A DNA stretch of 64,000 bases from Aureococcus anophagefferens (lineage: Eukaryota > Sar > Pelagophyceae > Pelagomonadales > Pelagomonadaceae): contig NW_008705572.1 in NCBI RefSeq assembly GCF_000186865.1, positions 207,384 to 271,383 on the forward strand. Direction: 5' to 3'. The position numbers and the translations under genes were made by a program. Below are positions 1 through 64,000 of the stretch, piece after piece. Within the stretch, counting starts at the first letter, position 1. The number at the start of each line of letters is the position of its first letter. The notes under the pieces were generated by a model, which did not search any database, was not told where the DNA came from, and saw nothing but the letters and a program-made list of their open reading frames with translations.

Positions 1-624
1 ACTTCAGGCATAGGCGCAGCGCCAGGTCGCGCTGCTCCTTGACTGTCATCTGTTTCTTCACCGCTTTGATCTCCGTCTTGAGCACCCACGCGTCGAGGCG
101 GACGCGGCCGCGGCCTTGGCCGAGCTTGACGAGGACCTCCGTCTTGGTCTCGTACTTCACCTTCACCGGCTCCCTCCGGCCGTTGACCTTGACGTACTTG
201 CCCGCGAGAGGTAGCCGCTCGTACGCTCGTCGTCGTCGAGCGAAGTCGCCGAACGCCTGGTGCAGGTCCCGGCGCGTCCGGTGCGCGACGGGGCCGAAGC
301 ACGCGTCCGTGCCCCTGCCCTTGCACAGGCCCGTGCACCCGCCGCAGCACAGCTTCCTGCGCGATACGCAAAAAATCACGTTGGTGTTCGCGCGCGCGCG
401 CGCGTCTCTTTCCTCGGCGCGGCGGGGACGCTGGTCGCGCACGGCGTCGCCGCGTCGGCCCCGGCGGCGGCCGCCGGCGCGCAGATCTTGAGCAGCGCGG
501 TTCTCCGCTCCTTCAGTCTCTCCTTCTCGTCGCGCTTCGTTGCGTCGCGCTGCGCCCGCACCGCCTCGATGTCGCCGCCGCTGGCTTCGAACTGTTCGTC
601 GAGGAGGGCGACGAAGTCCGTCAT
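1..624 (-). CDS. Hypothetical basic protein with Cys-rich segment (3' end beyond window)
   Basis: Two exons are inferred. Exon 1 runs from the ATG at 624 down to 443 and starts MTDFVALLDEQFEASGGD. A GT donor at 442 and the acceptor at 357 (preceded by a T-rich tract and CGCAG) remove 86 bp. Exon 2 continues from 356 off the left edge. Its start is Cys-rich (KLCCGGCTGLCKGRG) and it continues Lys/Arg-rich with alternating charge. The exon 2 reading has good GC3 codon use and no stop for 118 codons, which supports it as coding. The spliced phase matches (phase 2). I do not recognise the family; the clustered cysteines could bind zinc or form disulfides, but that is speculation. Confidence 0.5.
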
Positions 625-849
625 CGCGCGCCGGCGCGCCTCTGGCGGCGACGGTGGTCGGCGCAGCGGCGCGTCGTCGGGCGGCTTCGGCTGGCAGACT
701 GCGGCCTCGACGGAGTCGATGAGTGAAAATCCTGCGCGGCTCGCTGCGCCGCCAGGCTCGCCCGGGGGCGCGACCGCGTCCGCCGGTCGAGGCGCCGGTC
801 GTCGGGACGCGAATCTTCATTATACGACCCCGGCGCGTCGGCGGCCGCC

Positions 850-3800
850 CTAGTCGTCGGGCGACTCGGGGTCGTCGGCGTGCGCCGCGGCGGGGTCGGC
901 TTCTTCGTCCGGCAGCGCGACGGCGCCGGCCCAGAGGCGCTGCTCGTCGCAGTCGTGCGGCCCGCCGCCGCCGGCGGCGTCGCACCAGCGCGGCACGTTC
1001 GACGCGTGGCGGAGGACGACCTCCGCGCGGCAGAACTGGCAGAAGAGGCGCGGCGCGGACCGGCCCGACGTGAAGCCCGTCACGGCCTCGACGATGGTCG
1101 CGACGCCTCCGGTGATGTCGGCGGCGCTCATGTCGTCGATGGGCGCCGTCGACGGCCGCGCCGCGCGCGCGTCGACGCGCTGCTTCAGCGCGGCGATCTT
1201 CGCCGAGCCGAACTGCTCCGTCGGCGAGATGGCGCGCGTCTCGGTGAGGTGCGTGTGCCCTTTGCCGACCCAGAACTGCTTGAACTGGACGAAGGCGGCC
1301 TCGAGGCTCGCGGCGCCGCCCGTCGTGTCGTTGGCGCTCGTCTCGATGAAGACGCTGGCGTAGACCTTGGACACCGACGCGAACGCGGAGCCGTCGACCG
1401 TGGTCGTCTTCGCGTGCGACCCCTCGACGAAGGTCGCCCTCTCCGCCAAATCGAACGCCAGCTTGCCGCCCGCCGACGAGTAGCGGTGGATGGAGACGAC
1501 GGGGATCTTGAAGCCGACGCGGCTCGCCGCGCTCTCGCCCGGGTCGTGGAAGAGCAGGATGAACGGGCGGACCGCGGACTTGTACATGGTCATCGTCCAG
1601 TTCTCGCAGGCGACGTTCTTGATCTTGACGCTCACGACGAAGGTGTGCTTGCCGCCCTGGGCCGTCGACGCCGAGAGCACGCCCCGGACCGCCGCGTCGA
1701 CGTCCGCCAAGGACGGGCCCGTGATGTCGACGTTCGGCACCGTGGGGTCCTTGCACACGGGGATCATGAGCTCCGTCTCCTCCTCCGCCTTCTGGAGCCG
1801 GTCGGCGAGCTTCGTCGCCGCGGAGTGCGTGCCGTCCGGGAAGTACGCGCGGATGCCGAACCTGTTGAAGTACAGGCTGTACATCTTCGTCGCGAGGAGC
1901 GACGCGGCGCGCTCGACGCGCGACTTGGTCGCGTAGTTGCCGCCGAGGATGCCGATGTTCTTGACGTGGCAGAGCGACCGGATGTAGTGGCTCATCTCGC
2001 TGCCCTCCTCGCCGTGGGCGCGGACGCCGGGCGCGTCGCGCTCGACGAGCGGACCCAGGAGCCGCGGGTAGGCCGAGAGGAGGTGCCGCGCGCTCGTGAC
2101 CATGCGCGTGCCGCCGAACAGGAAGGCCACGAGCGAGTTCGCGCCGTAGGTGAAGATCGGGTTGATCTCCGCCGCCTTGCGGAACACGTCCGGCGAATGC
2201 ACGTACATGCACATGAGGCAGTTCCAGAGGAAGCCGAAGTGGACCCCGCACGCCTTTTGGAGCGCCTCCTGGCGCTCGGCGTCGTCGACGTCGATGTGCG
2301 CGACGAAGGCGTCGGCCAGGTCCTTGCAGCCGCGCGATCGCATGGCCACGTAGAAGAGCTCCCCGGCCTTGCACTTGGCGACGTAGCGGTCGTTGTACTT
2401 CGACTTGCCGAGGTTGAGGCTGAAGTTGGAACTCGTCCGGAACTCGGCCGTCACCGCCTCGGCCTTGGACGACCCCAGCAACGTCGCCCAGTCCGAGACG
2501 GCGCCCGCGATGACGCGCCCGGCGCAATGCATCGGCCCCTGGAAGGTCTCCGCGAAGGGCACGCCCGTGGGCGTGTTCCCGAGGACGGCCGCCGTGCCGT
2601 AGTCGCCGTCGCCGAGGTTCAGAGAACCGTCGTACGTCGAGAGCACGCCGTTGACGAGCAGCTGCGTGAGCCGCCGGTCCGCGGTGTTGCAGGGGTTGTC
2701 CGTGGGCGTCTTCTGGTCCGCGTGGTCGACGATCTCGAAGACGGCCTTCATGTCCGGCAGGAACAGCCGCCGCTTGAGCGTGATCGTCGCCGCCGGGTAG
2801 CCGAACTCGGCCGGGAACTCGAAGGGTTCGTCGAGGTCCGGGAGGAAAACGTCGCGGACCCACGACAGAATGTGGTCCCGCACCAACTTCCTCGACTCGG
2901 GCACGTTGTCGTACCGCACGTCCCAGCTGTTCTTCCAGTAGCTGCCGGCCTCCCGGAAGAACTCGAACAGAACCGACGTGACGACCTCGCCCAAATTCGC
3001 CTCGTCGACGCGCGACTCGGACTGCTCCGCCTGTGTGGAAATCAACCACTGGTCTGGGGGGTCCCCACCAAACTTCAGAACTCTCTATCTCGGTCAAATC
3101 GAAGTCGATTCGGCTGATTTTTGGACGAATCGATCGCTCTCGTTGAGTTCTCGAAGCACGGCAGAAAGCCTCGCGCCGAAAGGTTGAAGATTTGATTTCC
3201 ACACAGACGCCCGCGTGGTCGAGGTTCATCATGAACCAGAGCTCGCCGACGCCCTCCGGGAACCGCGCGTGGAAGTACTCCATGACGAACCGCCGGTCCA
3301 TCTCGTCCTTCATGAACTCCGTGAAGATGAAGCGCAAGGACAGCGTCGCCGTGGCGTGCGAGTCGCCTTGGCTCGACGTCTGGATGACGTCGAGCCAGCG
3401 CCGCTTCTCCTCGTCGTCCTCGAGCTCGTGGGCGCGGAGGAGGAAGCACCCGCTGGGGAGCGACGACCCGAGCACCTCGGCGACGGGCTTGGAGGCGACG
3501 GCGAGCTCGTCGACCGCGCGCTTCGACGGGAAGAGCATGCCCCGGAGCAGGATCATGAAGGACTCGATCTTGGGCTTGGCCACGGCGTGGAGCCGCGACG
3601 TGAGCACCCGGCGGTCGGCCTTGGCCTCCGGCGAGTCGCCGACGAAGTAGCCCACGACGTACGTGAGCATCGTGTTGACGATGCTGCCCACGTACCGCGC
3701 GACGTCCGGGTCCGTCGTGCCGACGTCGCTCGGCTCGACCGCCGGCGCCTCACCCACGGTCGCGCTCGCCGGCGTCTCGACCGGGCCGTCGGGGCGGTCC

Positions 3801-4624
3801 GTCGGCAGGCCCGTCGCCACGGCCACCGTCGGCGGCGGCGGCGTCGACCCGAGGGCCGCGGGGTTCGTCGCGCTCTCGAACTGGTTCACGGTGCCCGGCC
3901 GCTCGAGGGCGGCGGTCGTGCCCGTGGCGCCCGCGAGCGTCGTCACCGTCTGCGCGAGCGCCGGGCGCTTCGCCGCCGACCCCGCCGCGTCGCCGGACGG
4001 GTACATGCGCGAGAGGCGGCCGGCGATCAGCTCGAGCTCGAACTTCTTGCGCTCCTCGCTCCACGTGTCCTCCGACTGGCCGCCCGCCGTCTCCTCGCCG
4101 AACCGCGCCGTCTCCTCGACGAACCGCTCCACGGCCTCGCGCTTCGCGTAGCGCATGAGGCCGTGGACGGCCGCGTCGCGCGTGAAGTAGTTCCGCCCGC
4201 CCGCGAGCGCGACGACGCCCGGCGTCTCGCCCCAGTGTCTGTCGAGGAACCCGTCGTTCCCGGCGGTCCACTGCACCCGCGTCGTGGGGCCGCCGGTGAC
4301 CGGCACGCGGTTGTTCTCGGGGAGCTGCGCGTACTGGGACACGCCGATGAAGCTGTAGACGTGCGTGTCGTCGCTCTGCTCGACCCGGATGCCCGCGAAC
4401 TCGCCGCGCGCGAGGATGTAGACGCGCGCGTCGCGCCGGCGCTTGCTCGTCGCCGCCGACGAGGCCTCGGGCGGCGGCATGTCGACGTCGCGGCGGCACA
4501 TCGTCGGCGCGGCCCTCTGGTGCGCGAACTCGATCTACGGCGCCCGAGGGGACATGTCTCCAGACGGCAGCCCCGCGCCGGCCGCCGAGCGATTGTTGAA
4601 GAGCACCCACTGCACATTATTCAT
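850..4624 (-). CDS. Large hypothetical protein (~1,170-1,200 aa) with an introner intron
   Basis: The downstream exon is 3030-850 (727 codons including the stop). It joins, in phase 0, an upstream exon 4534-3209 (442 codons, good GC3 codons throughout). The intron between them is a family A introner (3031-3206). The start is uncertain: ATG at 4501 lies inside the long exon, while ATG at 4624 would need a short first exon spliced to the acceptor at 4535 (CGCCGTAG). The protein is mostly globular with no obvious signal peptide. The C-terminal 100 residues hold a possible zinc-binding Cys cluster (CQFCRAE, then RWCDAAGGGGPHDCDE). I recognise no family. It may be lineage-specific; the long conserved-looking frame argues against it being a shadow. 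Confidence 0.6.
3031..3206 (-). mobile_element. Introner element, family A (copy 1), acting as an intron
   Basis: 176 bp with terminal inverted repeats CTGTGTGGAAATCAA at the left and its complement (TTGATTTCCACACAG) at the right. It shares an internal core with the copies at 7572 and 32320, including CGATCGCTCTCGTTGAGTTC and the Tyr-free GGCTGATTTTTGGACGAATC region. Flanking 8-mers (on the minus strand GCGGGCGT and GCGGAGCA) match at only the first four positions, so the TSD is decayed. On the minus strand the element end supplies the acceptor CACACAG. Removal in phase 0 joins the two coding exons of the host gene, with either a GT donor at 3208 or a GC donor at 3214. Confidence 0.85.
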
Positions 4625-4719
4625 GTTGAAGCTCCGGAGGCGCTCGGCGCGCGCGTCGAGGTCCTCACCCGCGCCACTTCGCGAAGCGCTCCCGGGGCGC
4701 CCGCCGCGCGTCGCGCGCG

Positions 4720-5353
4720 CGATGACTAGCTTACCGGTGCGCGCCGCGGCGACGAGGACGCGCGCGCGCGCGCGTCCTCGCGGAGCCTCGCGGAAGCGCC
4801 TCCGGCCCCGCCGCGGCCGTGGCGGGGCGCCGCGGCGGCCTCGGCGCCGGCGCCGAGCTCGTCGCGCGCGCCGCGGAGCGCGGCCGCGCCGCCGCGGGCC
4901 CGCGCGGCCGCGAGCGCGCCGAAGAAGCTCTCGAAGGCCTACGCGGCCGCGGACCGGGTAGGCCTGCGAGGCGTCGCGCGCGCGCGCGGAGTCCGTCCGG
5001 TCCGCGGAGAGGGCCGTCGAGCCCCTCTGCGCGGGCAACGACGCCTTCCGCGGGTCGAAGGCCGACGACCACCGCCGGGAGCGCGCGCGCGCCGGCCGCC
5101 GCGACGCGCTCGACGCCCGACGCCGAGCCCGAGCCGCGCGGCCCGACCCGGCGCCGTCGGGGGCGCGCGACGCGCCGGACGAGTTCGCCGCGTCGCGCGC
5201 GACGTCCCCGGCGTCCCAGCGCACCAGCAACCGCTGGCACGCGCGGCCCGCGACCGGGCCGACGCAGCCGCAGCGGCCGTCGATCCGCAACGGGATTCTC
5301 GCGCGCGCGCGCAGCGCTCCGACCCGCGCGACGCGTTCGCGACGCAGATATTA
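4720..5353 (+). CDS. Possible small basic protein, low support
   Basis: This GC-rich stretch has no clear gene. On the plus strand a frame with good codons ends at TAT TAG (5351-5353), preceded by a Pro/Arg/Ser-rich tail. Further upstream there is a readable segment containing EPLCAGNDAFRGSK. A splice near GACCGG/GTAGGC (about 4960) would be needed to join it to an Ala/Pro-rich first part. The start is not identified. Long purine/pyrimidine CG runs (4755-4780, 4975-4990, 5300-5315) make chance open frames common here, so this is a candidate only; it could equally be the divergent promoter region between the neighbouring genes. Confidence 0.2.
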
Positions 5354-5532
5354 GGCCACAGCTGCCAGCAGAAAGAAAAAGCGCGTCGAACGATGCGGTA
5401 GAGGCCGCGCGCGGCGGCGCGAGGCGCTCATTCGCCGGCCATTGTCTTTCCGCTCCGAGAGAAGGAAGGCGCGAACGAGCGCAGAAACGCGCGCAGGACA
5501 GTCGTGACGTTCACAAGTTAACGTCACGTTGC

Positions 5533-6842
5533 ATGTTGCCGGGCCAAAGGATGGCAGCCCATCTCCTGCATTCCCCCGCGTCGCTGCTGCTCCTCCTCGC
5601 CGCCAGCGCCAGCGCCGCCTACGACTGGACCCTCCCGCACACGCTCGTCCACGACGGCCTCGACCGCAAGTACGCGCTCTACGCGCCGCCCGCGAACACG
5701 CCGACGAATGGCCTCATGGTCTTCCTCCACGGCGCCGGCGGCGCCTCGCCGAGCTCCTGGGGCATCGAGAGCTACGCCGAGTCGCTGGGATTCGTCGCCG
5801 CCGTGCCCTACGGCTACGGCTGCTTCTGGAACGACGAGGACGAGGACGACGCGCTCGCGGACGACGTCGGCTTCGTGAGCGCGCTCGTGGAAGCGCTCGA
5901 AACCGACTACGACTTCAACAACCGGCGCTTCGTCGTGGGTTTCTCCAACGGCGGCGGCCTGGCCCTCCGCTTCGCCTGCGCCAACGTCAGCAACGTCGAC
6001 GGCATCGGCGTGGCGGGCAACCGCTTCGCGCGCGCCGGCGTCCCCGACCGGCGAACGCCGCGGGCACCTGTGAAACCGGAAGCCCGTCCCCCCGGAAACA
6101 CGCGCGGCGACGCGCCGCGGCGTAGGTCTGCTCGGACCCCTGGGTCGCGACGACGTGCCCGGGCGCACGGATCCCCATGTGGCAGGGCAACGGCGACGGG
6201 GACCCGCTCGCGTCGTGGGCCTCGATCCTCGAGTCCATGGACCACTACCGGCAGAGCGTCCTGGCCTGCGGCGCGGCGACGGAGCTCACGGAGGACGGCG
6301 CCGGCTGCTACGCCTACGACGGCTGCGACGGCGCGACGCTCTGCGAGTACGTCGGCGTCGGCCACGAGTACCCGCCGTCGTACACGGCGTCGGCCTGGGC
6401 CTACCTGGACGCGGACTGGGATCTGGGCGCGGCGGACGCGACCTTCGAGGCCGACTACACGTGCGAGGCCGAGGCGGGCTGGGGCGACTGGGGCGACGAG
6501 GACGACGACGACGAAGAAGAGGGGGAGGGCGAGTTCGAGGACGAAGCCGAGGACGAAGCGGAGGAGACGGCGTACGACGACGACGGCGGCGACCTCTGGA
6601 CGTGGCAGGCGTACTGCGCGCAGGGCGTCTGGCCGACGACGGAGGACGGCACCTGCGCGGCGCTCGGCGCCGCGACCTACGAGGCGTGCTGCGGGTCCAT
6701 CGCCCTCGAGGACCGGCGACGCCGCGCCTCCGTCGAGGACCGGCGACGGCAGCGGCGCGCCTCCGTCGAGGACCGGCGACGGCAGCGGCGCCGCCTCCGC
6801 TTCGGCTACTTCTCCACCTGCGACTGCAGCTGCCCCTCCTAA
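5533..6842 (+). CDS. Secreted alpha/beta-hydrolase, PHB depolymerase/feruloyl esterase-like (LpqC type)
   Basis: The ATG at 5533 (or 5551) precedes a clear signal peptide (MAAHLLHSPASLLLLLAASASA). The mature part has the oxyanion region FLHGAGGASPSSW, the nucleophile motif GFSNGG (serine) and, after the intron, GVGHEYP, whose His fits the catalytic His of this family. An intron at about 6028-6125 (GC donor, GCGTAG acceptor) joins phase 0 to VCSDPWVATTCPG and the strand before the acidic residue (WQGNGDGDP). The start of that intron resembles introner family C (CGGCGTCCCCG). The C-terminal third is unusual: a run of Asp/Glu followed by two to three copies of ASVEDRRRQRR and a Cys-rich tail. 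The likely role is extracellular ester hydrolysis. Predicted 403 aa. Confidence 0.75.
6710..6795 (+). repeat. 33-bp tandem repeat inside the esterase gene
   Basis: A unit containing CCTCCGTCGAGGACCGGCGA followed by CGGCAGCGGCG occurs two full times, with a partial copy in front. It encodes the basic ASVEDRRRQRR module directly after an acidic stretch. The period is a multiple of three, so copy-number change would keep the frame. Confidence 0.8.
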
Positions 6843-6916
6843 ATTCTCGGCGACTGCCCCTAGTATAGGCCACGGCGCGCCGTCGAACCGAGGAATAACG
6901 CACGCCCCGCCCCGCC

Positions 6917-8233
6917 CTAGGTCACGGCGCGCTTCTTGGCGAACGTCGTCACCGCGACGCCGAGCGCGACGAGCGGCGAGAACGGGTCGCGGAAGTCGAG
7001 GCTGAAGCGAGACTTGGACATCTTGCCGAAGCGGAGGAAGACGCGGCCGTCCTCCTTGGTCGTCGTGCCCTCCTTGGTGCCCTCGACGGGCGGCGTCAGC
7101 AAAAAGTTCTTCTTCGACGCGCGCTTCGCGCGGCCGTTGAAGTTCAACGTCCACGCGTGGAGCTCGTCGTTCCAGACCTGCGACGACGACGGTGTCCGGG
7201 CGCAAAAAAACATCGAACGCCGTCGCACGAACCGGCTTCTTCGTGTGGAAGATGGCCATGTCGAGCATCTCGTCGCCCTCGAGCGCGCAGTACTCCTGCG
7301 TGCCCTCGTCGTCCTCGGCGTCGGCCTTCTTCACGTTGGAGAAGGACCGGCTCAGGCCGCCGGCCGTCGGCGTCGACGCGGCGATGCGGAGCGGCGCGTC
7401 GCCCGCGGATCCGCGGCGCGCGGCGACGAACTGCGCGGTGCGAGGGAACCAGCGCTTGAGGCGGCTCCCGCGGACGCGCGTCGTGTTCACCTTGGCGAAG
7501 CGCTCGGAGAGGGACGTGTCCGGCGAGTTCTCCTCCGTGACCTGGTCCGCGTGGAGCCGGGGCACGACGACCTGAAATAACTGGTTTGGGGGGTCCCCAC
7601 CAAACTTCGAAGTCGATTCGGCTGATTTTTGGACGAATCGATCGCTCTCGTCGAGTTCTCGAAGCACAGCCAAAAAGCTCGCGTCGAAACCGACGCACAT
7701 TGAAGTCGCGTCGAAGATTTGAGTTCCACACGGACGACGACCTTCATGGAGTTCGGCGCGCGGCCGGACACGTTCGTCTCGTAGACCGTGAGGCCGAGCT
7801 CGTGGGAGAAGCGCGCGGACATGGCGTCGTCCCAGCGGTGGTCCCGCACCACGAACTCCGTGCCGATGAAGTTGATGTCCATCATGCCGAGGTAGACCGC
7901 GCTGTCGGCCGCGGCGGGGATCGCGTCCATCGTCCGCAGGTGGCTGTCCGTCAGCGTGTGGAACTTGAAGGGGCCCTCCATGTCGCTCGCGCAGGAGCAG
8001 GCGAGGATGAAGGCGCCCGTGTCCTCGCGGTGCAGGTGGAAGGCCGTCACCTTCTCGCCGCGGTGCCGCTCGAGGCAGCAGTAGGCCATCTCCTCGCCCT
8101 CGTCCAGCGGCAGGTAGAACCTGAGGTTGTTGCGTGAGTTGTGTTATTTTGCGGGGACGCCGCGCGCGCGCCGCTCCTTCTCGCGGTGGATCGCCGTCCG
8201 CGCCTCGTCGACGCCGTCGCTGTAGGCCGCCAT
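6917..8233 (-). CDS. Tubby-like protein (TULP)
   Basis: Four exons (8233-8172, 8120-7742, 7571-7233, 7177-6917) give 346 residues with consistent phases. The C-terminal Tubby domain is recognisable: FILACSC, the INFIGTEFVVRD strand (family: NFIGKLRSN...FTVYD), VYETNVSGRAPNSMKVVVP (family: YETNVLGxKGPRKMxVIVP), and, after the last intron, VWNDELHAWTLNFNGRAKRASKKNF and ALGVAVTTFAKKRAVT (family VWN-LNFxGRVxxASVKNFQ and AFAIALSSF). Tubby domains bind PIP2 and in animals link to cilia and trafficking; the role here is inferred. The 55-bp intron (7232-7178) and the introner intron (7741-7572) both rejoin conserved Tubby residues, which supports them. The first intron (8171-8121, GC donor) is less certain. 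Confidence 0.88.
7572..7733 (-). mobile_element. Introner element, family A (copy 2), with perfect 8-bp TSD
   Basis: 162 bp flanked by ACGACGAC (7564-7571) and ACGACGAC (7734-7741), a perfect 8-bp duplication. The element shares the family A core (ATTCGGCTGATTTTTGGACG, CGATCGCTCTCG) but has lost part of one terminal repeat. On the coding (minus) strand the upstream TSD copy reads GTCGTCGT, so its first two bases give the GT donor; the element ends TTTCAG and gives the acceptor. Splicing restores MKVVVPRL in the Tubby domain, exactly the uninterrupted family sequence. Confidence 0.93.
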
Positions 8234-8792
8234 CTTCGTAAAGCTTTGAGCCACCCGCTCCGGCAGCCCGATTGTTTGTGATTGCAGGGGCAGCATTGAC
8301 CCCCGGCCAAATCTCTCTCTCTCTCACGCGAGGCCGTCGCCCTCAGCTTTCAGCGACCGATCGACTGCGCGCCGCCGGCGTCCTCTGTCACCGCCCATCC
8401 ACCGCCCCAACCCGACGAAGTCACACGCTGCGACGCCCTGACCGTCGCCCGTACGTCCGTGAACGTCTCTGCGACGTACGACGGCCGAAGACGACGGTGG
8501 CGACCGACGCGAGCCTCGGGTACAAAGTCGACGCGGTTGCGGCGGCGCGCGGTGGGCCGCCGGGCGCGGACCCGCTCTGAGGCCGCGCCGCCGCGACCCG
8601 CGGCCGCACCAACACCCGTCGACGCCCGTCGCCCGTCGCCGGTCCGCCCCGGGGCTCGCGGCGCGGGATCTCGTCAGCGTGCGCGCCCGGCGGGCCCCGC
8701 CCGTCGAGCCGCGGCCCGCCCGCCCCGCCTCCGACCCCCCAACACCCTTCGCGCGCGGCGGTTTACCCGTCCCCACCTCTCAGGTTTCAAAA
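8234..8792. promoter_or_regulatory. Divergent upstream region of Tubby-like gene and RPS29
   Basis: 559 bp without a supported coding region. It contains a CT-rich run (CTCTCTCTCTC near 8310) and, directly before the RPS29 ATG, a pyrimidine-rich acceptor-like sequence CCACCTCTCAG followed by GTTTCAAAA. This suggests a 5' untranslated intron in RPS29. No TATA box is evident. It must serve both genes, since the Tubby-like ATG is at 8233 on the other strand. Confidence 0.45.
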
Positions 8793-8966
8793 ATGGGCGG
8801 CAAGACTCTCCAGAACTCGAGGCCGAAGAAGTACGGCAAGGGCGGCCGCCGCTGCCGCGTCTGCGGCAACCAGGGCGGCGGCATGATCCGCAAGTACAAC
8901 ATGAACATCTGCCGGCAGTGCTTCCGCCAGTACGCGGCGGACATCGGCTTCCAGAAGTACAACTAA
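8793..8966 (+). CDS. RPS29: 40S ribosomal protein S29 (uS14)
   Basis: 57 residues, the normal length of the family, beginning [17 protein letters not shown] and ending FQKYN. The zinc ribbon is intact: CRVCGNQ followed by CRQC, four cysteines in CxxC pairs. It is a component of the small ribosomal subunit head. No intron in the coding part. The ATG follows an acceptor-like CTCAG/GTTTCAAAA; RPS27, convergent 520 bp downstream, has an almost identical leader, suggesting shared control or a leader intron in ribosomal protein genes. Confidence 0.97.
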
Positions 8967-9487
8967 ATCGCCGCCTCGTGTCGTTCCCCGCGCGGGGCCG
9001 AAGACCGCGCGGGCCCGTTTAAAAACATCCGTTTCCCCTTACTCGGTGCGTACACGGGGGGTCATTCCGGTCCGCGGCGTCGTTCTCGACGTCTCGAGGG
9101 GCGTCGTGGGTTTTGTGTCACGCACGGCGCGACGGGGTTTTCGTTCGAACGCGGCGTATGCGCGCCGCGGAACGGCCGGGGGACGTCGCTATCGCCCGGG
9201 GAGTCGCGGCGCGCAGGACCTCGGGCTCCCCGCTCGCGCGCCGGCGCTCGCCCCACGCCGCTCGGCCCTTCGGCGGGCGTCTCCCGCTCGCCGCGGCGGC
9301 TCCCGAGCGAGGCCGCGCGACGGCCGGAGGACGTCGCTCTCTAACGTCGCTCGAGGGTGTCCCCCCGCCGACTCGCAGAGACACGACCCCCGAAGCCCCC
9401 CGACAAGCATCGAACACAGCGTACGCATGTTACTGAGCACGACCGCGGGACGAAGTGCGACGAAGCGGCGCCGGCCGCGGCTGCTGC
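8967..9487. other. Intergenic region between convergent RPS29 and RPS27
   Basis: 521 bp of 3' flanks. A T-rich stretch follows RPS29 (TTTAAAAACATCCGTTTCCCC near 9019-9040). No RNA gene or conserved coding frame was seen; the open frames here have poor codon use. Confidence 0.5.
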
Positions 9488-9736
9488 TTAATCGAGCTTC
9501 TTTCGGAACGAGCAGCCCTCGGTGAGGCGCGCCTTGCCGCCCGTGGGCTGGCAGAGCATCATAGAGCACGAGCCGCAGAGGACCGTCGTTTGCGCGTGGC
9601 TAAAAACAGTGGTGATGTTGAAGCAGCCAGGACATTTGACGTCCATGAAGAAGGAGTTGGGGGACTGAACGAGGCGCTTGAGCTTGTGCTTGCGCTTCTC
9701 CTCGACGGAGGACGGGTGCAAGAGATCCTTGACCAT
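9488..9736 (-). CDS. RPS27: 40S ribosomal protein S27 (eS27)
   Basis: 82 residues matching the family end to end: [30 protein letters not shown], the zinc finger CPGC and CGSC, and [20 protein letters not shown]. Member of the small ribosomal subunit. No coding intron. The ATG lies just after CCTGTAG/GTTTCAAG, an acceptor-like leader matching that of RPS29, so a 5' UTR intron is likely. Confidence 0.97.
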
Positions 9737-10214
9737 CTTGAAACCTACAGGGCGGAGCCGGTGAGCGCGCGGTCCGGAGCGACTCGAGCGGGCGTCGCGC
9801 GAGGGGGGGCGGGGCCGCCGAGGCCGCCGGCGCGCCGCCCCGGGGTCGCGGGCGACCGCCGGGGACGCGCGCCAGGGGCCGGGGCCGGCCGGGGGCCCGC
9901 CGCCCGCGGCGCGGAAACGACGAAAGCGGCGGCCGACGCGGTCGCCCGTCGGCGGCCGCGCGCGCCCAGGCGGCCGGTCCCGTGGTGCCCCCCGCGGCGC
10001 GGCGGGTCTGCGGCGCGGCCGCGGCGTCCGCCGGGCCGTGCGCGCGTACCGCCGCGCCGGGTTGGCGTCGCGTCGCGTCTCGAGTTGGAGTCGGCGACGC
10101 GCACGGGGAGCGGAGCGCCGCGCAGCCGCCAGATTTCGTCGTCATCGCGTCCGCAGGTCGTCGGGAGGCGGGGGCGACGGCGCGGCGCCACCGCGGGGCG
10201 GCGAGGGCGCGTAG
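9737..10214. other. GC-rich gap upstream of RPS27
   Basis: 478 bp, mostly C/G runs. It should hold the RPS27 promoter and probably a 5' leader intron. I see no convincing coding frame or RNA gene. Confidence 0.4.
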
Positions 10215-10649
10215 TCAACAGACGCGGGCGCAGTACCGATGAGCAGCGAGGGCGGCTTGGCGAAGGCTGTCGCTCTCCAGGGACCCCGCCAAAAAAGCCC
10301 CGGCCAGATTCTCGCCGGGGCAGCTAATTCCGTGCTCGTTCCGCGGCGCGACGCGCTCCGCCAGGCGAGGTTTCGGAGCGTGGCTCGCGCGCAGGCGGTC
10401 TCCGCGTCCGCGCCGGAGGCCGGGTCCGGTCCAGCGACGCCGCAGCCGGCGACTCGAGTCGAGGAGCGCCGCGATGGCGCCGCACTCGCACAGCGGCGCG
10501 ATCATCTCGCGGCCGACGGGGAAGAGCGTGTTGAGGTGGTCCAGCAGGCCGTCGCGGCGCTCGGTCAGCAGCCACTCGACGATGGCCTCGCGGTCCGGGT
10601 GCCGCGAAAACGCCCCGCCGCCGTCGGACTCAGGCTCGCCGTCGGACAC
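10215..10649 (-). CDS. Small hypothetical protein
   Basis: The first ~70 codons from ATG 10649 (MSDGEPESDGGGAF, then EWLLTERRDGLLDHLNTLFP and REMIAPLCECGAI) use the same GC3-biased codons as real genes here. After about 10440 codon use degrades, so an unrecognised intron or a different 3' end is likely and the given end is only the first stop in frame. Helical, with no family recognised. It is divergent from the coding-like segment that starts near 10669. Confidence 0.4.
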   Translation of the reverse strand: MSDGEPESDGGGAFSRHPDREAIVEWLLTERRDGLLDHLNTLFPVGREMIAPLCECGAIAALLDSSRRLRRRWTGPGLRRGRGDRLRASHAPKPRLAERVAPRNEHGISCPGENLAGAFLAGSLESDSLRQAALAAHRYCARVC

Positions 10650-10668
10650 ATCGTCGTCGCCGCCGTAG

Positions 10669-10890
10669 TCGGCCCGGGCCGCCGCCGTCGGGCTACGCCA
10701 ATGGCCATCTCGTCTACACGTTCATGGACGCGGAATCGTTCCCGCAGTTCGACTTCATCGCGCTCAAGTCCAAGCGGCGCGCGCTGGCGATCAGCGGCGT
10801 CGCCATCGATTCCGGCATGCGCGCGGACGCCGCCTTCGTCAAGCACTCGGGCGCCTACGCCTACGTCAACCCGGCGCGGGCCCTCCTCAC
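10669..10890 (+). CDS. Coding-like exon of unknown gene
   Basis: A segment with strongly biased codons reads SGYANGHLVYTFMDAE, then FDFIALKSKRRALAISG and KHSGAYAYVNPARALL, followed by a plausible GTAAAG donor at 10891. An acceptor-like GCCGTAG precedes it at 10668. It may be a middle exon or start at ATG 10724. I could not find convincing partner exons; the SAAL1-like gene starting at 11083 on the same strand could be a separate gene or its continuation. Confidence 0.35.
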
Positions 10891-11082
10891 GGTAAAGAAG
10901 CACAGCTCTCGAGAGTGTGACAACTCAGGCGTCAACTCCGAGCAAGTCGCCCACGCCCACCCACAGCGCCCGCCGCCCCCAAAACTCGCCGATCGATCAA
11001 CCAGAAGAATCCTCTGCCACAGCCGTCACAGGCTGGGCTCAGCTCCCGACGCCAGTCGTATCGACACACACGCGCGCGAACG

Positions 11083-12559
11083 ATGGCTTCCTACGCGGAC
11101 CACGGCCACGACCACGCCCACGAGGACGAGGACGACGAGTCCGGGTCGCTGCTCGAGCCCGTGGCCGTGCTGCGCCTGCTCCTGCAGTTCCTGTCCGCGG
11201 GCAGCGACAGCGGGGACCTGGAGGTGCGCGAGCGTGCGGGCGCGCTGCCCGCGTCGGAGTTTCGGGCGCTGCAACACGCCCAGATGAGGATTGTTGACTG
11301 TGTGTAAATTTTGTTGTAAAGGTACGTTCATCTGGGACCTGAGCGCCGAGGCGGAGCATTGCGCGCTGCTGGCGCGCCACCTCGGCGCCTTCGTGGAGCT
11401 GCTGTCGAGCGCGCGGACGCCGCCGCGGTTCCGCGAGCTCGCCGTGGGGACTTTGGCGAACGTCGCCGCGCACGAGGCCTGCGTGCTGAGCAACGAGAGC
11501 ATCAGGGAAATCGTCGCGGCGAGCTACGCCGAGGCCGCGGACCCGGGCCTGCTCACGGAGGCCGCGCGGTTGCTCCACGTCGCGGTGACGCGGCTCGCGT
11601 CGAGCCGCTACCGCGCGGCCGCCGACGGCGGCGCGCCCGGGCCGCCGACGGCGGCGTCGAACCTCGGCGACGCCTGGGCGGACACGGTGGCGAGCCTCAG
11701 CGGCAAGACGCTCTTCGTGCTGTGCAATTCCCTGGACGCGCCCCTCCTCGCGCGCGTCTTCGAGCTCTGCTCCGCCCGGGGCCGCGATTCGAGGTCGCTT
11801 CAACTTGAATTATTCCGCGCGCGATAAGTGCGTCGAGCGCGCGTCGAGCGATGATCGCTCGTCGAAACATGAGCCAAATCCCACGCTTCTGCAGGCTTCG
11901 CGGTCCGGTTCCTCGTCGACGCCGAGGGCCGCGGCGACGTCTTCGCGACGCACTGCGAGGGCGACGCCCTCCTCGACGCCGCCGTCGCGGCCCTGGGCGC
12001 GCCGGACACCGTCGAGTCGCTGAGCGGCGTCCTGGTCGACGGCGGCTCGTCCGGCCTCGACTCGGCGCTCCGCGTCGTCGAGCTCTGCAGCCTCCGCGAC
12101 GCGGAGCGCAGCCTCCACGGGTCCAAGGCCCACGGCGACGCGGCCATCCGCCGGCGCGCCCTCGACTGCCTCGCGCGCGTGCCCGGCGTCCGCGCGCCGG
12201 GGGGCTCCGCCGGCGCGCTCCGAAAAAAACGCGGACCCGCGAGACCCCCCTCGCGCAGGCGCGTGCTGAGCTCGGCGGAGCGGTCGGACACGGAGCGGCT
12301 CACGGCCGTCGTCGCGCTCGCGAACTTCGCGCCGACGCGCGCGGAGCTCCTCGCGGCGCCCGTCGCGGGCCTCGCGGACGCGATCCGCCGCGCGCTGGAC
12401 GCGGCGCTCGCGGACCTCGACGGGGAGACCGCGTCCGCCCACGCGGCCATCCACCTCTACGCGGCGCTCGCGCCGTCGGACGTCGCGCCCGCCGCGCGCG
12501 CCGCGTTCGAGCGGGCGAAGCGCGCGGGCCTCGACGTGCCCGACGCGCTCCTCGGCTAG
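11083..12559 (+). CDS. SAAL1-like armadillo/HEAT protein
   Basis: The spliced product is about 419 residues. After an acidic N-terminus (HDHAHEDEDDESG) comes the family-typical FIWDLSAEAEHCALL (animal SAAL1: WDxSxDExVALFL), then FRELAVGTLANVA (family: REICVGILGNMA), then LLTEAARLLHVAV (family: LLETSRLLL) and helical repeats to the TAG at 12557. Three introns are inferred: 11300-11321 (only 22 bp, or 81 bp with an upstream donor), 11784-11894 (GC donor) and 12175-12258 (family C introner with perfect TSD). Phases agree throughout. In animals SAAL1 is poorly characterised and linked to cell proliferation; its function in algae is unknown. Confidence 0.7.
12183..12258 (+). mobile_element. Introner element, family C, in SAAL1-like gene
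   Basis: 76 bp flanked by GCGCGTGC at 12175-12182 and again at 12259-12266, a perfect 8-bp TSD. It starts CCGGCGTCCGCG and ends CTCGCGCAG. The intron 12175-12258 has a GC donor (first bases of the TSD) and AG acceptor (end of the element), splitting codon 3 of an Ala (phase 2). Splicing reads CLARVLSSAE without interruption. Confidence 0.88.
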
Positions 12560-12668
12560 CGCGCGCTTTAACCTTCGGACTGTAGACCGGGGGGCAACAC
12601 CGTTCAAGCACCATGAGCTTGAAGTAGGAACGGAGGCCCGACGCCCCCCGAGCGCCGCCCACGCGGGC

Positions 12669-15086
12669 CTATGGGCCCAGGGAGTCGTTTAAGCGTTCCG
12701 GGGCGTCCTGATGACCGCGTTGGCGCGAGGGGCGTCGGGTGTGAGCTCGCCGAGCAGCCGCGAGAACGCGGCGCGCGCGCGGGGTCGATGGCGTCGAGGC
12801 GCATGGCGTCGACCTCGGCCTGGCAGCTCGGGCAGCGCCAGCCCGTGTCCGTGATGCCCGTGTCCGTGATGCCCGTGTCCGTGATGCGTCGAACAGCATC
12901 ACCCCGCCGATGGCCCTGGCACCGGTGACGACGACGTCCACCAAGCTCGCCGATCCCTCGAGCGTCGACGCGTAGACGACGGCGCCGATGGAGCCGACGA
13001 CGCCCGCGAAGGTGACGCGCGCGACGGCGAGCGCGCCCGCGCCGACGGCGTAGACCGCGCCCCCCTCGAGCGCGAGGCAGCCCGACAGCGTCGAGTCGCT
13101 CACGTCGATTTCCGCGGACACGTCGAGGGCGAGGCAGCCCCCGCGGAGCTGGGCCTTGGCGTCGGCGACGGTCGAGTTCGCGAGCCGCAATACCGACCGG
13201 CCGCCGACCCACGCGAATCCCGCGGAGACGCGCGCGCGCGCGCCGGAGCTCGCGACGCCGTCGAGCGTCGCGACGGCGTCGGCCCGGAGGAAGACGTCGC
13301 CGCCGCGCGCCGCGGCGTTGGCGTCGAAGGTCACGTTGGCCACCGTCGCCGCGACGCCGCCGCCGAGCGCGACCGCGCCGCCGTCCGCCGCGACGGACCG
13401 CGAGAGCGTCGCGGGGCCCCGCAACACGCAGTCCGTCGCGCAGTAGGCGACGCCGCCGATCGTCGCCGCGTTGCCGTCGCCGTCCTGTAATGCGTACGCC
13501 GTCTGGGCCGTCGCCGCCGCGTACAAGACCCCCCCGAAGAAGCCCGAGTTGTTCCGGAAGGCGCCGCCGGCCCACTCGAGGGACGCGTAGATCGACTCGG
13601 ACTCGTAGAACTCGATGTAGTCCGCCGTGAAGAAGACGCCGCCGAAGTGGCCGTAGTTGCGCTCGAAAACGCCGCCCGTGACGGCGACGGCGTCCTGCAC
13701 GTTGATCGCGCCGCCGAACGTCGCCGAGTTGCCGCGGAAGATGCCGCCGCTGACGTCGAGCGTGCCCTCGTAGATCATGGCGACGCCGCCGGACGCCGCC
13801 GAGTTGTTCTCGAAGGTCCCGCCCGTGATCGTCACCGCGCCGCCGCGCCGCGTCGTCAGCACCCCCCCGAGGACGGCCGCGCGGTTGTCCGCGAAGACGC
13901 CCCCGGCGATGGTCACCGTCGACCAGAGCATGCTATGAAGCACGCCGCTCGAGTCGGCCGCGTAGTTGCCCCGGAACGTGCCGCCGCGGACGGCGAAGTC
14001 GCAGTCCTCGACGAACGCGACGCCGCCGTAGTCCGTCACGCGGTTGTTCACGAAGGCGCCCGCGTCGATGGCGACCGCGCTGTCGTGGTTGCAGCGGATC
14101 GGCGCCTCGGGGCCGCAGCGCGTCACGACGGGCGCCGCGCCGGAGGCGTCGGCGGTGAAGGACAACGCGCCGCCGGCCATCCGGATCGCGGCGTCCATGC
14201 CGTCGAGCACGGAATGCCCCGTCACCTCGACGGATCCGGCGACGATGTAGATCGCCCCGCCGCTGTCGCCCGTTCGCTCGGCGTTGCGCGACGCGTTGGA
14301 GCCGGACCACGTCAGGGCGCCGCCGTCGACGTAGGCGACGCCGCCCTTGAACGCGGCCTCGTTGCCGTCGAGCGTCGCGCCGTCGAAGCGTGCCGTCGCG
14401 GCGTCGTAGAGCGCGAGCACGCCGCCCATGGACGCTTCGTTGTTCGCGAAGCGCCCGCCGCGGAGCTCGACGCGCGACGCGCCCGACGCGCGCGCGACGC
14501 CGCCTTCGCCCGCCGTCGGGTTCCCGCTCGCGTCGACGTTGTCCAGGAGCGCGGCGCCCCGCCCGGAGACGACCACGGGCGTCGTCTGCTTGCCCGTCAC
14601 GTTGAGGTTTTTCAGCGCCAGAGCGCCGCCGACGACGGAGAAGAGGCGGAGCGGGTCGTCGCAGCCGTCCGAGGCGCCGCAGGCGCCGCACGTCGCCGGG
14701 CAGCACGCGTCCATGGAGTCGCCGTAGTCGCCGTCGCCGCACCATTCGCTGTTGCCGGCGCACTTATGCCAGGGGAAGAAGCCGGGCTCGGCCCCGAGGC
14801 AGTCGTCGTCGTCGGCGCACGACGCGTCCGCGGTCGCGTTGCCGCAGCACGCGCCGGCGCCGCCGAGGAGGCGGCCGCCGCCGTCGATCGTCACGTTCTG
14901 CCCGTCGCGCACGACGAGCGTCTCCTCGAAGCAGCCGACGTCGCCCGTGAGCACGACGCGCACCGTGCCGTTGCCCTGGAGCGCCGCGGCCAGCGCCGAG
15001 GCGTTCGGCGCGTATGCGACGCGCTCCGGCGCCGCACCGGCGACGCACCAGGCCGCCAGGGCGGCGCGGAGCGGACGACCCATCAT
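12669..15086 (-). CDS. Secreted right-handed beta-helix protein (Pmp-like repeats)
   Basis: ATG at 15086 (MMGRPLRAALAAWCVAGAAP) gives a signal peptide. About residues 95-150 are Cys-rich (GACCGNATADASCADDDDC, then MDACCPATCGACG). The rest is built of short beta-helix repeats with GG-V and FxxN patterns: GGVFADNRAAVLGGV, GGTFENNSAASGGV, GGIFRGNSATFGGA. These resemble the polymorphic outer membrane protein/right-handed beta-helix class, here an extracellular or cell-wall protein. The 3' end is uncertain. The frame given runs into low-complexity RTRASRTRAS after a 15-bp tandem repeat. An alternative splice from about 12930 to the acceptor CTGCCAG near 12815, or the other frame (GWRCPSCQAEVDAM), gives a more gene-like tail. 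Confidence 0.75.
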   Translation of the reverse strand: MMGRPLRAALAAWCVAGAAPERVAYAPNASALAAALQGNGTVRVVLTGDVGCFEETLVVRDGQNVTIDGGGRLLGGAGACCGNATADASCADDDDCLGAEPGFFPWHKCAGNSEWCGDGDYGDSMDACCPATCGACGASDGCDDPLRLFSVVGGALALKNLNVTGKQTTPVVVSGRGAALLDNVDASGNPTAGEGGVARASGASRVELRGGRFANNEASMGGVLALYDAATARFDGATLDGNEAAFKGGVAYVDGGALTWSGSNASRNAERTGDSGGAIYIVAGSVEVTGHSVLDGMDAAIRMAGGALSFTADASGAAPVVTRCGPEAPIRCNHDSAVAIDAGAFVNNRVTDYGGVAFVEDCDFAVRGGTFRGNYAADSSGVLHSMLWSTVTIAGGVFADNRAAVLGGVLTTRRGGAVTITGGTFENNSAASGGVAMIYEGTLDVSGGIFRGNSATFGGAINVQDAVAVTGGVFERNYGHFGGVFFTADYIEFYESESIYASLEWAGGAFRNNSGFFGGVLYAAATAQTAYALQDGDGNAATIGGVAYCATDCVLRGPATLSRSVAADGGAVALGGGVAATVANVTFDANAAARGGDVFLRADAVATLDGVASSGARARVSAGFAWVGGRSVLRLANSTVADAKAQLRGGCLALDVSAEIDVSDSTLSGCLALEGGAVYAVGAGALAVARVTFAGVVGSIGAVVYASTLEGSASLVDVVVTGARAIGGVMLFDASRTRASRTRASRTRAGAARAARPRSTPCASTPSTPRARRVLAAARRAHTRRPSRQRGHQDAPERLNDSLGP
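12842..12886 (-). repeat. 15-bp tandem repeat x3
   Basis: CCCGTGTCCGTGATG occurs three times in tandem near the 3' end of the beta-helix gene. In one minus frame it encodes ITDTG repeats followed by a CPSCQ motif; in another, ASRTR repeats. Confidence 0.9.
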
Positions 15087-15317
15087 CACGGGCGCCTGCG
15101 TCTGGCGCGGGTCACGCTGCCCCGTCGAACGGGCTGCACAACTGCGTTCTTCACTCACTTCAAGCTTTGGGGGTGTTTACCTCCAACTTGAACTTTTTCT
15201 GCCACACAGAGGCCTCGCACCACACCTCGCGCGACGTCCGGAAAGCGCCGCTCACCGAGCAATACCATCGGTCGCCGCGCGCTCCTTGCCGTCGTTCTCT
15301 TTGCGCGCTGCGCCACC
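15087..15317. promoter_or_regulatory. Divergent promoter between beta-helix and FSH1-like genes
   Basis: 231 bp separating two divergent ATGs. It holds CACTTCAAGC (15155) and CCAACTTGAACTTTTTC (15183), an inverted pair of the TTCAAG/CTTGAA motif found in several other divergent promoters of this window, followed by CTGCCACACAG, which could be an acceptor. Confidence 0.45.
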
Positions 15318-16205
15318 ATGACGAGCTTCGTCGTCAAGGCCAAGGCCGGCGCCATCGTGCGCGAGGGCATCGAGCTCGACAGCACGCTCGTGACGACGCT
15401 GGCCACGGGCGCGCGCGTGACCGTCGAGGAGCGCGCGACGTCGAGCAAGAAGGCCGCGCGCTGCCGCGTCGTCGCCGAGGCCTGCGGGAGCGCGGGCTGG
15501 CTCAGCGAGAAGATGCTCGAGGCCGCGCCGGCGCCGAAAAAGCGAAAGCCGGTCGTCGCCGCGCTCCACGGCACGGCGGCCAACGGCGCCATCTTCAAGA
15601 TGCAGCTGAGCCCCTTCCTGCCCAAGCTCACCGAGATCGCCGACGTGCGCTTCGTCGACGGGCCCAAGGACATCGACCCGGAGAACCCGCAGGCGGCGAT
15701 GATGCGGCAGTTCTTCGGCGCGAAGCAGCGGCTGCGCGAGTTCGCCGAGGCCACCGTCGACGACCGGGGCTGGCGGACCTACGAGGGCCTCGAGGCGGGC
15801 CTCGCGGGCTGCGAGGCGGCGATCCTCGAGCAGTGCGACGGCAGGGCGCCCGACGCGCTGCTCTGCTTCTCGCAGGGCTCTAACTTCGGCACGATGCTCG
15901 CGGCCAAGGCGGAGCGCGCGGGGAAGCCCTACAAGGGCGTCGTGCTCCTCTGCGGCGCGCGGCCCGGGTGGACGGCGCAGTTCCCCGCCGGCACCTTCGA
16001 CCCGCCGCTCGAGACGCGCGCGCTCGTCGGGTCCGCGGAGAAGGACGCCGTCGTGGCCAACGGGCCCGAGGAACAGGCCAAGCTCTTCGCGGCGCCGGAG
16101 CGGTGCTCCCACGCCGAGGGCCACCGGCCGTTGCCGGGCAACCGGGACGCGTCCGCCGCGCTCCAGGCGACGATCGCCGACTTCCTGGCGCGCGTAACGA
16201 AGTAG
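15318..16205 (+). CDS. FSH1-family serine hydrolase with N-terminal SH3-like domain
   Basis: 295 residues, single exon. The N-terminal ~65 residues (FVVKAKAGAIVREGIELDS...) look like a bacterial-SH3-type beta domain. From about residue 73 comes the FSH1/OVCA2 hydrolase: ALHGTAANGAIFKMQ, then LCFSQGSNFG with the nucleophile serine, VLLCGARPGW, and AEGHRPLP with the likely catalytic His. Such enzymes are small cytosolic esterases of uncertain substrate. The SH3-like fusion is unusual. Stop at 16203-16205, 13 bp from the convergent bestrophin-like gene. Confidence 0.8.
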   Translation: MTSFVVKAKAGAIVREGIELDSTLVTTLATGARVTVEERATSSKKAARCRVVAEACGSAGWLSEKMLEAAPAPKKRKPVVAALHGTAANGAIFKMQLSPFLPKLTEIADVRFVDGPKDIDPENPQAAMMRQFFGAKQRLREFAEATVDDRGWRTYEGLEAGLAGCEAAILEQCDGRAPDALLCFSQGSNFGTMLAAKAERAGKPYKGVVLLCGARPGWTAQFPAGTFDPPLETRALVGSAEKDAVVANGPEEQAKLFAAPERCSHAEGHRPLPGNRDASAALQATIADFLARVTK

Positions 16206-16218
16206 GCATGGATGTTTC

Positions 16219-18087
16219 TTATGCGAATGGCCTCGACGCGGTCCAGGTCGGCGCAGAGGGCGTCGCAATGCCGTCCGCCTTCTTCTTCCAGGCCTGCATC
16301 TCGTACATTTTCCGCAGCCCCTCGACCTGCTCGCGCTCGTCCGCGGGCAGCGACTCGATGGCCGACGCGTCGAGGTCGAGCATCTTCGCCACGTAGGGCC
16401 GGTCCTCTTCCTGCAGCTCCTCGAAGAGCGGCAGGGAGAAGTCGACGCCGCCGTCCTCCGTCGGCTTGTCCGAGGGCTTGCCGTTGAGGTGCTCTCCCTC
16501 CTTCGGCGGCGCCGCCGCCGCCTCCGGCGCCGAAGTCGCGACGGGGTCCACCGCCGCCGGCGCCGAAGTCGCGTCGGGCTCGGGCGCGGGCTCCGCCCCC
16601 TGGAAGGGGCCGAAGCCCTCTCGGGGCGCGAAGCCCGGGTAGAGGGGCGGGTCGGCCTGCACCTCCTTCGCCGCCTTGAAGGGGTCGAAGTCCTCTCGCG
16701 GCGTGAAGCCCGGGTAGAGGGGCGGGTCGTAGACGGGCCGCGCGACCTCGGGCGCGTCCTTGTCGCCGCCGACGCCCGGCGACGACGTGTAGAGCGGCTC
16801 GTACATCTCGTCCTTGTCGTCGGATACCCGCTGGTAGTCCCGCAGCGTGTCGAAGCTCGCGCGGATGCTCGCGAGGTCCGCGGCGATGACCGCGCAGTAG
16901 CGGTTCAGCGGGAGCATGTTCGGCCGGTCGTCGTGGAGCCCGAAGGGCTCCTCGATGAGGTGCGAGATCTCCTCCGTCGCGAGCAACGTCCAGCTCACGA
17001 GGCCCGTCACCACGGGCACGGCGTAGATCGGCAGGCACGTCACGAGCACGAGGGGCATGGAGAACGTCCACAGGGACGCGAGCCGCGACGTGTGCCGCGA
17101 GTACGACAAAGGCACGGGCGTGCCCGCGATGGCCTCGGCCTCGCCCACGCAGCCCATGAGCTTGTGCAGCAGCTCGCCCTCGAGCTGCCACCAGAGCAGG
17201 TGCTTCGCTGATTGCTCGTTCGAATCGGCCTTGACGCGGTTCAGCAGCGCCGACATCGCCAGCGTGCAGCCCACGGGCAGGTTGTCCGTCGCGTCGAGAA
17301 ACTCGCGCTCGCGGTTGTTGAGCATGGTCAGCGCGGCGATGTCGCGCTCGCCCCGCAGGTGCTGCTTGAGGCACTCCGGGTACGCCTCGAGCCAGCGGAA
17401 GTAGGCGTCGAGCGTCTCGTCCGACGGGTCGTCGAGGTAGATGAGCGCCCGGCCGAAGCTCCGGATCTTGTGGATGACCGTGGCCCAGATCTCGCGGCCG
17501 TGCCAGAACCGCGTGCAGGCCTGGGACGTGCGGAACGCGAGGAGGATGCCGAGGATGCCGCCGGAGAGGTCGAAGGGCGTCTTCAGGGACGCGAGCGGGA
17601 GCGCCCTCGGGTAGAGCGTGTAGGCGCCGGCGACGGCGCAGCTCCACAGGATGTTGAAGCTCACGTGGCCCCGCACGCGCTTGAGGATCAGCGACCGCCG
17701 CATCGACAGCACGTGGCGCCACCAGTCGCCCGAGCTGTAGCGCAGCGGCGTCGACAACGTGAAGCCGTCGTCGCTGTACTTGCCGAGGCGGTCGAGGCTG
17801 CCGAGGTAGTCCGTGCGCCACTTGGGCAGGGGCTCCTCCGCGGCCGGCGCGGGCATCGGCGCCTCGGCGGTCACGGCGAAGCTGCCGAACTCCTTCTCGT
17901 CATCGCAGTTCACCTCGCAGTCGTCCGGCGTCTCGACCTTGCGACGCCACGGGAGTCGTTTGCTGACTCGCGCGCGGGCGCGGCCGGCGGCTTCCGCGCG
18001 GGCGGCTAAGCGCGGGCGCAGGCCGCCCGGGAGCGCGATGGCGCCGGCGGAGGCCGCGACGCACAGGATGGAGAAGAACTGTCTCAT
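16219..18087 (-). CDS. Bestrophin-like anion channel
   Basis: 622 residues from ATG 18087 (MRQFFSILCVAASAGAIALP, signal-like and possibly part of a plastid or ER presequence). The bestrophin/RFP-TM region spans about residues 90-390: SLILKRVRGHVSFNILWSC, GGILGILLAFRTSQACTRFW, WQLEGELLHKLM, and the family motif LIEEPFGLHDDRPNMLPL (bestrophin: IxNPFGxDD..LPL). The family forms pentameric Cl-/HCO3- channels; algal relatives sit in thylakoids. The long C-terminal tail (~200 residues) has two copies of DPPLYPGFxPREdFxPF and TSAP repeats, which look like short linear interaction motifs. Confidence 0.82.
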   Translation of the reverse strand: MRQFFSILCVAASAGAIALPGGLRPRLAARAEAAGRARARVSKRLPWRRKVETPDDCEVNCDDEKEFGSFAVTAEAPMPAPAAEEPLPKWRTDYLGSLDRLGKYSDDGFTLSTPLRYSSGDWWRHVLSMRRSLILKRVRGHVSFNILWSCAVAGAYTLYPRALPLASLKTPFDLSGGILGILLAFRTSQACTRFWHGREIWATVIHKIRSFGRALIYLDDPSDETLDAYFRWLEAYPECLKQHLRGERDIAALTMLNNREREFLDATDNLPVGCTLAMSALLNRVKADSNEQSAKHLLWWQLEGELLHKLMGCVGEAEAIAGTPVPLSYSRHTSRLASLWTFSMPLVLVTCLPIYAVPVVTGLVSWTLLATEEISHLIEEPFGLHDDRPNMLPLNRYCAVIAADLASIRASFDTLRDYQRVSDDKDEMYEPLYTSSPGVGGDKDAPEVARPVYDPPLYPGFTPREDFDPFKAAKEVQADPPLYPGFAPREGFGPFQGAEPAPEPDATSAPAAVDPVATSAPEAAAAPPKEGEHLNGKPSDKPTEDGGVDFSLPLFEELQEEDRPYVAKMLDLDASAIESLPADEREQVEGLRKMYEMQAWKKKADGIATPSAPTWTASRPFA

Positions 18088-18232
18088 GCTCAACAGCGAA
18101 GAACTGCCTCCATGCTTCAGGGTCGTCAGGGCACGCCTTCTTCAACCAGGGGGCAAACATGGCAAACAAGGGCGTTTGCCGCTACGCTTGGGCATATGGG
18201 CCGCCCTTTAGAGCCCAAAAGCCCTCGATAAT

Positions 18233-18268
18233 CCAGCCTAAACGAGTCATCCAGCCTAAACGAGTCAT
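18233..18268 (+). repeat. 18-bp direct repeat before cupin gene
   Basis: CCAGCCTAAACGAGTCAT occurs twice head to tail, ending at the preferred start codon 18267. Confidence 0.85.
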
Positions 18269-19370
18269 GCGACGACCGCTACTCGTCGCCGCAACGGTCG
18301 CGACGATCTATGTCGCCGTGTCCATGGGCCCCGCCGACACATTAACAAAAAACCTCCAAAACTGGCGCGAGCTGCGCTTCGTGCACGCCCTGTGCTGGAG
18401 CCACCTCCTGGGCGTCGCCTGCGACTGGTGCCTCGCCGAGGCCGCGCGCCTGAACGCCGTCCCGCGGCCGCGCCGCGCCGCGCGGCCCGTCGCGGAGGCG
18501 ACGCTGGACCTTTTCGACAAGCGCGCGCCGTTCGTCGTCCGCGGCGCGCTCCGGGGGCCGGCCTGGACCGCGGCGTCGCTCGCGGCCATGCCCGGCGCGA
18601 ACGCGACGACCTACAGCTTCCAGTGCGCGGCGAACGTTTCGGAGCGGCTGCGCGCGGGGTCGTTCGACGGCTACGGCTGCGCGCTGGACCTGCCGCTCGC
18701 CGAGGGCCTCCGGCGCGGCTTCTACGTGCGGCAGAACAACCGGCTCCTGCGCGACTTCCCCGCGCTGGCCGACGCCGCGGGCCTGGACGAACCCTTCCTC
18801 GCCTCGCTGCGCGAGGGCAAGTTCTCGCTCCGGGGCGTCTTCATGGGCGAATGGGACGGCCGCGCGGACGCGGCCCCGAGCCGCGGCTCGAGCCTCCACA
18901 GCGACCTGAGCGCCAACTGGTACGCCCAGCTCGGCGGCCGCAAGACGTGGACGTTGGTCGATCCGACGGAGAGCGCGCGGCTCCTGCCGTGCTTCGACGA
19001 GCGACCCGGCGTGCCCGCTCTGTTCTCGGGCCTCGGCTACGGCGCGGACGCGCCGCCGTCGGCGACGCCCCTGGCCGACGTGGACCGGTTGGTCGTCACG
19101 CTGGACGTCGGGGATCTGCTCTACGTGCCGAGCTGGTGGTGGCACCAGATCGAGAACCTTCCGGGCTTCAACGCCGCCGTGGCTTTGCGCGGCCCGCGGT
19201 CCGTCGTCGCCGCGCTGCGACCCTCGGCGCCGGCCTTCTTCGCCACCGTCGGGTCTCTGCCCGACATCGCCGTCCAGACGCGGAACTTGCTCGCGACGCG
19301 CCTCGGCCTCCGGACCGGCTCCTTCGAGGACGCGTTCCTCAAGGACGCGGCGTCTCGTAGGGAGCTCTAG
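18267..19370 (+). CDS. Cupin/JmjC-like (Cupin_8) protein with N-terminal membrane anchor
   Basis: 367 residues from ATG 18267, which puts a hydrophobic segment (PLLVAATVATIYVAVSM) at the N-terminus; ATG 18159 is also in frame but adds a stretch encoded partly by the 18-bp repeat. The cupin core has LHSDLSANWYAQLGGRKTWTLVDP (HxD metal ligands and the YAQLxGxKxW strand) and GDLLYVPSWWWHQIENL (distal His). This matches FIH/JMJD5-type 2-oxoglutarate and iron oxygenases that hydroxylate proteins. An early FDKRAPFVVRGAL fits the domain start. Likely in the ER/secretory system given the anchor. Single exon. Confidence 0.8.
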   Translation: MRRPLLVAATVATIYVAVSMGPADTLTKNLQNWRELRFVHALCWSHLLGVACDWCLAEAARLNAVPRPRRAARPVAEATLDLFDKRAPFVVRGALRGPAWTAASLAAMPGANATTYSFQCAANVSERLRAGSFDGYGCALDLPLAEGLRRGFYVRQNNRLLRDFPALADAAGLDEPFLASLREGKFSLRGVFMGEWDGRADAAPSRGSSLHSDLSANWYAQLGGRKTWTLVDPTESARLLPCFDERPGVPALFSGLGYGADAPPSATPLADVDRLVVTLDVGDLLYVPSWWWHQIENLPGFNAAVALRGPRSVVAALRPSAPAFFATVGSLPDIAVQTRNLLATRLGLRTGSFEDAFLKDAASRREL

Positions 19371-19380
19371 TAAAGTTTTA

Positions 19381-19972
19381 TCATCGCAGGGCCGCGCAGA
19401 AGAGCTCGTCGACGCCCGACAGGGACGTCGGCGAGATCTGCTGGCCGTGGAGGTACTGCGCCGCGAGCGTCGCGTAGGCCAGCGGCCACGTGAGCAAAGA
19501 AAGCCGCTCCGCGTTGCGCAGCGACGGCGCCGCCTCGGCGAAGAGTACATCCGCCGCGGCCTGGCCGAGGACGATGCGCGAGAAGACGCCCGCGCCCGAC
19601 GCGAGGATCACGGCGACGTAGGCCGCGCGCTCCGCGGCGTCCGGGAGCGCCAAAGGGCCGCAGCCCGACAGCGCGACGCTGACCTCGCTCCAGATCGTCA
19701 CCGACGCCGTCGCGGCCACCGTCGCCGCGAGGGCCCGCTGCGCCACGAGGGGCGGGCCCTGGTTGTCGACGGGCGACGAGTTCAGGGCTGTGCGCCGCCG
19801 CGGCGCCGGCGCCCTGGGCACGTAGGCGCTCGCGGTGCTCGCGACCAGCGCGCAGAGGAGCAGACCTACGGGTGTGCGATGTTTGCTACGGCTTCAGGGA
19901 TGCGTTGGCGGCGCCAGCTTTGTGTTTTAGGCGAGAAAACGAGGTTCGCTGGACGCTGAAGCACGGACGCAT
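19381..19972 (-). CDS. Putative plastid-targeted membrane protein
   Basis: The main exon is 19865-19381. Its start reads LLLCALVASTASAYVPRAPAP, a signal peptide ending at an ASA-Y motif like the stramenopile ASAFAP plastid-import motif. A first exon MRPC at 19972-19963 joined by a GC-AG intron (19962-19866, acceptor CCCGTAG) completes it in phase 1, giving 164 residues. The rest has three to four hydrophobic segments (LAATVAATASVTIWSEVSVAL, YVAVILASGAGVFSRIVLG, LLTWPLAYATLAAQYL). No family recognised. The first exon is inference. Confidence 0.5.
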
Positions 19973-20105
19973 CGTCGACGAAGCGCGGCAGGAGGCACGC
20001 GCGCTGAGGCAAAGCTGAACGAGCACCGCAATGAGACTGCAAGAGCGGCCCATCCGGGAGACATCGGGGAACATAAATTATGTTTTGGGCGGCAGCAGCC
20101 CAAGC

Positions 20106-23100
20106 ATGAGACGCTACTGCGCAGCAGCCGCGCTGCTGCTGGTCGCCACCAGAGCCTGCCCGGACGTGTCGTTCACTGCGCGCAACATCGCGGTGGTCGG
20201 CAGCGGCGAGTCCGTCCTCGCCATCGACGTCGACGACGACGGGGACATCGATGTCTTAGCAGCGTCGAAGAACGACGACACGGTCAATTGGTACGAGAAC
20301 GACGGCTCGCAGTCCTTCACCGAACGAATCATCACGACGCTGGCGGACGAGGTGCGCTCGACCTACGCCATCGACGTCGACGGCGACGGCGACGTCGACG
20401 CGCTGTCGGCGTCGCTGGCCGACGACACGGTCGCGTGGTACGAGAACGACGGCTCCCAGTCCTTCACGACGCGCGTCGTCGAGGCGGCCGCCGACGCCGC
20501 CGTCTCGGTCTTCGCGATCGACGTCGACGGCGACGGCGACGTCGACGCGCTGTCGGCGTCGAAGCAGGACGACACGGTCGCGTGGTACGACAACGACGGC
20601 TCCGAGTCGTTCACGGAGCGCGTCATCACGACGCTGGCGGACGGCGCCTACTCCGTCTACGCCATCGACGTCGACGGCGACGCGGACGTGGACGCGCTGT
20701 CGGCGATCAACGAGCACGACGAAGTCGCGTGGTACGAGAACGACGGGTCCCAGTCCGTCGCCGGAGTCGCCGCACTTTTCTTCCTCCATCACTCCGGATC
20801 CACAGGTCCTTCACGGAGCGCGTCATCACGACGCTGGCCGTCGAAGCGCAGTCCGTCTTCGCGGTCGACGTCGACGACGACGGCGACGTGGACGTCGTCT
20901 CGGCGTCCGCGGGCGACGACACGATCGCCTGGTACGTGAACGACGGCGTCGGCGTCGTCTCGAAGAACGTCGTCTCGACGCTGGCCGTCGAGGCCCTCGG
21001 CGTCTACGCGATCGACGTCGACGGCGACGGGGACGTCGACGTGCTCTCGGCGTCCGCGAACGACGACACGGTCGCGTGGTACGAGAACGACGGGTCGCAG
21101 TCGTTCACGGAGCGCGTCGTCACGTCGCTGGCCGTGAAGGCCGTCTCCGTCTTCGCGTTCGACGTCGACGGCGACGGCGACGTCGACGCGTTGAGCGCCG
21201 GCGAGGCGATCTCCTGGTACGAGAACGACTGCGAGCCCTTCGAGCCGCCGCCCCAGACGACGTGCGCGAGCGTCTCGTTCTTGGAGCGCGTCGTCTCGAC
21301 GCTCGCGAACAACGTCTTCTCCGTCTTCGCCGCGGACGTCGACGGCGACGGGGACGTGGACGTGCTCTCGGCGGGGGGCTACAGCTCGGAGAGCGAGGTC
21401 GCGTGGTACGAAAACGACGGCTCCCTGTCCTTCACCGCGCGCCTCATCACGAACCTCGCGCTCACGCCCCAGGCCGCCTACGCGACCGACGTCGACGGCG
21501 ACGGCGACGTGGACGTGCTCTCGGCGTCCGCGGACGACGGCAAGGTCGCGTGGTACGAGAACGACGGATCCCAATCCTTCACGGAGCGCGTCGTCACGGA
21601 CTCGGCGGGCTACACCTATACCACGTGTCTCTACGCGACCGACGTCAACGACGACGGAAGCATGGACGTCCTCCTGGCGCGCAACGACGACGGGCACGTC
21701 GTCTGGTACGAGAACGACGGCTCCCAATCCTTCACCGAGCGCGTCGTCAGCGGCACGATGTTCGCGACTCGCACGGTGTACGCGATCGACGTCGACGGCG
21801 ACGGCGACGTCGACGCGCTCTCGGCGTCCTACAGCCAGGACACGGTCGCGTGGTTCGAGAACGACGGGTCCCAGTCCTTCACGGAGCGCGTCGTCGCGCC
21901 GTCGGCGGACGGCGCCCGCGTCGTCTTCGCGATCGACGTCGACGGCGACGGCGACGTCGACGTGCTGTCCGGGACCCAGGAGGCCGGCTCCGACGACAAC
22001 GACGACACGGTCGCGTGGTACGAGAACGACGGCTCCGAGTCCTTCACGGAGCGCGTCATCATCGACACCCTCCACGACGTCCAGTCCGTCTTCGCGATCG
22101 ACGTCAACGGCGACGGCGCCGTGGACGCGCTCTCGGCGTCGAGCGGCGACAACACGGTCGCGTATTACGAAAACGTCGGCTCCCTTTTTTTCCTTCATCG
22201 CGTCATCACCGTCGCCTTCTCCGAGCACGACATCACCGTCAATGCCGACGGCGCAGCATGCACTTTCGCGATCGACGTCGACGGCGACGGCGACGTCGAC
22301 GCGATGTCGGCGTCCTACCGGGACGACACGGTCGCGTGGTACGAGAACGACGGCTCCCAGTCCTTCACGGAGCGCGTCATAACGACGCTGGCGAACGCCG
22401 CCATCTCCGTCTACGCGATCGACGTCGACGGCGACGGCGACGTCGACGCGCTTTCGGCGTCCGTCAACGACAACACGGTCGCGTGGTACGAAAACGACGG
22501 GTCCCGGTCCTTCACGGGGCGCGTCATCACCGACTCGGCGTCCGGCGCCAACTTTGTCTTCGCGATCGACCTCGACGGCGACGGCGACGTCGACGTGCTG
22601 TCGGCGTCCGGCAACGACGACACGATCGCGTGGTACGAGAACGACGGGTCGCAGTCCTTCACAGAACGCGTCATCTCGAACTCGGCGGACGTCGCCCGCT
22701 CCGTCTTCGCGATCGATGTCGACGGCGACGGCGACGTCGACGCGCTGTCGGCGTCCTACTACGACGACACGGTCGCGTGGTACGAGAACGACGGGTCCCA
22801 GTCCTTCACGGAGCGCGTCATCACGACGCTCGCGGACGAAGCCTTCTCCGTCTTTGCCATCGACGTCGACGGCGACGGCAACGTCGACGCGCTCTCCGCG
22901 TCCGCCAACGACGACATGGTCGCGTGGTACGAGAATGACGGGTCCCAGTCCTTCACCGAGCACATCATCACCGACTCGGCGAACGGCGCCTACTCCGTTT
23001 TCGCGCTCGACGTCGACGGCGACGGCGACGTCGACGTCCTTTCGGCGTCCCAATGGGACGAGACCGTCGCGTGGTACGAGAACGACGGCTCCCAATTCTT

Positions 23101-26100
23101 CACGCAGCGCATCATTACAAACTCGGCGGACGGTGCTCGCTCCGTCTTCGCGATCGACTTTGACGGCGACGGCGACGTCGACGCGCTGTCGGCGTCCTCT
23201 CAAGACGACACGATCGCGTGGTACAAAAACGACTGCGCCACGCACGCGCCCACGGCCGCGCCGACGACGACGGCCGCGCCGACGGCCGCGCCGACGGCCG
23301 CGCCGACGACGACGGCCGCGCCGACGGCCGCGCCGACGCCGATCCCGAGCGCCCTGCCGACGGCCGCGCCGACGACCGCCGCGCCGACGAGCCCCCCGAC
23401 GGCGACCTTCGCCCCCTCGGCCGCGCCGACGGTCGCGTGCCCCTTCGGTGCGGTCTTCGAGACGCGCGTCGTCGTCGACCTCCCACCCGGCGAGTCGCCG
23501 CTCTACTTCCTCCCCGGGGACGTCAACGGCGACAAGGACGTGGACGTCGGCTACTCGAAGCTCGACGCCGACGGCTCCTACGTCTTCGCGCTGCGGTCGA
23601 CGTGCGACGCCGTTTCCGGGTGCGCGGACCCGGAGGTCGAATTCGCGTCGACGAGCCAAAACCTCGGCTACGCGTCGGACCTGGGGAACATCGTCCTCGA
23701 GAACCTCGACGGCGACGGCGACTACGACGTCGTCACGTCCTGGGGCGACAGCGACGGTTTCGGCGTTACCGTCCTCCTCGACGAGGGCGACGACGTCTGG
23801 ACCGCGATCCCCCTCAAACTCGGCGGCGCGCGCTCCGTCGCCGCCGGCGACTTCAACGGCGACGGGGATCTCGACGTCGTCGCGGGCCTGCCGGACGACG
23901 ACAGCGTCTACGTGTTCCAGCAGCTCAGAACCGGCTTCGTCGCCGGCGTGGGCGAACAGGTCGTCGACGCCGCCGCGACGGACGTCGCGCGCGTCGCCGC
24001 GGTCGACGTCGACGGCGACGCGGACCTCGACGTCGTCGCCGCGTCCGCCGCGGGGCTCGTGTGGTACGAGAACGACGGCGATTCGATCTACGGCTACTAC
24101 AGCTACAACAACAACTACTACTACGGGTCCAACGACTACGGCGGCCGGCGCCTCGAGGACTATCCCATCGCCTGGAAGGCGCACGTCGTCTCCGAGGAGG
24201 AGGCGTCGTCGCTCCTCGCCGCGGACCTGGACGGCGACGAGGACATCGATTTACTCACGACGCTCGGCCCCGACCTCGTCTTCGGGAGCTTCGTCAACGA
24301 CGGCGCCGGGACGTTCGCGAACTACACGTGCCACTTCTGCCCGCCGGGCGCCGCGTACGCCGCCGCCGGCGACTACGACGGCGACGGCCACAACGACTTC
24401 GTCGTCGCCTTCGTCGGCGACGAGACGCGCGTCGTCCTCTTCGCGCAGCACGAGGAGGACTTTTCGCCGATCAACGTCACGACGATCGCGGACGCGCCAA
24501 TCGGGCAGGTGTTCTTCGAGGACCTCGACGGCGACGGCGACCTCGAGATCCTCGTCGCGGACTTTGGTAACGGGCAGATCCTCGCGCTCGAGGAGGTCTG
24601 CGCCGAGGCGCCGGACCCGACGTTCGACCCGACGGCCGCGCCGTCGGCCGACCCGACGCCCGCGCCGTCGACGCTCGCGCCGTCGTCGCCGCTCCCGTCG
24701 CCGCCGCCGACGTCCCCGCCGACGGCGCCGTTCGTCGCCATCGACGCCATCGGCGAGAGCTTCTACTGCGTCGCGGAGCTCGAGTGCGCCGTGCACTGGA
24801 CGTACCGGGGCGGCGGCGGGACCTGCGAAAAGGTGTTTATCGACGTGACGCGAAGCGCCCTCGACGTGGTCAATTCGGGCGTCGCGCCTAACGCGCCGGG
24901 CGCGAATTCCTTTTCCGTGACCGTGCCGTCAGACGCCGAAATCGCGAGCTACACGATGACGCTGTCGTGCGCCGACGACGGGGGCGTCTTCGACGCGGTC
25001 GACTTCGCCGTGTCGTCGACGCCCGTCCCCTCGACCCCTCCCACGTCGTCGCCGAGCGCGGCGCCGAGCGTGCGTCCGTCGACCGCCACGCCTTCCACCG
25101 CCGCGCCCTCCGGCGCGCCGAGCGTTCCGCCGTCGCTCGCCCCGACGAGCGCGCCTCCGACGAGCGCGTCTCCGACGACGGACGCGCCGTCGCGCTGTCC
25201 GTCGTACGCGCCCTCGGAGCTCCCCACCCCCGAGCCGTCGAGCCCCTCGCCGAGCGGAGCGCCGTCCGCGGCGCCGTCGCCCGCGCCGTCGCCCGCGCCG
25301 TCCACCGCGGCGCCGAGCTCCTTTCCGACGCCCGACTGCTCCGGCAACGCGAGCCTCTTCTCCTACGAGCGGGGCCCCGACGTCGAGAGCTGGGCGGGCT
25401 CGACGACGACCTCGTACGCGGGCCTGGACGGCACCAACGGCGCGGTCCTGCGGACGCTCGACGACGCGGACACGACCCTCGTCACGTTCCTCTGCGCTCC
25501 CGACGACGTCGAGGTCTGCAACACGGTGGTGTTCGACTTCGGAGACGCCGTGCCGAGCGGCGACCTCTTCTTTCGAGTGACGCTGGGGAACTCCTCTATC
25601 GAAACGTCCTTCGACGACGAGGAGAGCCCGGTGTCGACCTACATGTTCTGCCTCAGCCACGGCGCCATCGTCCGCGCGCCGACGGCCGCGCCCACGGCGT
25701 CGCCGGCGCCGACGACGGGGAGCCCGAGCGACGCTCCGTCGTCGACTCCGAGCGCGATGCCCTCCTGGACGCCATCGTCGCTTCCCAGCGCGACTCCTTC
25801 AACACTTCCGAGCGCGTCGCCGACGAGTGCGCCCAGCGCGATGCCCTCGAATGCTCCCAGCGCGACACCCTCGCGGAACCCAGCGCCTTCGCCCTCGCTG
25901 GCGCCCGCGCCCGCGCCGACGACGGCCGCCCCGTCCAGAACGCCGACGCGTCCTCCGACGATCTACTGCCACGACGACGCCGCGTGGTACAAGCGCGACG
26001 CGCCGTCGAAGCACTGCGACTGGGTCGCCGGCTATTCCGCGGGCCGCTGCGAGGTCGTCGGCGCCGACGAGCGCCTCGCGCACGAGGCCTGCCGCGCGAG

Positions 26101-29100
26101 CTGCGGCTGCTCCGCGCCGCCGTCGGCCGCGCCGAGCGTCCCCCCGACGGCCTCCTTCCTCGAGATCACGTCCGTGGGCACGGAGCAGGTCTGCGTCGGG
26201 AATCTGGAGTGCCCCATTTTGTGGACCTACCGCGGCCCCGACTGCGCGACCGCGAGCGTCGTCGTCGTCTCGTCGGCCGACGGCGCCGTCGTGAGCTCCG
26301 CGGCCGGCGTGGACAACTCGGGCGCGGCGACGGCGATCGTGCCCGGCGACGCGGCCCTCAGCGACTACGAGATGACCATCGCGGCCTGCGGCGTCAGCGG
26401 GACGGCGACGCTGACCGTGAGCGCGACGCCGGCGCCCACGCTCAACCCCACGACGCTGAGCCCGTCGACGAGCGCGCCCACGCGTCGCCCGACGACGCCG
26501 CGCCCATCTTCATCAACGCCAACTCACCGACCGACGCCGCGGCCAACGACGCGAGCGCCGACGTCGTCCCCGCCGACGAGCGCGGCCCCGTCCCAAGCGC
26601 CGGCGATCGCCGTCACCATCGCGTCGTCGCTCGTCTTCGACGACCTCGACGCCGCGGCCTTCAACGCCGACGCGTCCGCCCAGGAGGCCTTCCGCCAGTC
26701 GCTCGTCGCGACGGTGGCCCTCGTCGAATCCGCGGACCAGGTGTCGAACGTCGTCGCGACGAGCGCCCGGCGGCGGCGGCTCGACGAGGGCGCCGCCGCG
26801 GAGGTGTCGTACGACGTCACGGTCGTCGTCGAGGGCGCGTCGGACGTCGACGCGGCGACGGCGGACGTCCTCGCGACCTACGAGGCCGACCTCAGCGATG
26901 CGCTCGAGGATGGGTCCTACGCCGAGGCCCTCGACGACGCGGCGGACGCCGAGGGCACGGATTTCAGTTTCGACGTCGACGAGGCGTCGTCCGTCGCGAG
27001 CGTCGAGGCGTCGGAGGTCGACAAGGTCATCATCGGCACGCCGGCGCCGACGCTCTCGTTCGCGCCGTCGGCGGCGCGGCCGCCGCCGAGCGGCGCGCCG
27101 ACGCTCGAGCCGAGCCCGCGGCCGACGACGGCGGAACCGACCGCGGCGCCGAGCACCGCGCGGCCGACGACCGCGCCGCCGACCGCCGCCCCGACGGTCC
27201 CGCCGACGGCGACCTTCGCCCCCACGGCCGCCCCGACGCTCACGCCCTGCGAGCTCGTCGCCGTGCCCGACCCGCCCGTCCTCGCGGCCGCGGCGTTCTC
27301 GTCCTCGGGCGCGCGGCTGACGCTGACCTTCGACGCCCCGACGGACCTCGCCGGCCTCGACGCCGGCGCGCTTTTCGCCTGCGGGGACCTCTTCGACTTC
27401 CCCGGCGCCGCGGACGCGTCGTGCTACTGGTACAACGCGACGGCCGCGGACGCGACCGTCGACGCGGTTGTCCCGGGCGACGCCGCGACGCTGCGGCCGG
27501 GCCTCGTGACGCGGGCCTGCGTGCCCGGCGACCGCTGCGACTGCTACGGCTACGCGAACGCGTCGGAGGCCACGGTCACGGCGTCGAATCCCGCGGTCCC
27601 CGTCGCCGTCGTCCAGGGACCACTCTTGGCGTCGACGTGCGACGGCTTCGTAGTGTCCGCGGCGCAGTCGACGGGCGGCGGCGGCCGGCCCCTGGAATTC
27701 GCGTGGACGGCGGCCGTCGACGGGAACGCGTCCTACGTCCTCGACCCGGCGAACGCGTCGGCCGTCGGTGCGACGCCCGCGGCGCTCGCCGCGCTCGTCG
27801 ACGCGGGCGCGACGGCCGTCGACCTCCGCCTCAACGTGACCAACTTCTTCGGCGAGAGCGACGTCGCGGACCACGTCGTGCGCATCACGGACAAGGCCGT
27901 GCCGAGCTGCGAGCTCGTCGGCGGCGATCATCGGACGTTCCTGCGGTCGCGGCGCGTCGACGTCGAGGCGCGCGCGTCCGCCACTGCCTGCGACGGGCGG
28001 CCCGTCGCCGCGCGGCGCGTCGCCTACGTTTGGAGCCTCGCCGACTCCGCCGGCAACCTCATTGACGTCGCCTCGACGGCGAGCAACCCGCGCTTCTTTC
28101 GCCTCGACCCGCTCGCGCTCCCGCTCGGTTCCTACGTCCTGACCGTCGTCGCGGTCGACGACTGGGGCTACCCCGTGCTCAACAACACGGCGGCCTGCAC
28201 GCTCGACATCACCGCCGGCGACGTCGTCGCGCTCATCGCCGGCGGCACGGCGCGCGTCGTCGCCGCCGCCGAGGCCCTCGCGCTCTCCGCGGCGGACTCG
28301 TACGACGAGGGCGGCTCGGAGCTCTCCTTCGCCTGGAACTGCACGGGCGCGGCGTGCCCGGCGCCGCTCGTCGCGACGGGGGCGACGCTCGCCGCGGGCC
28401 CCCTCGCGCCGGGAACCTACGTCTTCGCCGTCGAGGCGACGGCGTCGGACGGCCGGGCGGCGTCCGCGTCCGTCGCCGTCGACGTCGTCGCCGTCGCGCC
28501 GCCGGCCGTGTCCATCGGCGGCGGCGGGGCGGCCTGGAACGCCGACGCGAAGAACGGAGTCGGCGGCTACGTGGAGGCCTCCGGCGCGGCACGGATCAAT
28601 TCCACGTGGACACTCGCGTTCGGCGACTTGGCCGGCGGCGCCCGGCTCGCGGACGTCGCGCGGACGCCCCTCGCCGTCTCCGCCGCGGCGTCGTCCGTCG
28701 CGCACGACCTCGTGCTCGCGGGCGGGTGCCTCGTCCCCGGCGCGTCCTACGTCTTCCGCCTCTCGGCGACGTACGAGGCCGCGGGCGCCGCGTCGTCGGG
28801 CGAGGCGCGCGTCGCGGTCTCCGCGGCCATGCCGCCGTCGTCGGGCGTCGTCGCCGCGAGCCCGGCGAGCGGCACGGCCATGGCCACGGCCTTCGCCGCC
28901 GCGGCGTCGCTCTGGGCCGGCGACGCGCTGCCGCTGCGCTACGAGTTCTCGACGGCGTCCGGAATTCTACGCGTCGCGTCCGTGGAGCCGAGCGCCGGCG
29001 GCCTGCTCCTCGCCGCGGGGACCCAGGTCATCACCGTCGCCGTCACGGACGCGCACGGCGCCGCGGCGACGGCCGACGCGGCGCCCGTGGCCGTCCGCGG

Positions 29101-32100
29101 CTTGGCCGCGAACGCGTCGCTCGCCGACGCCGCGGACGACGCGCTCGAGGCCGCCTTCGCCGAGGACTCGCTCGACGCCGTCTGCCGCGCCGTGACGGCG
29201 TCGGCGGCGTCCGCGGGCGGCCGCAACGACACGGGCCGCCTCCTGGAGACGCTCGTGGACGCGCTCGTGAACGCGACGGCCAGGGCAGCACAAGAGAGCG
29301 AAATTCCCAACTTCAAAGGCTCCGATCTCGGCCGTTTTCCACTCGTTTTGGCTGATTTTTGGACGAGCGATCATCTCTCGGAACGGCCTCAAAGCGTGGA
29401 TGCTTTTTCCGGGACGCGCGCGCGGAACACTCACGTTGTAGCGACGTTGAATCACTCTTTTGCTGCCCAGGCGACGGCCGCCTACGTCGACGCGGACGAC
29501 CCGGAGCTCGTCGAGCAGGCCTGCGCGGCTTTGACGGGTGTCGCCGCGCAATCGTCGCTCGACCCGACGGGCGGCACGCCCCTGAAGACCCTGGGCCTCG
29601 TGCGCGGCCTCGCGGTCGCGTCCGCGGCCGAGGGCCTCGGCGGATCCGACACGACGACGCCGCGGTCCATCGCGTCCGTCGTCGACTCGCTCCTCGAGAC
29701 CGTCCTGTTCCTCGAGGATGCGCCAGTCGCCAACGCGTCGTCGAACGCGTCGGCGGCGGCGGCGCTGCTCCTCGAGACGGTCGACGCGCTCGCGGTCGCG
29801 CAGCTGGAGACGCTCGCCGTCGACGAGGACAGCGTCGGCGAGACCTTTGCCAACTTCGCGACGGCGAACCGGCGCGTGCTCCGGTCCGCGGACGAGTCCC
29901 GGTTCCTGGGCACGGCGACGATGAACGCGTCCGCGACCCTGCGGCCGCTCGCGTCTTTGGGCGACGTCGCGTCGTCGGTCTACATGACGCTGTCGGAGTT
30001 CGCCGTCGACCCCTACGGCGCGTCGAGCGACGCCGGCGCGAGCACGCTCCGCTTCCTCGCCTCCGACGGCGCCGCGACCCGCCGGCGGCTCGCCGGGGCG
30101 TCGACGAACCTCACGGTCGCGCTGTCGGTGCCGTCGGGCGACTACGGCGAGACGGCCGCGGCGTCGCGCGCGCCCGCGCGCGTCCGGAGCGTCGCGAACG
30201 TGACTTGCCCCTGCGGCTACTACGGCAACGTCACGGCGGACTGCGGGCCCTACCGCAACGCGACCGTGTTTTACTGCGACGGCGTCCCCGGCGAGTACGC
30301 GGTGTCGTGCCCGCTGTTGGAGACGGGCGTCTGCGCCATCTACGACGGTTTCGACTTCGCGCCGGCCTGCGAGACGTCCGTCGTCGACGGGACGACGATG
30401 TGCACCTGCGACCTCGCGACGGGAGAAGCGGCGGACGCGTCGCTGCGGTCGCGGCTGTTGGCGATGGCGTCGACGTACGCGGACGTGCTCGCGGCCGAGC
30501 CCGACTTCGCGCGCGCGGCGGTCATGCTCGTCGCGCTGGGCGCCGCGGCGCTGGGCTGCGTCGCCGCCGTCGCCTGGGGCCGGCGCCTCGACCGGTTGGA
30601 CGCGCGGGAGGACTCGTGGAAACGCGAGTCCGCGCGGCCGACGCTGAGCCGCCAGCAGACGCTGGGCCGCACGGGGCCCTTCTACCGCCAGACGACCTGG
30701 GACCGCTGCTCCTACGCGCTGCTGACGCGGCACCCCGTGCTCAGCTTCTACGCGGTGCACCGGCCCGGCGCGCCCCGCGGCGCGCGGGCCGTCCTCGTCT
30801 TCTTCGAGATTTTGGTTTTCATGTTCTGCTCGGCCCTCGAGAGCAATTTAGAGTTCCCCGAGCCCCGGGGCGGCTGCGGGTCCTACGACAGTGAGCACGA
30901 CTGCGTGGAGGGGACGCGCGTCTACGCGCTCGACAAGTCGACGATCCGCGCGCTCTGGTCCGCGTCCGCGCGCGACTCCTTGACGAAGCCGGCCTGCGCC
31001 TGGGACCTCTGCTCCCAGACCTGCGGCGCCATCGAGCCCGGCGACGGCTACTCGACGTCCTACCGGCGCTTCGTCTTCCTCGCGCTCACGCTCGCGGTGT
31101 CGTTCCCGCTGTGCGCGCTCTTCGAGCGCCTCTTCGAGGCCTACGTGCTCGGGCCCGTGCCGGAGGCGGTCCGCGCGCGGTTTCCGCGGCTCGCGAGGCT
31201 CTGCTGCGCCGCCGAGGGCGAGGCGGAGGCGAGCGTCGCTCCGGACGTCGAGGGCGCGCCGGACGACGAGGACCGCGGCGCGCCGCCGGCGCCGGATTTC
31301 GCCTCCTGCGCGTGCTTCGGCGCGGCGGACGCGTCGTGCCTCGCGCGCGGCGCCAGCGCGGACGACGCCGCCCCCGCCGCCGCCGCCGAGGAGTCGCTCG
31401 AGGCGGTCCTCGGCCTCGACAAGGAAGCGTCGCAGCACGCGCCGGTCGACGACGAGGTTCCAGAGGCGGCGCCCCGGCCGCCGGTCGAGAAGGAGGCGCG
31501 GCCGCCGCTGCCGCCGCTCGACTCGGAGCTCGAGCTGGCGCCGCCGGACGGCGCGGCCGCGCACCCCTTCGCGGCCATCGTCGAGCAGATCGAGCAACCC
31601 GCGTCCCTCGCGGCGCTGCCGACGCCGAAGCCGCCGGTCTACGGGAGCCCGGGCCCGACCGTCGAGGAACGGGGCCCGGAGGACGACGTCGCGCTTTTGG
31701 TCGAGGACGGCGACGGCGTGATGGAAAAGAAGACGACGGTGCCCAAGGCCCTCCAGAAGACGCTCTTCGACGAGAAGACGGCGGACACGCTCCAGTGGAT
31801 GCCGAGCGCGACCTGGGAGGACGACGTCGGCGACGGGTCGCGGAGTTTAGGCGACGAATCCTCGACGGGCCGGCGGCGCCGGGGCACGATGCAGGCGGCG
31901 AAGCGGCGGTCGACCGACGCGGCGCGGGCCCTGGCCCAGTACCACTACACGGTCAAGGCCGCCGTGACCATGGACCAGCGCCGCGCGGAGCGCTACGCGC
32001 TGTCGTCTCAGCTCGCCGCGCCCGTCGCGCGCGGCGTCGCGGCGCAGCTCCGCGAGCTCGACGACCTGTTGGCGGCCCTGGAGGCGCGGCGCGACGCGCG

Positions 32101-33366
32101 GGCGCGGGACGCGCGGATCATGGTCGGCAAGTACCGCGAGCGGCTCCTGCGGCGCTGGGGATGGGACGCGGGCACGGACGAGTACGGCTCCGACGCCGCG
32201 TGGCGCGTGGAGCTGCGGCTGCGCCACCACATGAAGGACGCGGACCGCTGGCACGACCGCCTGGTGGACCTGCGCGCGCGCTGCGACGACGACCGGGCCT
32301 ACCTCTTCAACGCGCAGGCCTGTGAGGAAATCAACCACTGGTTTGGGACGTCCCGACCAAACTTTGAAATTCTCTAGCTCGGTCAAATCGAAGTTGATTC
32401 GGCTGATTTTTGGACGAATCGATCGCTCTCGTTGAGTTCTCGAAGCACGGTTGAAGTGGATGGTCCGAACCGTTCGATTACGCGCACATTGAAGTCGGGT
32501 TGAAGATTTTTATTTCCACACAGGCGCAGGCCGAGCTCGTCGAGTGCGAGCGGTGCAGCCGCCTCTCGAAGCCCGAGCGCCGCATCGTCGAGCGGTCCGC
32601 GGGCTACATCGATCGGAGCGGCGACGACGACGACGGCGACGGCGACGTGTCCGCGGCGGCCTATCTCGGCGCCTGGGCGGGCATCGCGGCGATTTTAGCG
32701 GTCTTCTGCTGGTATTTGATCGCGACGGGTTCGGATTTGGGCCGCGCGGCGACGGTCGCGTGGCTCGGCGACGCGGCCGTCGGCGCGCTGCTCTACTTTT
32801 GCGTCGTGCTGCCCTGCGCGATTTTATTGTTCGGGGTCTGGTTCCCGTCGCTGGTCGTCGGGCGCTTCCGCGCGGCGGACGACCGGCAGCGGCCGTTCCC
32901 CTTCAAGACGAAGCTGCCCGACTCCGCGGCGTATTTTTTACTGAAAGGCCACCCGGAGCTGCACGACCTGCCCGCGGCCAAGTCCATCCTCCACCCGCCG
33001 ACGGCGTCCATCGACGACGTCGTCGGCGACCCCGCGGCCATCTACGAGCAGATCAAGTGGCGCTACCCGCTGTCGACGCAGATCGGCATCGGCGTCGCGA
33101 TCCTCTTCCTGAACATCCCCGAGCTGCCCCTGGACGTGCTCTTCGAGGAGATCTTCGTGCTGCTCCCGCTGGCCACGGGCCTCGTCGTGCCCCACGTGGG
33201 AGGCAGCTCCGTCGCCGCGGAGCTCGCGAACGCGCTCGTGGACCTGCTCGCGTCCGTCGCCGCGGTCCTCGCCTTCTGCGCCGTCGTCTTCGCGGGGGCC
33301 CAGACGACGGACTTCCTCGAGCGCCAGGGGCGGCGGGTTTGGAAGGCCCTAAGGAGCCTAGTCTGA
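20106..33366 (+). CDS. Giant cell-surface protein: FG-GAP/VCBS repeats, REJ-like region, polycystin-like membrane part
   Basis: Four exons (20106-20752, 20806-29272, 29471-32311, 32524-33366) give 4,265 residues. The signal peptide is MRRYCAAAALLLVATRA. Residues ~20-1025 hold 20 repeats like DVDGDGDVDALSAS...DDTVAWYENDGSQSFTERV (FG-GAP/VCBS, Ca-binding DxDGDGD). After APTAAPTTTAAP linkers, a second FG-GAP block lies at ~1095-1480, then Ser/Pro/Thr stalks and Ig-like strands. A REJ/PKD-like part at ~2500-3030 (SGVVAASPASGTAMATAF...LPLRYEFSTASG) is followed by a GAIN/GPS-like Cys-rich region and several membrane segments from ~3380 to the end. The order suggests a polycystin-1/REJ-type receptor with an adhesion ectodomain. 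The 53-bp intron 20753-20805 and two introners (29273-29470, 32312-32523) all rejoin the frame exactly. Confidence 0.85.
20170..23235 (+). repeat. 147-bp tandem coding repeats (49 aa), 20 units
   Basis: Each unit contains ATCGACGTCGACGGCGACGG and ACACGGTCGCGTGGTACGAG. In the middle of the array, matching points fall at 22267, 22414, 22561, 22708 and 22855, a spacing of exactly 147 bp. Outer units vary in length. High DNA identity between units suggests recent amplification or conversion. Confidence 0.92.
29281..29470 (+). mobile_element. Introner element, family B (copy 1), in giant gene
   Basis: 190 bp flanked by GCGACGGC at 29273-29280 and 29471-29478 (perfect TSD). Terminal repeats are CAGGGCAGCACAAGAG and CTCTTTTGCTGCCCAG (2 mismatches when inverted). 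It shares GCGAAATTCCCAACTTCAAA and GGCTGATTTTTGGACGAGCG with the copy at 37796. TSD plus element is 198 bp with no in-frame stop, so the frame also reads through. Splicing with GC donor and AG acceptor gives LVNATAAYVDADD. Confidence 0.92.
32320..32523 (+). mobile_element. Introner element, family A (copy 3), in giant gene
   Basis: 204 bp with TSD GCGCAGGC at 32312-32319 and 32524-32531 (perfect). Ends CTGTGAGGAAAT and ATTTCCACACAG form the terminal inverted repeat. The intron 32312-32523 needs a GC donor; it shifts frame by two bases and an in-frame TAG lies inside, so splicing is required to reach the last 281 codons with four membrane segments. The tempting GTGAGG donor at 32322 would break the frame. 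Confidence 0.93.
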
Positions 33367-33502
33367 GCTTTACTAGATTCTACCACGACTTCGTGGACCT
33401 GTCCAACCACGTGCGAGTAGTACCTCCGCGCGCCGCCGGGCCCGAACCCCGGCCTCCGCGCATCCCATCGCTCTCGCTGTTAACGTCGTTGTGCGCCTCT
33501 TA

Positions 33503-35293
33503 TTATTGATCGAGCCGCTTGTAGCGCATGGCGCCTAGGTCCTCGGGAATCACGTCGCCGTCGTCGTAGTCGACGCGGTGGCGCTCGCCGTCGAACGCGC
33601 CGACGGTCCCCGGGAACCACGCGCCCTCACCGGGCCAGAAGATGGACACGCGCCAGCCGACGGCCTCGGGGCCCGGGGCCGCCTGGCTGAGGGCCACGTG
33701 TTGCGGGTGATTGAGGCGCGCTCGGTGGAGGTTCGCGTAGCGGGCCTCTCGCGAGTCCGTAGTTATGAAGTGGTTCAGCAGCGTCTCGATGCCCCAGTCG
33801 AGGGCCGTGACGTACGACGGATAGCGACTCTTGAGCATGGCGTCGATCTCGGCGCGCTTCTTCTTGATGATGTCCCGGAAGGGCGCCGTAGAGCCAGTTA
33901 AAGCGAGCTCGGAACTCTCGTCCGTGTCCGTAGAGTCCCACGTGACAAGACCCGAAAAAAAACGAATCTTGCCCTCTCTCCGAAGCTTCACATTGAGTCG
34001 CTTGTAGCTCTCCAGGCTGTGTTTGAGCGTCGCGTACTCACGGGGTCGCGACGCTTCTCCGGGTTTTTGAAGGTCAAGGACGTGGCGCTTACGGAGGTCC
34101 AGGCCCTCCTTGGAAAGTAGAGCGCGTTCGACAAATGCGTCGAGGAATCGAAGTATAGAATTCGATTTCATACACATATGTACCGTGCTGCAACTGAGAT
34201 CGCCCAAATTCAGCCCTGCCCCTAGCGGCTCCTTGATCCGCCCCAGGATCGACTCCAAGAGCGGCATGTAGTAGGGTGCTTCGTTGAGACCACCTGTTAC
34301 AAGTCCGTAAGCGGCCATGTCCGCGACTTCCGAGCCCTCGCCCACGGGCTCGAGGTTTTTGGCCAAGCGGCGAGCCACCGTATCGGAGAAATCTCCATTT
34401 TCTTCCATAAAGCGTACGCGCCAGTGGGCCTTTGCGAGTTCCGGCGCCTCCACCAACAAGCAAAGCTCCCGTGTGTCGACGTCTCGCGCGACGTCGCCAA
34501 CCGCCAGGCCGCGCTCGTCCTTTTTTCCCTTGATTGACACGTCCTGCGGACGCAGGAAAAACTTCCGCACGACGTCGAAGCACTGGGCGACGAACGCGGA
34601 GTCGCCCAAACGCGGGTCAATGACGCAAGTGTCGCAGTGCTCGAAGGTCGCGTAGTCGATTTCGCCGTCGGCCGCAAAGGCGTTGGAGAAGAGGCAGCCG
34701 ACGTTGCCATGGACGCCGAAGCGCCCTCGCAGGCGCTGGATGCCCGCGTCGGCCGCGTAGGAGAAGTTTCCTGTAGCGGCGGTGACGCCGTAAGTGAGGG
34801 CAATCTCGCGGCGAGCTTGCAACTCCGGGTCTTTGCAGGACAAGACGCCGATGCCGATCAGCGCACCGCCGAGCGCGCCGACCGTCGCGCCGACCGTCGC
34901 GCCGCCGAGCGCGCTGAGCGCGCCCTGGCCGGTGTGGAGCCCCAGGGGCCCGGCGGCGTTGAGCGCGACGCCGAGCGCGCGTTCAGGGAAGCGGTCCATG
35001 ACGAGCTGCTGGGGCGCCGCGTGCACGACGGGCAGCGTGAACGCGAGGGCTTCGATGAGGACCGCGGCGGAGGAGCCTAGCCCGGGCCGGCCCTGCCGGT
35101 GCAGGAGAGCGCGGGCCGCGCGCGACGCGTCGACGGACGCCAGCAACCGCCGCGCGCTGCCGATCGGCCCGAGCTCGCGGTCCAGGATGCGAGCGCGCCG
35201 GCGCCGGCGGAGAGCCTCGAGCAAGGCGAGCAAGGCGCCGACGAGGGCCCCGGCCCCGGCGACGCCGAGCACGATGCCCGCGCCGCCGAGCGG

Positions 35294-35327
<34 letters not shown>

Positions 35328-36277
35328 ATGATGCCGTTCGCCGTGCCGTAGACGAGGACGTCGACGTGCGGCCCCCACGCGTCGGTGACGCCGTACTTGT
35401 GGCGCTGGTCCCGCGACAAGCTGTCGAGCTTGATGCGCTCGGCGGCGACGAGGGACTCGCCGAGCTTCTCCTGCGCGCCGACGATGTTCATCAAGTTGCC
35501 TTTGGACATTTCCGCATTGCCGTTGCCGTTGAACATTTCCACATCGTATGGCGGTGTCGCCCGGGCCGCCTCGAGGAGCAGGCTGAACGGCACGCTCAGC
35601 CCGCGCACGCCGCGCGAGTACTGCAGGGGGCCGTGGGCTGTGAAGCTCTCGCGGAGCATCGCGATGCTCTCGAGCTCGGCGGCGGCGTCGCCGCGGTTGC
35701 GCGCGTCGACGATCATCGCGCATGGTTTCACTAGCACCGCGGGGATCTTCTTGAACTCGCAGGCGCATGAACTTGGTCTGAAGAGCTCGCCCATCTCCTC
35801 GACGCTCGGGCGAGGGTAGGGTCGAGAGAGGGCCGCGCGGGCGACAGGATTCAAATCCTCGACGCGCGCATCGAAGGCGCGCCAGCGCGCGAAGCCCTTC
35901 GCGGCGACGAGCGCGTCGATGCGCGCCTCGTCCGCGCGCGCGACCTCGACGTGGGCGCGCGCGTTGCTCGCGTCGTAGGTGTTCAATTCGTTGTACGACG
36001 CGAGCTCTCGATTGTATATGTCGACGTAATTCTGTTTTCGCTTCACAAGAATTTGGTGAAATTGAGGGTCGTCGCCCGCCCGATAATTACGACGGTCGAC
36101 GCCGTCGGTCTCCAGGATATAACAATTTTGCTTCGGGCGGGGCTCCGGCAGGTCGAAGACCCCCATCCCCGCGCGCGCGGCGCGCGCGCTCTCCGTGTCC
36201 TGGTCTTCAGCGAGCATGTCGCGGTATCGCGTCGCGCGTTCCAACACCACCTCCTCGTAATCGTCGCCAAGACCCAT
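33503..36277 (-). CDS. Hypothetical 924-aa protein with glycine-rich membrane region and Tudor-like C-terminus
   Basis: Single exon from ATG 36277 (MGLGDDYEEVVLERATRYRD) to TGA/TAA at 33503. Features in order: an acidic helical N-terminus; a poly-Gly stretch (~residues 315-330) and hydrophobic GAGIVLGVAGAGALVGALL; another Gly/Ala-rich hydrophobic stretch near 455-480 (GGATVGATVGALGGALIGIG); a soluble region with CDTCVIDPRLGDSAFV; and a C-terminal ~50 residues (VGWRVSIFWPGEGAWFPG, then HRVDYDDGDVI) that fit a Tudor-like small barrel. Codon use between 33950 and 34800 is less GC3-biased than in neighbours. No family recognised. Acquisition from a virus or another genome is possible but unproven. 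Confidence 0.7.
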
Positions 36278-36984
36278 CGTGCCTACGCGACTACATTTCG
36301 GATGGGGGGGAGGTCCGCCGGCGAGGGCGACGGCGCGAGCGACGGCGCGATCGATGGCGCGATCGACGGCGCGAGCGACGCCGAATCGGCATCGGCGACC
36401 CTCGCAGCACCGCGGCGCCCTCGTCGACGGCCGTGGCCGTCGTCTTCGGCGACGTCGCCGGCGTGAGCTCCGGCGTGAGCTCCGGCGTGAGCTCCGGCGT
36501 GAGCTTCGCCGAGTGCGACGGCGCGAGCGACGGCGCGATCGACTGCGCGATCGACGGCGCGTACGCCGACGAGACCGCCGTCGCGGCGCGCGTCGCGGCG
36601 GTGCCCTCGTCGGCGTTCGTGGCCGTCGTCTTCGGCGACGTCGCCGGCGTGAGCGCGACTACGCCGAAGAAGACGGCGACGGCCGCCGACGGCGACGGTC
36701 GCCGACTTCAGCCGAAGCCGAGCGAAAAGGCGACTCTCAAAGCCTCGCTCAAAGAGTCGGGTCGGTTCGCCCGGGCCGAGGAGCGGTGGTGGGAGCGACG
36801 CGAGCGTTGGCGGGGCGTGGGACGCGGGCGAATTTTTGGACGCCGGTCCGCACGGTTGTCGTCGAGGGCGTGCGGCGCACGGCGACGTGCGACTGCTAGA
36901 TCGCCAGAGATCGGCAGATGTTGACGGCAGGGTGATAGGAATCCACTCACGCTGCCCGATGCGGTGGTTGCGCGTTCCACTAAC
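36278..36984. repeat. Low-complexity intergenic block with short tandem repeats
   Basis: 707 bp between divergent genes. It holds GACGGCGCGAGC/GATC-type 12-mers (36330-36380), four copies of GTGAGCTCCGGC (36464-36500), and a longer duplicated segment CGTGGCCGTCGTCTTCGGCG at about 36428 and 36619. Open frames across it (GVSSGVSSGVS, DGASDGAID) are repeat products and I do not call a gene. The last 80 bp should include the methyltransferase promoter. Confidence 0.6.
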
Positions 36985-38959
36985 ATGGTAGCGCGCTCCA
37001 CGTCTCGCAAGAGTGGCAAGTCAGGCGCGCCGACGAGCGCGAGCGACGACGCGACCGCTGCGGCTGCCGCGGCAAAAGTCGCGCACGCCAGGGCGCTCGC
37101 CACGGCGCGCAGACGCCGCTTCGACGAGCGCCAGAAGGAGCTGCTTCTCGTCAAGGGCGACGACGTGGGCGACGAGGTCTTCAAGGCGCGCGAGCGCGCT
37201 GCGCTGCGTCGCGCGCGGGACGTCTGCCGCAAGAAGCAGGTGCGCGAGGAGCAGCGCGTCGAGTTCGAGGAGCAGCGCGAGGCCGCAAAGGTGGCAGAGG
37301 CCGCCGCGTCCAAGGAGCGCGCCGCGGCGAAGCAGGCCCGGGCCGCCGCGTCCAAGGAGCGCGCCGCGGCGAAGCAGGCCAAGGCCGTCGCCGCGACGGC
37401 GCGGGCCGAGGCGGAGAAGGCCAGGGCTGCCGAGCTCGAGGAGCGCGAGGCGCGGGAAGAGGAGACGGCGCGCCGCGTTGCCGCCGAGGAGAAGCTCGCG
37501 GCGCTCGACGACGGCAGCGACGACGACGATGGTAGCGACGGCGACGGCGGCGACGACGACATGAGCGACTACGACAGCGAGGACGACGACAAGGCGACGG
37601 CGACGGCGGCGCTGCGCGCGATTGTAAAATCGTTAAAACATCCTCGACGCGGCGTCCTCACGAGCGCCGACGTGCGCGCCATCGCCCGTCGCGCGCGGCG
37701 CAACGGCGGTGCCGTGGTCGTGTCCGACTGCGACGGCATCGGCGTGCTGCGGTTCGTGCTCAACCTGCTCAAAATTCGTGTGAAAAAGTACGTCGCGGGG
37801 CGGCAAAAGAGAGCGAAATTCCCAACTTCAAAGGCTCCTTTCTCGACCGGTTTCCACTCGTTTCGGCTGATTTTTGGACGAGCGATCATCTCTCGGCACG
37901 GTCTCGGAGCGTGGATGCTTTTTTTGGAACGTTGAGTCACTCTGTTGCTGCCCAGGTACGTCGCGGTGGAGATTTCGGACGTCGCCTTCGAGGCGATGCT
38001 CGCGAACAACGGCGACTTCGAGGGCGAGATCGTCCGCGTCAAGGATGTCTGCGACTACAAGTCCCTGCTCGAGGCCCTGGGCGACGACGCGATCGACATC
38101 TACGTCGCCGGTCCCCCGTGTAACGACCTCGCCGGGTCAAACCCGCGCCGCGAGGTGCGGCGCGCGCTCGCGGCGCGCGATCCAGCCCTTCGCCGTTCCC
38201 TCGCAGGTCAACGACGTGCGCAAGACGAAGACGTCAAAGTTGGTGGTCCAGGTCGGCAAGCGGATCAAGCTGCTGCAGAAGAGACAAAAAACCAAAAAAT
38301 TCATCACACTCGTAGAAAACGCACCATACGACGTCTCTAGTTATTTTTATTTAACTTCCGGCCTTAGGTGGCTTCGATGTCGAAGAAGATCAGGCGGCAG
38401 TTCGAGAGCATCGTGCAGAACGGAGCCGCCGTCGTCGCCGACGAGCTCGTCCACGGCGGCGCGCCGCGCCGCCGGCTTTATTGGGGAAATTTTGTGACGC
38501 CGGAGGCGCCGAAGGCGCCGCGGTCGCCCATCGACCTGGGCAAGTTCCTGAAGAAGTTCAAGGGGAGCGCGGACCGGCGTCTTTTGTCGGACTCACGCCG
38601 GCGTCTTTTAGTCGGACTCGGAGCCGTTCTCCCGCGCAGGCACGGCGATCCCCGCGGTGCCGGGCCAGAAGGTGGGGACGGTCCGCGTGCTCACCGCGCG
38701 CGCGGCCTCGGCCGACTACGAGCACGCGCGGAAGTCGCACAGGTCGCCCAACTTCGTGCGCATCTCGCGCCACTCGGACAGGCTCCGACCCTTGCACGCG
38801 GACGAGCTCTCCGTGCTCCTCAACCTTCCGGCCCGCTACGGGCTGAACATGAACGCGTCGCCGACGGAAACGGCCTACCTGCTCGGCTCGACCTTCGGGG
38901 TCAAGTCCCTCGCGTGGGCGTTGGCGCCGAGCCTCGAGCACTTCCCCCGCCTCGGCTAA
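36985..38959 (+). CDS. DNMT3-like cytosine-5 DNA methyltransferase
   Basis: Five exons (36985-37787, 37956-38154, 38207-38320, 38368-38566, 38640-38959) give 544 residues. The N-terminal ~210 residues are a Lys/Arg/Ala/Glu coiled coil and an acidic DDGSDDDDGSD stretch; no PWWP or ADD domain. Catalytic motifs in order: I (VVVSDCDGIGVLRFVL), IV (GPPCNDLAGSNPRRE; the Cys is the nucleophile; DNMT3 has SPCNDLSxVNPAR), VI (FITLVEN), VIII (PRRRLYWGN), and IX/X (LNLPARYG, LLGSTFGVKSLAWAL). The likely role is CpG methylation in the nucleus. Two introns are introners (37788-37955, 38567-38639); the 38321-38367 intron has a GC donor right after VEN. The 38155 donor is less sure (GC at 38131 is an alternative). 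Confidence 0.83.
37796..37955 (+). mobile_element. Introner element, family B (copy 2), in the methyltransferase gene
   Basis: 160 bp with TSD GTACGTCG at 37788-37795 and 37956-37963 (perfect; three more flanking bases match by chance). Terminal repeats CGGGGCGGCAAAAGAG and CTCTGTTGCTGCCCAG. The TSD itself forms an excellent donor, GTACGT. Splicing gives VKKYVAVEISD between motifs I and IV. An in-frame TGA lies inside the element. Confidence 0.94.
38575..38639 (+). mobile_element. Probable decayed family C introner in the methyltransferase gene
   Basis: 65 bp starting CGGCGTCTTTTGTCGG and containing a second near-copy of that 16-mer (38599-38615). The flanking 8-mers GCGCGGAC and GCACGGCG match at 5 of 8. 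The intron 38567-38639 (GC donor, CGCAG acceptor) joins FKG-S-TAIPAVPGQKVG in phase 1. Confidence 0.6.
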
Positions 38960-39281
38960 ATTCTCATCGTTTTAGCGAGCCTATGGGGTGGCGCCACGGG
39001 ACACGTCGTCGGTGACCGGTCGGACCGGGAGCGACGCGCCGTGGCGCCGCGACGACTAGTGCCCCCGAGGCCCCGGGCGACGCGGGGAGTCGTACCGTCC
39101 GGGGGCGAAGAGGGGTGCGCACCGCTCCGGGAAATGAGTTCGCGCGCGCGGGCCCGCGGACCCTCCTTCAGGAGTGCAACATCACTTCATCTTCGTCCTT
39201 TCCTGATACTTCGCTCGGTCGGGGCAGCCCCGCGTGACAATGGCACCGCACTAAGCCGGTCGACAAGCAAAGAGAAGCGGG
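38960..39281. other. Intergenic gap between methyltransferase and channel genes
   Basis: 322 bp. It holds the 3' flank of the methyltransferase and the channel promoter. No motif stood out apart from TTCATCTTCGTCCTTTCCTG (39186-39205), a pyrimidine-rich tract before the ATG. Confidence 0.4.
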
Positions 39282-41159
39282 ATGGCCGCCGCGCCGTCGG
39301 CGCTCGACGACGAGCCGCGGACCTGGCTCGGCAAGAAATGGCAGGAGCTCAAGGACGGGCTGGACCCCGGCGAGGTCATCGGCCTCGAGGTGGCTGTGAC
39401 GGTGTTCTCGTGGCTCTTCTGCGGCGTCGTCTTCTTCTACGTGTCGGAGAAGAACGTGGACCACAAGTTCGACGACATGACGGGGAACGTCATCTTTTAT
39501 ACTATATATTTCTGCGTGAACGTGGGCTTAGGGGTGGGGTCCGCGCCGATGAAGCCGTCGTCGTGGTTCGAGCGCGTCGGCTGCGCGGTCTTCTGCTTCG
39601 CGGGCAACTGCCTCATCGTCGGCGGCGTCGGCGTCTACTACGGCGCGTCGAGCCAGCGCGTGCTCAAGCGGCTGGCCATGGGCGACGAGGGCGAGGAGGA
39701 GCACATCCGCCGGCTCCAGCTACTCGTCCGCGGCGGCGGCTTCTGCGGCCTCGTGCTCCTGGGCATGTTCATCGCCTGGTGGACGGCGGACTACAACGGC
39801 TTCGCGGACATGCTCACGTTCTCCGTGACGAACCTGACGACGTCGGGGCTCCTCGTGGGCAAGGAGAGCGACCTCAACTTCTCCGTGCAGGCCGCGTTCT
39901 TCCTCGTGGGCATCCCCTACGCGATCACCTTCTACAGCGAGGTCTCGGGCTACTTCTGGCACGTCGCCGACGCGTCCGAGCGGCGGCGGGCGCAGCGCCT
40001 CGCGCGCAAGCGGAGCCGGCGCCACATGGCGGGCGAGGCCACGGCCATCGCGGACGACTTCAAGAAGCCGGACGACGACGCGAGGCACGTGACCGTGTCG
40101 ACGGCCGTGCTCGAGGAGCTCGAGGACATCGCCGCCGTCGCCGGCTTCCTGAAGGTCGACGACCGCCACCAGCTCCGGCGGCTCCAGTCCAAGGGCGACC
40201 TCGCCGCGGACGAAGCGCCGGCGCCGGGCGTCGTCGGCGTCGGCCCGCGGCGCGCGTCGAACTTCGTCGCGGACTTCCTGCTCGAGCAGCGGTCGAAGAT
40301 CGCGCCGGGCTTGGTCCAGGTCGCGGACCTCGCCTTCGCCCTGGCGGTTTGGCTCTTCCTGGGAACGGCGTTCTTCTACTGCTGCCAGCCCGAGTGGAGC
40401 CTCGTCTACAGCTTCTACTACGCGGTGAACGTGGGCTTCGGCGTCGGCTCCGCGCCGAAGCAATCCACGAAGACGTACGTGATGCTCTTCACGTGCTGGC
40501 ACTGCATCACGGGGTCCATCCTCATCGTCGGCGGCATCTCCGTCGTCTTCAAGGAGTCGACGGAGCGCATCCGCGACTCCGTCGCGCCCGTGCGGCCGCC
40601 GCTGCCCGGCCACGAGGACTCCTCGAGCTCCTCCGACGACGAGAAGAAGGCCGAGGTGCGCTCGGAGATGCTCGAGATGCTCGGCGCGTTCTACGGCGTC
40701 GCGCTCGTCGCCGGCGTCGCCGTCGGCCGGCTCTGCGGCTTCAAGACGTTCCCGACGCTCTTCGAGTACGCCGTGACGAACATGACGACGGCGGGGCTGC
40801 TCGTCTTCAACCGCGAGGCGACGGACACGAACTCCGTCTACTTCGCGTCGGCCGTGTTCCTCCTGATCGCGATCCCCGTCGGCGCCGTCTTCATCGGCGA
40901 GCTGGCGTCGCTCGCGTTCGTCTCGCGCGAGCGCGCGGTCGTCAAGCACCGCCTCCGCCAGTCCATCCTCATCCGCGGCCGGCCGCCGTCGCCGCCGCCG
41001 GGCGGCGACGACGACGAGCGCCCGAGGCCGCCGCAGCGCCGCGGCACGACGACGATCGACGCGAAGTACCTCTCCTTCCTCAAGGAGTCCGCGGACCGCT
41101 CGCACCAGCCCGTCGACATGGCGGGCACGACGATCCCCGTCGTCAAGGAGACGCCCTAA
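39282..41159 (+). CDS. Tandem two-pore-domain channel-like membrane protein with altered selectivity filters
   Basis: 625 residues, single exon. Two homologous halves (~residues 30-230 and ~345-560) each have an outer helix, a first pore loop, two helices and a second pore loop. Pore-like motifs are YTIYFCVNVGLGVGSAP, FSVTNLTTSGLLVGKE, FYYAVNVGFGVGSAP and YAVTNMTTAGLLVFNRE. Compared with the K+ filter TVGYGD, the first loop of each half keeps VGxG while the second reads SGLLV/AGLLV and lacks GYG. Each half resembles a two-pore K+ channel subunit, so one chain could form the four-loop pore alone. Selectivity is uncertain. The cytosolic tail is Pro/Arg-rich and ends PVVKETP; a second copy of this tail lies just downstream. 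Confidence 0.72.
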   Translation: MAAAPSALDDEPRTWLGKKWQELKDGLDPGEVIGLEVAVTVFSWLFCGVVFFYVSEKNVDHKFDDMTGNVIFYTIYFCVNVGLGVGSAPMKPSSWFERVGCAVFCFAGNCLIVGGVGVYYGASSQRVLKRLAMGDEGEEEHIRRLQLLVRGGGFCGLVLLGMFIAWWTADYNGFADMLTFSVTNLTTSGLLVGKESDLNFSVQAAFFLVGIPYAITFYSEVSGYFWHVADASERRRAQRLARKRSRRHMAGEATAIADDFKKPDDDARHVTVSTAVLEELEDIAAVAGFLKVDDRHQLRRLQSKGDLAADEAPAPGVVGVGPRRASNFVADFLLEQRSKIAPGLVQVADLAFALAVWLFLGTAFFYCCQPEWSLVYSFYYAVNVGFGVGSAPKQSTKTYVMLFTCWHCITGSILIVGGISVVFKESTERIRDSVAPVRPPLPGHEDSSSSSDDEKKAEVRSEMLEMLGAFYGVALVAGVAVGRLCGFKTFPTLFEYAVTNMTTAGLLVFNREATDTNSVYFASAVFLLIAIPVGAVFIGELASLAFVSRERAVVKHRLRQSILIRGRPPSPPPGGDDDERPRPPQRRGTTTIDAKYLSFLKESADRSHQPVDMAGTTIPVVKETP

Positions 41160-41234
41160 TAACACAGTTCGCAGGTCCAACAACCCGTCGACACGGCGGG
41201 CTCGACGGTCCCCGTGGTCAAGGAGACGCCCTAA
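41103..41234 (+). repeat. Duplicated terminal coding segment of the channel gene (2 x 57 bp)
   Basis: 41103-41159 encodes HQPVDMAGTTIPVVKETP and a stop. 41178-41234 encodes QQPVDTAGSTVPVVKETP and a stop in a matching frame. The second copy is preceded by ACAGTTCGCAGGTCC, a good acceptor, so it may be an alternative last exon. Confidence 0.85.
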
Positions 41235-41247
41235 AGAGCCCGGATCT

Positions 41248-44200
41248 TTAGGCGCCGCCCGTCTCGAGGAGGTCCGCGAGGCCGAACATGGAGATCATCT
41301 CCATGGTGTCGTCGTCGCGGACGACGTGCTCCGTCGTCTCGTCGATGACCTGGTACATCTGCTTCCGGCGCGCCTGGACCTGGAGCATGGCGTGCTCGAT
41401 GGAGCCCGTCGCGAGGAGGCGGTGGACGACGACCTCGCCCGCGCGCTGGCCGAGGCGGCGCACGCGCGCGATGGCCTGGTCCTCGAGGCCGCCGTTCGTC
41501 GACGCCTCCATGAGGGCGACGTGGCGCGCGCGCGTCAGGTTCAGCCCGGAAGAGCCGCCGCCGGCCTCCGTGGACACGAGGATGACCGCGCAGTGCGGGT
41601 CGTCGTTGAACGCGACGATAGGCGCCTCGGAGTCGCGGCTCAGCACCTCCGCCTTCACCCGAAACTTGGCCCAGAGCACGGCCTTGGTCTGGTGCAGCAG
41701 GGGCAGGAACGCGGAGAAGACGACCATCTTCACGGGGTCCTCCGGCGTCGCGTCGCGGCGGAGCCGCGCGAGGATCGCGCCTAGAGCGTCGATTTTCGTC
41801 GACGACCCGAGCACCGTGGACCCGAGGAAGCCATCGTCGGCGAACTGGAGCTTGGGGTGGCACGCGGCGACGCGCAGCGTGCGCCAGAGCGCGTCGAAGT
41901 CGTAGGGCAGGCGGATGGCGACGCGGTAGCGCCGCGCGCCCGGGTCGTTGTGCTCGACGATCGCCGCGGACAGCGCGTCGCGGCACGCCGCGTAGGCCCG
42001 CGCGTAGGACCGGAACTCGAGGTCGTTCAGGGTCAGCTCGACGTCGGCGTAGCGCACGGGCGGCAGGACCGCCTCCGCGTCCGTCAGCTCCTTCGTCGCG
42101 CGCCACATGACCGTCTTGATGACGCGGCGGCTGAGGTCGAGCGCCTCGGATCCCTCGGGGTCGTTCGCGGAGTAGCGCGACGACACGTGGGAGATCAGGT
42201 CGCCGCTCCAGACCTTGGAGTCGAGCAAAGCCAGCAGGTGGCTCAGGTCGTCGAAGCGGCTCCGGAGGGGCGTGCCGGACACGAGCCAGCAGTGCGCGCG
42301 CGCGATCGCGAACGAGTCGCGCCGCAACAGGCGCCGCGCGGCCGAGTTCTCGGACCGCGTCGCGTAGTCGTCGCCGTAGACCATGGAGCCGCCGTACTCC
42401 TCGGGCAGGAGCTCGTGGGCCTCGTCGACGACCAGACGCCAGAACTCGAGCTCGCTGAACGCCGACGTCGCGTCGAGGCGCTCGACCTCGAAGAGGAGCG
42501 TCGGCAGGGCGACGATGACGACGTCGTAGGTCGCCAGGTCGTCGGCGTCGCCGCACAACGGCGCGCAGGCCTTGACCTGCTCCTGGTAGACCTTGTCCTC
42601 CTTGCGGAACTTGTCCATGAGCTTCTTGTGCGCGTCGAGCCGCTTCTGGTTCTCCCGGGACCGCTTCTTCGACTCGCCCTCGGAGCGCCAGGCGATGGAC
42701 TCGGGCGAGTTGTAGCCGCCGGGGAAGTGGCGGTAGTCGCTGAGGAGCTTCGGGTAGCCCGGCCGCGTCGGCTTCTTCCGCGGCCGGCCCGGGTGGTGCA
42801 CGGGCAGCTTGAGCACCTTGAGGGGCCGGTCCGGGTCGCAGTGCTCGAGGATCTGCGACTCCCACTGGCCCAGGAGCGTCGGGGGCACGACGACGACCGT
42901 CGTCTTGCACGACCGCCGCGACCGGTACTCGCGCGCCTTGTCGACGCGGACCTGGATCGTGCCCGCCTTCTCCCAGGACTGGGGCGGCCGCAGGTCCAGG
43001 CCCAGCAGCGTCTCCTGGACCTCGGCGGCGCTCATGGACGCGATGGCCTTGTGCTTCGCCGGCGTCGCGTCCGGCGCCGCCTTCTTGGCGCCGCCGCGCG
43101 CGCGCTTCGGCCGCGTCCGGCCCTTCGCGGGCTCCTCGACGACGGCCGGCGGCGCCGGCGGCGCCGCGTCCATGGCGTCGGGCGCCGGGTGCGCCTTGAT
43201 CAGCGAGATGATCTCGAGCGTCTTGCCCAGGCCCATCTGCTCGCACAGCAACCCGCCGCGCATCGTCTCCGGGGGCTCCTCGAAGCGCCGCATGGTCCAG
43301 ACGCCCTCGTTGAGGCGGCTCTGGAAGACCTGGAGCCCCGAGGGGAGCTTGAAGGAGCGCCAGGCCGGGTGGAGGCGGCCCGACGTCGGCGCCGCGTCCG
43401 CCTCGGGCAGCGCGCGCTCGCGGAAGAGCATCCACCGGAGCGCGCGCTTCTGGTACGACTTGAGGGCCGTGCGCACGCCGGCGGGCTGGGCCGCCTCGGG
43501 CGACGTCGTCGTGACGACGGCGGCACCCAGCAGCGCGTCCATGGCGAAGGCCGCCTCGGGCACGTCGTCGCGGAGCGGGATCGTCCGCCGGAGCGCGGGC
43601 ACGTCGGGGGGGACGTGGCGCTCGACGGACTTGAGCAGGTCGCCCACGGTCTGGAGCGCGCCGTGCTTGAGCCACAACGCCCGGCGCAGGTCGTCCTCGA
43701 CCTCGGGCTGCATGAAGCGGTCGTTGACGGACACGGTGATCTCCAGGCGCTGGAACGTCGCCGGCGGCGCCTCGGCGTCGTCGCCGTCGGCCTTGGCCTC
43801 GTCGTCCTTGCCGAACTGGCTAGCCGTGTTGACGAGGGCCGGGTCGTGGCTCAGGTAGCGGAGCACGGCGAAGACGTCGCGCTCCGAGAGCGCCGCGAGC
43901 GACCGCGCCGACGGCGGCGGCCCGGACCGGTCGCCGTCGCGCCAGTCGCGCCACGCGTTGCGCCGGCGCTGGCGCGCGAGGAGGACGGCGGTGGCGACGT
44001 TCCGGAAGGCCGGCGGGAAGAGGCCGTGGACGTCGGGCGCCCAGACTTCCGGCAGCGCGTCGGAGATCGTCGCCGAGAGCTGGACGAACTGGATCTTCGA
44101 CGTCGCGCAGGCGAGGAGCGACCGGAGCGCGATGCCCGCCTGGCCCGGGCCGGCGACGGAGCGGCAGCCGTCGCCGCAGTAGGAGCCGAACCAGCCCCGG

Positions 44201-45333
44201 TAGTTGTAGCGCACGCGGCCGCCCGTGATGGAGTTGTCCGTGAGGCGGACGACGCGCTTCGAGTCGCCGGGGCGCAGCAAATCGACGGACCGGCCCCAGT
44301 CGCCGGGCACGGGCGCGAGGGCGACGGGGTGCGCGTTCCAGCCCGTCTTGGTCGTCGCCTCGATCTTGAAGGAGAACTTGGCGACCTCCAGGGGGAAGAA
44401 GAAGCGGCGCGCGACGCGGCTGTGGCGGCCGGCCCTGGTCGTCGTCGGCGCGCCCGCGGCGCCTCTGGCGCGCTTCCGGTCCGGCGGCGCCGACGCCATC
44501 TCCGCCGCGAGGCGCCGGCCCTCGCCGCCGCCGAAGAGCTGCGTGGGGGACCGGCGGAGGACGAAGTCGCGCTCGCCGCCCGCGGTCAACGCGTCGACGG
44601 CGACGGGCTTTTTCACGAGGCGCGCGACGCCCCCGCCGGGGAGCAGCGCGACGGCGCTGCCGACGCCCATGCGGTAGCAGTAGCCCTTGATGGCCTGCGT
44701 GCCCTTGGGCCGCTTCGCGGACTCGCCCGCGGGCGGCGCGTACTCGCGGAAGAACTCGCCGGGCGTCTGGCCGAGGAACTGGAGAGTCCACGAGTCGTCG
44801 AGGGCCGACATGCCCGTCGTCGTCGTCGGGTACGCGCCCTTGTCGCCGTTCCTCGCGAGGCGGCAGTGCACGCGGCTCACGTAGCGCGCCTCGTCCTCCG
44901 CCGCGTGCTCGCGGCCGACGACCAGGGTCTCCTCGGGCGAGAAGGGCATGCGCAACAGACCGCCGCTTCCGCACTCGAGGAACCACCACTCGGCGACCTT
45001 GTGCGCGGCGAATTTGAGGCTCACGGCCTCGTCGCCGCCGTCGAAGCGCCACGCGCGCCGGGGCCCGACGAGGAGCTCGTCGCTCTCGACGGACGTGAGC
45101 TCCAGCGACGCGTGGCCCCCGAGGTCGACCTCGAGCGACTTGAGCTTGCCGCCGTCGCCGCGCGTCGCGACCTTGACGACGCCGGACCGCCAGCCCAGGT
45201 CGTCGTAGGCGATGCGCCGCTCGATGCCGTAGAGGAGCGCGTCGTTGCACTTGCCCGCGCGGCAGTCGACGACGACGCAGCTCCCGGCCTTGATCAGCGC
45301 CTCGTCGGCGGCCCAGGACGAATCCTCGGCCAT
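41248..45333 (-). CDS. FHA-domain SNF2/Rad5-like ATPase
   Basis: 1,361 residues, no intron needed. Residues ~130-200 look like an FHA phosphothreonine-binding domain (LVVGREHAAEDEARYVSRVH, with the GR and SRxH signatures). Around 410-440 is a possible zinc knuckle (YCGDGCRS). The SNF2 ATPase begins near 640: GGLLCEQMGLGKTLEIISLI (Walker A), VVVVPPTLLGQW, LVVDEAHELLPEEYGG (DEAH box), CWLVSGTPLRSR. The helicase C half has MVVFSAFLPLLHQT, STEAGGGSSGLNL and QAIARVRRLGQ. The layout is like Rad5/HLTF/SHPRH chromatin and DNA-damage ATPases, but I see no RING between the lobes. Likely nuclear. The large insert between lobes is charged (KKRSRENQKRLDAHKKLMDK). Confidence 0.88.
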   Translation of the reverse strand: MAEDSSWAADEALIKAGSCVVVDCRAGKCNDALLYGIERRIAYDDLGWRSGVVKVATRGDGGKLKSLEVDLGGHASLELTSVESDELLVGPRRAWRFDGGDEAVSLKFAAHKVAEWWFLECGSGGLLRMPFSPEETLVVGREHAAEDEARYVSRVHCRLARNGDKGAYPTTTTGMSALDDSWTLQFLGQTPGEFFREYAPPAGESAKRPKGTQAIKGYCYRMGVGSAVALLPGGGVARLVKKPVAVDALTAGGERDFVLRRSPTQLFGGGEGRRLAAEMASAPPDRKRARGAAGAPTTTRAGRHSRVARRFFFPLEVAKFSFKIEATTKTGWNAHPVALAPVPGDWGRSVDLLRPGDSKRVVRLTDNSITGGRVRYNYRGWFGSYCGDGCRSVAGPGQAGIALRSLLACATSKIQFVQLSATISDALPEVWAPDVHGLFPPAFRNVATAVLLARQRRRNAWRDWRDGDRSGPPPSARSLAALSERDVFAVLRYLSHDPALVNTASQFGKDDEAKADGDDAEAPPATFQRLEITVSVNDRFMQPEVEDDLRRALWLKHGALQTVGDLLKSVERHVPPDVPALRRTIPLRDDVPEAAFAMDALLGAAVVTTTSPEAAQPAGVRTALKSYQKRALRWMLFRERALPEADAAPTSGRLHPAWRSFKLPSGLQVFQSRLNEGVWTMRRFEEPPETMRGGLLCEQMGLGKTLEIISLIKAHPAPDAMDAAPPAPPAVVEEPAKGRTRPKRARGGAKKAAPDATPAKHKAIASMSAAEVQETLLGLDLRPPQSWEKAGTIQVRVDKAREYRSRRSCKTTVVVVPPTLLGQWESQILEHCDPDRPLKVLKLPVHHPGRPRKKPTRPGYPKLLSDYRHFPGGYNSPESIAWRSEGESKKRSRENQKRLDAHKKLMDKFRKEDKVYQEQVKACAPLCGDADDLATYDVVIVALPTLLFEVERLDATSAFSELEFWRLVVDEAHELLPEEYGGSMVYGDDYATRSENSAARRLLRRDSFAIARAHCWLVSGTPLRSRFDDLSHLLALLDSKVWSGDLISHVSSRYSANDPEGSEALDLSRRVIKTVMWRATKELTDAEAVLPPVRYADVELTLNDLEFRSYARAYAACRDALSAAIVEHNDPGARRYRVAIRLPYDFDALWRTLRVAACHPKLQFADDGFLGSTVLGSSTKIDALGAILARLRRDATPEDPVKMVVFSAFLPLLHQTKAVLWAKFRVKAEVLSRDSEAPIVAFNDDPHCAVILVSTEAGGGSSGLNLTRARHVALMEASTNGGLEDQAIARVRRLGQRAGEVVVHRLLATGSIEHAMLQVQARRKQMYQVIDETTEHVVRDDDTMEMISMFGLADLLETGGA

Positions 45334-45590
45334 GAGTCCGCGGGCGTTTTGTGCGGGCGTTTGCGGTGCGTGTGGTGCGTGGTGCGCGACACCGGGGGGC
45401 GCTGTCTAGGCGTGTGGTGGGGCGCGTCGGCGCGAAGAGAGCGCCACTGGAGCAGACCTTCTCGCAACTCGCGAGGACTCGAGAGCAGTTGAACTTTTTC
45501 AAATCTTGTGTTGCAGTGCCCCATCACGGGTCGCCCTCCGCCTCTCGGCCATGTGGAGCTTTGCATGCAGCCCGTGAACCTGCTCCTCTG
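45334..45590. promoter_or_regulatory. Divergent promoter of SNF2-like and DUF1295 genes, with duplicated 5' segment
   Basis: 257 bp between divergent ATGs. GTTGAACTTTTTCAAATC (45487) carries the TTGAA/TTCAA motif pair and is followed by an acceptor-like TTGTGTTGCAG. From 45529 on, CCGCCTCTCGGCC...GCATGCAGCCCGTGAACCTGCT is repeated about 78 bp downstream inside the coding start. Confidence 0.5.
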
Positions 45591-46400
45591 ATGGGCAGCA
45601 TCACCGACGCTCTCCGCCTCTCGGCCGCGTGCAGCTTCGGCATGCAGCCCGTGAACCTGCTGCTATCCTTGCACGGCATCGACAATTTCACGGGCCTCGT
45701 GGAATTCCTGCCGGCGGCGCTCGTCAACCTGTGGCGGCTGCCCGATCACGGCGACGCGCGCCAGCGCCTCGTCACGGCGGCGCTCGCGCTCTGGTCCGCG
45801 CGGCTCGGCGCGTTCCTGCTGCGACGCATGGTCGCGCGGTCGGCCTCGGACGCGCGCCTCGACGAGCTGCGGCGGCGCGGCCCGCTCGCGCTCGCCGGGT
45901 TCTGGCTCGTGCACGGCACCTGGGGCCTCGTCGTGAGCCTCCCGTGCACTTTGGGCCGCGCCTCCGCGCCCGGGCCGGCGCGCGCGCGCGACGTCGCCGG
46001 CTTGGGGCTGTGGCTCGCCGGCTTCGCGCTGGAGAGCGCCGGCGACGCGCGCAAGGCGCGGTACCGCGAGCGGCGCGGCGCGGACCGCTACTTCGACGTC
46101 GGCGGCGACCCGCTCTGGACCTGGAGCCGCTACCCGCACCTCGCGGGCGAGGCGTTCTGCTGGCTCGGGCTCGCGGTCGTCGCGGGCGGCTGGGCCTGCC
46201 TCTCGCCGGCCATGACGCTCCTGCTCATGGTCGGCGAGGCCGCGCACCTCGCCGAGGTCAAGAACGAGACGCGCTACGCGGACTCCGCCGAGTTCAGGCG
46301 CTACCGGGCGACGACGTCGCTCCTCTGGCCCGTGCCCCGCGGAGTCTACGCGTCCATCCCCGCGCCGCTCCGGCGGGCGCTCTTCTTCGATTACTACTAG
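45591..46400 (+). CDS. DUF1295/steroid 5-alpha-reductase-like membrane protein
   Basis: 269 residues. It has several membrane helices and the family C-terminal signature GDPLWTWSRYPHLAGEAFCWLG (family: NP.Y.GE...W.G) followed by EVKNETRYADSAEFRRYRATTS. Members resemble isoprenylcysteine methyltransferases and steroid reductases; the substrate is unknown. An earlier in-frame start is possible, because the first coding segment (LRLSAACSFGMQPVNLLL) is a near-copy of the preceding 5' sequence. The stop TAG overlaps the stop of the convergent methyltransferase in one CTAG. Confidence 0.78.
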   Translation: MGSITDALRLSAACSFGMQPVNLLLSLHGIDNFTGLVEFLPAALVNLWRLPDHGDARQRLVTAALALWSARLGAFLLRRMVARSASDARLDELRRRGPLALAGFWLVHGTWGLVVSLPCTLGRASAPGPARARDVAGLGLWLAGFALESAGDARKARYRERRGADRYFDVGGDPLWTWSRYPHLAGEAFCWLGLAVVAGGWACLSPAMTLLLMVGEAAHLAEVKNETRYADSAEFRRYRATTSLLWPVPRGVYASIPAPLRRALFFDYY

Positions 46401-47281
46401 GCACGCGCGCCGCGGACGGCGACGGCGACCTCGGAGTTGATCGGCAGCCGCGCGCACGGCGCGCCGTCTCCCGGCCGCGCGACGTCGAAGGCGAGCGCGC
46501 CCGACGCCTCGTAGTGGTCGACGATGGCCGCGATCTCGGCGACGAGGGCGTTCCGCTGGTCCGGCGGCAGCGTCGCGCAGTAGCTCTTCGAGAGCGCGCG
46601 CTCCCAGATCTCCGCCCGCGTCGTGAGGAGGAAGTTGTCGAAGAACGCGCTCTCGCAGCCGCCCGGGAACGCGGCGCGCGCGCCGGGCGTCTCGAAGGCC
46701 GCGCGCCAGCGGCCCTTGCGGTACTGGGGCACGTCGCCCTGGGCGCCCGTGTCGTGGACCTCGTAGGCCTCGCGGACGGCGCGGACCCAGGGCTCGGAGT
46801 CGTCCTCGAGGTTCCAGAGCAGCGCGAGGCGCCCGCCGTCGGCGAGCACGCGGCCGAGCTCGACGAGCGACTGCTCGTTGGCGAACCAGTGGAAGGCCTG
46901 GCCGACGCAGGCGACGTCGAAGGCCCCGTCGCCGAAGGGCAGCGCGTCCGCGGTCCCGTCCGATATCGGGACGCCCGCGACCGCGCGCTCGAACTCGGCG
47001 CGCATCGCGGCGACGGGCTCGACGGCCGCGACGTCGCGCGCCCCGAACTCGAGCAGCCGCCGCGTCAGGATGCCCGTGCCCGACGCGACGTCGAGGATGC
47101 GGGCCCAGGCCGCGTCGACGTCGCCGAGCGCGTGGGCGACGCCGAGGGCCGGGTACGACGGCCGCACGCGGTCGTAGAGCGACGCGTCGGCCGCGAAGCC
47201 CTCCGACGCGACGCCGTGGATGCACCGCGGAGACATCCGCTGCAGGTCGCGGCTCGCGCGGCGGATCATCGCGATCGCCAT
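46397..47281 (-). CDS. Class I SAM-dependent methyltransferase (UbiE/Methyltransf_11 type)
   Basis: 294 residues from ATG 47281 (MAIAMIRRASRDLQRMSPRC, Arg-rich and possibly mitochondrial). Motif I ILDVASGTGILTRRLLEFGA binds SAM; then VAAVEP, GTADALPFGDGAFDVACVGQAFHWF and LVELGRVLADGGRLALLWN. The AFHWF variant is common in small-molecule and yeast TMT1/CRG1-like methyltransferases. Substrate unknown. Single exon. Its stop shares the CTAG at 46397-46400 with the facing gene. Confidence 0.85.
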   Translation of the reverse strand: MAIAMIRRASRDLQRMSPRCIHGVASEGFAADASLYDRVRPSYPALGVAHALGDVDAAWARILDVASGTGILTRRLLEFGARDVAAVEPVAAMRAEFERAVAGVPISDGTADALPFGDGAFDVACVGQAFHWFANEQSLVELGRVLADGGRLALLWNLEDDSEPWVRAVREAYEVHDTGAQGDVPQYRKGRWRAAFETPGARAAFPGGCESAFFDNFLLTTRAEIWERALSKSYCATLPPDQRNALVAEIAAIVDHYEASGALAFDVARPGDGAPCARLPINSEVAVAVRGARA

Positions 47282-47345
47282 GGGCAGCAAGATTGGGCAG
47301 CCTCAAGAATGAGGTTTTCAAGTGCAGCTGCCCACCGGCGCGACT

Positions 47346-48056
47346 ATGGCGGCTCTAGATGCCCATTTCGCGGCGAAGCAGACGGAGGAAGACGACGACG
47401 ACGTGCGCCTCTACAAGTGGGCCAAGGCCTGCGACCACATGCGCCAGATCCAGGAGCAGCAGGAGAAGGACGCCCGAAAAAAACTGCGGGACGACGCCGA
47501 GGCCGCCAAGGAGGCGAGCGAGCTCGCGATCCGCGCGGCGGCGCGCCAGGACGCCGCCGACGCCAAGGCGGCGAGCGACGCGGCGCTGCGGGCGGCCAAG
47601 GCGCGCGCGGCGCGCGCGCGCGCGGTCCAGGCCGCCCGGGCCAAGGAGGAGCGCGAACGGAAGGACGCCGAGGACGCGGCCGCGAACGGCGCCGTCGGCA
47701 TGCTCTACGCCCACGACGAGAACGCGCCGCCGGAGGCCGAGGCCATCGAGGTCACGGTGCCCGACGACGCCGCCGCAGGCGAGATCCTGTGCATCGACTA
47801 CTACGGGGCCGTCTACGGCTTTCGGGTCTCGACGCCGGGGCGGGTGTTCCTGAAGCCGCCCGGGGGCGCGCCGCCGCCGTCGGCGCTGCGGCCCACGCAG
47901 CTCACGATCACGCCGCCGGCGGGCGCCAAGCCCGGCGACGTCGTCTCCATCGAGTACCGCGGCTCGCGCTACGAGGTCACGCTCGCGCCGGACTACGTCG
48001 CCGGCGCCGACGTCGCGGTCACCGTCGCGCCGCCGGAGCGGACGCCGGAGGCGTAA
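47346..48056 (+). CDS. Coiled-coil protein with C-terminal repeated beta domain
   Basis: 236 residues from ATG 47346. Residues ~20-115 form a long charged Ala/Lys/Glu/Arg coiled coil (KWAKACDHMRQIQEQQEKDA...). The rest has two similar beta units: VTVPDDAAAGEILCIDYYGAVYGF and ITPPAGAKPGDVVSIEYRGSRYEV (pattern: VPxxAxxGdxlxIxYxGxxY). These resemble short repeats seen in many stramenopile proteins. Function unknown. Divergent from the methyltransferase with only 64 bp between ATGs; that gap holds TTTTCAAGTGCAG. Confidence 0.65.
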   Translation: MAALDAHFAAKQTEEDDDDVRLYKWAKACDHMRQIQEQQEKDARKKLRDDAEAAKEASELAIRAAARQDAADAKAASDAALRAAKARAARARAVQAARAKEERERKDAEDAAANGAVGMLYAHDENAPPEAEAIEVTVPDDAAAGEILCIDYYGAVYGFRVSTPGRVFLKPPGGAPPPSALRPTQLTITPPAGAKPGDVVSIEYRGSRYEVTLAPDYVAGADVAVTVAPPERTPEA

Positions 48057-48290
48057 TTGTGTGGTCGAGGGGTGGCGCCAGTGTGAGGTCGCCAATGCAA
48101 GGTCTCCCCGTGTGTAGTGTCTCGGTCTGTTACGAGCCGCGCGCGCCGCCGCGCGGTCGCGTGGGGTCCGCGACGCGCCCCCTCGAAGAGAGGGCCCGCC
48201 GCGGGCCGGCGGCGCGGCCGGCCGGGTGCTCCGTCCTGCGGCCGCAGGCGGGCACGCCGGCCGGCCGCGCCGGCCGGCGGGGTTCGACGC

Positions 48291-49425
48291 CTAGGCGAAG
48301 AGCGAGAAGTCGTGCTCGAAGGGGATCATGACGTTGCCGCTGTAGTGGGGGAAGCCCTCGATCTTGGAGAGGAAGGGGACGGAGCCGGGGACGGAGGACT
48401 CGGAGAGGAGGCCGAAGAGGCCCATCATGGCGGCGCGGCCGTTGAGGAGCTCGGCCTTGAGGCCGCGGGCCTTGGCCTCGGGCGACGCGGAGCGGAAGCC
48501 GAACTGGAAGGGGTCGTAGAGGTTGAGCTGGATCTGGCCCGCGACGCGGCCCTTGATGTCGGGGTAGTAGCCCGGCTGGCCGCCCTTGGTGTAGTGGACG
48601 TAGCCCTCGGGCGAGCCCGCGCCCTCGCCGTACGACTCGAGCATGCCGATGGCGATGAAGATCTGGAGCTTCGCGAGGAGGGGGATGTTGTCCCACTGCT
48701 CCTGGGGCGTGACGCCGGCGACGTAGCCGCGGTAGGGCAGCGTGCCGTGCTCGCCGGAGACGAGGGGCGTGCACTGCGCGACGAATCCGAGGAAGCCCGC
48801 CATCGCGACGCGGCCGTGCTTGATCTCCGCGTGGCGCCACCAGCCGATGTTCTCCTCCTCCGTCGTGAGGCCCCACTGGGACAGGATCGTCGAGCCGGCG
48901 AGGGACAGGGGGTCCCAGTAGCCCGGCGGGCCGGGGAGCGACTCCTGGAGCGCGACGAGGTCCGCCTTCGTCTCCTGGACCTGGGTCATGGGCGCCGACG
49001 TCGTCGTCGGGGCCACGAAGGCGCTGGCGCCGGTGAGCGAGAGGGCGAGGATGAGCTTGTTCTGCGGCGGGGGGTGGCGGGGTGAGCGGATCGCGCGAAG
49101 AAGGAGCCGGGCGAGGCGGATCGAATACGGCGCGCGCGCGCGCGAGGGAGGGCGCGATGCAGTCAGCCCGGCGCCGGGGCCGTGGCACCGAGTCGCCCGG
49201 CCGAGGAAGAGCCGCGCGTCGCTGGCGACCGCGTCCCGAGCTCCCGGCGCGCCCAAAAAAGAGCCGCTCTCCGGGAGCTCGGCGAACGCCGCGGTCGCTG
49301 CGTAAGTGCACGCGATTCTTTTGGCCGGTTGCAAGAACGGTGTCGCGCGGGCCTCTGGGAGCGTACGGAGACGCAAGCGGGCGAACGATGTGGATGGGCG
49401 GGCATGGAAGAGCGAGACATACCAT
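48291..49425 (-). CDS. Fucoxanthin-chlorophyll a/c light-harvesting protein (FCP/LHC)
   Basis: 257 residues: exon 2 is 49061-48291 and exon 1 is inferred to be only the ATG at 49425-49423. ATG is followed directly by a GTATGT donor; a 361-bp intron ends CGCCGCAG at 49062. The start then reads MNKLILALSLTGASAFVAP, a bipartite plastid-targeting signal with ASAFVAP. LHC helices: GWWRHAEIKHGRVAMAGFLG (helix 1, chlorophyll-binding ExxHxR), FIAIGMLESYGEG (helix 2), and KAELLNGRAAMMGLFG (helix 3, ExxNxR). A thylakoid antenna protein. The intron may carry expression signals, since the upstream gap is only 139 bp. Confidence 0.93.
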
Positions 49426-49564
49426 TTTGATCGAGTAGTATTGAGGCGGGGCGTGGGCAGGATCGAGGTGACGAGGAATCGACCCCCGGCGAAATCGGTA
49501 CCTAGGCCCTTTGGTTTGACCGGGTAGATCAGCACCCGAGCAAGACGGCGCCACGCCCTCCTCC

Positions 49565-50380
49565 TTACTCCGCCCAGTCCGCCAGCGGCAGCTTCGCCCG
49601 GACCTCCGCGACGCGGTCCGTGGACACGTCGGCGATGGCGAGGTCGTCGGCGTCGGCGCCGCACTGGGCGAGGACGTCCCCCCAGGGCGACACGACCGCG
49701 GACCGGCCGTGGAGCGGGACCGCGTCCTCGGCGTCGTAGGCGACGTTCGGCCCGACGACGAAGGCCTGGCCGTCCAGGGCCGTGCGCCGCAGCAGCAGAT
49801 CCCAGTGGTCGCGGCCCGTGACGTCCAAAAACGCGGACGGCGCGCAGACGACGTCCGCGGGCGCCGCGCCCCGGGGCCCGTGGCGCCGGAGCCACTCGGG
49901 GAACCGCAGGTCGAAGCAGCAGGCCATGCCGACGCGCACGCCGCCGGACTCGAACGCCGTCGCCTCGTCGCCGACCTCCAAGACGTCGGACTCGCTCGTT
50001 ATGCCGAGCACGCGGCTCAGGTGCACCTTGCGGTACGCCGCCACGAGCGCACCGTCGGGCCCGTAGACGGGCATCGTGTTGTAGAGCTTGCCCGCGTGCT
50101 CCTCGATGACGCCGCCCGTCGCGACGACGCCGTGCCGCTTCGCCGCGGCCGCGAGGACCGCGGACCCGGACGCGGCCTCCGCGTCGGCGTTGGCGGCGAG
50201 CGCCTCCCGGTGGCCGTGGAAGAGATCGACGCCGTACTTGCCCGTGAAGCACTCCGGCAGGGCGACGAATTGGGCGCCGTCGGCCGCCGCGGCGTCGATG
50301 AGCTCCGCCGCGCGCCGCAGGTTCGACGCGCGGTCGCGTGAGACGCGCAGCTGGACGGCGGCGACGCGCAGCACGCCCAT
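49565..50380 (-). CDS. Carbon-nitrogen hydrolase, omega-amidase (NIT2-like)
   Basis: 271 residues from ATG 50380 (MGVLRVAAVQLRVSRDRASN). Catalytic triad of the nitrilase superfamily: Glu in FVALPECFTGKYG, Lys in YRKVHLSRV, Cys in GMACCFDLRFPEW. Members deaminate 2-oxoglutaramate and 2-oxosuccinamate. Single exon with the usual length. The promoter is shared with the receptor-like gene at 50542; ACCTTGAACTACAAC sits between them. Confidence 0.88.
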   Translation of the reverse strand: MGVLRVAAVQLRVSRDRASNLRRAAELIDAAAADGAQFVALPECFTGKYGVDLFHGHREALAANADAEAASGSAVLAAAAKRHGVVATGGVIEEHAGKLYNTMPVYGPDGALVAAYRKVHLSRVLGITSESDVLEVGDEATAFESGGVRVGMACCFDLRFPEWLRRHGPRGAAPADVVCAPSAFLDVTGRDHWDLLLRRTALDGQAFVVGPNVAYDAEDAVPLHGRSAVVSPWGDVLAQCGADADDLAIADVSTDRVAEVRAKLPLADWAE

Positions 50381-50541
50381 GGCTCTTCGGCACCGGGCGA
50401 TGCGCAAAACGGGCTATGCGCACGGCGGGCTGGGCTAGCAAGACGCCATCGATCGGCGCGACTTCACCTTGAACTACAACAACGACTCCGTCATTGATAC
50501 AAACGATGGAATGCCCGCATGCGCCGGGTGAGAAGTGACAC

Positions 50542-50670
50542 ATGAGGCTCCTCGTCGCCGGCCGCGCCGGCGGCACGATCGGGAAGACGAGCGTCGCCTC
50601 CATGCGGCTCCTCGTCGTCGTCGCGGCGCTCTGCGCCGGCCGCGCCGGCGGCACGATCCGGGACACGTCC
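50542..50670 (+). repeat. Tandem duplication of signal-peptide segment
   Basis: ATGAGGCTCCTCGTCG...GGCCGCGCCGGCGGCACGATC occurs twice, from 50542 and from 50602, encoding MRLLVAGRAGGTIGK and MRLLVVVAALCAGRAGGTIRD. The second copy has the better hydrophobic core, so translation may start at 50602. Confidence 0.8.
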
Positions 50671-53600
50671 TTCGACTACGGCATCGCCGAGACGGCGTCG
50701 ACGCAGCTCGAGGAGATGCTGGGCGACTCGTGGACGACGGCGCGGGTCCTGCACAACGGGGTCCAGAACGGCCTCGCCTGGGACGCCGACGCCTTCCGCG
50801 ACTACCTCGACCTCAACCCGATGGCGCTGGTCAACGCGACGGCGGGCCCGGCGAACGCGACGAACGGCACGGCCGGCGTCCCGGTCGACGCCTCGGTGCT
50901 CGTCGCGCGGGTGCACGGCACGGCGGGCGCGGAGCGCGGCGACGCGCTCCGGAAGCTCCTCCACGCGCTCGCGAAATTCGCGAGCCGGAGCCAGGCGATG
51001 ATCTTCGTCGGTTTAGGGGACGGGACGCGCGACGCCGGCGTCCGAACGCGCGAGCGTCGCCCTCGTTTTTGGACGACACCGAATTTCGCAGGTTCGTCGG
51101 CTACCACGGCGTCGGCTACCCGGTCCAGTCGGACGTGCCGAGCCTCGAGCGCCACCTCAACGACCTCACGGTCGCCGTCGACCGGTCGAGGAGCGACACC
51201 TACGACAACCTCACGGTCGCGAACTGCACGGCCCCCGCGGGCGCGCCGTGCCCGGCCTGCTGCCGCCAGGTCTGGCACGCGGACCGCGTCGGCGAGGCGA
51301 AGGGGGGCGCGTACGTCGACGCGTTCCCCTACGACTGCCGGCTGAGGCCCTGGTACCAGGGCGCGCTCCGGTCGGGGTGGCCCCTCTGGACGCCGCCCTA
51401 CGTCTTCGCGACGTCGCAGACCATCGGCATGACGGCCGCGATGACGCTCCGCGACTACTACGGCTCGCCCGTCGGCGCGCTGGGCATCGACCGGCGTCCT
51501 GTGGCCGCGACGATTTTCGAGAGGTTTTGGGTGGGAAAGCAAATCGTCACCGTCGTGCTTGGTAGGCATCGACGTGTCCTTCGAGGAGATCTCGCGCTAC
51601 CTCGCGCTCAACGCGGCCGTCTTCGACGAGCGGAACATGACGCTCTTCGTCTTCGACCGGCTCCACGGCGACACGCTCATCGCGTCGAGCAAGGGCAACT
51701 TCGTCGAGGCAGGCGAAGGGCTCCGCCGGCCCGACGCCTGCGGCGACGCCGTCGTCGAGCGGGCCCACGCCGGCGTCCCGTGGCCGGGACGATTTTTTAG
51801 AGATTTCGGGTGGGGGAACCGATGAAAGATCGTTACCGACACGTTTGGCAGGCCTACGCCGCGCTGGGCGACGCGACGCTGCCGTGGCACGGCGACCTCA
51901 CCATCGTCGACCACTTTTTTGTGTACAGCTCGCGCGTCGTCGACCGGCGCGCCGTCGGCATCAACTGGACCATGGTCACGACGTACCGCGTCGGCTGCCT
52001 GCCCGGCACCTACGAGAACGTGAGGGTCGGCTGCGACGACTGCCGCCTCGACACGTGGAGCCGGCCCGAGTCCGCGGCCTGCGACATGTGCGCGCGGACC
52101 TTCTACGACGTCCGCGGGCCCGACGCGGACCGGTCCGCGTGGCCCGCGGTCGGCGACTGCCGCCGGTGCCCGCCCGAGGCGGACTGCGCGTCGCCGGACA
52201 CGCGCCTCGAGGCCCTGCCCCTCCAGCCGGGCTACATGCGCATGGCCGCGGACTCGACGGAATTGTTGCGGTGCCGCGTGCGCGCCGCGTGCCCCGGCGG
52301 CTACTTCGGCGTCGGCGTGAGGTCCTGCGAGCGGGGCTTCGGCGGCGCCTACTGCAGCGAGTGCCGCGCGGGCTACTACGCGGCGCCCGACGGGTCCGCG
52401 TGCCGCAAGTGCGCCGGGGGGCCGCTGTCGCCGGGCACGGTCGCCCTGATCGCCTTCTACGTCCTCGTCGCCTTCGTCGTCGTCGGCCTCCTCTTCGGCA
52501 ACGTGTCCGCCGCGGACGCGGGCGGCCTCGACGACATGAGCCGGCTCAGCCGGCTGCAGAACAAGCTGAGGGCTAAGTGGAAGCTCTGCTTCGTGTCCGT
52601 CCAGATCGCGACGATGACGCCGAACCTGCTCCCGAAATTCCCGGACTACGTCGCGGGCTGGTACGTGGCGCTCGTCGAGGGCCTGGCGGTCTTCAACTTC
52701 GCGCCGCGGTTCCCGGGAGGGTCCTGCGCGGGCTTCGGCCGCGTGACGTTCCACGACGCGCTCGTCGCGACGACGGCGGGGCCCTTCGCGCTCATGGGCT
52801 GCGTCGCGCTCTGGGGCTGCCGGGTCGACGGCTGCGTCCGCGGCGGGCGCGCCTGGGGGTCCGCGCTCAAGGCGTGCCTCCTCGTGCTCTACGTCATCCT
52901 CCCGACGATCTGCTCGACGATCATCGACGCGTTCTACTGCACGGACGGTCTGGACGGCGGCGTCCAGTACTACAAGGCCGACCTCCTCCTGCCCTGCCGG
53001 GGCGACCGGCACGCGCTCGCGACGATCTACGCGGCGGAGTGCATCGCGATCTACGTCGCCGGCATCCCCTGCTGCTTCGTGGTGGCGCTCTGGTACCACC
53101 GGGGGATCCTGGACCCGAAGGTCGACGCGGGCGGCGGCGTCCTGCGCAAGGCGCGGCGCCACGAGCCCCACTACGAGCGGCTCGTGCGGCGGGCGGACGC
53201 CGCGCGGCGAAGGGAGCCCGCGACGCGGAACTTGCAGATTTTGTGGGGGCCCTTCGTGCCGCGGTTCTACTGGTTCGAGGTCCTCGAGCTCGCGCGGCGC
53301 CTCTTCGCGACGTCCTTCGTGAAGATTCTGACGTATCGCCCCGCGCTGCGCCTGCTCCTGAGCCTCCTCTCGGCGCTCGCGTTCCTGAAGGCGCAGATCA
53401 AGGCCGAGCCCTTCGTCGAGGCCGCGGACAACGTCTTGGCGGAGACGCTCCTCTGGATCATCATCCTCAACTACCTGGCCCTGCTCTGCGTCGTCTGCAG
53501 CATCGTGTCCAGCGACGCCGCGCTCTCGGCCGTGCTCACGTGCCTCCTCCTGCTCGTCTTCGGCGTGACGGTCGTGCTCGTCTTCCGCGACGTCGACCGC

Positions 53601-53804
53601 GAGCGCAAGGCCGTCTCGGAGCTCGTCAGCGACGCGTCGTCCCTCATGCTGCGCCGCCCGTCGTTCCTCAGCCCCAAGAAGGCCGACGACGCCGCCGCGG
53701 CGGAGGACGCGCCGCGGCCGCCGCGCGACGTCGACCTCACGCGCGTCGACTACGAGGCCGAGGAGTCCGGTGATGGGGACCGTGCCCGTCACACCATTCT
53801 CTAG
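50542..53804 (+). CDS. Receptor-like protein: Cache sensor, Cys-rich repeats, ~8 membrane helices
   Basis: Four exons (50542-51026, 51092-51483, 51566-51762, 51852-53804) give 1,008 residues. After a signal peptide, residues ~30-370 look like a double Cache ligand-binding domain: MIFVGLGDGTFVGYHG, LRPWYQGALRSG, PPYVFATSQTIGMT and GALGIDVSFEEISRYL. A Cys-rich region follows (CLPGTYENVRVGCDDC, CRRCPPEADC, CSECRAGYYAAPDGSACRKC, like GCC2/GCC3 modules). Then about eight helices from ~residue 560, and a charged tail. It would sense small molecules outside the cell. All three introns have GC donors, resemble each other (start CGGCGTCC) and restore Cache-family motifs when removed. Confidence 0.82.
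51035..51091 (+). mobile_element. Decayed family C introner, receptor gene intron 1
   Basis: 57 bp starting CCGGCGTCCGAAC and ending AATTTCGCAG. Flanking 8-mers GCGCGACG and GTTCGTCG match at 5 of 8. The intron 51027-51091 has a GC donor and restores GDGTFVGY, a Cache-family motif. Confidence 0.65.
51492..51565 (+). mobile_element. Family C introner, receptor gene intron 2
   Basis: 74 bp, flanked by GCATCGAC at 51484-51491 and 51566-51573 (perfect TSD). It starts CGGCGTCCTGTGGCCGCGAC and ends CTTGGTAG. GC donor from the TSD, AG from the element; splicing gives GALGIDVSF. Confidence 0.9.
51771..51851 (+). mobile_element. Family C introner, receptor gene intron 3
   Basis: 81 bp starting CGGCGTCCCGTGGCCGGGAC, nearly the same as intron 2 for its first ~45 bases. 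Flanks GCCCACGC and GCCTACGC match at 7 of 8. GC donor, AG acceptor (GTTTGGCAG); splicing gives ERAYAALGD in phase 0. Confidence 0.88.
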
Positions 53805-54238
53805 GACTCGTCTTACTTAAAGGGGCCGCGCAGTAATCGCGGCGCGGCGCGCCGTGGGGAAACAGTGGGCGATCCGAGCAATTCTCGGTCCACCTCGGCG
53901 ACGTGTCTTCACGTCGCTATCGTAGTCTCTGGGCAAGCGCCACTTCTCGCCGCGGCGACTCGAGCGGCGCAGGTGCCTGTTCTCATCGCAAACCGGAGAT
54001 AGGACCGCGCAGCTCCGCGAAAACGCGACCCGCGCACGCGGTTCCGCGCGCGCGTTGTGGCGATTTCGCGAGCGGCAACTTGAAGGTAACTAACGAAAAG
54101 GCGGTCCCTGATTGGCGAGGAGGTGGGTGGGTGGGTGCCGGGCCCGCGAGCGAGGAACCCGTCATAAGGTACCGCGGCTTTTATCCCGGGCGCCTCTTGC
54201 GCCGCGCGGTATTACCTCAATGCGTCCGGCGATGCGAC
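53805..54238. other. Intergenic region containing a dispersed repeat
   Basis: 434 bp after the receptor gene. From about 54045 to 54145 it carries a sequence (GTGGCGATTTCGCGA...GCGGCAACTTGAAGG...TGATTGG...GAGGTGGGTGGGTGGG) that recurs in inverted orientation near 59590-59715. No coding sequence is supported. Confidence 0.55.
54045..54145 (+). repeat. Dispersed non-coding repeat, copy 1
   Basis: Shares with the reverse complement of 59595-59715 the blocks TGTGGC-ATT, CGGCAACTTGAAGG, AACTAACGA/AACCAACGA, TGATTGGC and GAGGTGGGTGGGTGGG in the same order. It includes a CCAAT-type element (GATTGG). Confidence 0.7.
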
Positions 54239-54540
54239 TCAGACCGCGTCTCCGACGACCTGCGCCCCCAAGATAATCAAGTCCGACGCGCTAGCGCTTA
54301 CGTTTCGCCAGCTTCGCGAAGCAGGCGCCCGGGCCGGCGTCCGGCGGAAGGCGACGAGGGCCGCGGCGAGGGCCGCCGACGCCGTACCGTTCGCCGAGGA
54401 CGCGACGACCGGCGGCCCGAGGCGCGACCGCCGCGGGTCCTCGAGGTCGTAGCCGAAGTGGGCGTCGACGGCGGCGACGACGCTCCGGCAGGCCGCGAGT
54501 AGGGAGGCGATCTTAGGTCCGAAGACGGGTCCGGGACGTT
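54239..54540 (-). CDS. Coding-like fragment, gene model unresolved
   Basis: On the minus strand from about 54520 to 54310 the frame reads SLLAACRSVVAAVDAHFGYDLEDP, then LGPPVVASSANGTASAALAAALV, with GC3-biased codons typical of real genes. It is preceded by an acceptor-like ACCTAAG and followed by a good GTAAGC donor (54299). Partner exons were not identified. It lies just downstream of the F-box-like gene and could be its alternative 3' part or a separate small gene. Confidence 0.3.
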
Positions 54541-54603
54541 TCGGGTAGGGGTGACTGGAGCTTCTGGGGAGTGGGGGCGCCGCTGCAAGACCGCTTCGGG
54601 GTC

Positions 54604-55243
54604 CTAGACGGCGTCGGGGGCCGGCACCCTCTCGAAGTCGCGGGGCTGGCGCCAAGATTCTTGCTCGTGAACTCGCAAGGCGGCCTGGTTGTAGTGCAGC
54701 GCGGTGATCTTGATGTTCCAGCGCTGGAGGTGGTACGCGATGGCGCGAAAGATGTGCACGGAGGGGTCGGACGCGTGCGCGATGAGCGCCTCGCCGAGGT
54801 GATTCGCTGCGTCCGGCGCCGTGCCAAACCCACTGGCAAACAGCTCACGGAGAACCCCAAGCTTGTGGTGGTTGAGCCTCAGCGCGTCGCATAGCATGTC
54901 GGTTGGCACCTCGAACCTCGAGACGGCCTTGAGCAGGTCGCACACGCCTTTCGAATCGCCGCCGATGACGGCCCTGTCTTAAGGCCACGACCACGGCACG
55001 ACGTTCTCCAAGAACGCTTAAGGGTTGGACACACAGGACGAGGCGCTTGCGCCACGTCTGTCCGTGCGCGAACGACGAACAGACGCAGAGCTCTCGGCAC
55101 AGACTTTCCCAAATTGGCTCCGCGCGGGGCGCGAGCTGAGCAACGAGCGCCAGGGACTCGGTGTTCACCGCCAGGCGTTCGAGCGGGATGAATTCGCCGA
55201 ACAGACCGATGACATCGCCAGGGAGGTAGAAGAGGTGGACCAT
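54604..55243 (-). CDS. F-box-like protein with ankyrin-like C-terminus
   Basis: Two exons (55243-55035 and 54973-54604) give 192 residues. The first ~50 residues (LFYLPGDVIGLFGEFIPLER, then EPIWESLCREL) fit an F-box: LPxDVI...FIPLxxL...W..LC. After a 61-bp GT-AG intron the chain continues AVIGGDSKGVCDLLKAVSRF...NHHKLGVLRELFASGF, which resembles degenerate ankyrin repeats. F-box proteins recruit substrates to SCF ubiquitin ligases; the ankyrin-like part would be the substrate side. Moderate confidence in the family, good confidence in the splice (phase 2, CTG codon rebuilt). Confidence 0.62.
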
Positions 55244-55672
55244 GGTAGAAGTGGGTTGAGTTTTGTCGAGTCGCCTGAAGAAACGATCGCGTGAAATCGA
55301 GCGGCGCGCGCTCGAGCTTTGCTCGCGGGATGCGCCGTCGGCGGCAACGACAGTGGCGGTGGCCAGGCGCCGAGCTCTCCGAGGGCCGCCGAGGGGGGGC
55401 GAATCCCTGCTCGCCCTCCGGGCGCCGCGCGAAATTTTAATCGTGGTCCCTCTCGCTCTCGCTCACGCCCGCGCGAGGCGAGGCGGTGTGTCTCGTGCGA
55501 CGAGTGCGCGCGGCGGGGTTGGGAGTTGACACGCGGCGCGATCGACGTGGACGCGGGTCTGTGCGGGCGCTCGGAAGCAAGGCGAGCGCAGAAGTGGCGA
55601 GTTCGTACGAGCGCCGGCTGTGACGAGGAAAGGCTCGCCGGGGTTCCAGGACCGTCCGAGTAGGCCTCCGAG
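55244..55672. other. Intergenic gap between F-box-like and SfsA-like genes
   Basis: 429 bp with no supported gene. It should hold the F-box gene promoter and the 3' flank of the SfsA-like gene. Confidence 0.4.
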
Positions 55673-56737
55673 TTACGACTTAGGTGTGGTCGGGGCTTTC
55701 CGGCGGGGCCGCTTCTTCTTCGGCGGGGTCGTCGCGTCCGAGTCGGCGAAGTGCGTGGAGAATGTCTCGGGCGCGCGGAAGTGGCCCGACGCGTTCGCCT
55801 CGGGCGCGGCCGCGTCGAAGCAGCCGTCGCGCTTCTTGTTGTGCGCGAAGGGCCCGTTGGCGACGCGCTTCGGCGCGTCGGCGCCGAACGTCCGGTCCCA
55901 GCCCGTGATGGCGCTCGCGCGCTTCCAGGCCCGGTGCATGGCGCCGAGCGCCTCCGGCGGCGGCGGCCCGAGGTCCACGGCGATCTCGTTCTCGACGGTC
56001 GTGCCGCCCGTCGGCGAGTTCGTCGCGCGGAGGCCCCGGAAGGCGACGCCCGCGTCTCGCGCGGCGCGCGCGGCCGCGGCGAAGCCCGGGTCGTGGTAGT
56101 CGCTCGGCCGGATGCCTTTCGTGGCGTCCGCGCGCGACGCCACGATGACGACGGTGCAGCGCGTGTTGGGCTTCGCCGCGAGCTTGGCCAGCTCCCGGCA
56201 GTGGCGCGCCGCGCGCTCCGACACGGAGTCGGGGAAGTAGCCGTAGGACCGCAGGAGGGGCTCGTCGGGGTACGAAGAGTGGCAGTTCTTGACCTCGATC
56301 CAGTGGTCGAAGCCGTCGTCGTCGACGCAGAAGAAGTCGCAGCGGCTCTTCGTCTTCTCGTTCTCGCCGGGGATCGTCTTCTCCGCGACGACGGCCGTCG
56401 CGCCGCGGAAGCCCGCGAGCACGCCGGCCTCGAGGACCGCGGCCATCAACGCGTTCGGCCGCTGCGTGTTCGTCGAGCACACGACGCCGTCGCGCTCGAT
56501 GAGCTCCCAGGTCCACTCCGTCTTCCGCTTCTCCCGCTCCGCCGCCGGCACGCGCCGCGCCCAGACGACGGCGCCGGCCTCGACGAACGCCTCCATGCGG
56601 CCCGGGTTGATGCAGTGGCACGCGACGGTCTGCCCGCCGTCGTCGAGTTTGATGTGGGCCGTGAACCTGTTTTCTCGGTTCACGAAGCGCCCGCGCTGCA
56701 CGTCGCCGACGAACGGCAGCGTGACGGAGCGCAGCAT
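55673..56737 (-). CDS. SfsA-like protein (sugar fermentation stimulation family)
   Basis: 354 residues, single exon from ATG 56737. The bacterial SfsA pattern is clear: GRFVNRENRFTAHIKLDDGG, HCINPGRMEAF, EWTWELIERDGVVCSTNTQR-PN, SRCDFFCVDDDG, WIEVKNCHSS, GYFPDSVSERAARHCREL and VVIVASRADA. The nuclease-like core residues D, E and K (DFF, EVK) are present. Bacterial SfsA was linked to maltose gene regulation and DNA binding; the fold is related to restriction nucleases. The C-terminal ~80 residues are a basic extension (PPKKKRPRRKAPTTPKS) that looks like a nuclear localisation signal. Role in eukaryotes unknown. Confidence 0.85.
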   Translation of the reverse strand: MLRSVTLPFVGDVQRGRFVNRENRFTAHIKLDDGGQTVACHCINPGRMEAFVEAGAVVWARRVPAAEREKRKTEWTWELIERDGVVCSTNTQRPNALMAAVLEAGVLAGFRGATAVVAEKTIPGENEKTKSRCDFFCVDDDGFDHWIEVKNCHSSYPDEPLLRSYGYFPDSVSERAARHCRELAKLAAKPNTRCTVVIVASRADATKGIRPSDYHDPGFAAAARAARDAGVAFRGLRATNSPTGGTTVENEIAVDLGPPPPEALGAMHRAWKRASAITGWDRTFGADAPKRVANGPFAHNKKRDGCFDAAAPEANASGHFRAPETFSTHFADSDATTPPKKKRPRRKAPTTPKS

Positions 56738-56780
56738 GCCGAAGTAGAGCAGCGGGTGGATGGTGGACGGTGCGGCTTTT

Positions 56781-56855
56781 GGCGTTCGGATGGCGCTCTC
56801 TATGCCGCCGCGGTGCGCTTCGCGTTCGGATGGCGCTCTCTATGCCGCCGCTCGC
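56781..56855 (+). repeat. Direct repeat (period 40 bp) upstream of sulfite oxidase
   Basis: GCGTTCGGATGGCGCTCTCT followed by ATGCCGCCGC occurs at 56782 and again at 56822, between the divergent SfsA-like and sulfite oxidase genes. Confidence 0.85.
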
Positions 56856-56936
56856 GCGAGGCCAACTTTTGCCGCAACACGCACTTACTCGGCGATCATT
56901 GCAGTGCTCTCATTGGGTGGTCATCCTCCGATTGCG

Positions 56937-58528
56937 ATGTTCAGTCCATTTTTGCGCAGCAATGCGCTCCGCATGGCAGCCCGCGGCGTCGCCGCGTCGT
57001 TCTCCGCGGGCTACTGCGCCTTTGGCGACGAGCAGGGCGCGCCGGGCGTCGCCGGCGAAGCCTACCCGACCTACAGCCGCGCGGACATCAAGGCGCGGTG
57101 CGGCGGCGCGTCGACGTGGGTGACGTACAAGGACGGCGTCTACGACATCACGGACTTCATCAACGCGCACCCCGGCGGCGCGCAGAAGATCAAGCTCGCC
57201 GCCGGCGGGTCCGTGGAGCCCTTCTGGCGCATCTACCGGCAGCACTTGGAGCAGCAGGCGGGCGTCATGGACCTGCTCGCGCCGATGCGCGTGGGCACGC
57301 TGAGCGCCGAGGACTACGCTTCGGAGACCTGCGCGGCGAAGACCGTGGACGCCGACGACCCCTACGGCGACGAGCCGGAGCGCCACCCGGCGCTCATCGT
57401 CCACGGAGCGACGCCCATGAACGCCGAGTCGCCGCCGGCGCTCCTCGGCGACACCTACCTCACGCCCAACGACCTCTGGTACGTGCGGAACCACCACCCC
57501 GTGCCGCGTCTGAAGGGCGACGCCCACGAGGTGGCGCTGGCGCTGGCGTCGTCCCGGAGCGCGGGGCGTCGCTCGCCGTCGGCGACCTGAAATCCAAGTT
57601 CCCGCGGACGGAGGTCACGGCGACGATGCAGTGCAGCGGCAACCGGCGGGGCCACATGAACCAGTACGGCACGACGTCGGGCACGGCCTGGGGCTGCGGC
57701 GCCGCGAGCACGGCGACGTGGGCCGGCGTGCCGCTCCGGGACCTGGTCGGCGAGACGTTGAATCTAGGCGCCGCGCCGCTCGCGGCGGCCAAAAAACTGG
57801 GCCTGCGCCACGCCATCTTCGAGGCCGCCGACGACATGCAGGCGTCCATCCCCCTCGAGAAGGCGCTCGGCGAGCTCGGCGACGTCTTGGTCGCGTACGA
57901 GATGAACGGCGCGCCGATCCCGCGCGACCACGGCGGGCCGCTCCGCGTCGTCGTGCCGGGCTACGCGGGCGTGCGCAACGTCAAGTGGGTGAAGCGCATC
58001 GTGCTGAGCGCCGACACGGCCGTCGGCGCCTGGGAGCGGGGCATGAACTACAAGGCGATGCCGAGCCACTGGAGGTCGAAGGCGGACCTCAAGGGCGTCG
58101 ACTTCGCCGCGCTCCCGTCGATCCACGAGCTCCCGACGCAGTGCGCCTTCTCCGCGCCGGCGGCGGGCGACGCCGTCGACAGCGACGACGAGTCCTTCGA
58201 GGCCAGGGGCTGGGCGCTCGGGTCCGCGGGCCGCGCGGTGCACCGCGTCGAGGTCTCCGCGGACGGCGGCGCGACGTGGACCGAGGCGTCCCTCGACGCG
58301 GGCACGGACCAGCCCTACGGCCGCGCCTGGGCCTGGACGACCTGGTCCTGCGACCTGCCCATCCCGGCGGGACCGGAGCCCCTCACGCTCCTCGCGCGAG
58401 CCGCGGACCTCGGCGGCGGCGCCATGCCCCGGACGCCCGAGGACGTCTGGAACATCCGCGGCCTCAACAACAACTCCTGGCACACCGTCACCCTCGGGCG
58501 GACCGTGGCCGCGGAAGAGGAAGAGTAA
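56937..58528 (+). CDS. Sulfite oxidase (cytochrome b5 + molybdopterin domains), with a frame break
   Basis: ATG 56937 gives an Arg/Ser/Ala-rich start (MFSPFLRSNALRMAARGVAASF), fitting mitochondrial import. The cytochrome b5 domain has VYDITDFINAHPGG (haem His). The Mo-cofactor domain has YVRNHHPVP, then after the break VTATMQCSGNRRGHM (Mo-ligand Cys), and GIxxWxGVPL-like TATWAGVPLRDLV. The dimerisation domain ends WNIRGLNNNSWH. The enzyme oxidises sulfite to sulfate in the mitochondrial intermembrane space. Between codons for HEVALALASSRSAG and SLAVGDLKSKFP the frame shifts; adding one G to the GGGG run at 57563-57566 would restore it, or a tiny intron is skipped. It may be a sequence error. 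Confidence 0.88.
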
Positions 58529-58767
58529 GGGGTTTTATCAGGGAACTTGAAGGGCAAGGTGTTGTTGTTGCCTCTCCGCCGGCCGCTCTCCGCAGCTGAG
58601 CTGGCTCGTCGCGCGACCCGCTCCTGCGGCACAGCCTTGCAAGCGGCCGCTATACGCTGCTCGACGCGTGGCGCTGAGCTAGTTCGAACGCTCGGCGCAT
58701 CGGTTGCATCGCAAGCCTCTGCTGCAACAGCCGCGCTCCTCGACGCAGTCTTCCCAAACATAACTCG

Positions 58768-59388
58768 ATGCGTCGCGCGCTCGCGCTGCTGGCGCTGCTG
58801 CGAGCCGCCAATGCCGTCTTGGTCGGCGACCGCGTCTCCTACCTCGCCTTCGGCTCGAACATGCATCCCGCCGTGCTGACGCGGAAGCGCGGCGTCGAGC
58901 CCCTGCGTTCGATGCCCGCGGCGGCGGAGGGCTGGCGCCTCGGCTTCTCGCTGCGCGGCGGCGGCCGCGAGCCGTCGTTCGCGTCCGCGGAGCCGGACGG
59001 CCGGCGCACGTTGTACGGCGTGCTCTTCGACCTCGAGCCCCTGGACTGGGCGCGCGTCTGCGCCACCGAGGGCGTGCCCTTCGGCTACCTCGCGGTCCCC
59101 GTGCGCTGCCGGCCGCTCGACGCCGACGGCCGGCCGGATCGGCGCGAACCCGTGGAGATGGCGTGGACCTTGGTCGCGTCGCCGGGGCCCGCGCGCGTCG
59201 CGGACGAGGCCGACGAGCCGAAGCCGTCCGAGAGATACTTGTCCTACCTCCGCGAGGGCGCGCGGCTGAGCGGCCTCCCCGCGCACTGGCGCGACTACCT
59301 CGACGGCCTGTCGCGCGACGCGGCCGCGCCGCTCGCGGTCGACCCCGTCGACGCGGCCTGGGTCGCCGACCGTCTAAAGACGACGTAG
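58768..59388 (+). CDS. Gamma-glutamylcyclotransferase-like (GGCT/AIG2-type) secreted protein
   Basis: 206 residues. The N-terminus MRRALALLALLRAANAVLVG is signal-like. YLAFGSNMHP matches the substrate-binding YxAYGSNM loop. RRTLYGVLFDLEPLDWARVCATEGVPFGY contains the typical GVLF strand and the likely catalytic Glu in ATEGV. Family enzymes form 5-oxoproline from gamma-glutamyl compounds such as glutathione fragments. A signal peptide is unusual for GGCT and suggests ER, vacuole or outside. Single exon. Confidence 0.78.
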   Translation: MRRALALLALLRAANAVLVGDRVSYLAFGSNMHPAVLTRKRGVEPLRSMPAAAEGWRLGFSLRGGGREPSFASAEPDGRRTLYGVLFDLEPLDWARVCATEGVPFGYLAVPVRCRPLDADGRPDRREPVEMAWTLVASPGPARVADEADEPKPSERYLSYLREGARLSGLPAHWRDYLDGLSRDAAAPLAVDPVDAAWVADRLKTT

Positions 59389-60140
59389 TTCGAGTTCATC
59401 GCGCGGAGGGAGCGCCCGGTTGTACAAAGGTAACGAAGCTCCATCACGCCGCTTCATCGCGTCGCGGTTGCATGCGACCGCGCCGTCGACGCGTGCCATT
59501 GGAATAATGGCAACCTGGCTTCGACCCAGGCAACTTGCAGCGAGAGCAGGAGGCTACCTAAAAAACAAAACCCGACGGCACCCCCGGTTCTTGGTGCCGG
59601 CCACCGGCGCCCACCCACCCACCTCCCGGCCAATCAACGAGCTCCTTCGTCGTTGGTTGCCTTCAAGTTGCCGCGTGTCGCGCCGCTGGGCGATCGCTGA
59701 ATTGCCACACCGCGCGCGCCACGTAGCGCCGCGGTTCGACCCGGAGTCGCCGGTGCCGCTGCAGGAGGCGGCCGCCACCGTGCGGCCGCGGGCCCGCCGA
59801 CGAACGCCGGGCGCGGCCTGACTCGACGAGGACACCGCCGTGCTCCATGGCACCTATTCCCGACTCCCGGTGCGACGCGGGACGCTGGACGCGCGCGGCC
59901 TCCACGCGCGCGCGCGCGCGTTACAAGTACCCTTTAAGTACACTTTGGATTTTTGAAACCCGACCTCCGGGCCCACCCACCCACTGGGGGGTGCCGTCGG
60001 ATCTTTTGTCCGTGGTCGACTCTCGGCGAGAGCATCGATTGCTCTCCCAGCTGCTGTCTCCACCAGTGTCGCCGCGCTGCGACAGGACAAAAACGAGCTG
60101 CGCAGAGCATCCACCAGTGTCTCCGCACAACAAAAGCACA
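59389..60140. other. Intergenic region with repeats upstream of the flavoprotein gene
   Basis: 752 bp without a supported gene. It contains the second dispersed repeat (59595-59715, inverted), a CCCACCCACCCA block again at 59970, and a short direct repeat ATCCACCAGTGTC/CTCCACCAGTGTC (60060 and 60110) in the leader. The open frame that extends the flavoprotein upstream has poor codons and is not used. Confidence 0.55.
59595..59715 (-). repeat. Dispersed non-coding repeat, copy 2 (inverted)
   Basis: Reverse complement matches 54045-54145 block by block: TGTGGCAATT, GCGGCAACTTGAAGG, AACCAACGA, TGATTGGC, GAGGTGGGTGGGTGGG. Divergence is moderate with small indels. Confidence 0.7.
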
Positions 60141-61364
60141 ATGCGCATCGTGATCATCGGCGCCGGCTGGGGCGGCCAGGGCGTCTGCAAGGCCCTCGCC
60201 GCCGCGTCGCTGCCCGCGGACACGTCCATCACCTGCATCGATGGGGCCGATCACCTCTCCATCGGCGCGACCTGGCAGTTCGAGCTCGAGGGCCGCGCGG
60301 CGCCCGTGTCCCTGCCGCTCGCGGACTCCTGCGCGGCGCCCTACCTCAAGCGCGCCGCCGCGTCGACGATCGACTACGGGGCCAAGACCGTCGCGCTCGA
60401 GGGCGGCGAAGTCGTGGGCTACGACCGGCTCGTGCTCGCGTGCGGCGCCGTGAGCGACCCGAGTTCCGTGCCCGGCCTCGCGGAGCACGCGATCGACCTC
60501 TCGGCGAAGGGCTTCGCCGCGCCCATCGAGGCCTTCTTCGAAGCGCTCGGCGCCGGGAAGAAGACCGTGCACGTCGCCGTCGCCAAGGCGCCCTACAAGT
60601 GCCCCCCTCTCCCCTTCGAGGTCGCCTTCCTCGTCGACGCCATAGCGCGGCGCCGCGGCGTCCGCGACCGCGTCGACATCGTCGTGACCTACCCCGTGCC
60701 CTGGCCCTTCGGCGGGCCCAAGGCGAAGCAGGCCTTCGCGGCGGCCATGGACGAGAAGGGCATCGCGTATCGGCCGAACACGAAGCTCGTGTCCGTGGCG
60801 GCGGATGGTGCGAGGAAAACAACCACGCTCGCGTCGACGGCCGAGGGCGCCGAGGGGCAGGTCGACGACATCACTTCAGATTTGCTCCTCGCCGTCTACC
60901 CGCACCGCGCGCCGGACCTCATCGCGCCGGCGCTCCTCAACGCCAAGGGCTCCGTGCCCGTGGATTTCCGCACGAGCCGGGTCACGAAGGGCGGCGTCGC
61001 GGACGTCTTCTGTGTCGGCGACGCCTGCGCGGCCGTGCTGCCGAGCGTCGGGTCTCCGATCCCGAAGGCCGGCGAGTTCGCGTACAAGGCGGGCGTGGCC
61101 GTCGGCGAGCTCTTGGCCGCGGAGCTCGGCGGCGCCGAGGCGCCGCTCCCGACGGCGCGCAGCGCGCAGTGCGTCGCGGAGAGCGGCGACGGAGAGGGCA
61201 TCGTCGTCGGGCCGAACTTCGACGCTGTCTTCCGCGACCCGGACCACGGCAAGCCCGCGTTCGTCATCGAGCCCGCGAGCGCGACGGGCAAGGTCGCGTG
61301 GATCCAGAAGTTTTTGGACACGTTCGCGCCGGGCAAGGCGCCGACCTTCGCGCCGGCGGCCTAA
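60141..61364 (+). CDS. FAD-dependent oxidoreductase, sulfide:quinone oxidoreductase-like
   Basis: 407 residues, single exon from ATG 60141. The N-terminal Rossmann fold MRIVIIGAGWGGQGVCKAL binds FAD. YDRLVLACGAVSDP is the second dinucleotide segment. VAVAKAPYKCPPLPFEVAFLVDAI resembles the SQR/flavocytochrome c sulfide dehydrogenase motif with a Cys. VFCVGDACAAVLPSVGSPIPKAGEFAYKAG is the GD motif plus the family's P-K-A-G-x-F/Y-A segment, as in FCSD. It may oxidise sulfide or act as a related NAD(P)H/quinone enzyme. It has no obvious targeting peptide. The sulfite oxidase gene 2 kb away may be a coincidental sulfur link. Confidence 0.78.
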   Translation: MRIVIIGAGWGGQGVCKALAAASLPADTSITCIDGADHLSIGATWQFELEGRAAPVSLPLADSCAAPYLKRAAASTIDYGAKTVALEGGEVVGYDRLVLACGAVSDPSSVPGLAEHAIDLSAKGFAAPIEAFFEALGAGKKTVHVAVAKAPYKCPPLPFEVAFLVDAIARRRGVRDRVDIVVTYPVPWPFGGPKAKQAFAAAMDEKGIAYRPNTKLVSVAADGARKTTTLASTAEGAEGQVDDITSDLLLAVYPHRAPDLIAPALLNAKGSVPVDFRTSRVTKGGVADVFCVGDACAAVLPSVGSPIPKAGEFAYKAGVAVGELLAAELGGAEAPLPTARSAQCVAESGDGEGIVVGPNFDAVFRDPDHGKPAFVIEPASATGKVAWIQKFLDTFAPGKAPTFAPAA

Positions 61365-61375
61365 GAACCTTTTTT

Positions 61376-62764
61376 TTATGTCCCCTCGAGCGGCATCTCC
61401 AGCACGCCGAGGTCGTCGGGCGCCGCGTCCCGGCGCCGCCTCCAGGCCGGCGCCGCGGGCGCCGCGCAGCGCGCGACGGCGTCGAGGAGCGCGGGCAGGC
61501 CGACGGTTTCCCCGGACTCGGCGAAGACGCGCGCGGTCCGCAGGCCGAAGGCCGCGGCGGCGGCGGCGAGCTGCGCGTCGCGCCGCTTCGCCTCCGGGAG
61601 GAGCTCGACGACGCACGCGCCCGGCGACAGCCACGCCGCGTGGACGAGGCCCGCGCCGTGGGGCGCGACGAGGAGCGCGCCGCCCGCGTGCGCGTCGATC
61701 TGGTCCCGGAGCGGGAGGCCCGTCGGGTCCGGCACGACCTCCGTCGCGCACCGCGACGCGTTCGCGTAGGCCGCGGCGAGGTCCCCGAGCCCGGCGATGC
61801 CGAAGTCGCGGCGCCCCGGCGCGGGCGCGCGGTCCTGGAAGAGGCAGCGGCCGTCGTCGCGCGCCGCGGGGCCCCGGAGCCAGTCGCGGCCCCGGGGCCC
61901 GCGCTCGAGGAGCTCGAGGAGCGCGTGCGTCGTGCCCGGCGCCCACGCGTCCATGCGGCGGAGCACGTCGAGCGGCTTCGCCGGCGGCGGCGCGTCCGCG
62001 AGGTCCACCAGCGTAAACGCCGGCGCGCCGGGGAACGTCGCCGCCTCCGCGAGCATGCGGTGGAAGGAGCAGCGCCGCACGTAGAGCGTCGTCGCCGCGG
62101 GCGCCGCGCACGCGTCCGCGCGCCGGCCGACGGCCGCCGCCGCGGGCAGCAAGATGCCGTAGAAAAAATGATAGAAGAAGGCGTCGCTCGACGAGGCGAA
62201 GACGCCCGCGTAGAGATCCAGGGACTCGTCGCAGCGGCGTTCCTCCGCGCGCTGGCGCAGGGCCGCGCCCGCCGCGGTCTTCTCGAATACGAGCGTCGGC
62301 AACGGGAACGCCGCGGGCCCCAGGTCGCTCTCGAGCGCGAGCGACGCGGACGCGCCGGCGACGGCGTCGGGCCACTCGGCGTAGCGCGGCCAGGCGAGGA
62401 GTTTGTGCCTCTGCCGCGGCGCGATGGCCACGTCGACGCGCGGCATGTCGCTCGGCCCGTAGCACCGCGTCGAGTGGGACGAGCCGCCCGTCTCGACCCA
62501 GAGCGCGCAGAGCTCGAGCGCCGCGTCGCCGCCGGCGCGGCCCGCGACGTGCTCCGCGCCGCGGCCCTCCGGCCCGCAGTCCTCCGCGACGGCCGCGAGC
62601 CGCAGGTCGACGCCGATGCGCGCGCCGGAGGCGTCGTCCTCCTTGAGGTAAACGCCTAAAAAGTCGGCGCGCGCCTCCGTGCAGTAGGCCTCGCTGACGA
62701 CCGGCGGCGGCGGCACCGGGCTGGCGAGGGTGGTCGCGCACAATGCCAGGGAAGCTCTCAGCAT
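61376..62764 (-). CDS. GT61-like (DUF563) glycosyltransferase
   Basis: 462 residues from ATG 62764 (MLRASLALCATTLASPVPPPP, signal or anchor); ATG 62827 is in frame and would add 21 residues. The GT61 signature is near residue 375: LLVAPHGAGLVHAAWLSPGACVVELLP (family: GxHGAGLxNxxFxxPGxxVxEIxP). Earlier parts have FFYHFFYGILLPAA and LYVRRCSFHRM, fitting the family N-terminal half. Probably a Golgi xylosyl- or GlcNAc-type transferase acting on secreted glycans. Single exon. Its upstream region is extremely short because an aminopeptidase gene diverges 76 bp away. Confidence 0.82.
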   Translation of the reverse strand: MLRASLALCATTLASPVPPPPVVSEAYCTEARADFLGVYLKEDDASGARIGVDLRLAAVAEDCGPEGRGAEHVAGRAGGDAALELCALWVETGGSSHSTRCYGPSDMPRVDVAIAPRQRHKLLAWPRYAEWPDAVAGASASLALESDLGPAAFPLPTLVFEKTAAGAALRQRAEERRCDESLDLYAGVFASSSDAFFYHFFYGILLPAAAAVGRRADACAAPAATTLYVRRCSFHRMLAEAATFPGAPAFTLVDLADAPPPAKPLDVLRRMDAWAPGTTHALLELLERGPRGRDWLRGPAARDDGRCLFQDRAPAPGRRDFGIAGLGDLAAAYANASRCATEVVPDPTGLPLRDQIDAHAGGALLVAPHGAGLVHAAWLSPGACVVELLPEAKRRDAQLAAAAAAFGLRTARVFAESGETVGLPALLDAVARCAAPAAPAWRRRRDAAPDDLGVLEMPLEGT

Positions 62765-62839
62765 CGTCGTGGAGATGGGCTGCCCATTGCGCCGCGACGC
62801 GGCTTCAAGTTTGGCGCTGGCAACCATATTGCCTCAAAG

Positions 62840-64000
62840 ATGCACTCGAGCTCTCGTATGGACGCGATGGCGGCGCGTCTGTGGCTCCTCTGCAGCAGCG
62901 TGCGAGCGTTGCGGGTGCAGCGCTACATGCATGCGCGCGGCCTGCAGCGCTACGGCACGGCGCATGCATCGCGCGGCATCCGCTACGGCGCGGCGCACGC
63001 ATCGCGCGGCCTGCAGCGCTACGGCGCGACGCGCGGCCTGGCAGCGGCGCCGATGGACCTCCTGCCGCCGGCGCCGCGCGTCGCACTCAAGGAGGTGTCG
63101 TCGACGGACATGGGCTACCTGCGCTTCGCCTTCGACCAATGGGACGCGGTAATAATCGCGATGGACCCGGCCGCGCCGCGCTGGGACGCCGTGCCCTACG
63201 GCGACGTCGTCGCGACGCGGCTCGAGCGCCGCGAGGCCGCGGCGAAGTCGAAACAGTGCGGCGCGTCGCCCGCGACGGAGCTGCCCAACGACCTCGGCAC
63301 GCGCGTCGTCGCGCTGCGCGTCGACGCGGCGCGGCCCCACTTCGACGTGCTCCGCGACGCAGGCGCGGCGCTCGAGGCCGCGTGCGCGGGCCTCGGCGCC
63401 GCGCGCCGCGTGGCGCTCGTCGCGCCGCGCCTCGACGAGGCGCTGCGGCCGCGGGTCCGCGACGCGATCCTCGCGGCGGCGACGGCCGCCTACGAGCCGC
63501 GGCCCAAGCCCGAGGAGGAGACGCTCGAGCTCACGCTCGTCGGCGTCGGCGAGCGGACGGCGCGCGAGGCCGCGGCGGACGAGGCCGCAGCCCTGGCGCG
63601 CTACCTCGCGGCGCTGCCGCCGAACGTCCTGACGCCGGGCGCGTTCCGGGAGGCGCTCCGGCGCGTCGCCGAGGCCGAGGGCTTCGCCTACGACGAGCTC
63701 GACGTCGACGGCCTCGAGGCCGCGGGCTGCGGCGCGTTCCTGTCCGTCGTCCGGGGCAGCCCGCGGCGCGACGCGGCGCTCGTGCGCCTGTCCAAAGGAC
63801 CGGCGTCGGCGAGGCCCCTGGTCCTCGTGGGCAAGGGCGTGACCTTCGACACGGGCGGCTACAACGTGAAAGGCGCGTCGGGCATGAAGGGCATGAAGGG
63901 CGACATGGCCGGCGCCGCCGCGGCCGTCGGCGCGGCCGTCGCGCTGTCGCGCCTCGGGGTGGGGGGCGAGGCGTCGCCCCTGCCGCTCGAGGTCTGGCTC
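62840..64000 (+). CDS. M17 leucyl aminopeptidase, 3' truncated by window end
   Basis: Open frame from ATG 62840 to the edge (387 codons). The first ~70 residues are Arg/Ala/His-rich with repeats of HASRGLQRYG, a likely organelle presequence. From ~80 an M17 N-terminal domain (YLRFAFDQWDAVIIAMDP...). Near residue 265 is LPPNVLTPGAFREAL (family: N..P..L.P..F). The catalytic zinc site begins at ~328: LVLVGKGVTFDTGGYNVKGASGMKGMKGDMAGAAAA is the family signature (Lys of GKG, Asp of FDTGG, Lys and Asp of MKGDMAG); the remaining ligands (NTDAEGR) lie beyond the window. It removes N-terminal residues from peptides. Confidence 0.88.
   Translation, partial: MHSSSRMDAMAARLWLLCSSVRALRVQRYMHARGLQRYGTAHASRGIRYGAAHASRGLQRYGATRGLAAAPMDLLPPAPRVALKEVSSTDMGYLRFAFDQWDAVIIAMDPAAPRWDAVPYGDVVATRLERREAAAKSKQCGASPATELPNDLGTRVVALRVDAARPHFDVLRDAGAALEAACAGLGAARRVALVAPRLDEALRPRVRDAILAAATAAYEPRPKPEEETLELTLVGVGERTAREAAADEAAALARYLAALPPNVLTPGAFREALRRVAEAEGFAYDELDVDGLEAAGCGAFLSVVRGSPRRDAALVRLSKGPASARPLVLVGKGVTFDTGGYNVKGASGMKGMKGDMAGAAAAVGAAVALSRLGVGGEASPLPLEVWL

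Follow-up and report, generated by a model that had tools for sequence, protein, structure and literature searches.

Family A introners of Aureococcus anophagefferens: short transposon-like elements that probably become introns by co-opting a donor from the duplicated target

The window analysed here, a 64,000-nt stretch of the Aureococcus anophagefferens genome with a G+C content of ~71%, contains three copies of a repeated element, family A, each inside a gene (Table 1). In their main alignments the copies are 89-91% identical to the family A consensus, and they lie where a first-pass annotation of the sequence had placed them. That annotation had also described ends common to all three: the ends it quoted are exact on both sides of copy 1, but copy 3 starts differently, with CTGTGAGGAAAT, and the ends of copy 2 have decayed (CTGAAATAACTGG / AGTTCCACACGG), leaving this element ~41 bp short. 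The two perfect 8-bp target duplications it reported are indeed present, as ACGACGAC around copy 2 and GCGCAGGC around copy 3; the duplication of copy 1 is degraded, with 4 of 8 bases matching. With the core taken as forward, copy 3 has the same sense as its gene, whereas copies 1 and 2 run antisense to theirs.

Table 1. Family A elements in the window, their flanking duplications and the neighbouring Tubby-gene intron.
Feature	Position	Strand	Remarks
Family A element, copy 1	3031..3206 (176 bp)	-	inside - strand gene
Copy 1 donor-side duplication copy, degraded	3207..3214	-	coding GCGGGCGT vs GCGGAGCA at 3023-3030; inferred GC donor
Family A element, copy 2	7572..7733 (162 bp, decayed ends)	-	Tubby-domain gene
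Copy 2 donor-side duplication copy	7734..7741	-	coding GTCGTCGT; inferred GT donor
Copy 2 acceptor-side duplication copy	7564..7571	-	opening bases of following exon
Family A element, copy 3	32320..32523 (204 bp)	+	long gene, FG-GAP repeats and REJ domain
Copy 3 donor-side duplication copy	32312..32319	+	GCGCAGGC; inferred GC donor
Copy 3 acceptor-side duplication copy	32524..32531	+	opening bases of following exon
Next Tubby-gene intron	7178..7232 (55 nt)	-	P0001 and P0002 read through

The first-pass annotation took each copy to be exactly an intron. The copies do have the character of introns by sequence, but the predicted intron is the element together with one copy of the duplication, which gives lengths of 184, 170 and 212 nt for copies 1 to 3, none of them a multiple of three. 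Joining the exons on this basis yields ..FMMNLDH/AEQSES.. for copy 1 (the slash marks the junction), ..APNSMK/VVVPRLHAD.. within the Tub domain for copy 2, and ..RAYLFN/AQAELVE.. for copy 3. The joined Tubby protein scored 40.7 bits against Tub, compared with 28.7 bits for the first exon alone.

We searched the genome (49 Mb, 86 contigs) with exact patterns, which miss copies with variant ends or core. The 23-mer core occurred 101 times, the 14-mer end GATTTCCACACAGG occurred 571 times, and perfect 15-bp ends paired 160-190 nt apart were present at 190 places; the reversed controls each gave 0. The copy number of family A is far above that expected by chance. The exact core and paired-end patterns were absent from the viral contigs searched, a set that may omit records near this genome. 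The inverted end of the consensus is 15 bp long (CTGTGTGGAAATCAA), and the typical element length is 203 bp, found exactly in 51 of 78 end-defined copies taken from 88 loci and the window. The target duplication matched at 8/8 positions in 53 of these copies and at 7/8 in 16. These 69 copies were used for tests of frame, donor and orientation, and the nine with poorer duplications (<7/8), window copy 1 among them, were left out; the decayed end of window copy 2 kept it out of the 78. Thirty of the 88 loci (L059-L088) had been chosen by an end pattern containing the AG and the following G, which favours intact ends; we therefore also used a core-anchored subset that is unbiased on ends, comprising 50 loci, 42 end-defined copies and 38 copies with good duplications. 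The copies L019, L020 and L044 are letter-identical at three loci with three different duplications, which indicates that family A moved recently.

A second introner family was seen in the window at 37796-37955 and from ~29285, ~70-72% like family A over 92 core columns. The copy at 37796-37955 has the same design as family A, with an 8-bp duplication (GTACGTCG at 37788-37795/37956-37963) and an end reading ..TTGCTGCCCAG; a 4148-aa ORF continues in frame through the other copy, near 29285.

To assess coding continuity across family A copies, a codon score trained on 15 open frames of the window was applied to both 240-bp flanks of each of the 69 copies. Among the 69 of 78 end-defined copies with a 7-8/8 duplication, removal of the element and one duplication copy left the frame continuous in 65 (37/38 core-anchored). 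The four failures (L049, L078, L007:1498 and L008:2911) each have a weak coding signal, with a margin of ~11 or less, in at least one flank; L008:2911 fails the GT/GC test described below as well, and one of its flanks is only ~50 bp long. The joined flanks were free of stops in 58 of the 65 frame-passing copies, with a stop within the 240 bp viewed in the other 7. If the element were retained, the frame would be broken or run into a stop in 65/65, and would stay open and in frame in 0/65. The tally of 65 precise removals, with none at +1 or +2, arises partly by construction, as only the 65 of 69 copies that pass the frame test entered the tests of phase, composition and AG.

Read on the inferred coding strand, the first two bases of the duplication are GT or GC in 68/69 copies (38/38 core-anchored), compared with a background of 0.19 of positions in coding sequence. 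All 53 exact duplications start with GT/GC or end in RC, and only 12 do both (27/27 and 5, respectively, in the core-anchored subset); because the constraint falls on one strand, we take it to show that spliceable insertions survived, rather than that the integrase prefers such sites. The donors comprise 46 GC, 22 GT and 1 AA. Among the frame-passing copies 43/65 are GC, against 74% expected from GT/GC in the coding sequence of the window (p 0.20), and the core-anchored count is 29/38. Donors are mostly GC, as base composition predicts, and the bases beside the donor, judged by eye, resemble background. Elements lie in both orientations relative to the gene (34:35; core-anchored 20:18), which fits insertion as DNA and speaks against reverse splicing.

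As the two ends of the element have the same sequence, their decay is comparable. The AG was intact at the coding 3' end in 65/65 copies and at the mirror end in 46/65 (p 8e-7), with 37/37 and 26/37 in the core-anchored subset (p 4e-4); these Fisher tests assume independent copies, and related copies are not fully independent. The difference lies almost wholly at the A, while the remaining 14 positions decay alike. This pattern of decay independently supports use of the coding-side AG as the acceptor. At the mirror, non-acceptor end, CGG replaces CAG in 15/65 copies, and these CGG-ended copies are perhaps a subfamily that makes introns in one orientation only.

We consider family A to be a MITE-like introner, and assign a probability of about 0.95 to the full mechanism of insertion, 8-bp duplication, donor co-option and precise splicing. 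Family A would be a non-autonomous cut-and-paste DNA transposon, mobilised in trans by a putative transposase, that inserts into coding DNA either way round, with an 8-bp duplication of the target. Read outward, both inverted ends finish ..TTTCCACACAG, and could thus supply the element's own 3' splice site in both orientations, abutting the second duplication copy exactly. As 5' splice site, a GT or GC present by chance at the start of the first duplication copy would serve. Splicing would then remove the element and exactly one duplication copy, restoring the original message, and genic insertions without GT/GC at that place would presumably be lost. The claim in the first-pass annotation of intron gain by a transposon-like element gains support from the duplications, the use of both orientations, frame restoration, the coding-strand GT/GC and the retention of the coding-side AG.

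Other explanations of these copies have to be weighed against this mechanism. Spread through RNA, in which excised introns enter other messages by reverse splicing and reach the genome through a DNA copy and recombination, would suit copies that are introns by sequence and located in coding exons. However, reverse splicing gives the sense direction only, against the observed 34:35, and it predicts neither inverted ends nor an 8-bp duplication, which is exact in 53/78 copies; we regard this route as extremely improbable. Equally improbable is the proposal that these are ordinary genic MITEs, retained in the message and either tolerated or confined to pseudogenes. Inverted ends and duplications are features of MITEs, and the support for splicing here is drawn from sequence, but retention would disrupt the frame or meet a stop in every one of the 65 copies, and both the coding-strand GT/GC (68/69) and the one-sided AG (65/65 vs 46/65) would be purposeless without splicing.

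Two further explanations accept splicing and differ on how the splice sites are defined. The element end contains GTGTGG/GTGAGG, which could act as an internal donor (CT/GTGTGG..) that leaves extra bases in the message, as PMC9860276 reports for one Aureococcus sp. family. Use of this donor should leave 10 extra nt and shift the frame, whereas 65/69 copies fit exact removal, and in those 65 the frame does not accommodate an additional 1 or 2 nt (partly by construction); it would also leave the GT/GC at the start of the duplication unexplained, and we judge it very improbable. A less remote, though still unlikely, explanation is that an RNA hairpin of the inverted ends joins donor and acceptor and, in addition to the base signals, is required for splicing, so that any GT/GC becomes usable. 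The ends are perfectly complementary in the consensus, 911/975 end pairs in 65 copies are still able to pair, and the donor has no clear signal past GT/GC. Transposition alone predicts pairing ends, however, and the ends have decayed about as much as the interior (0.097 and 0.137 vs 0.132 in 50 core-anchored loci). Copy 2 lacks its pairing ends, and the initial 146 nt of copy 3 folded no better than shuffled sequences (z 0.27).

Mobilisation in trans would require a transposase elsewhere. Among the candidates examined in the genome, we found no autonomous partner with family A ends. Searches for hAT transposase (PF05699) and KDZ (PF18758) gave 0 matches in the genome, and a search for U1 RNA by Rfam gave none; the control was silent in each case as well (0/14 genomes for hAT). 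P elements make 8-bp duplications, and P-like transposases are present in this genome, one at C25 and a relative in two copies close to contig ends, on C2 and C11. These two copies, L105 and L106, are 99.9% identical over 5.2 kb and contain an open 563-aa frame related to the L089/L090 transposase, with ~55-bp inverted repeats on both sides of L105 and on one side only of L106. Family A and these elements are both DNA transposons of the same genome with inverted repeats (long in L105/L106), but their terminal repeats differ: the inverted repeat of the P-like element begins AAGGGGATCTTCAAGTATC, not CTGTGTGG, and we rejected it as the autonomous partner of family A. No introner-like end (<=4 mismatches in 15) was found in L105/L106, and the portion of L089/L090 that was read gave only weak matches to introner ends. 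Terminal repeats in common with a P-like autonomous element, which would place family A in the P-element superfamily, were thus not seen with L105. End variants with other subterminal bases, at 12 places, were considered as possible partners and set aside as ordinary copies, all with a partner end 147-208 bp away and duplications matching at 5-8 of 8 positions.

The P-element-like frame (PF21787) of L089/L090 (G000 C25:177958-179133) has 7 in-frame TAG codons against 5 CAG and 1 CAA in 392 codons, with no TGA or TAA. On the 3' side of this frame, by eye, lies intron-like sequence that contains an introner-like core; AT-rich sequence with TAA/TAG at glutamine-like places comes next. All three stop codons terminate long ORFs in the window. 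The in-frame stops of L089/L090 may reflect decay or a foreign code.

The genes that hold copies 1 and 3 have counterparts among public A. anophagefferens proteins, with best blocks 96-98% identical, which points to that species or a very close relative as the host. P0013 has 18 differences in the ~501 aligned residues of its main block, gaps set aside (96%), and for P0016 the identity over 115 residues is 98%. In the remaining blocks of both proteins, where the gene models apparently part ways, identity is 77-89%. The strain behind P0016 carries copy 3, since this protein reads into the introner there. The P0013 and P0016 models run into or around the introner (..DHAGVC/AGSYW.., ..AQACEEIDQTL..). 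Introner introns appear to be misplaced in public gene models of A. anophagefferens, which affects the annotation of this organism.

At the Tubby site, 4 of 12 database proteins (P0003, P0006, P0007 and P0008) read straight into the introner, at exactly the point predicted here, and NSMKVVVPR is continuous in P0001, P0002, P0004, P0005 and P0009. P0001 (longest contig, 6,605 bases) and P0002 cross the site unbroken (..NSMKVVVPRLHAD..), and both run into the next Tubby intron. Because they read into that intron, these two look like unspliced DNA and suggest, at the level of sequence, element-free alleles in very close strains; alternatively, they may represent transcripts in which the same intron was retained. 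P0014 and P0015 also lack the copy-3 intron and could be cDNA. The first-pass annotation had made element-free alleles part of the test of its claim, and at the protein level such sequences were found for the Tubby site. A literature search, covering few subscription papers, found no report of segregating introners in A. anophagefferens.

The introners of this species are reportedly short non-autonomous DNA transposons that carry one splice site, take the other from the duplicated target and are perfectly spliced, as Huff, Zilberman and Roy are said to have described in Nature in 2016. Family A matches them in mechanism and host and is therefore already known; our addition is the quantitative data. 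The first-pass annotation had likewise pointed to introners in Aureococcus, and since the host is the species in which they were described, the claim to novelty is toned down. By sequence, family A has the characters of introners of the Aureococcus type: many intron-placed copies, inverted ends with an 8-bp duplication, a co-opted splice site and a length of ~210 bp. Insertion between nucleosomes is a further trait reported for introners of that type. The intron length of ~210 bp quoted for A. anophagefferens introners in PMC9481584 compares with 203 + 8 = 211 here. PMC7789003 describes A. anophagefferens elements with direct and inverted repeats of constant length, which family A has in common, and with canonical splicing motifs, in contrast to the mostly GC donors found here. 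In the classification of Gozashti et al. 2022 (PMC9860276), as given in the legend to their Fig. 2B, family A fits the class with an element-borne 3' site and a duplication-derived 5' site. Family 4 of Aureococcus sp., an example in that paper, carries both sites on the element and adds 12 nt, whereas family A adds none. The same authors describe GC donors as rare, at 0 to 50.0% per family, a lower share than the 46/69 of family A.

Iwata and Gotoh (PMC3033335) reported that 39.6% of introns in A. anophagefferens are GC-AG although the U1 5' end is canonical, and called their origin an 'enigma'. Co-option of donors from GC-rich targets would explain this proportion, although the remark on canonical splicing motifs in PMC7789003 counts against that explanation. 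We also entertain, at slightly less than even odds, a broader reading in which an intron start needs only G and a pyrimidine, GC being as good as GT and the neighbouring bases no different from background; the 15-bp end would be a portable acceptor either way, the 39.6% would record the landing of introners in GC-rich coding sequence, and certain of them would still be segregating in natural populations as alleles with and without the intron.

How introns are gained is a long-standing question, and the evidence for introners as a source of new introns on a large scale is good. The copies in the window show this known process unusually clearly, and family A offers clean tests of it in its equal orientations, its selection on the coding side only and its apparently segregating insertions. 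If the donor is inherited from the GC-rich target, family A would provide an answer to the GC-AG puzzle posed by Iwata and Gotoh (PMC3033335).
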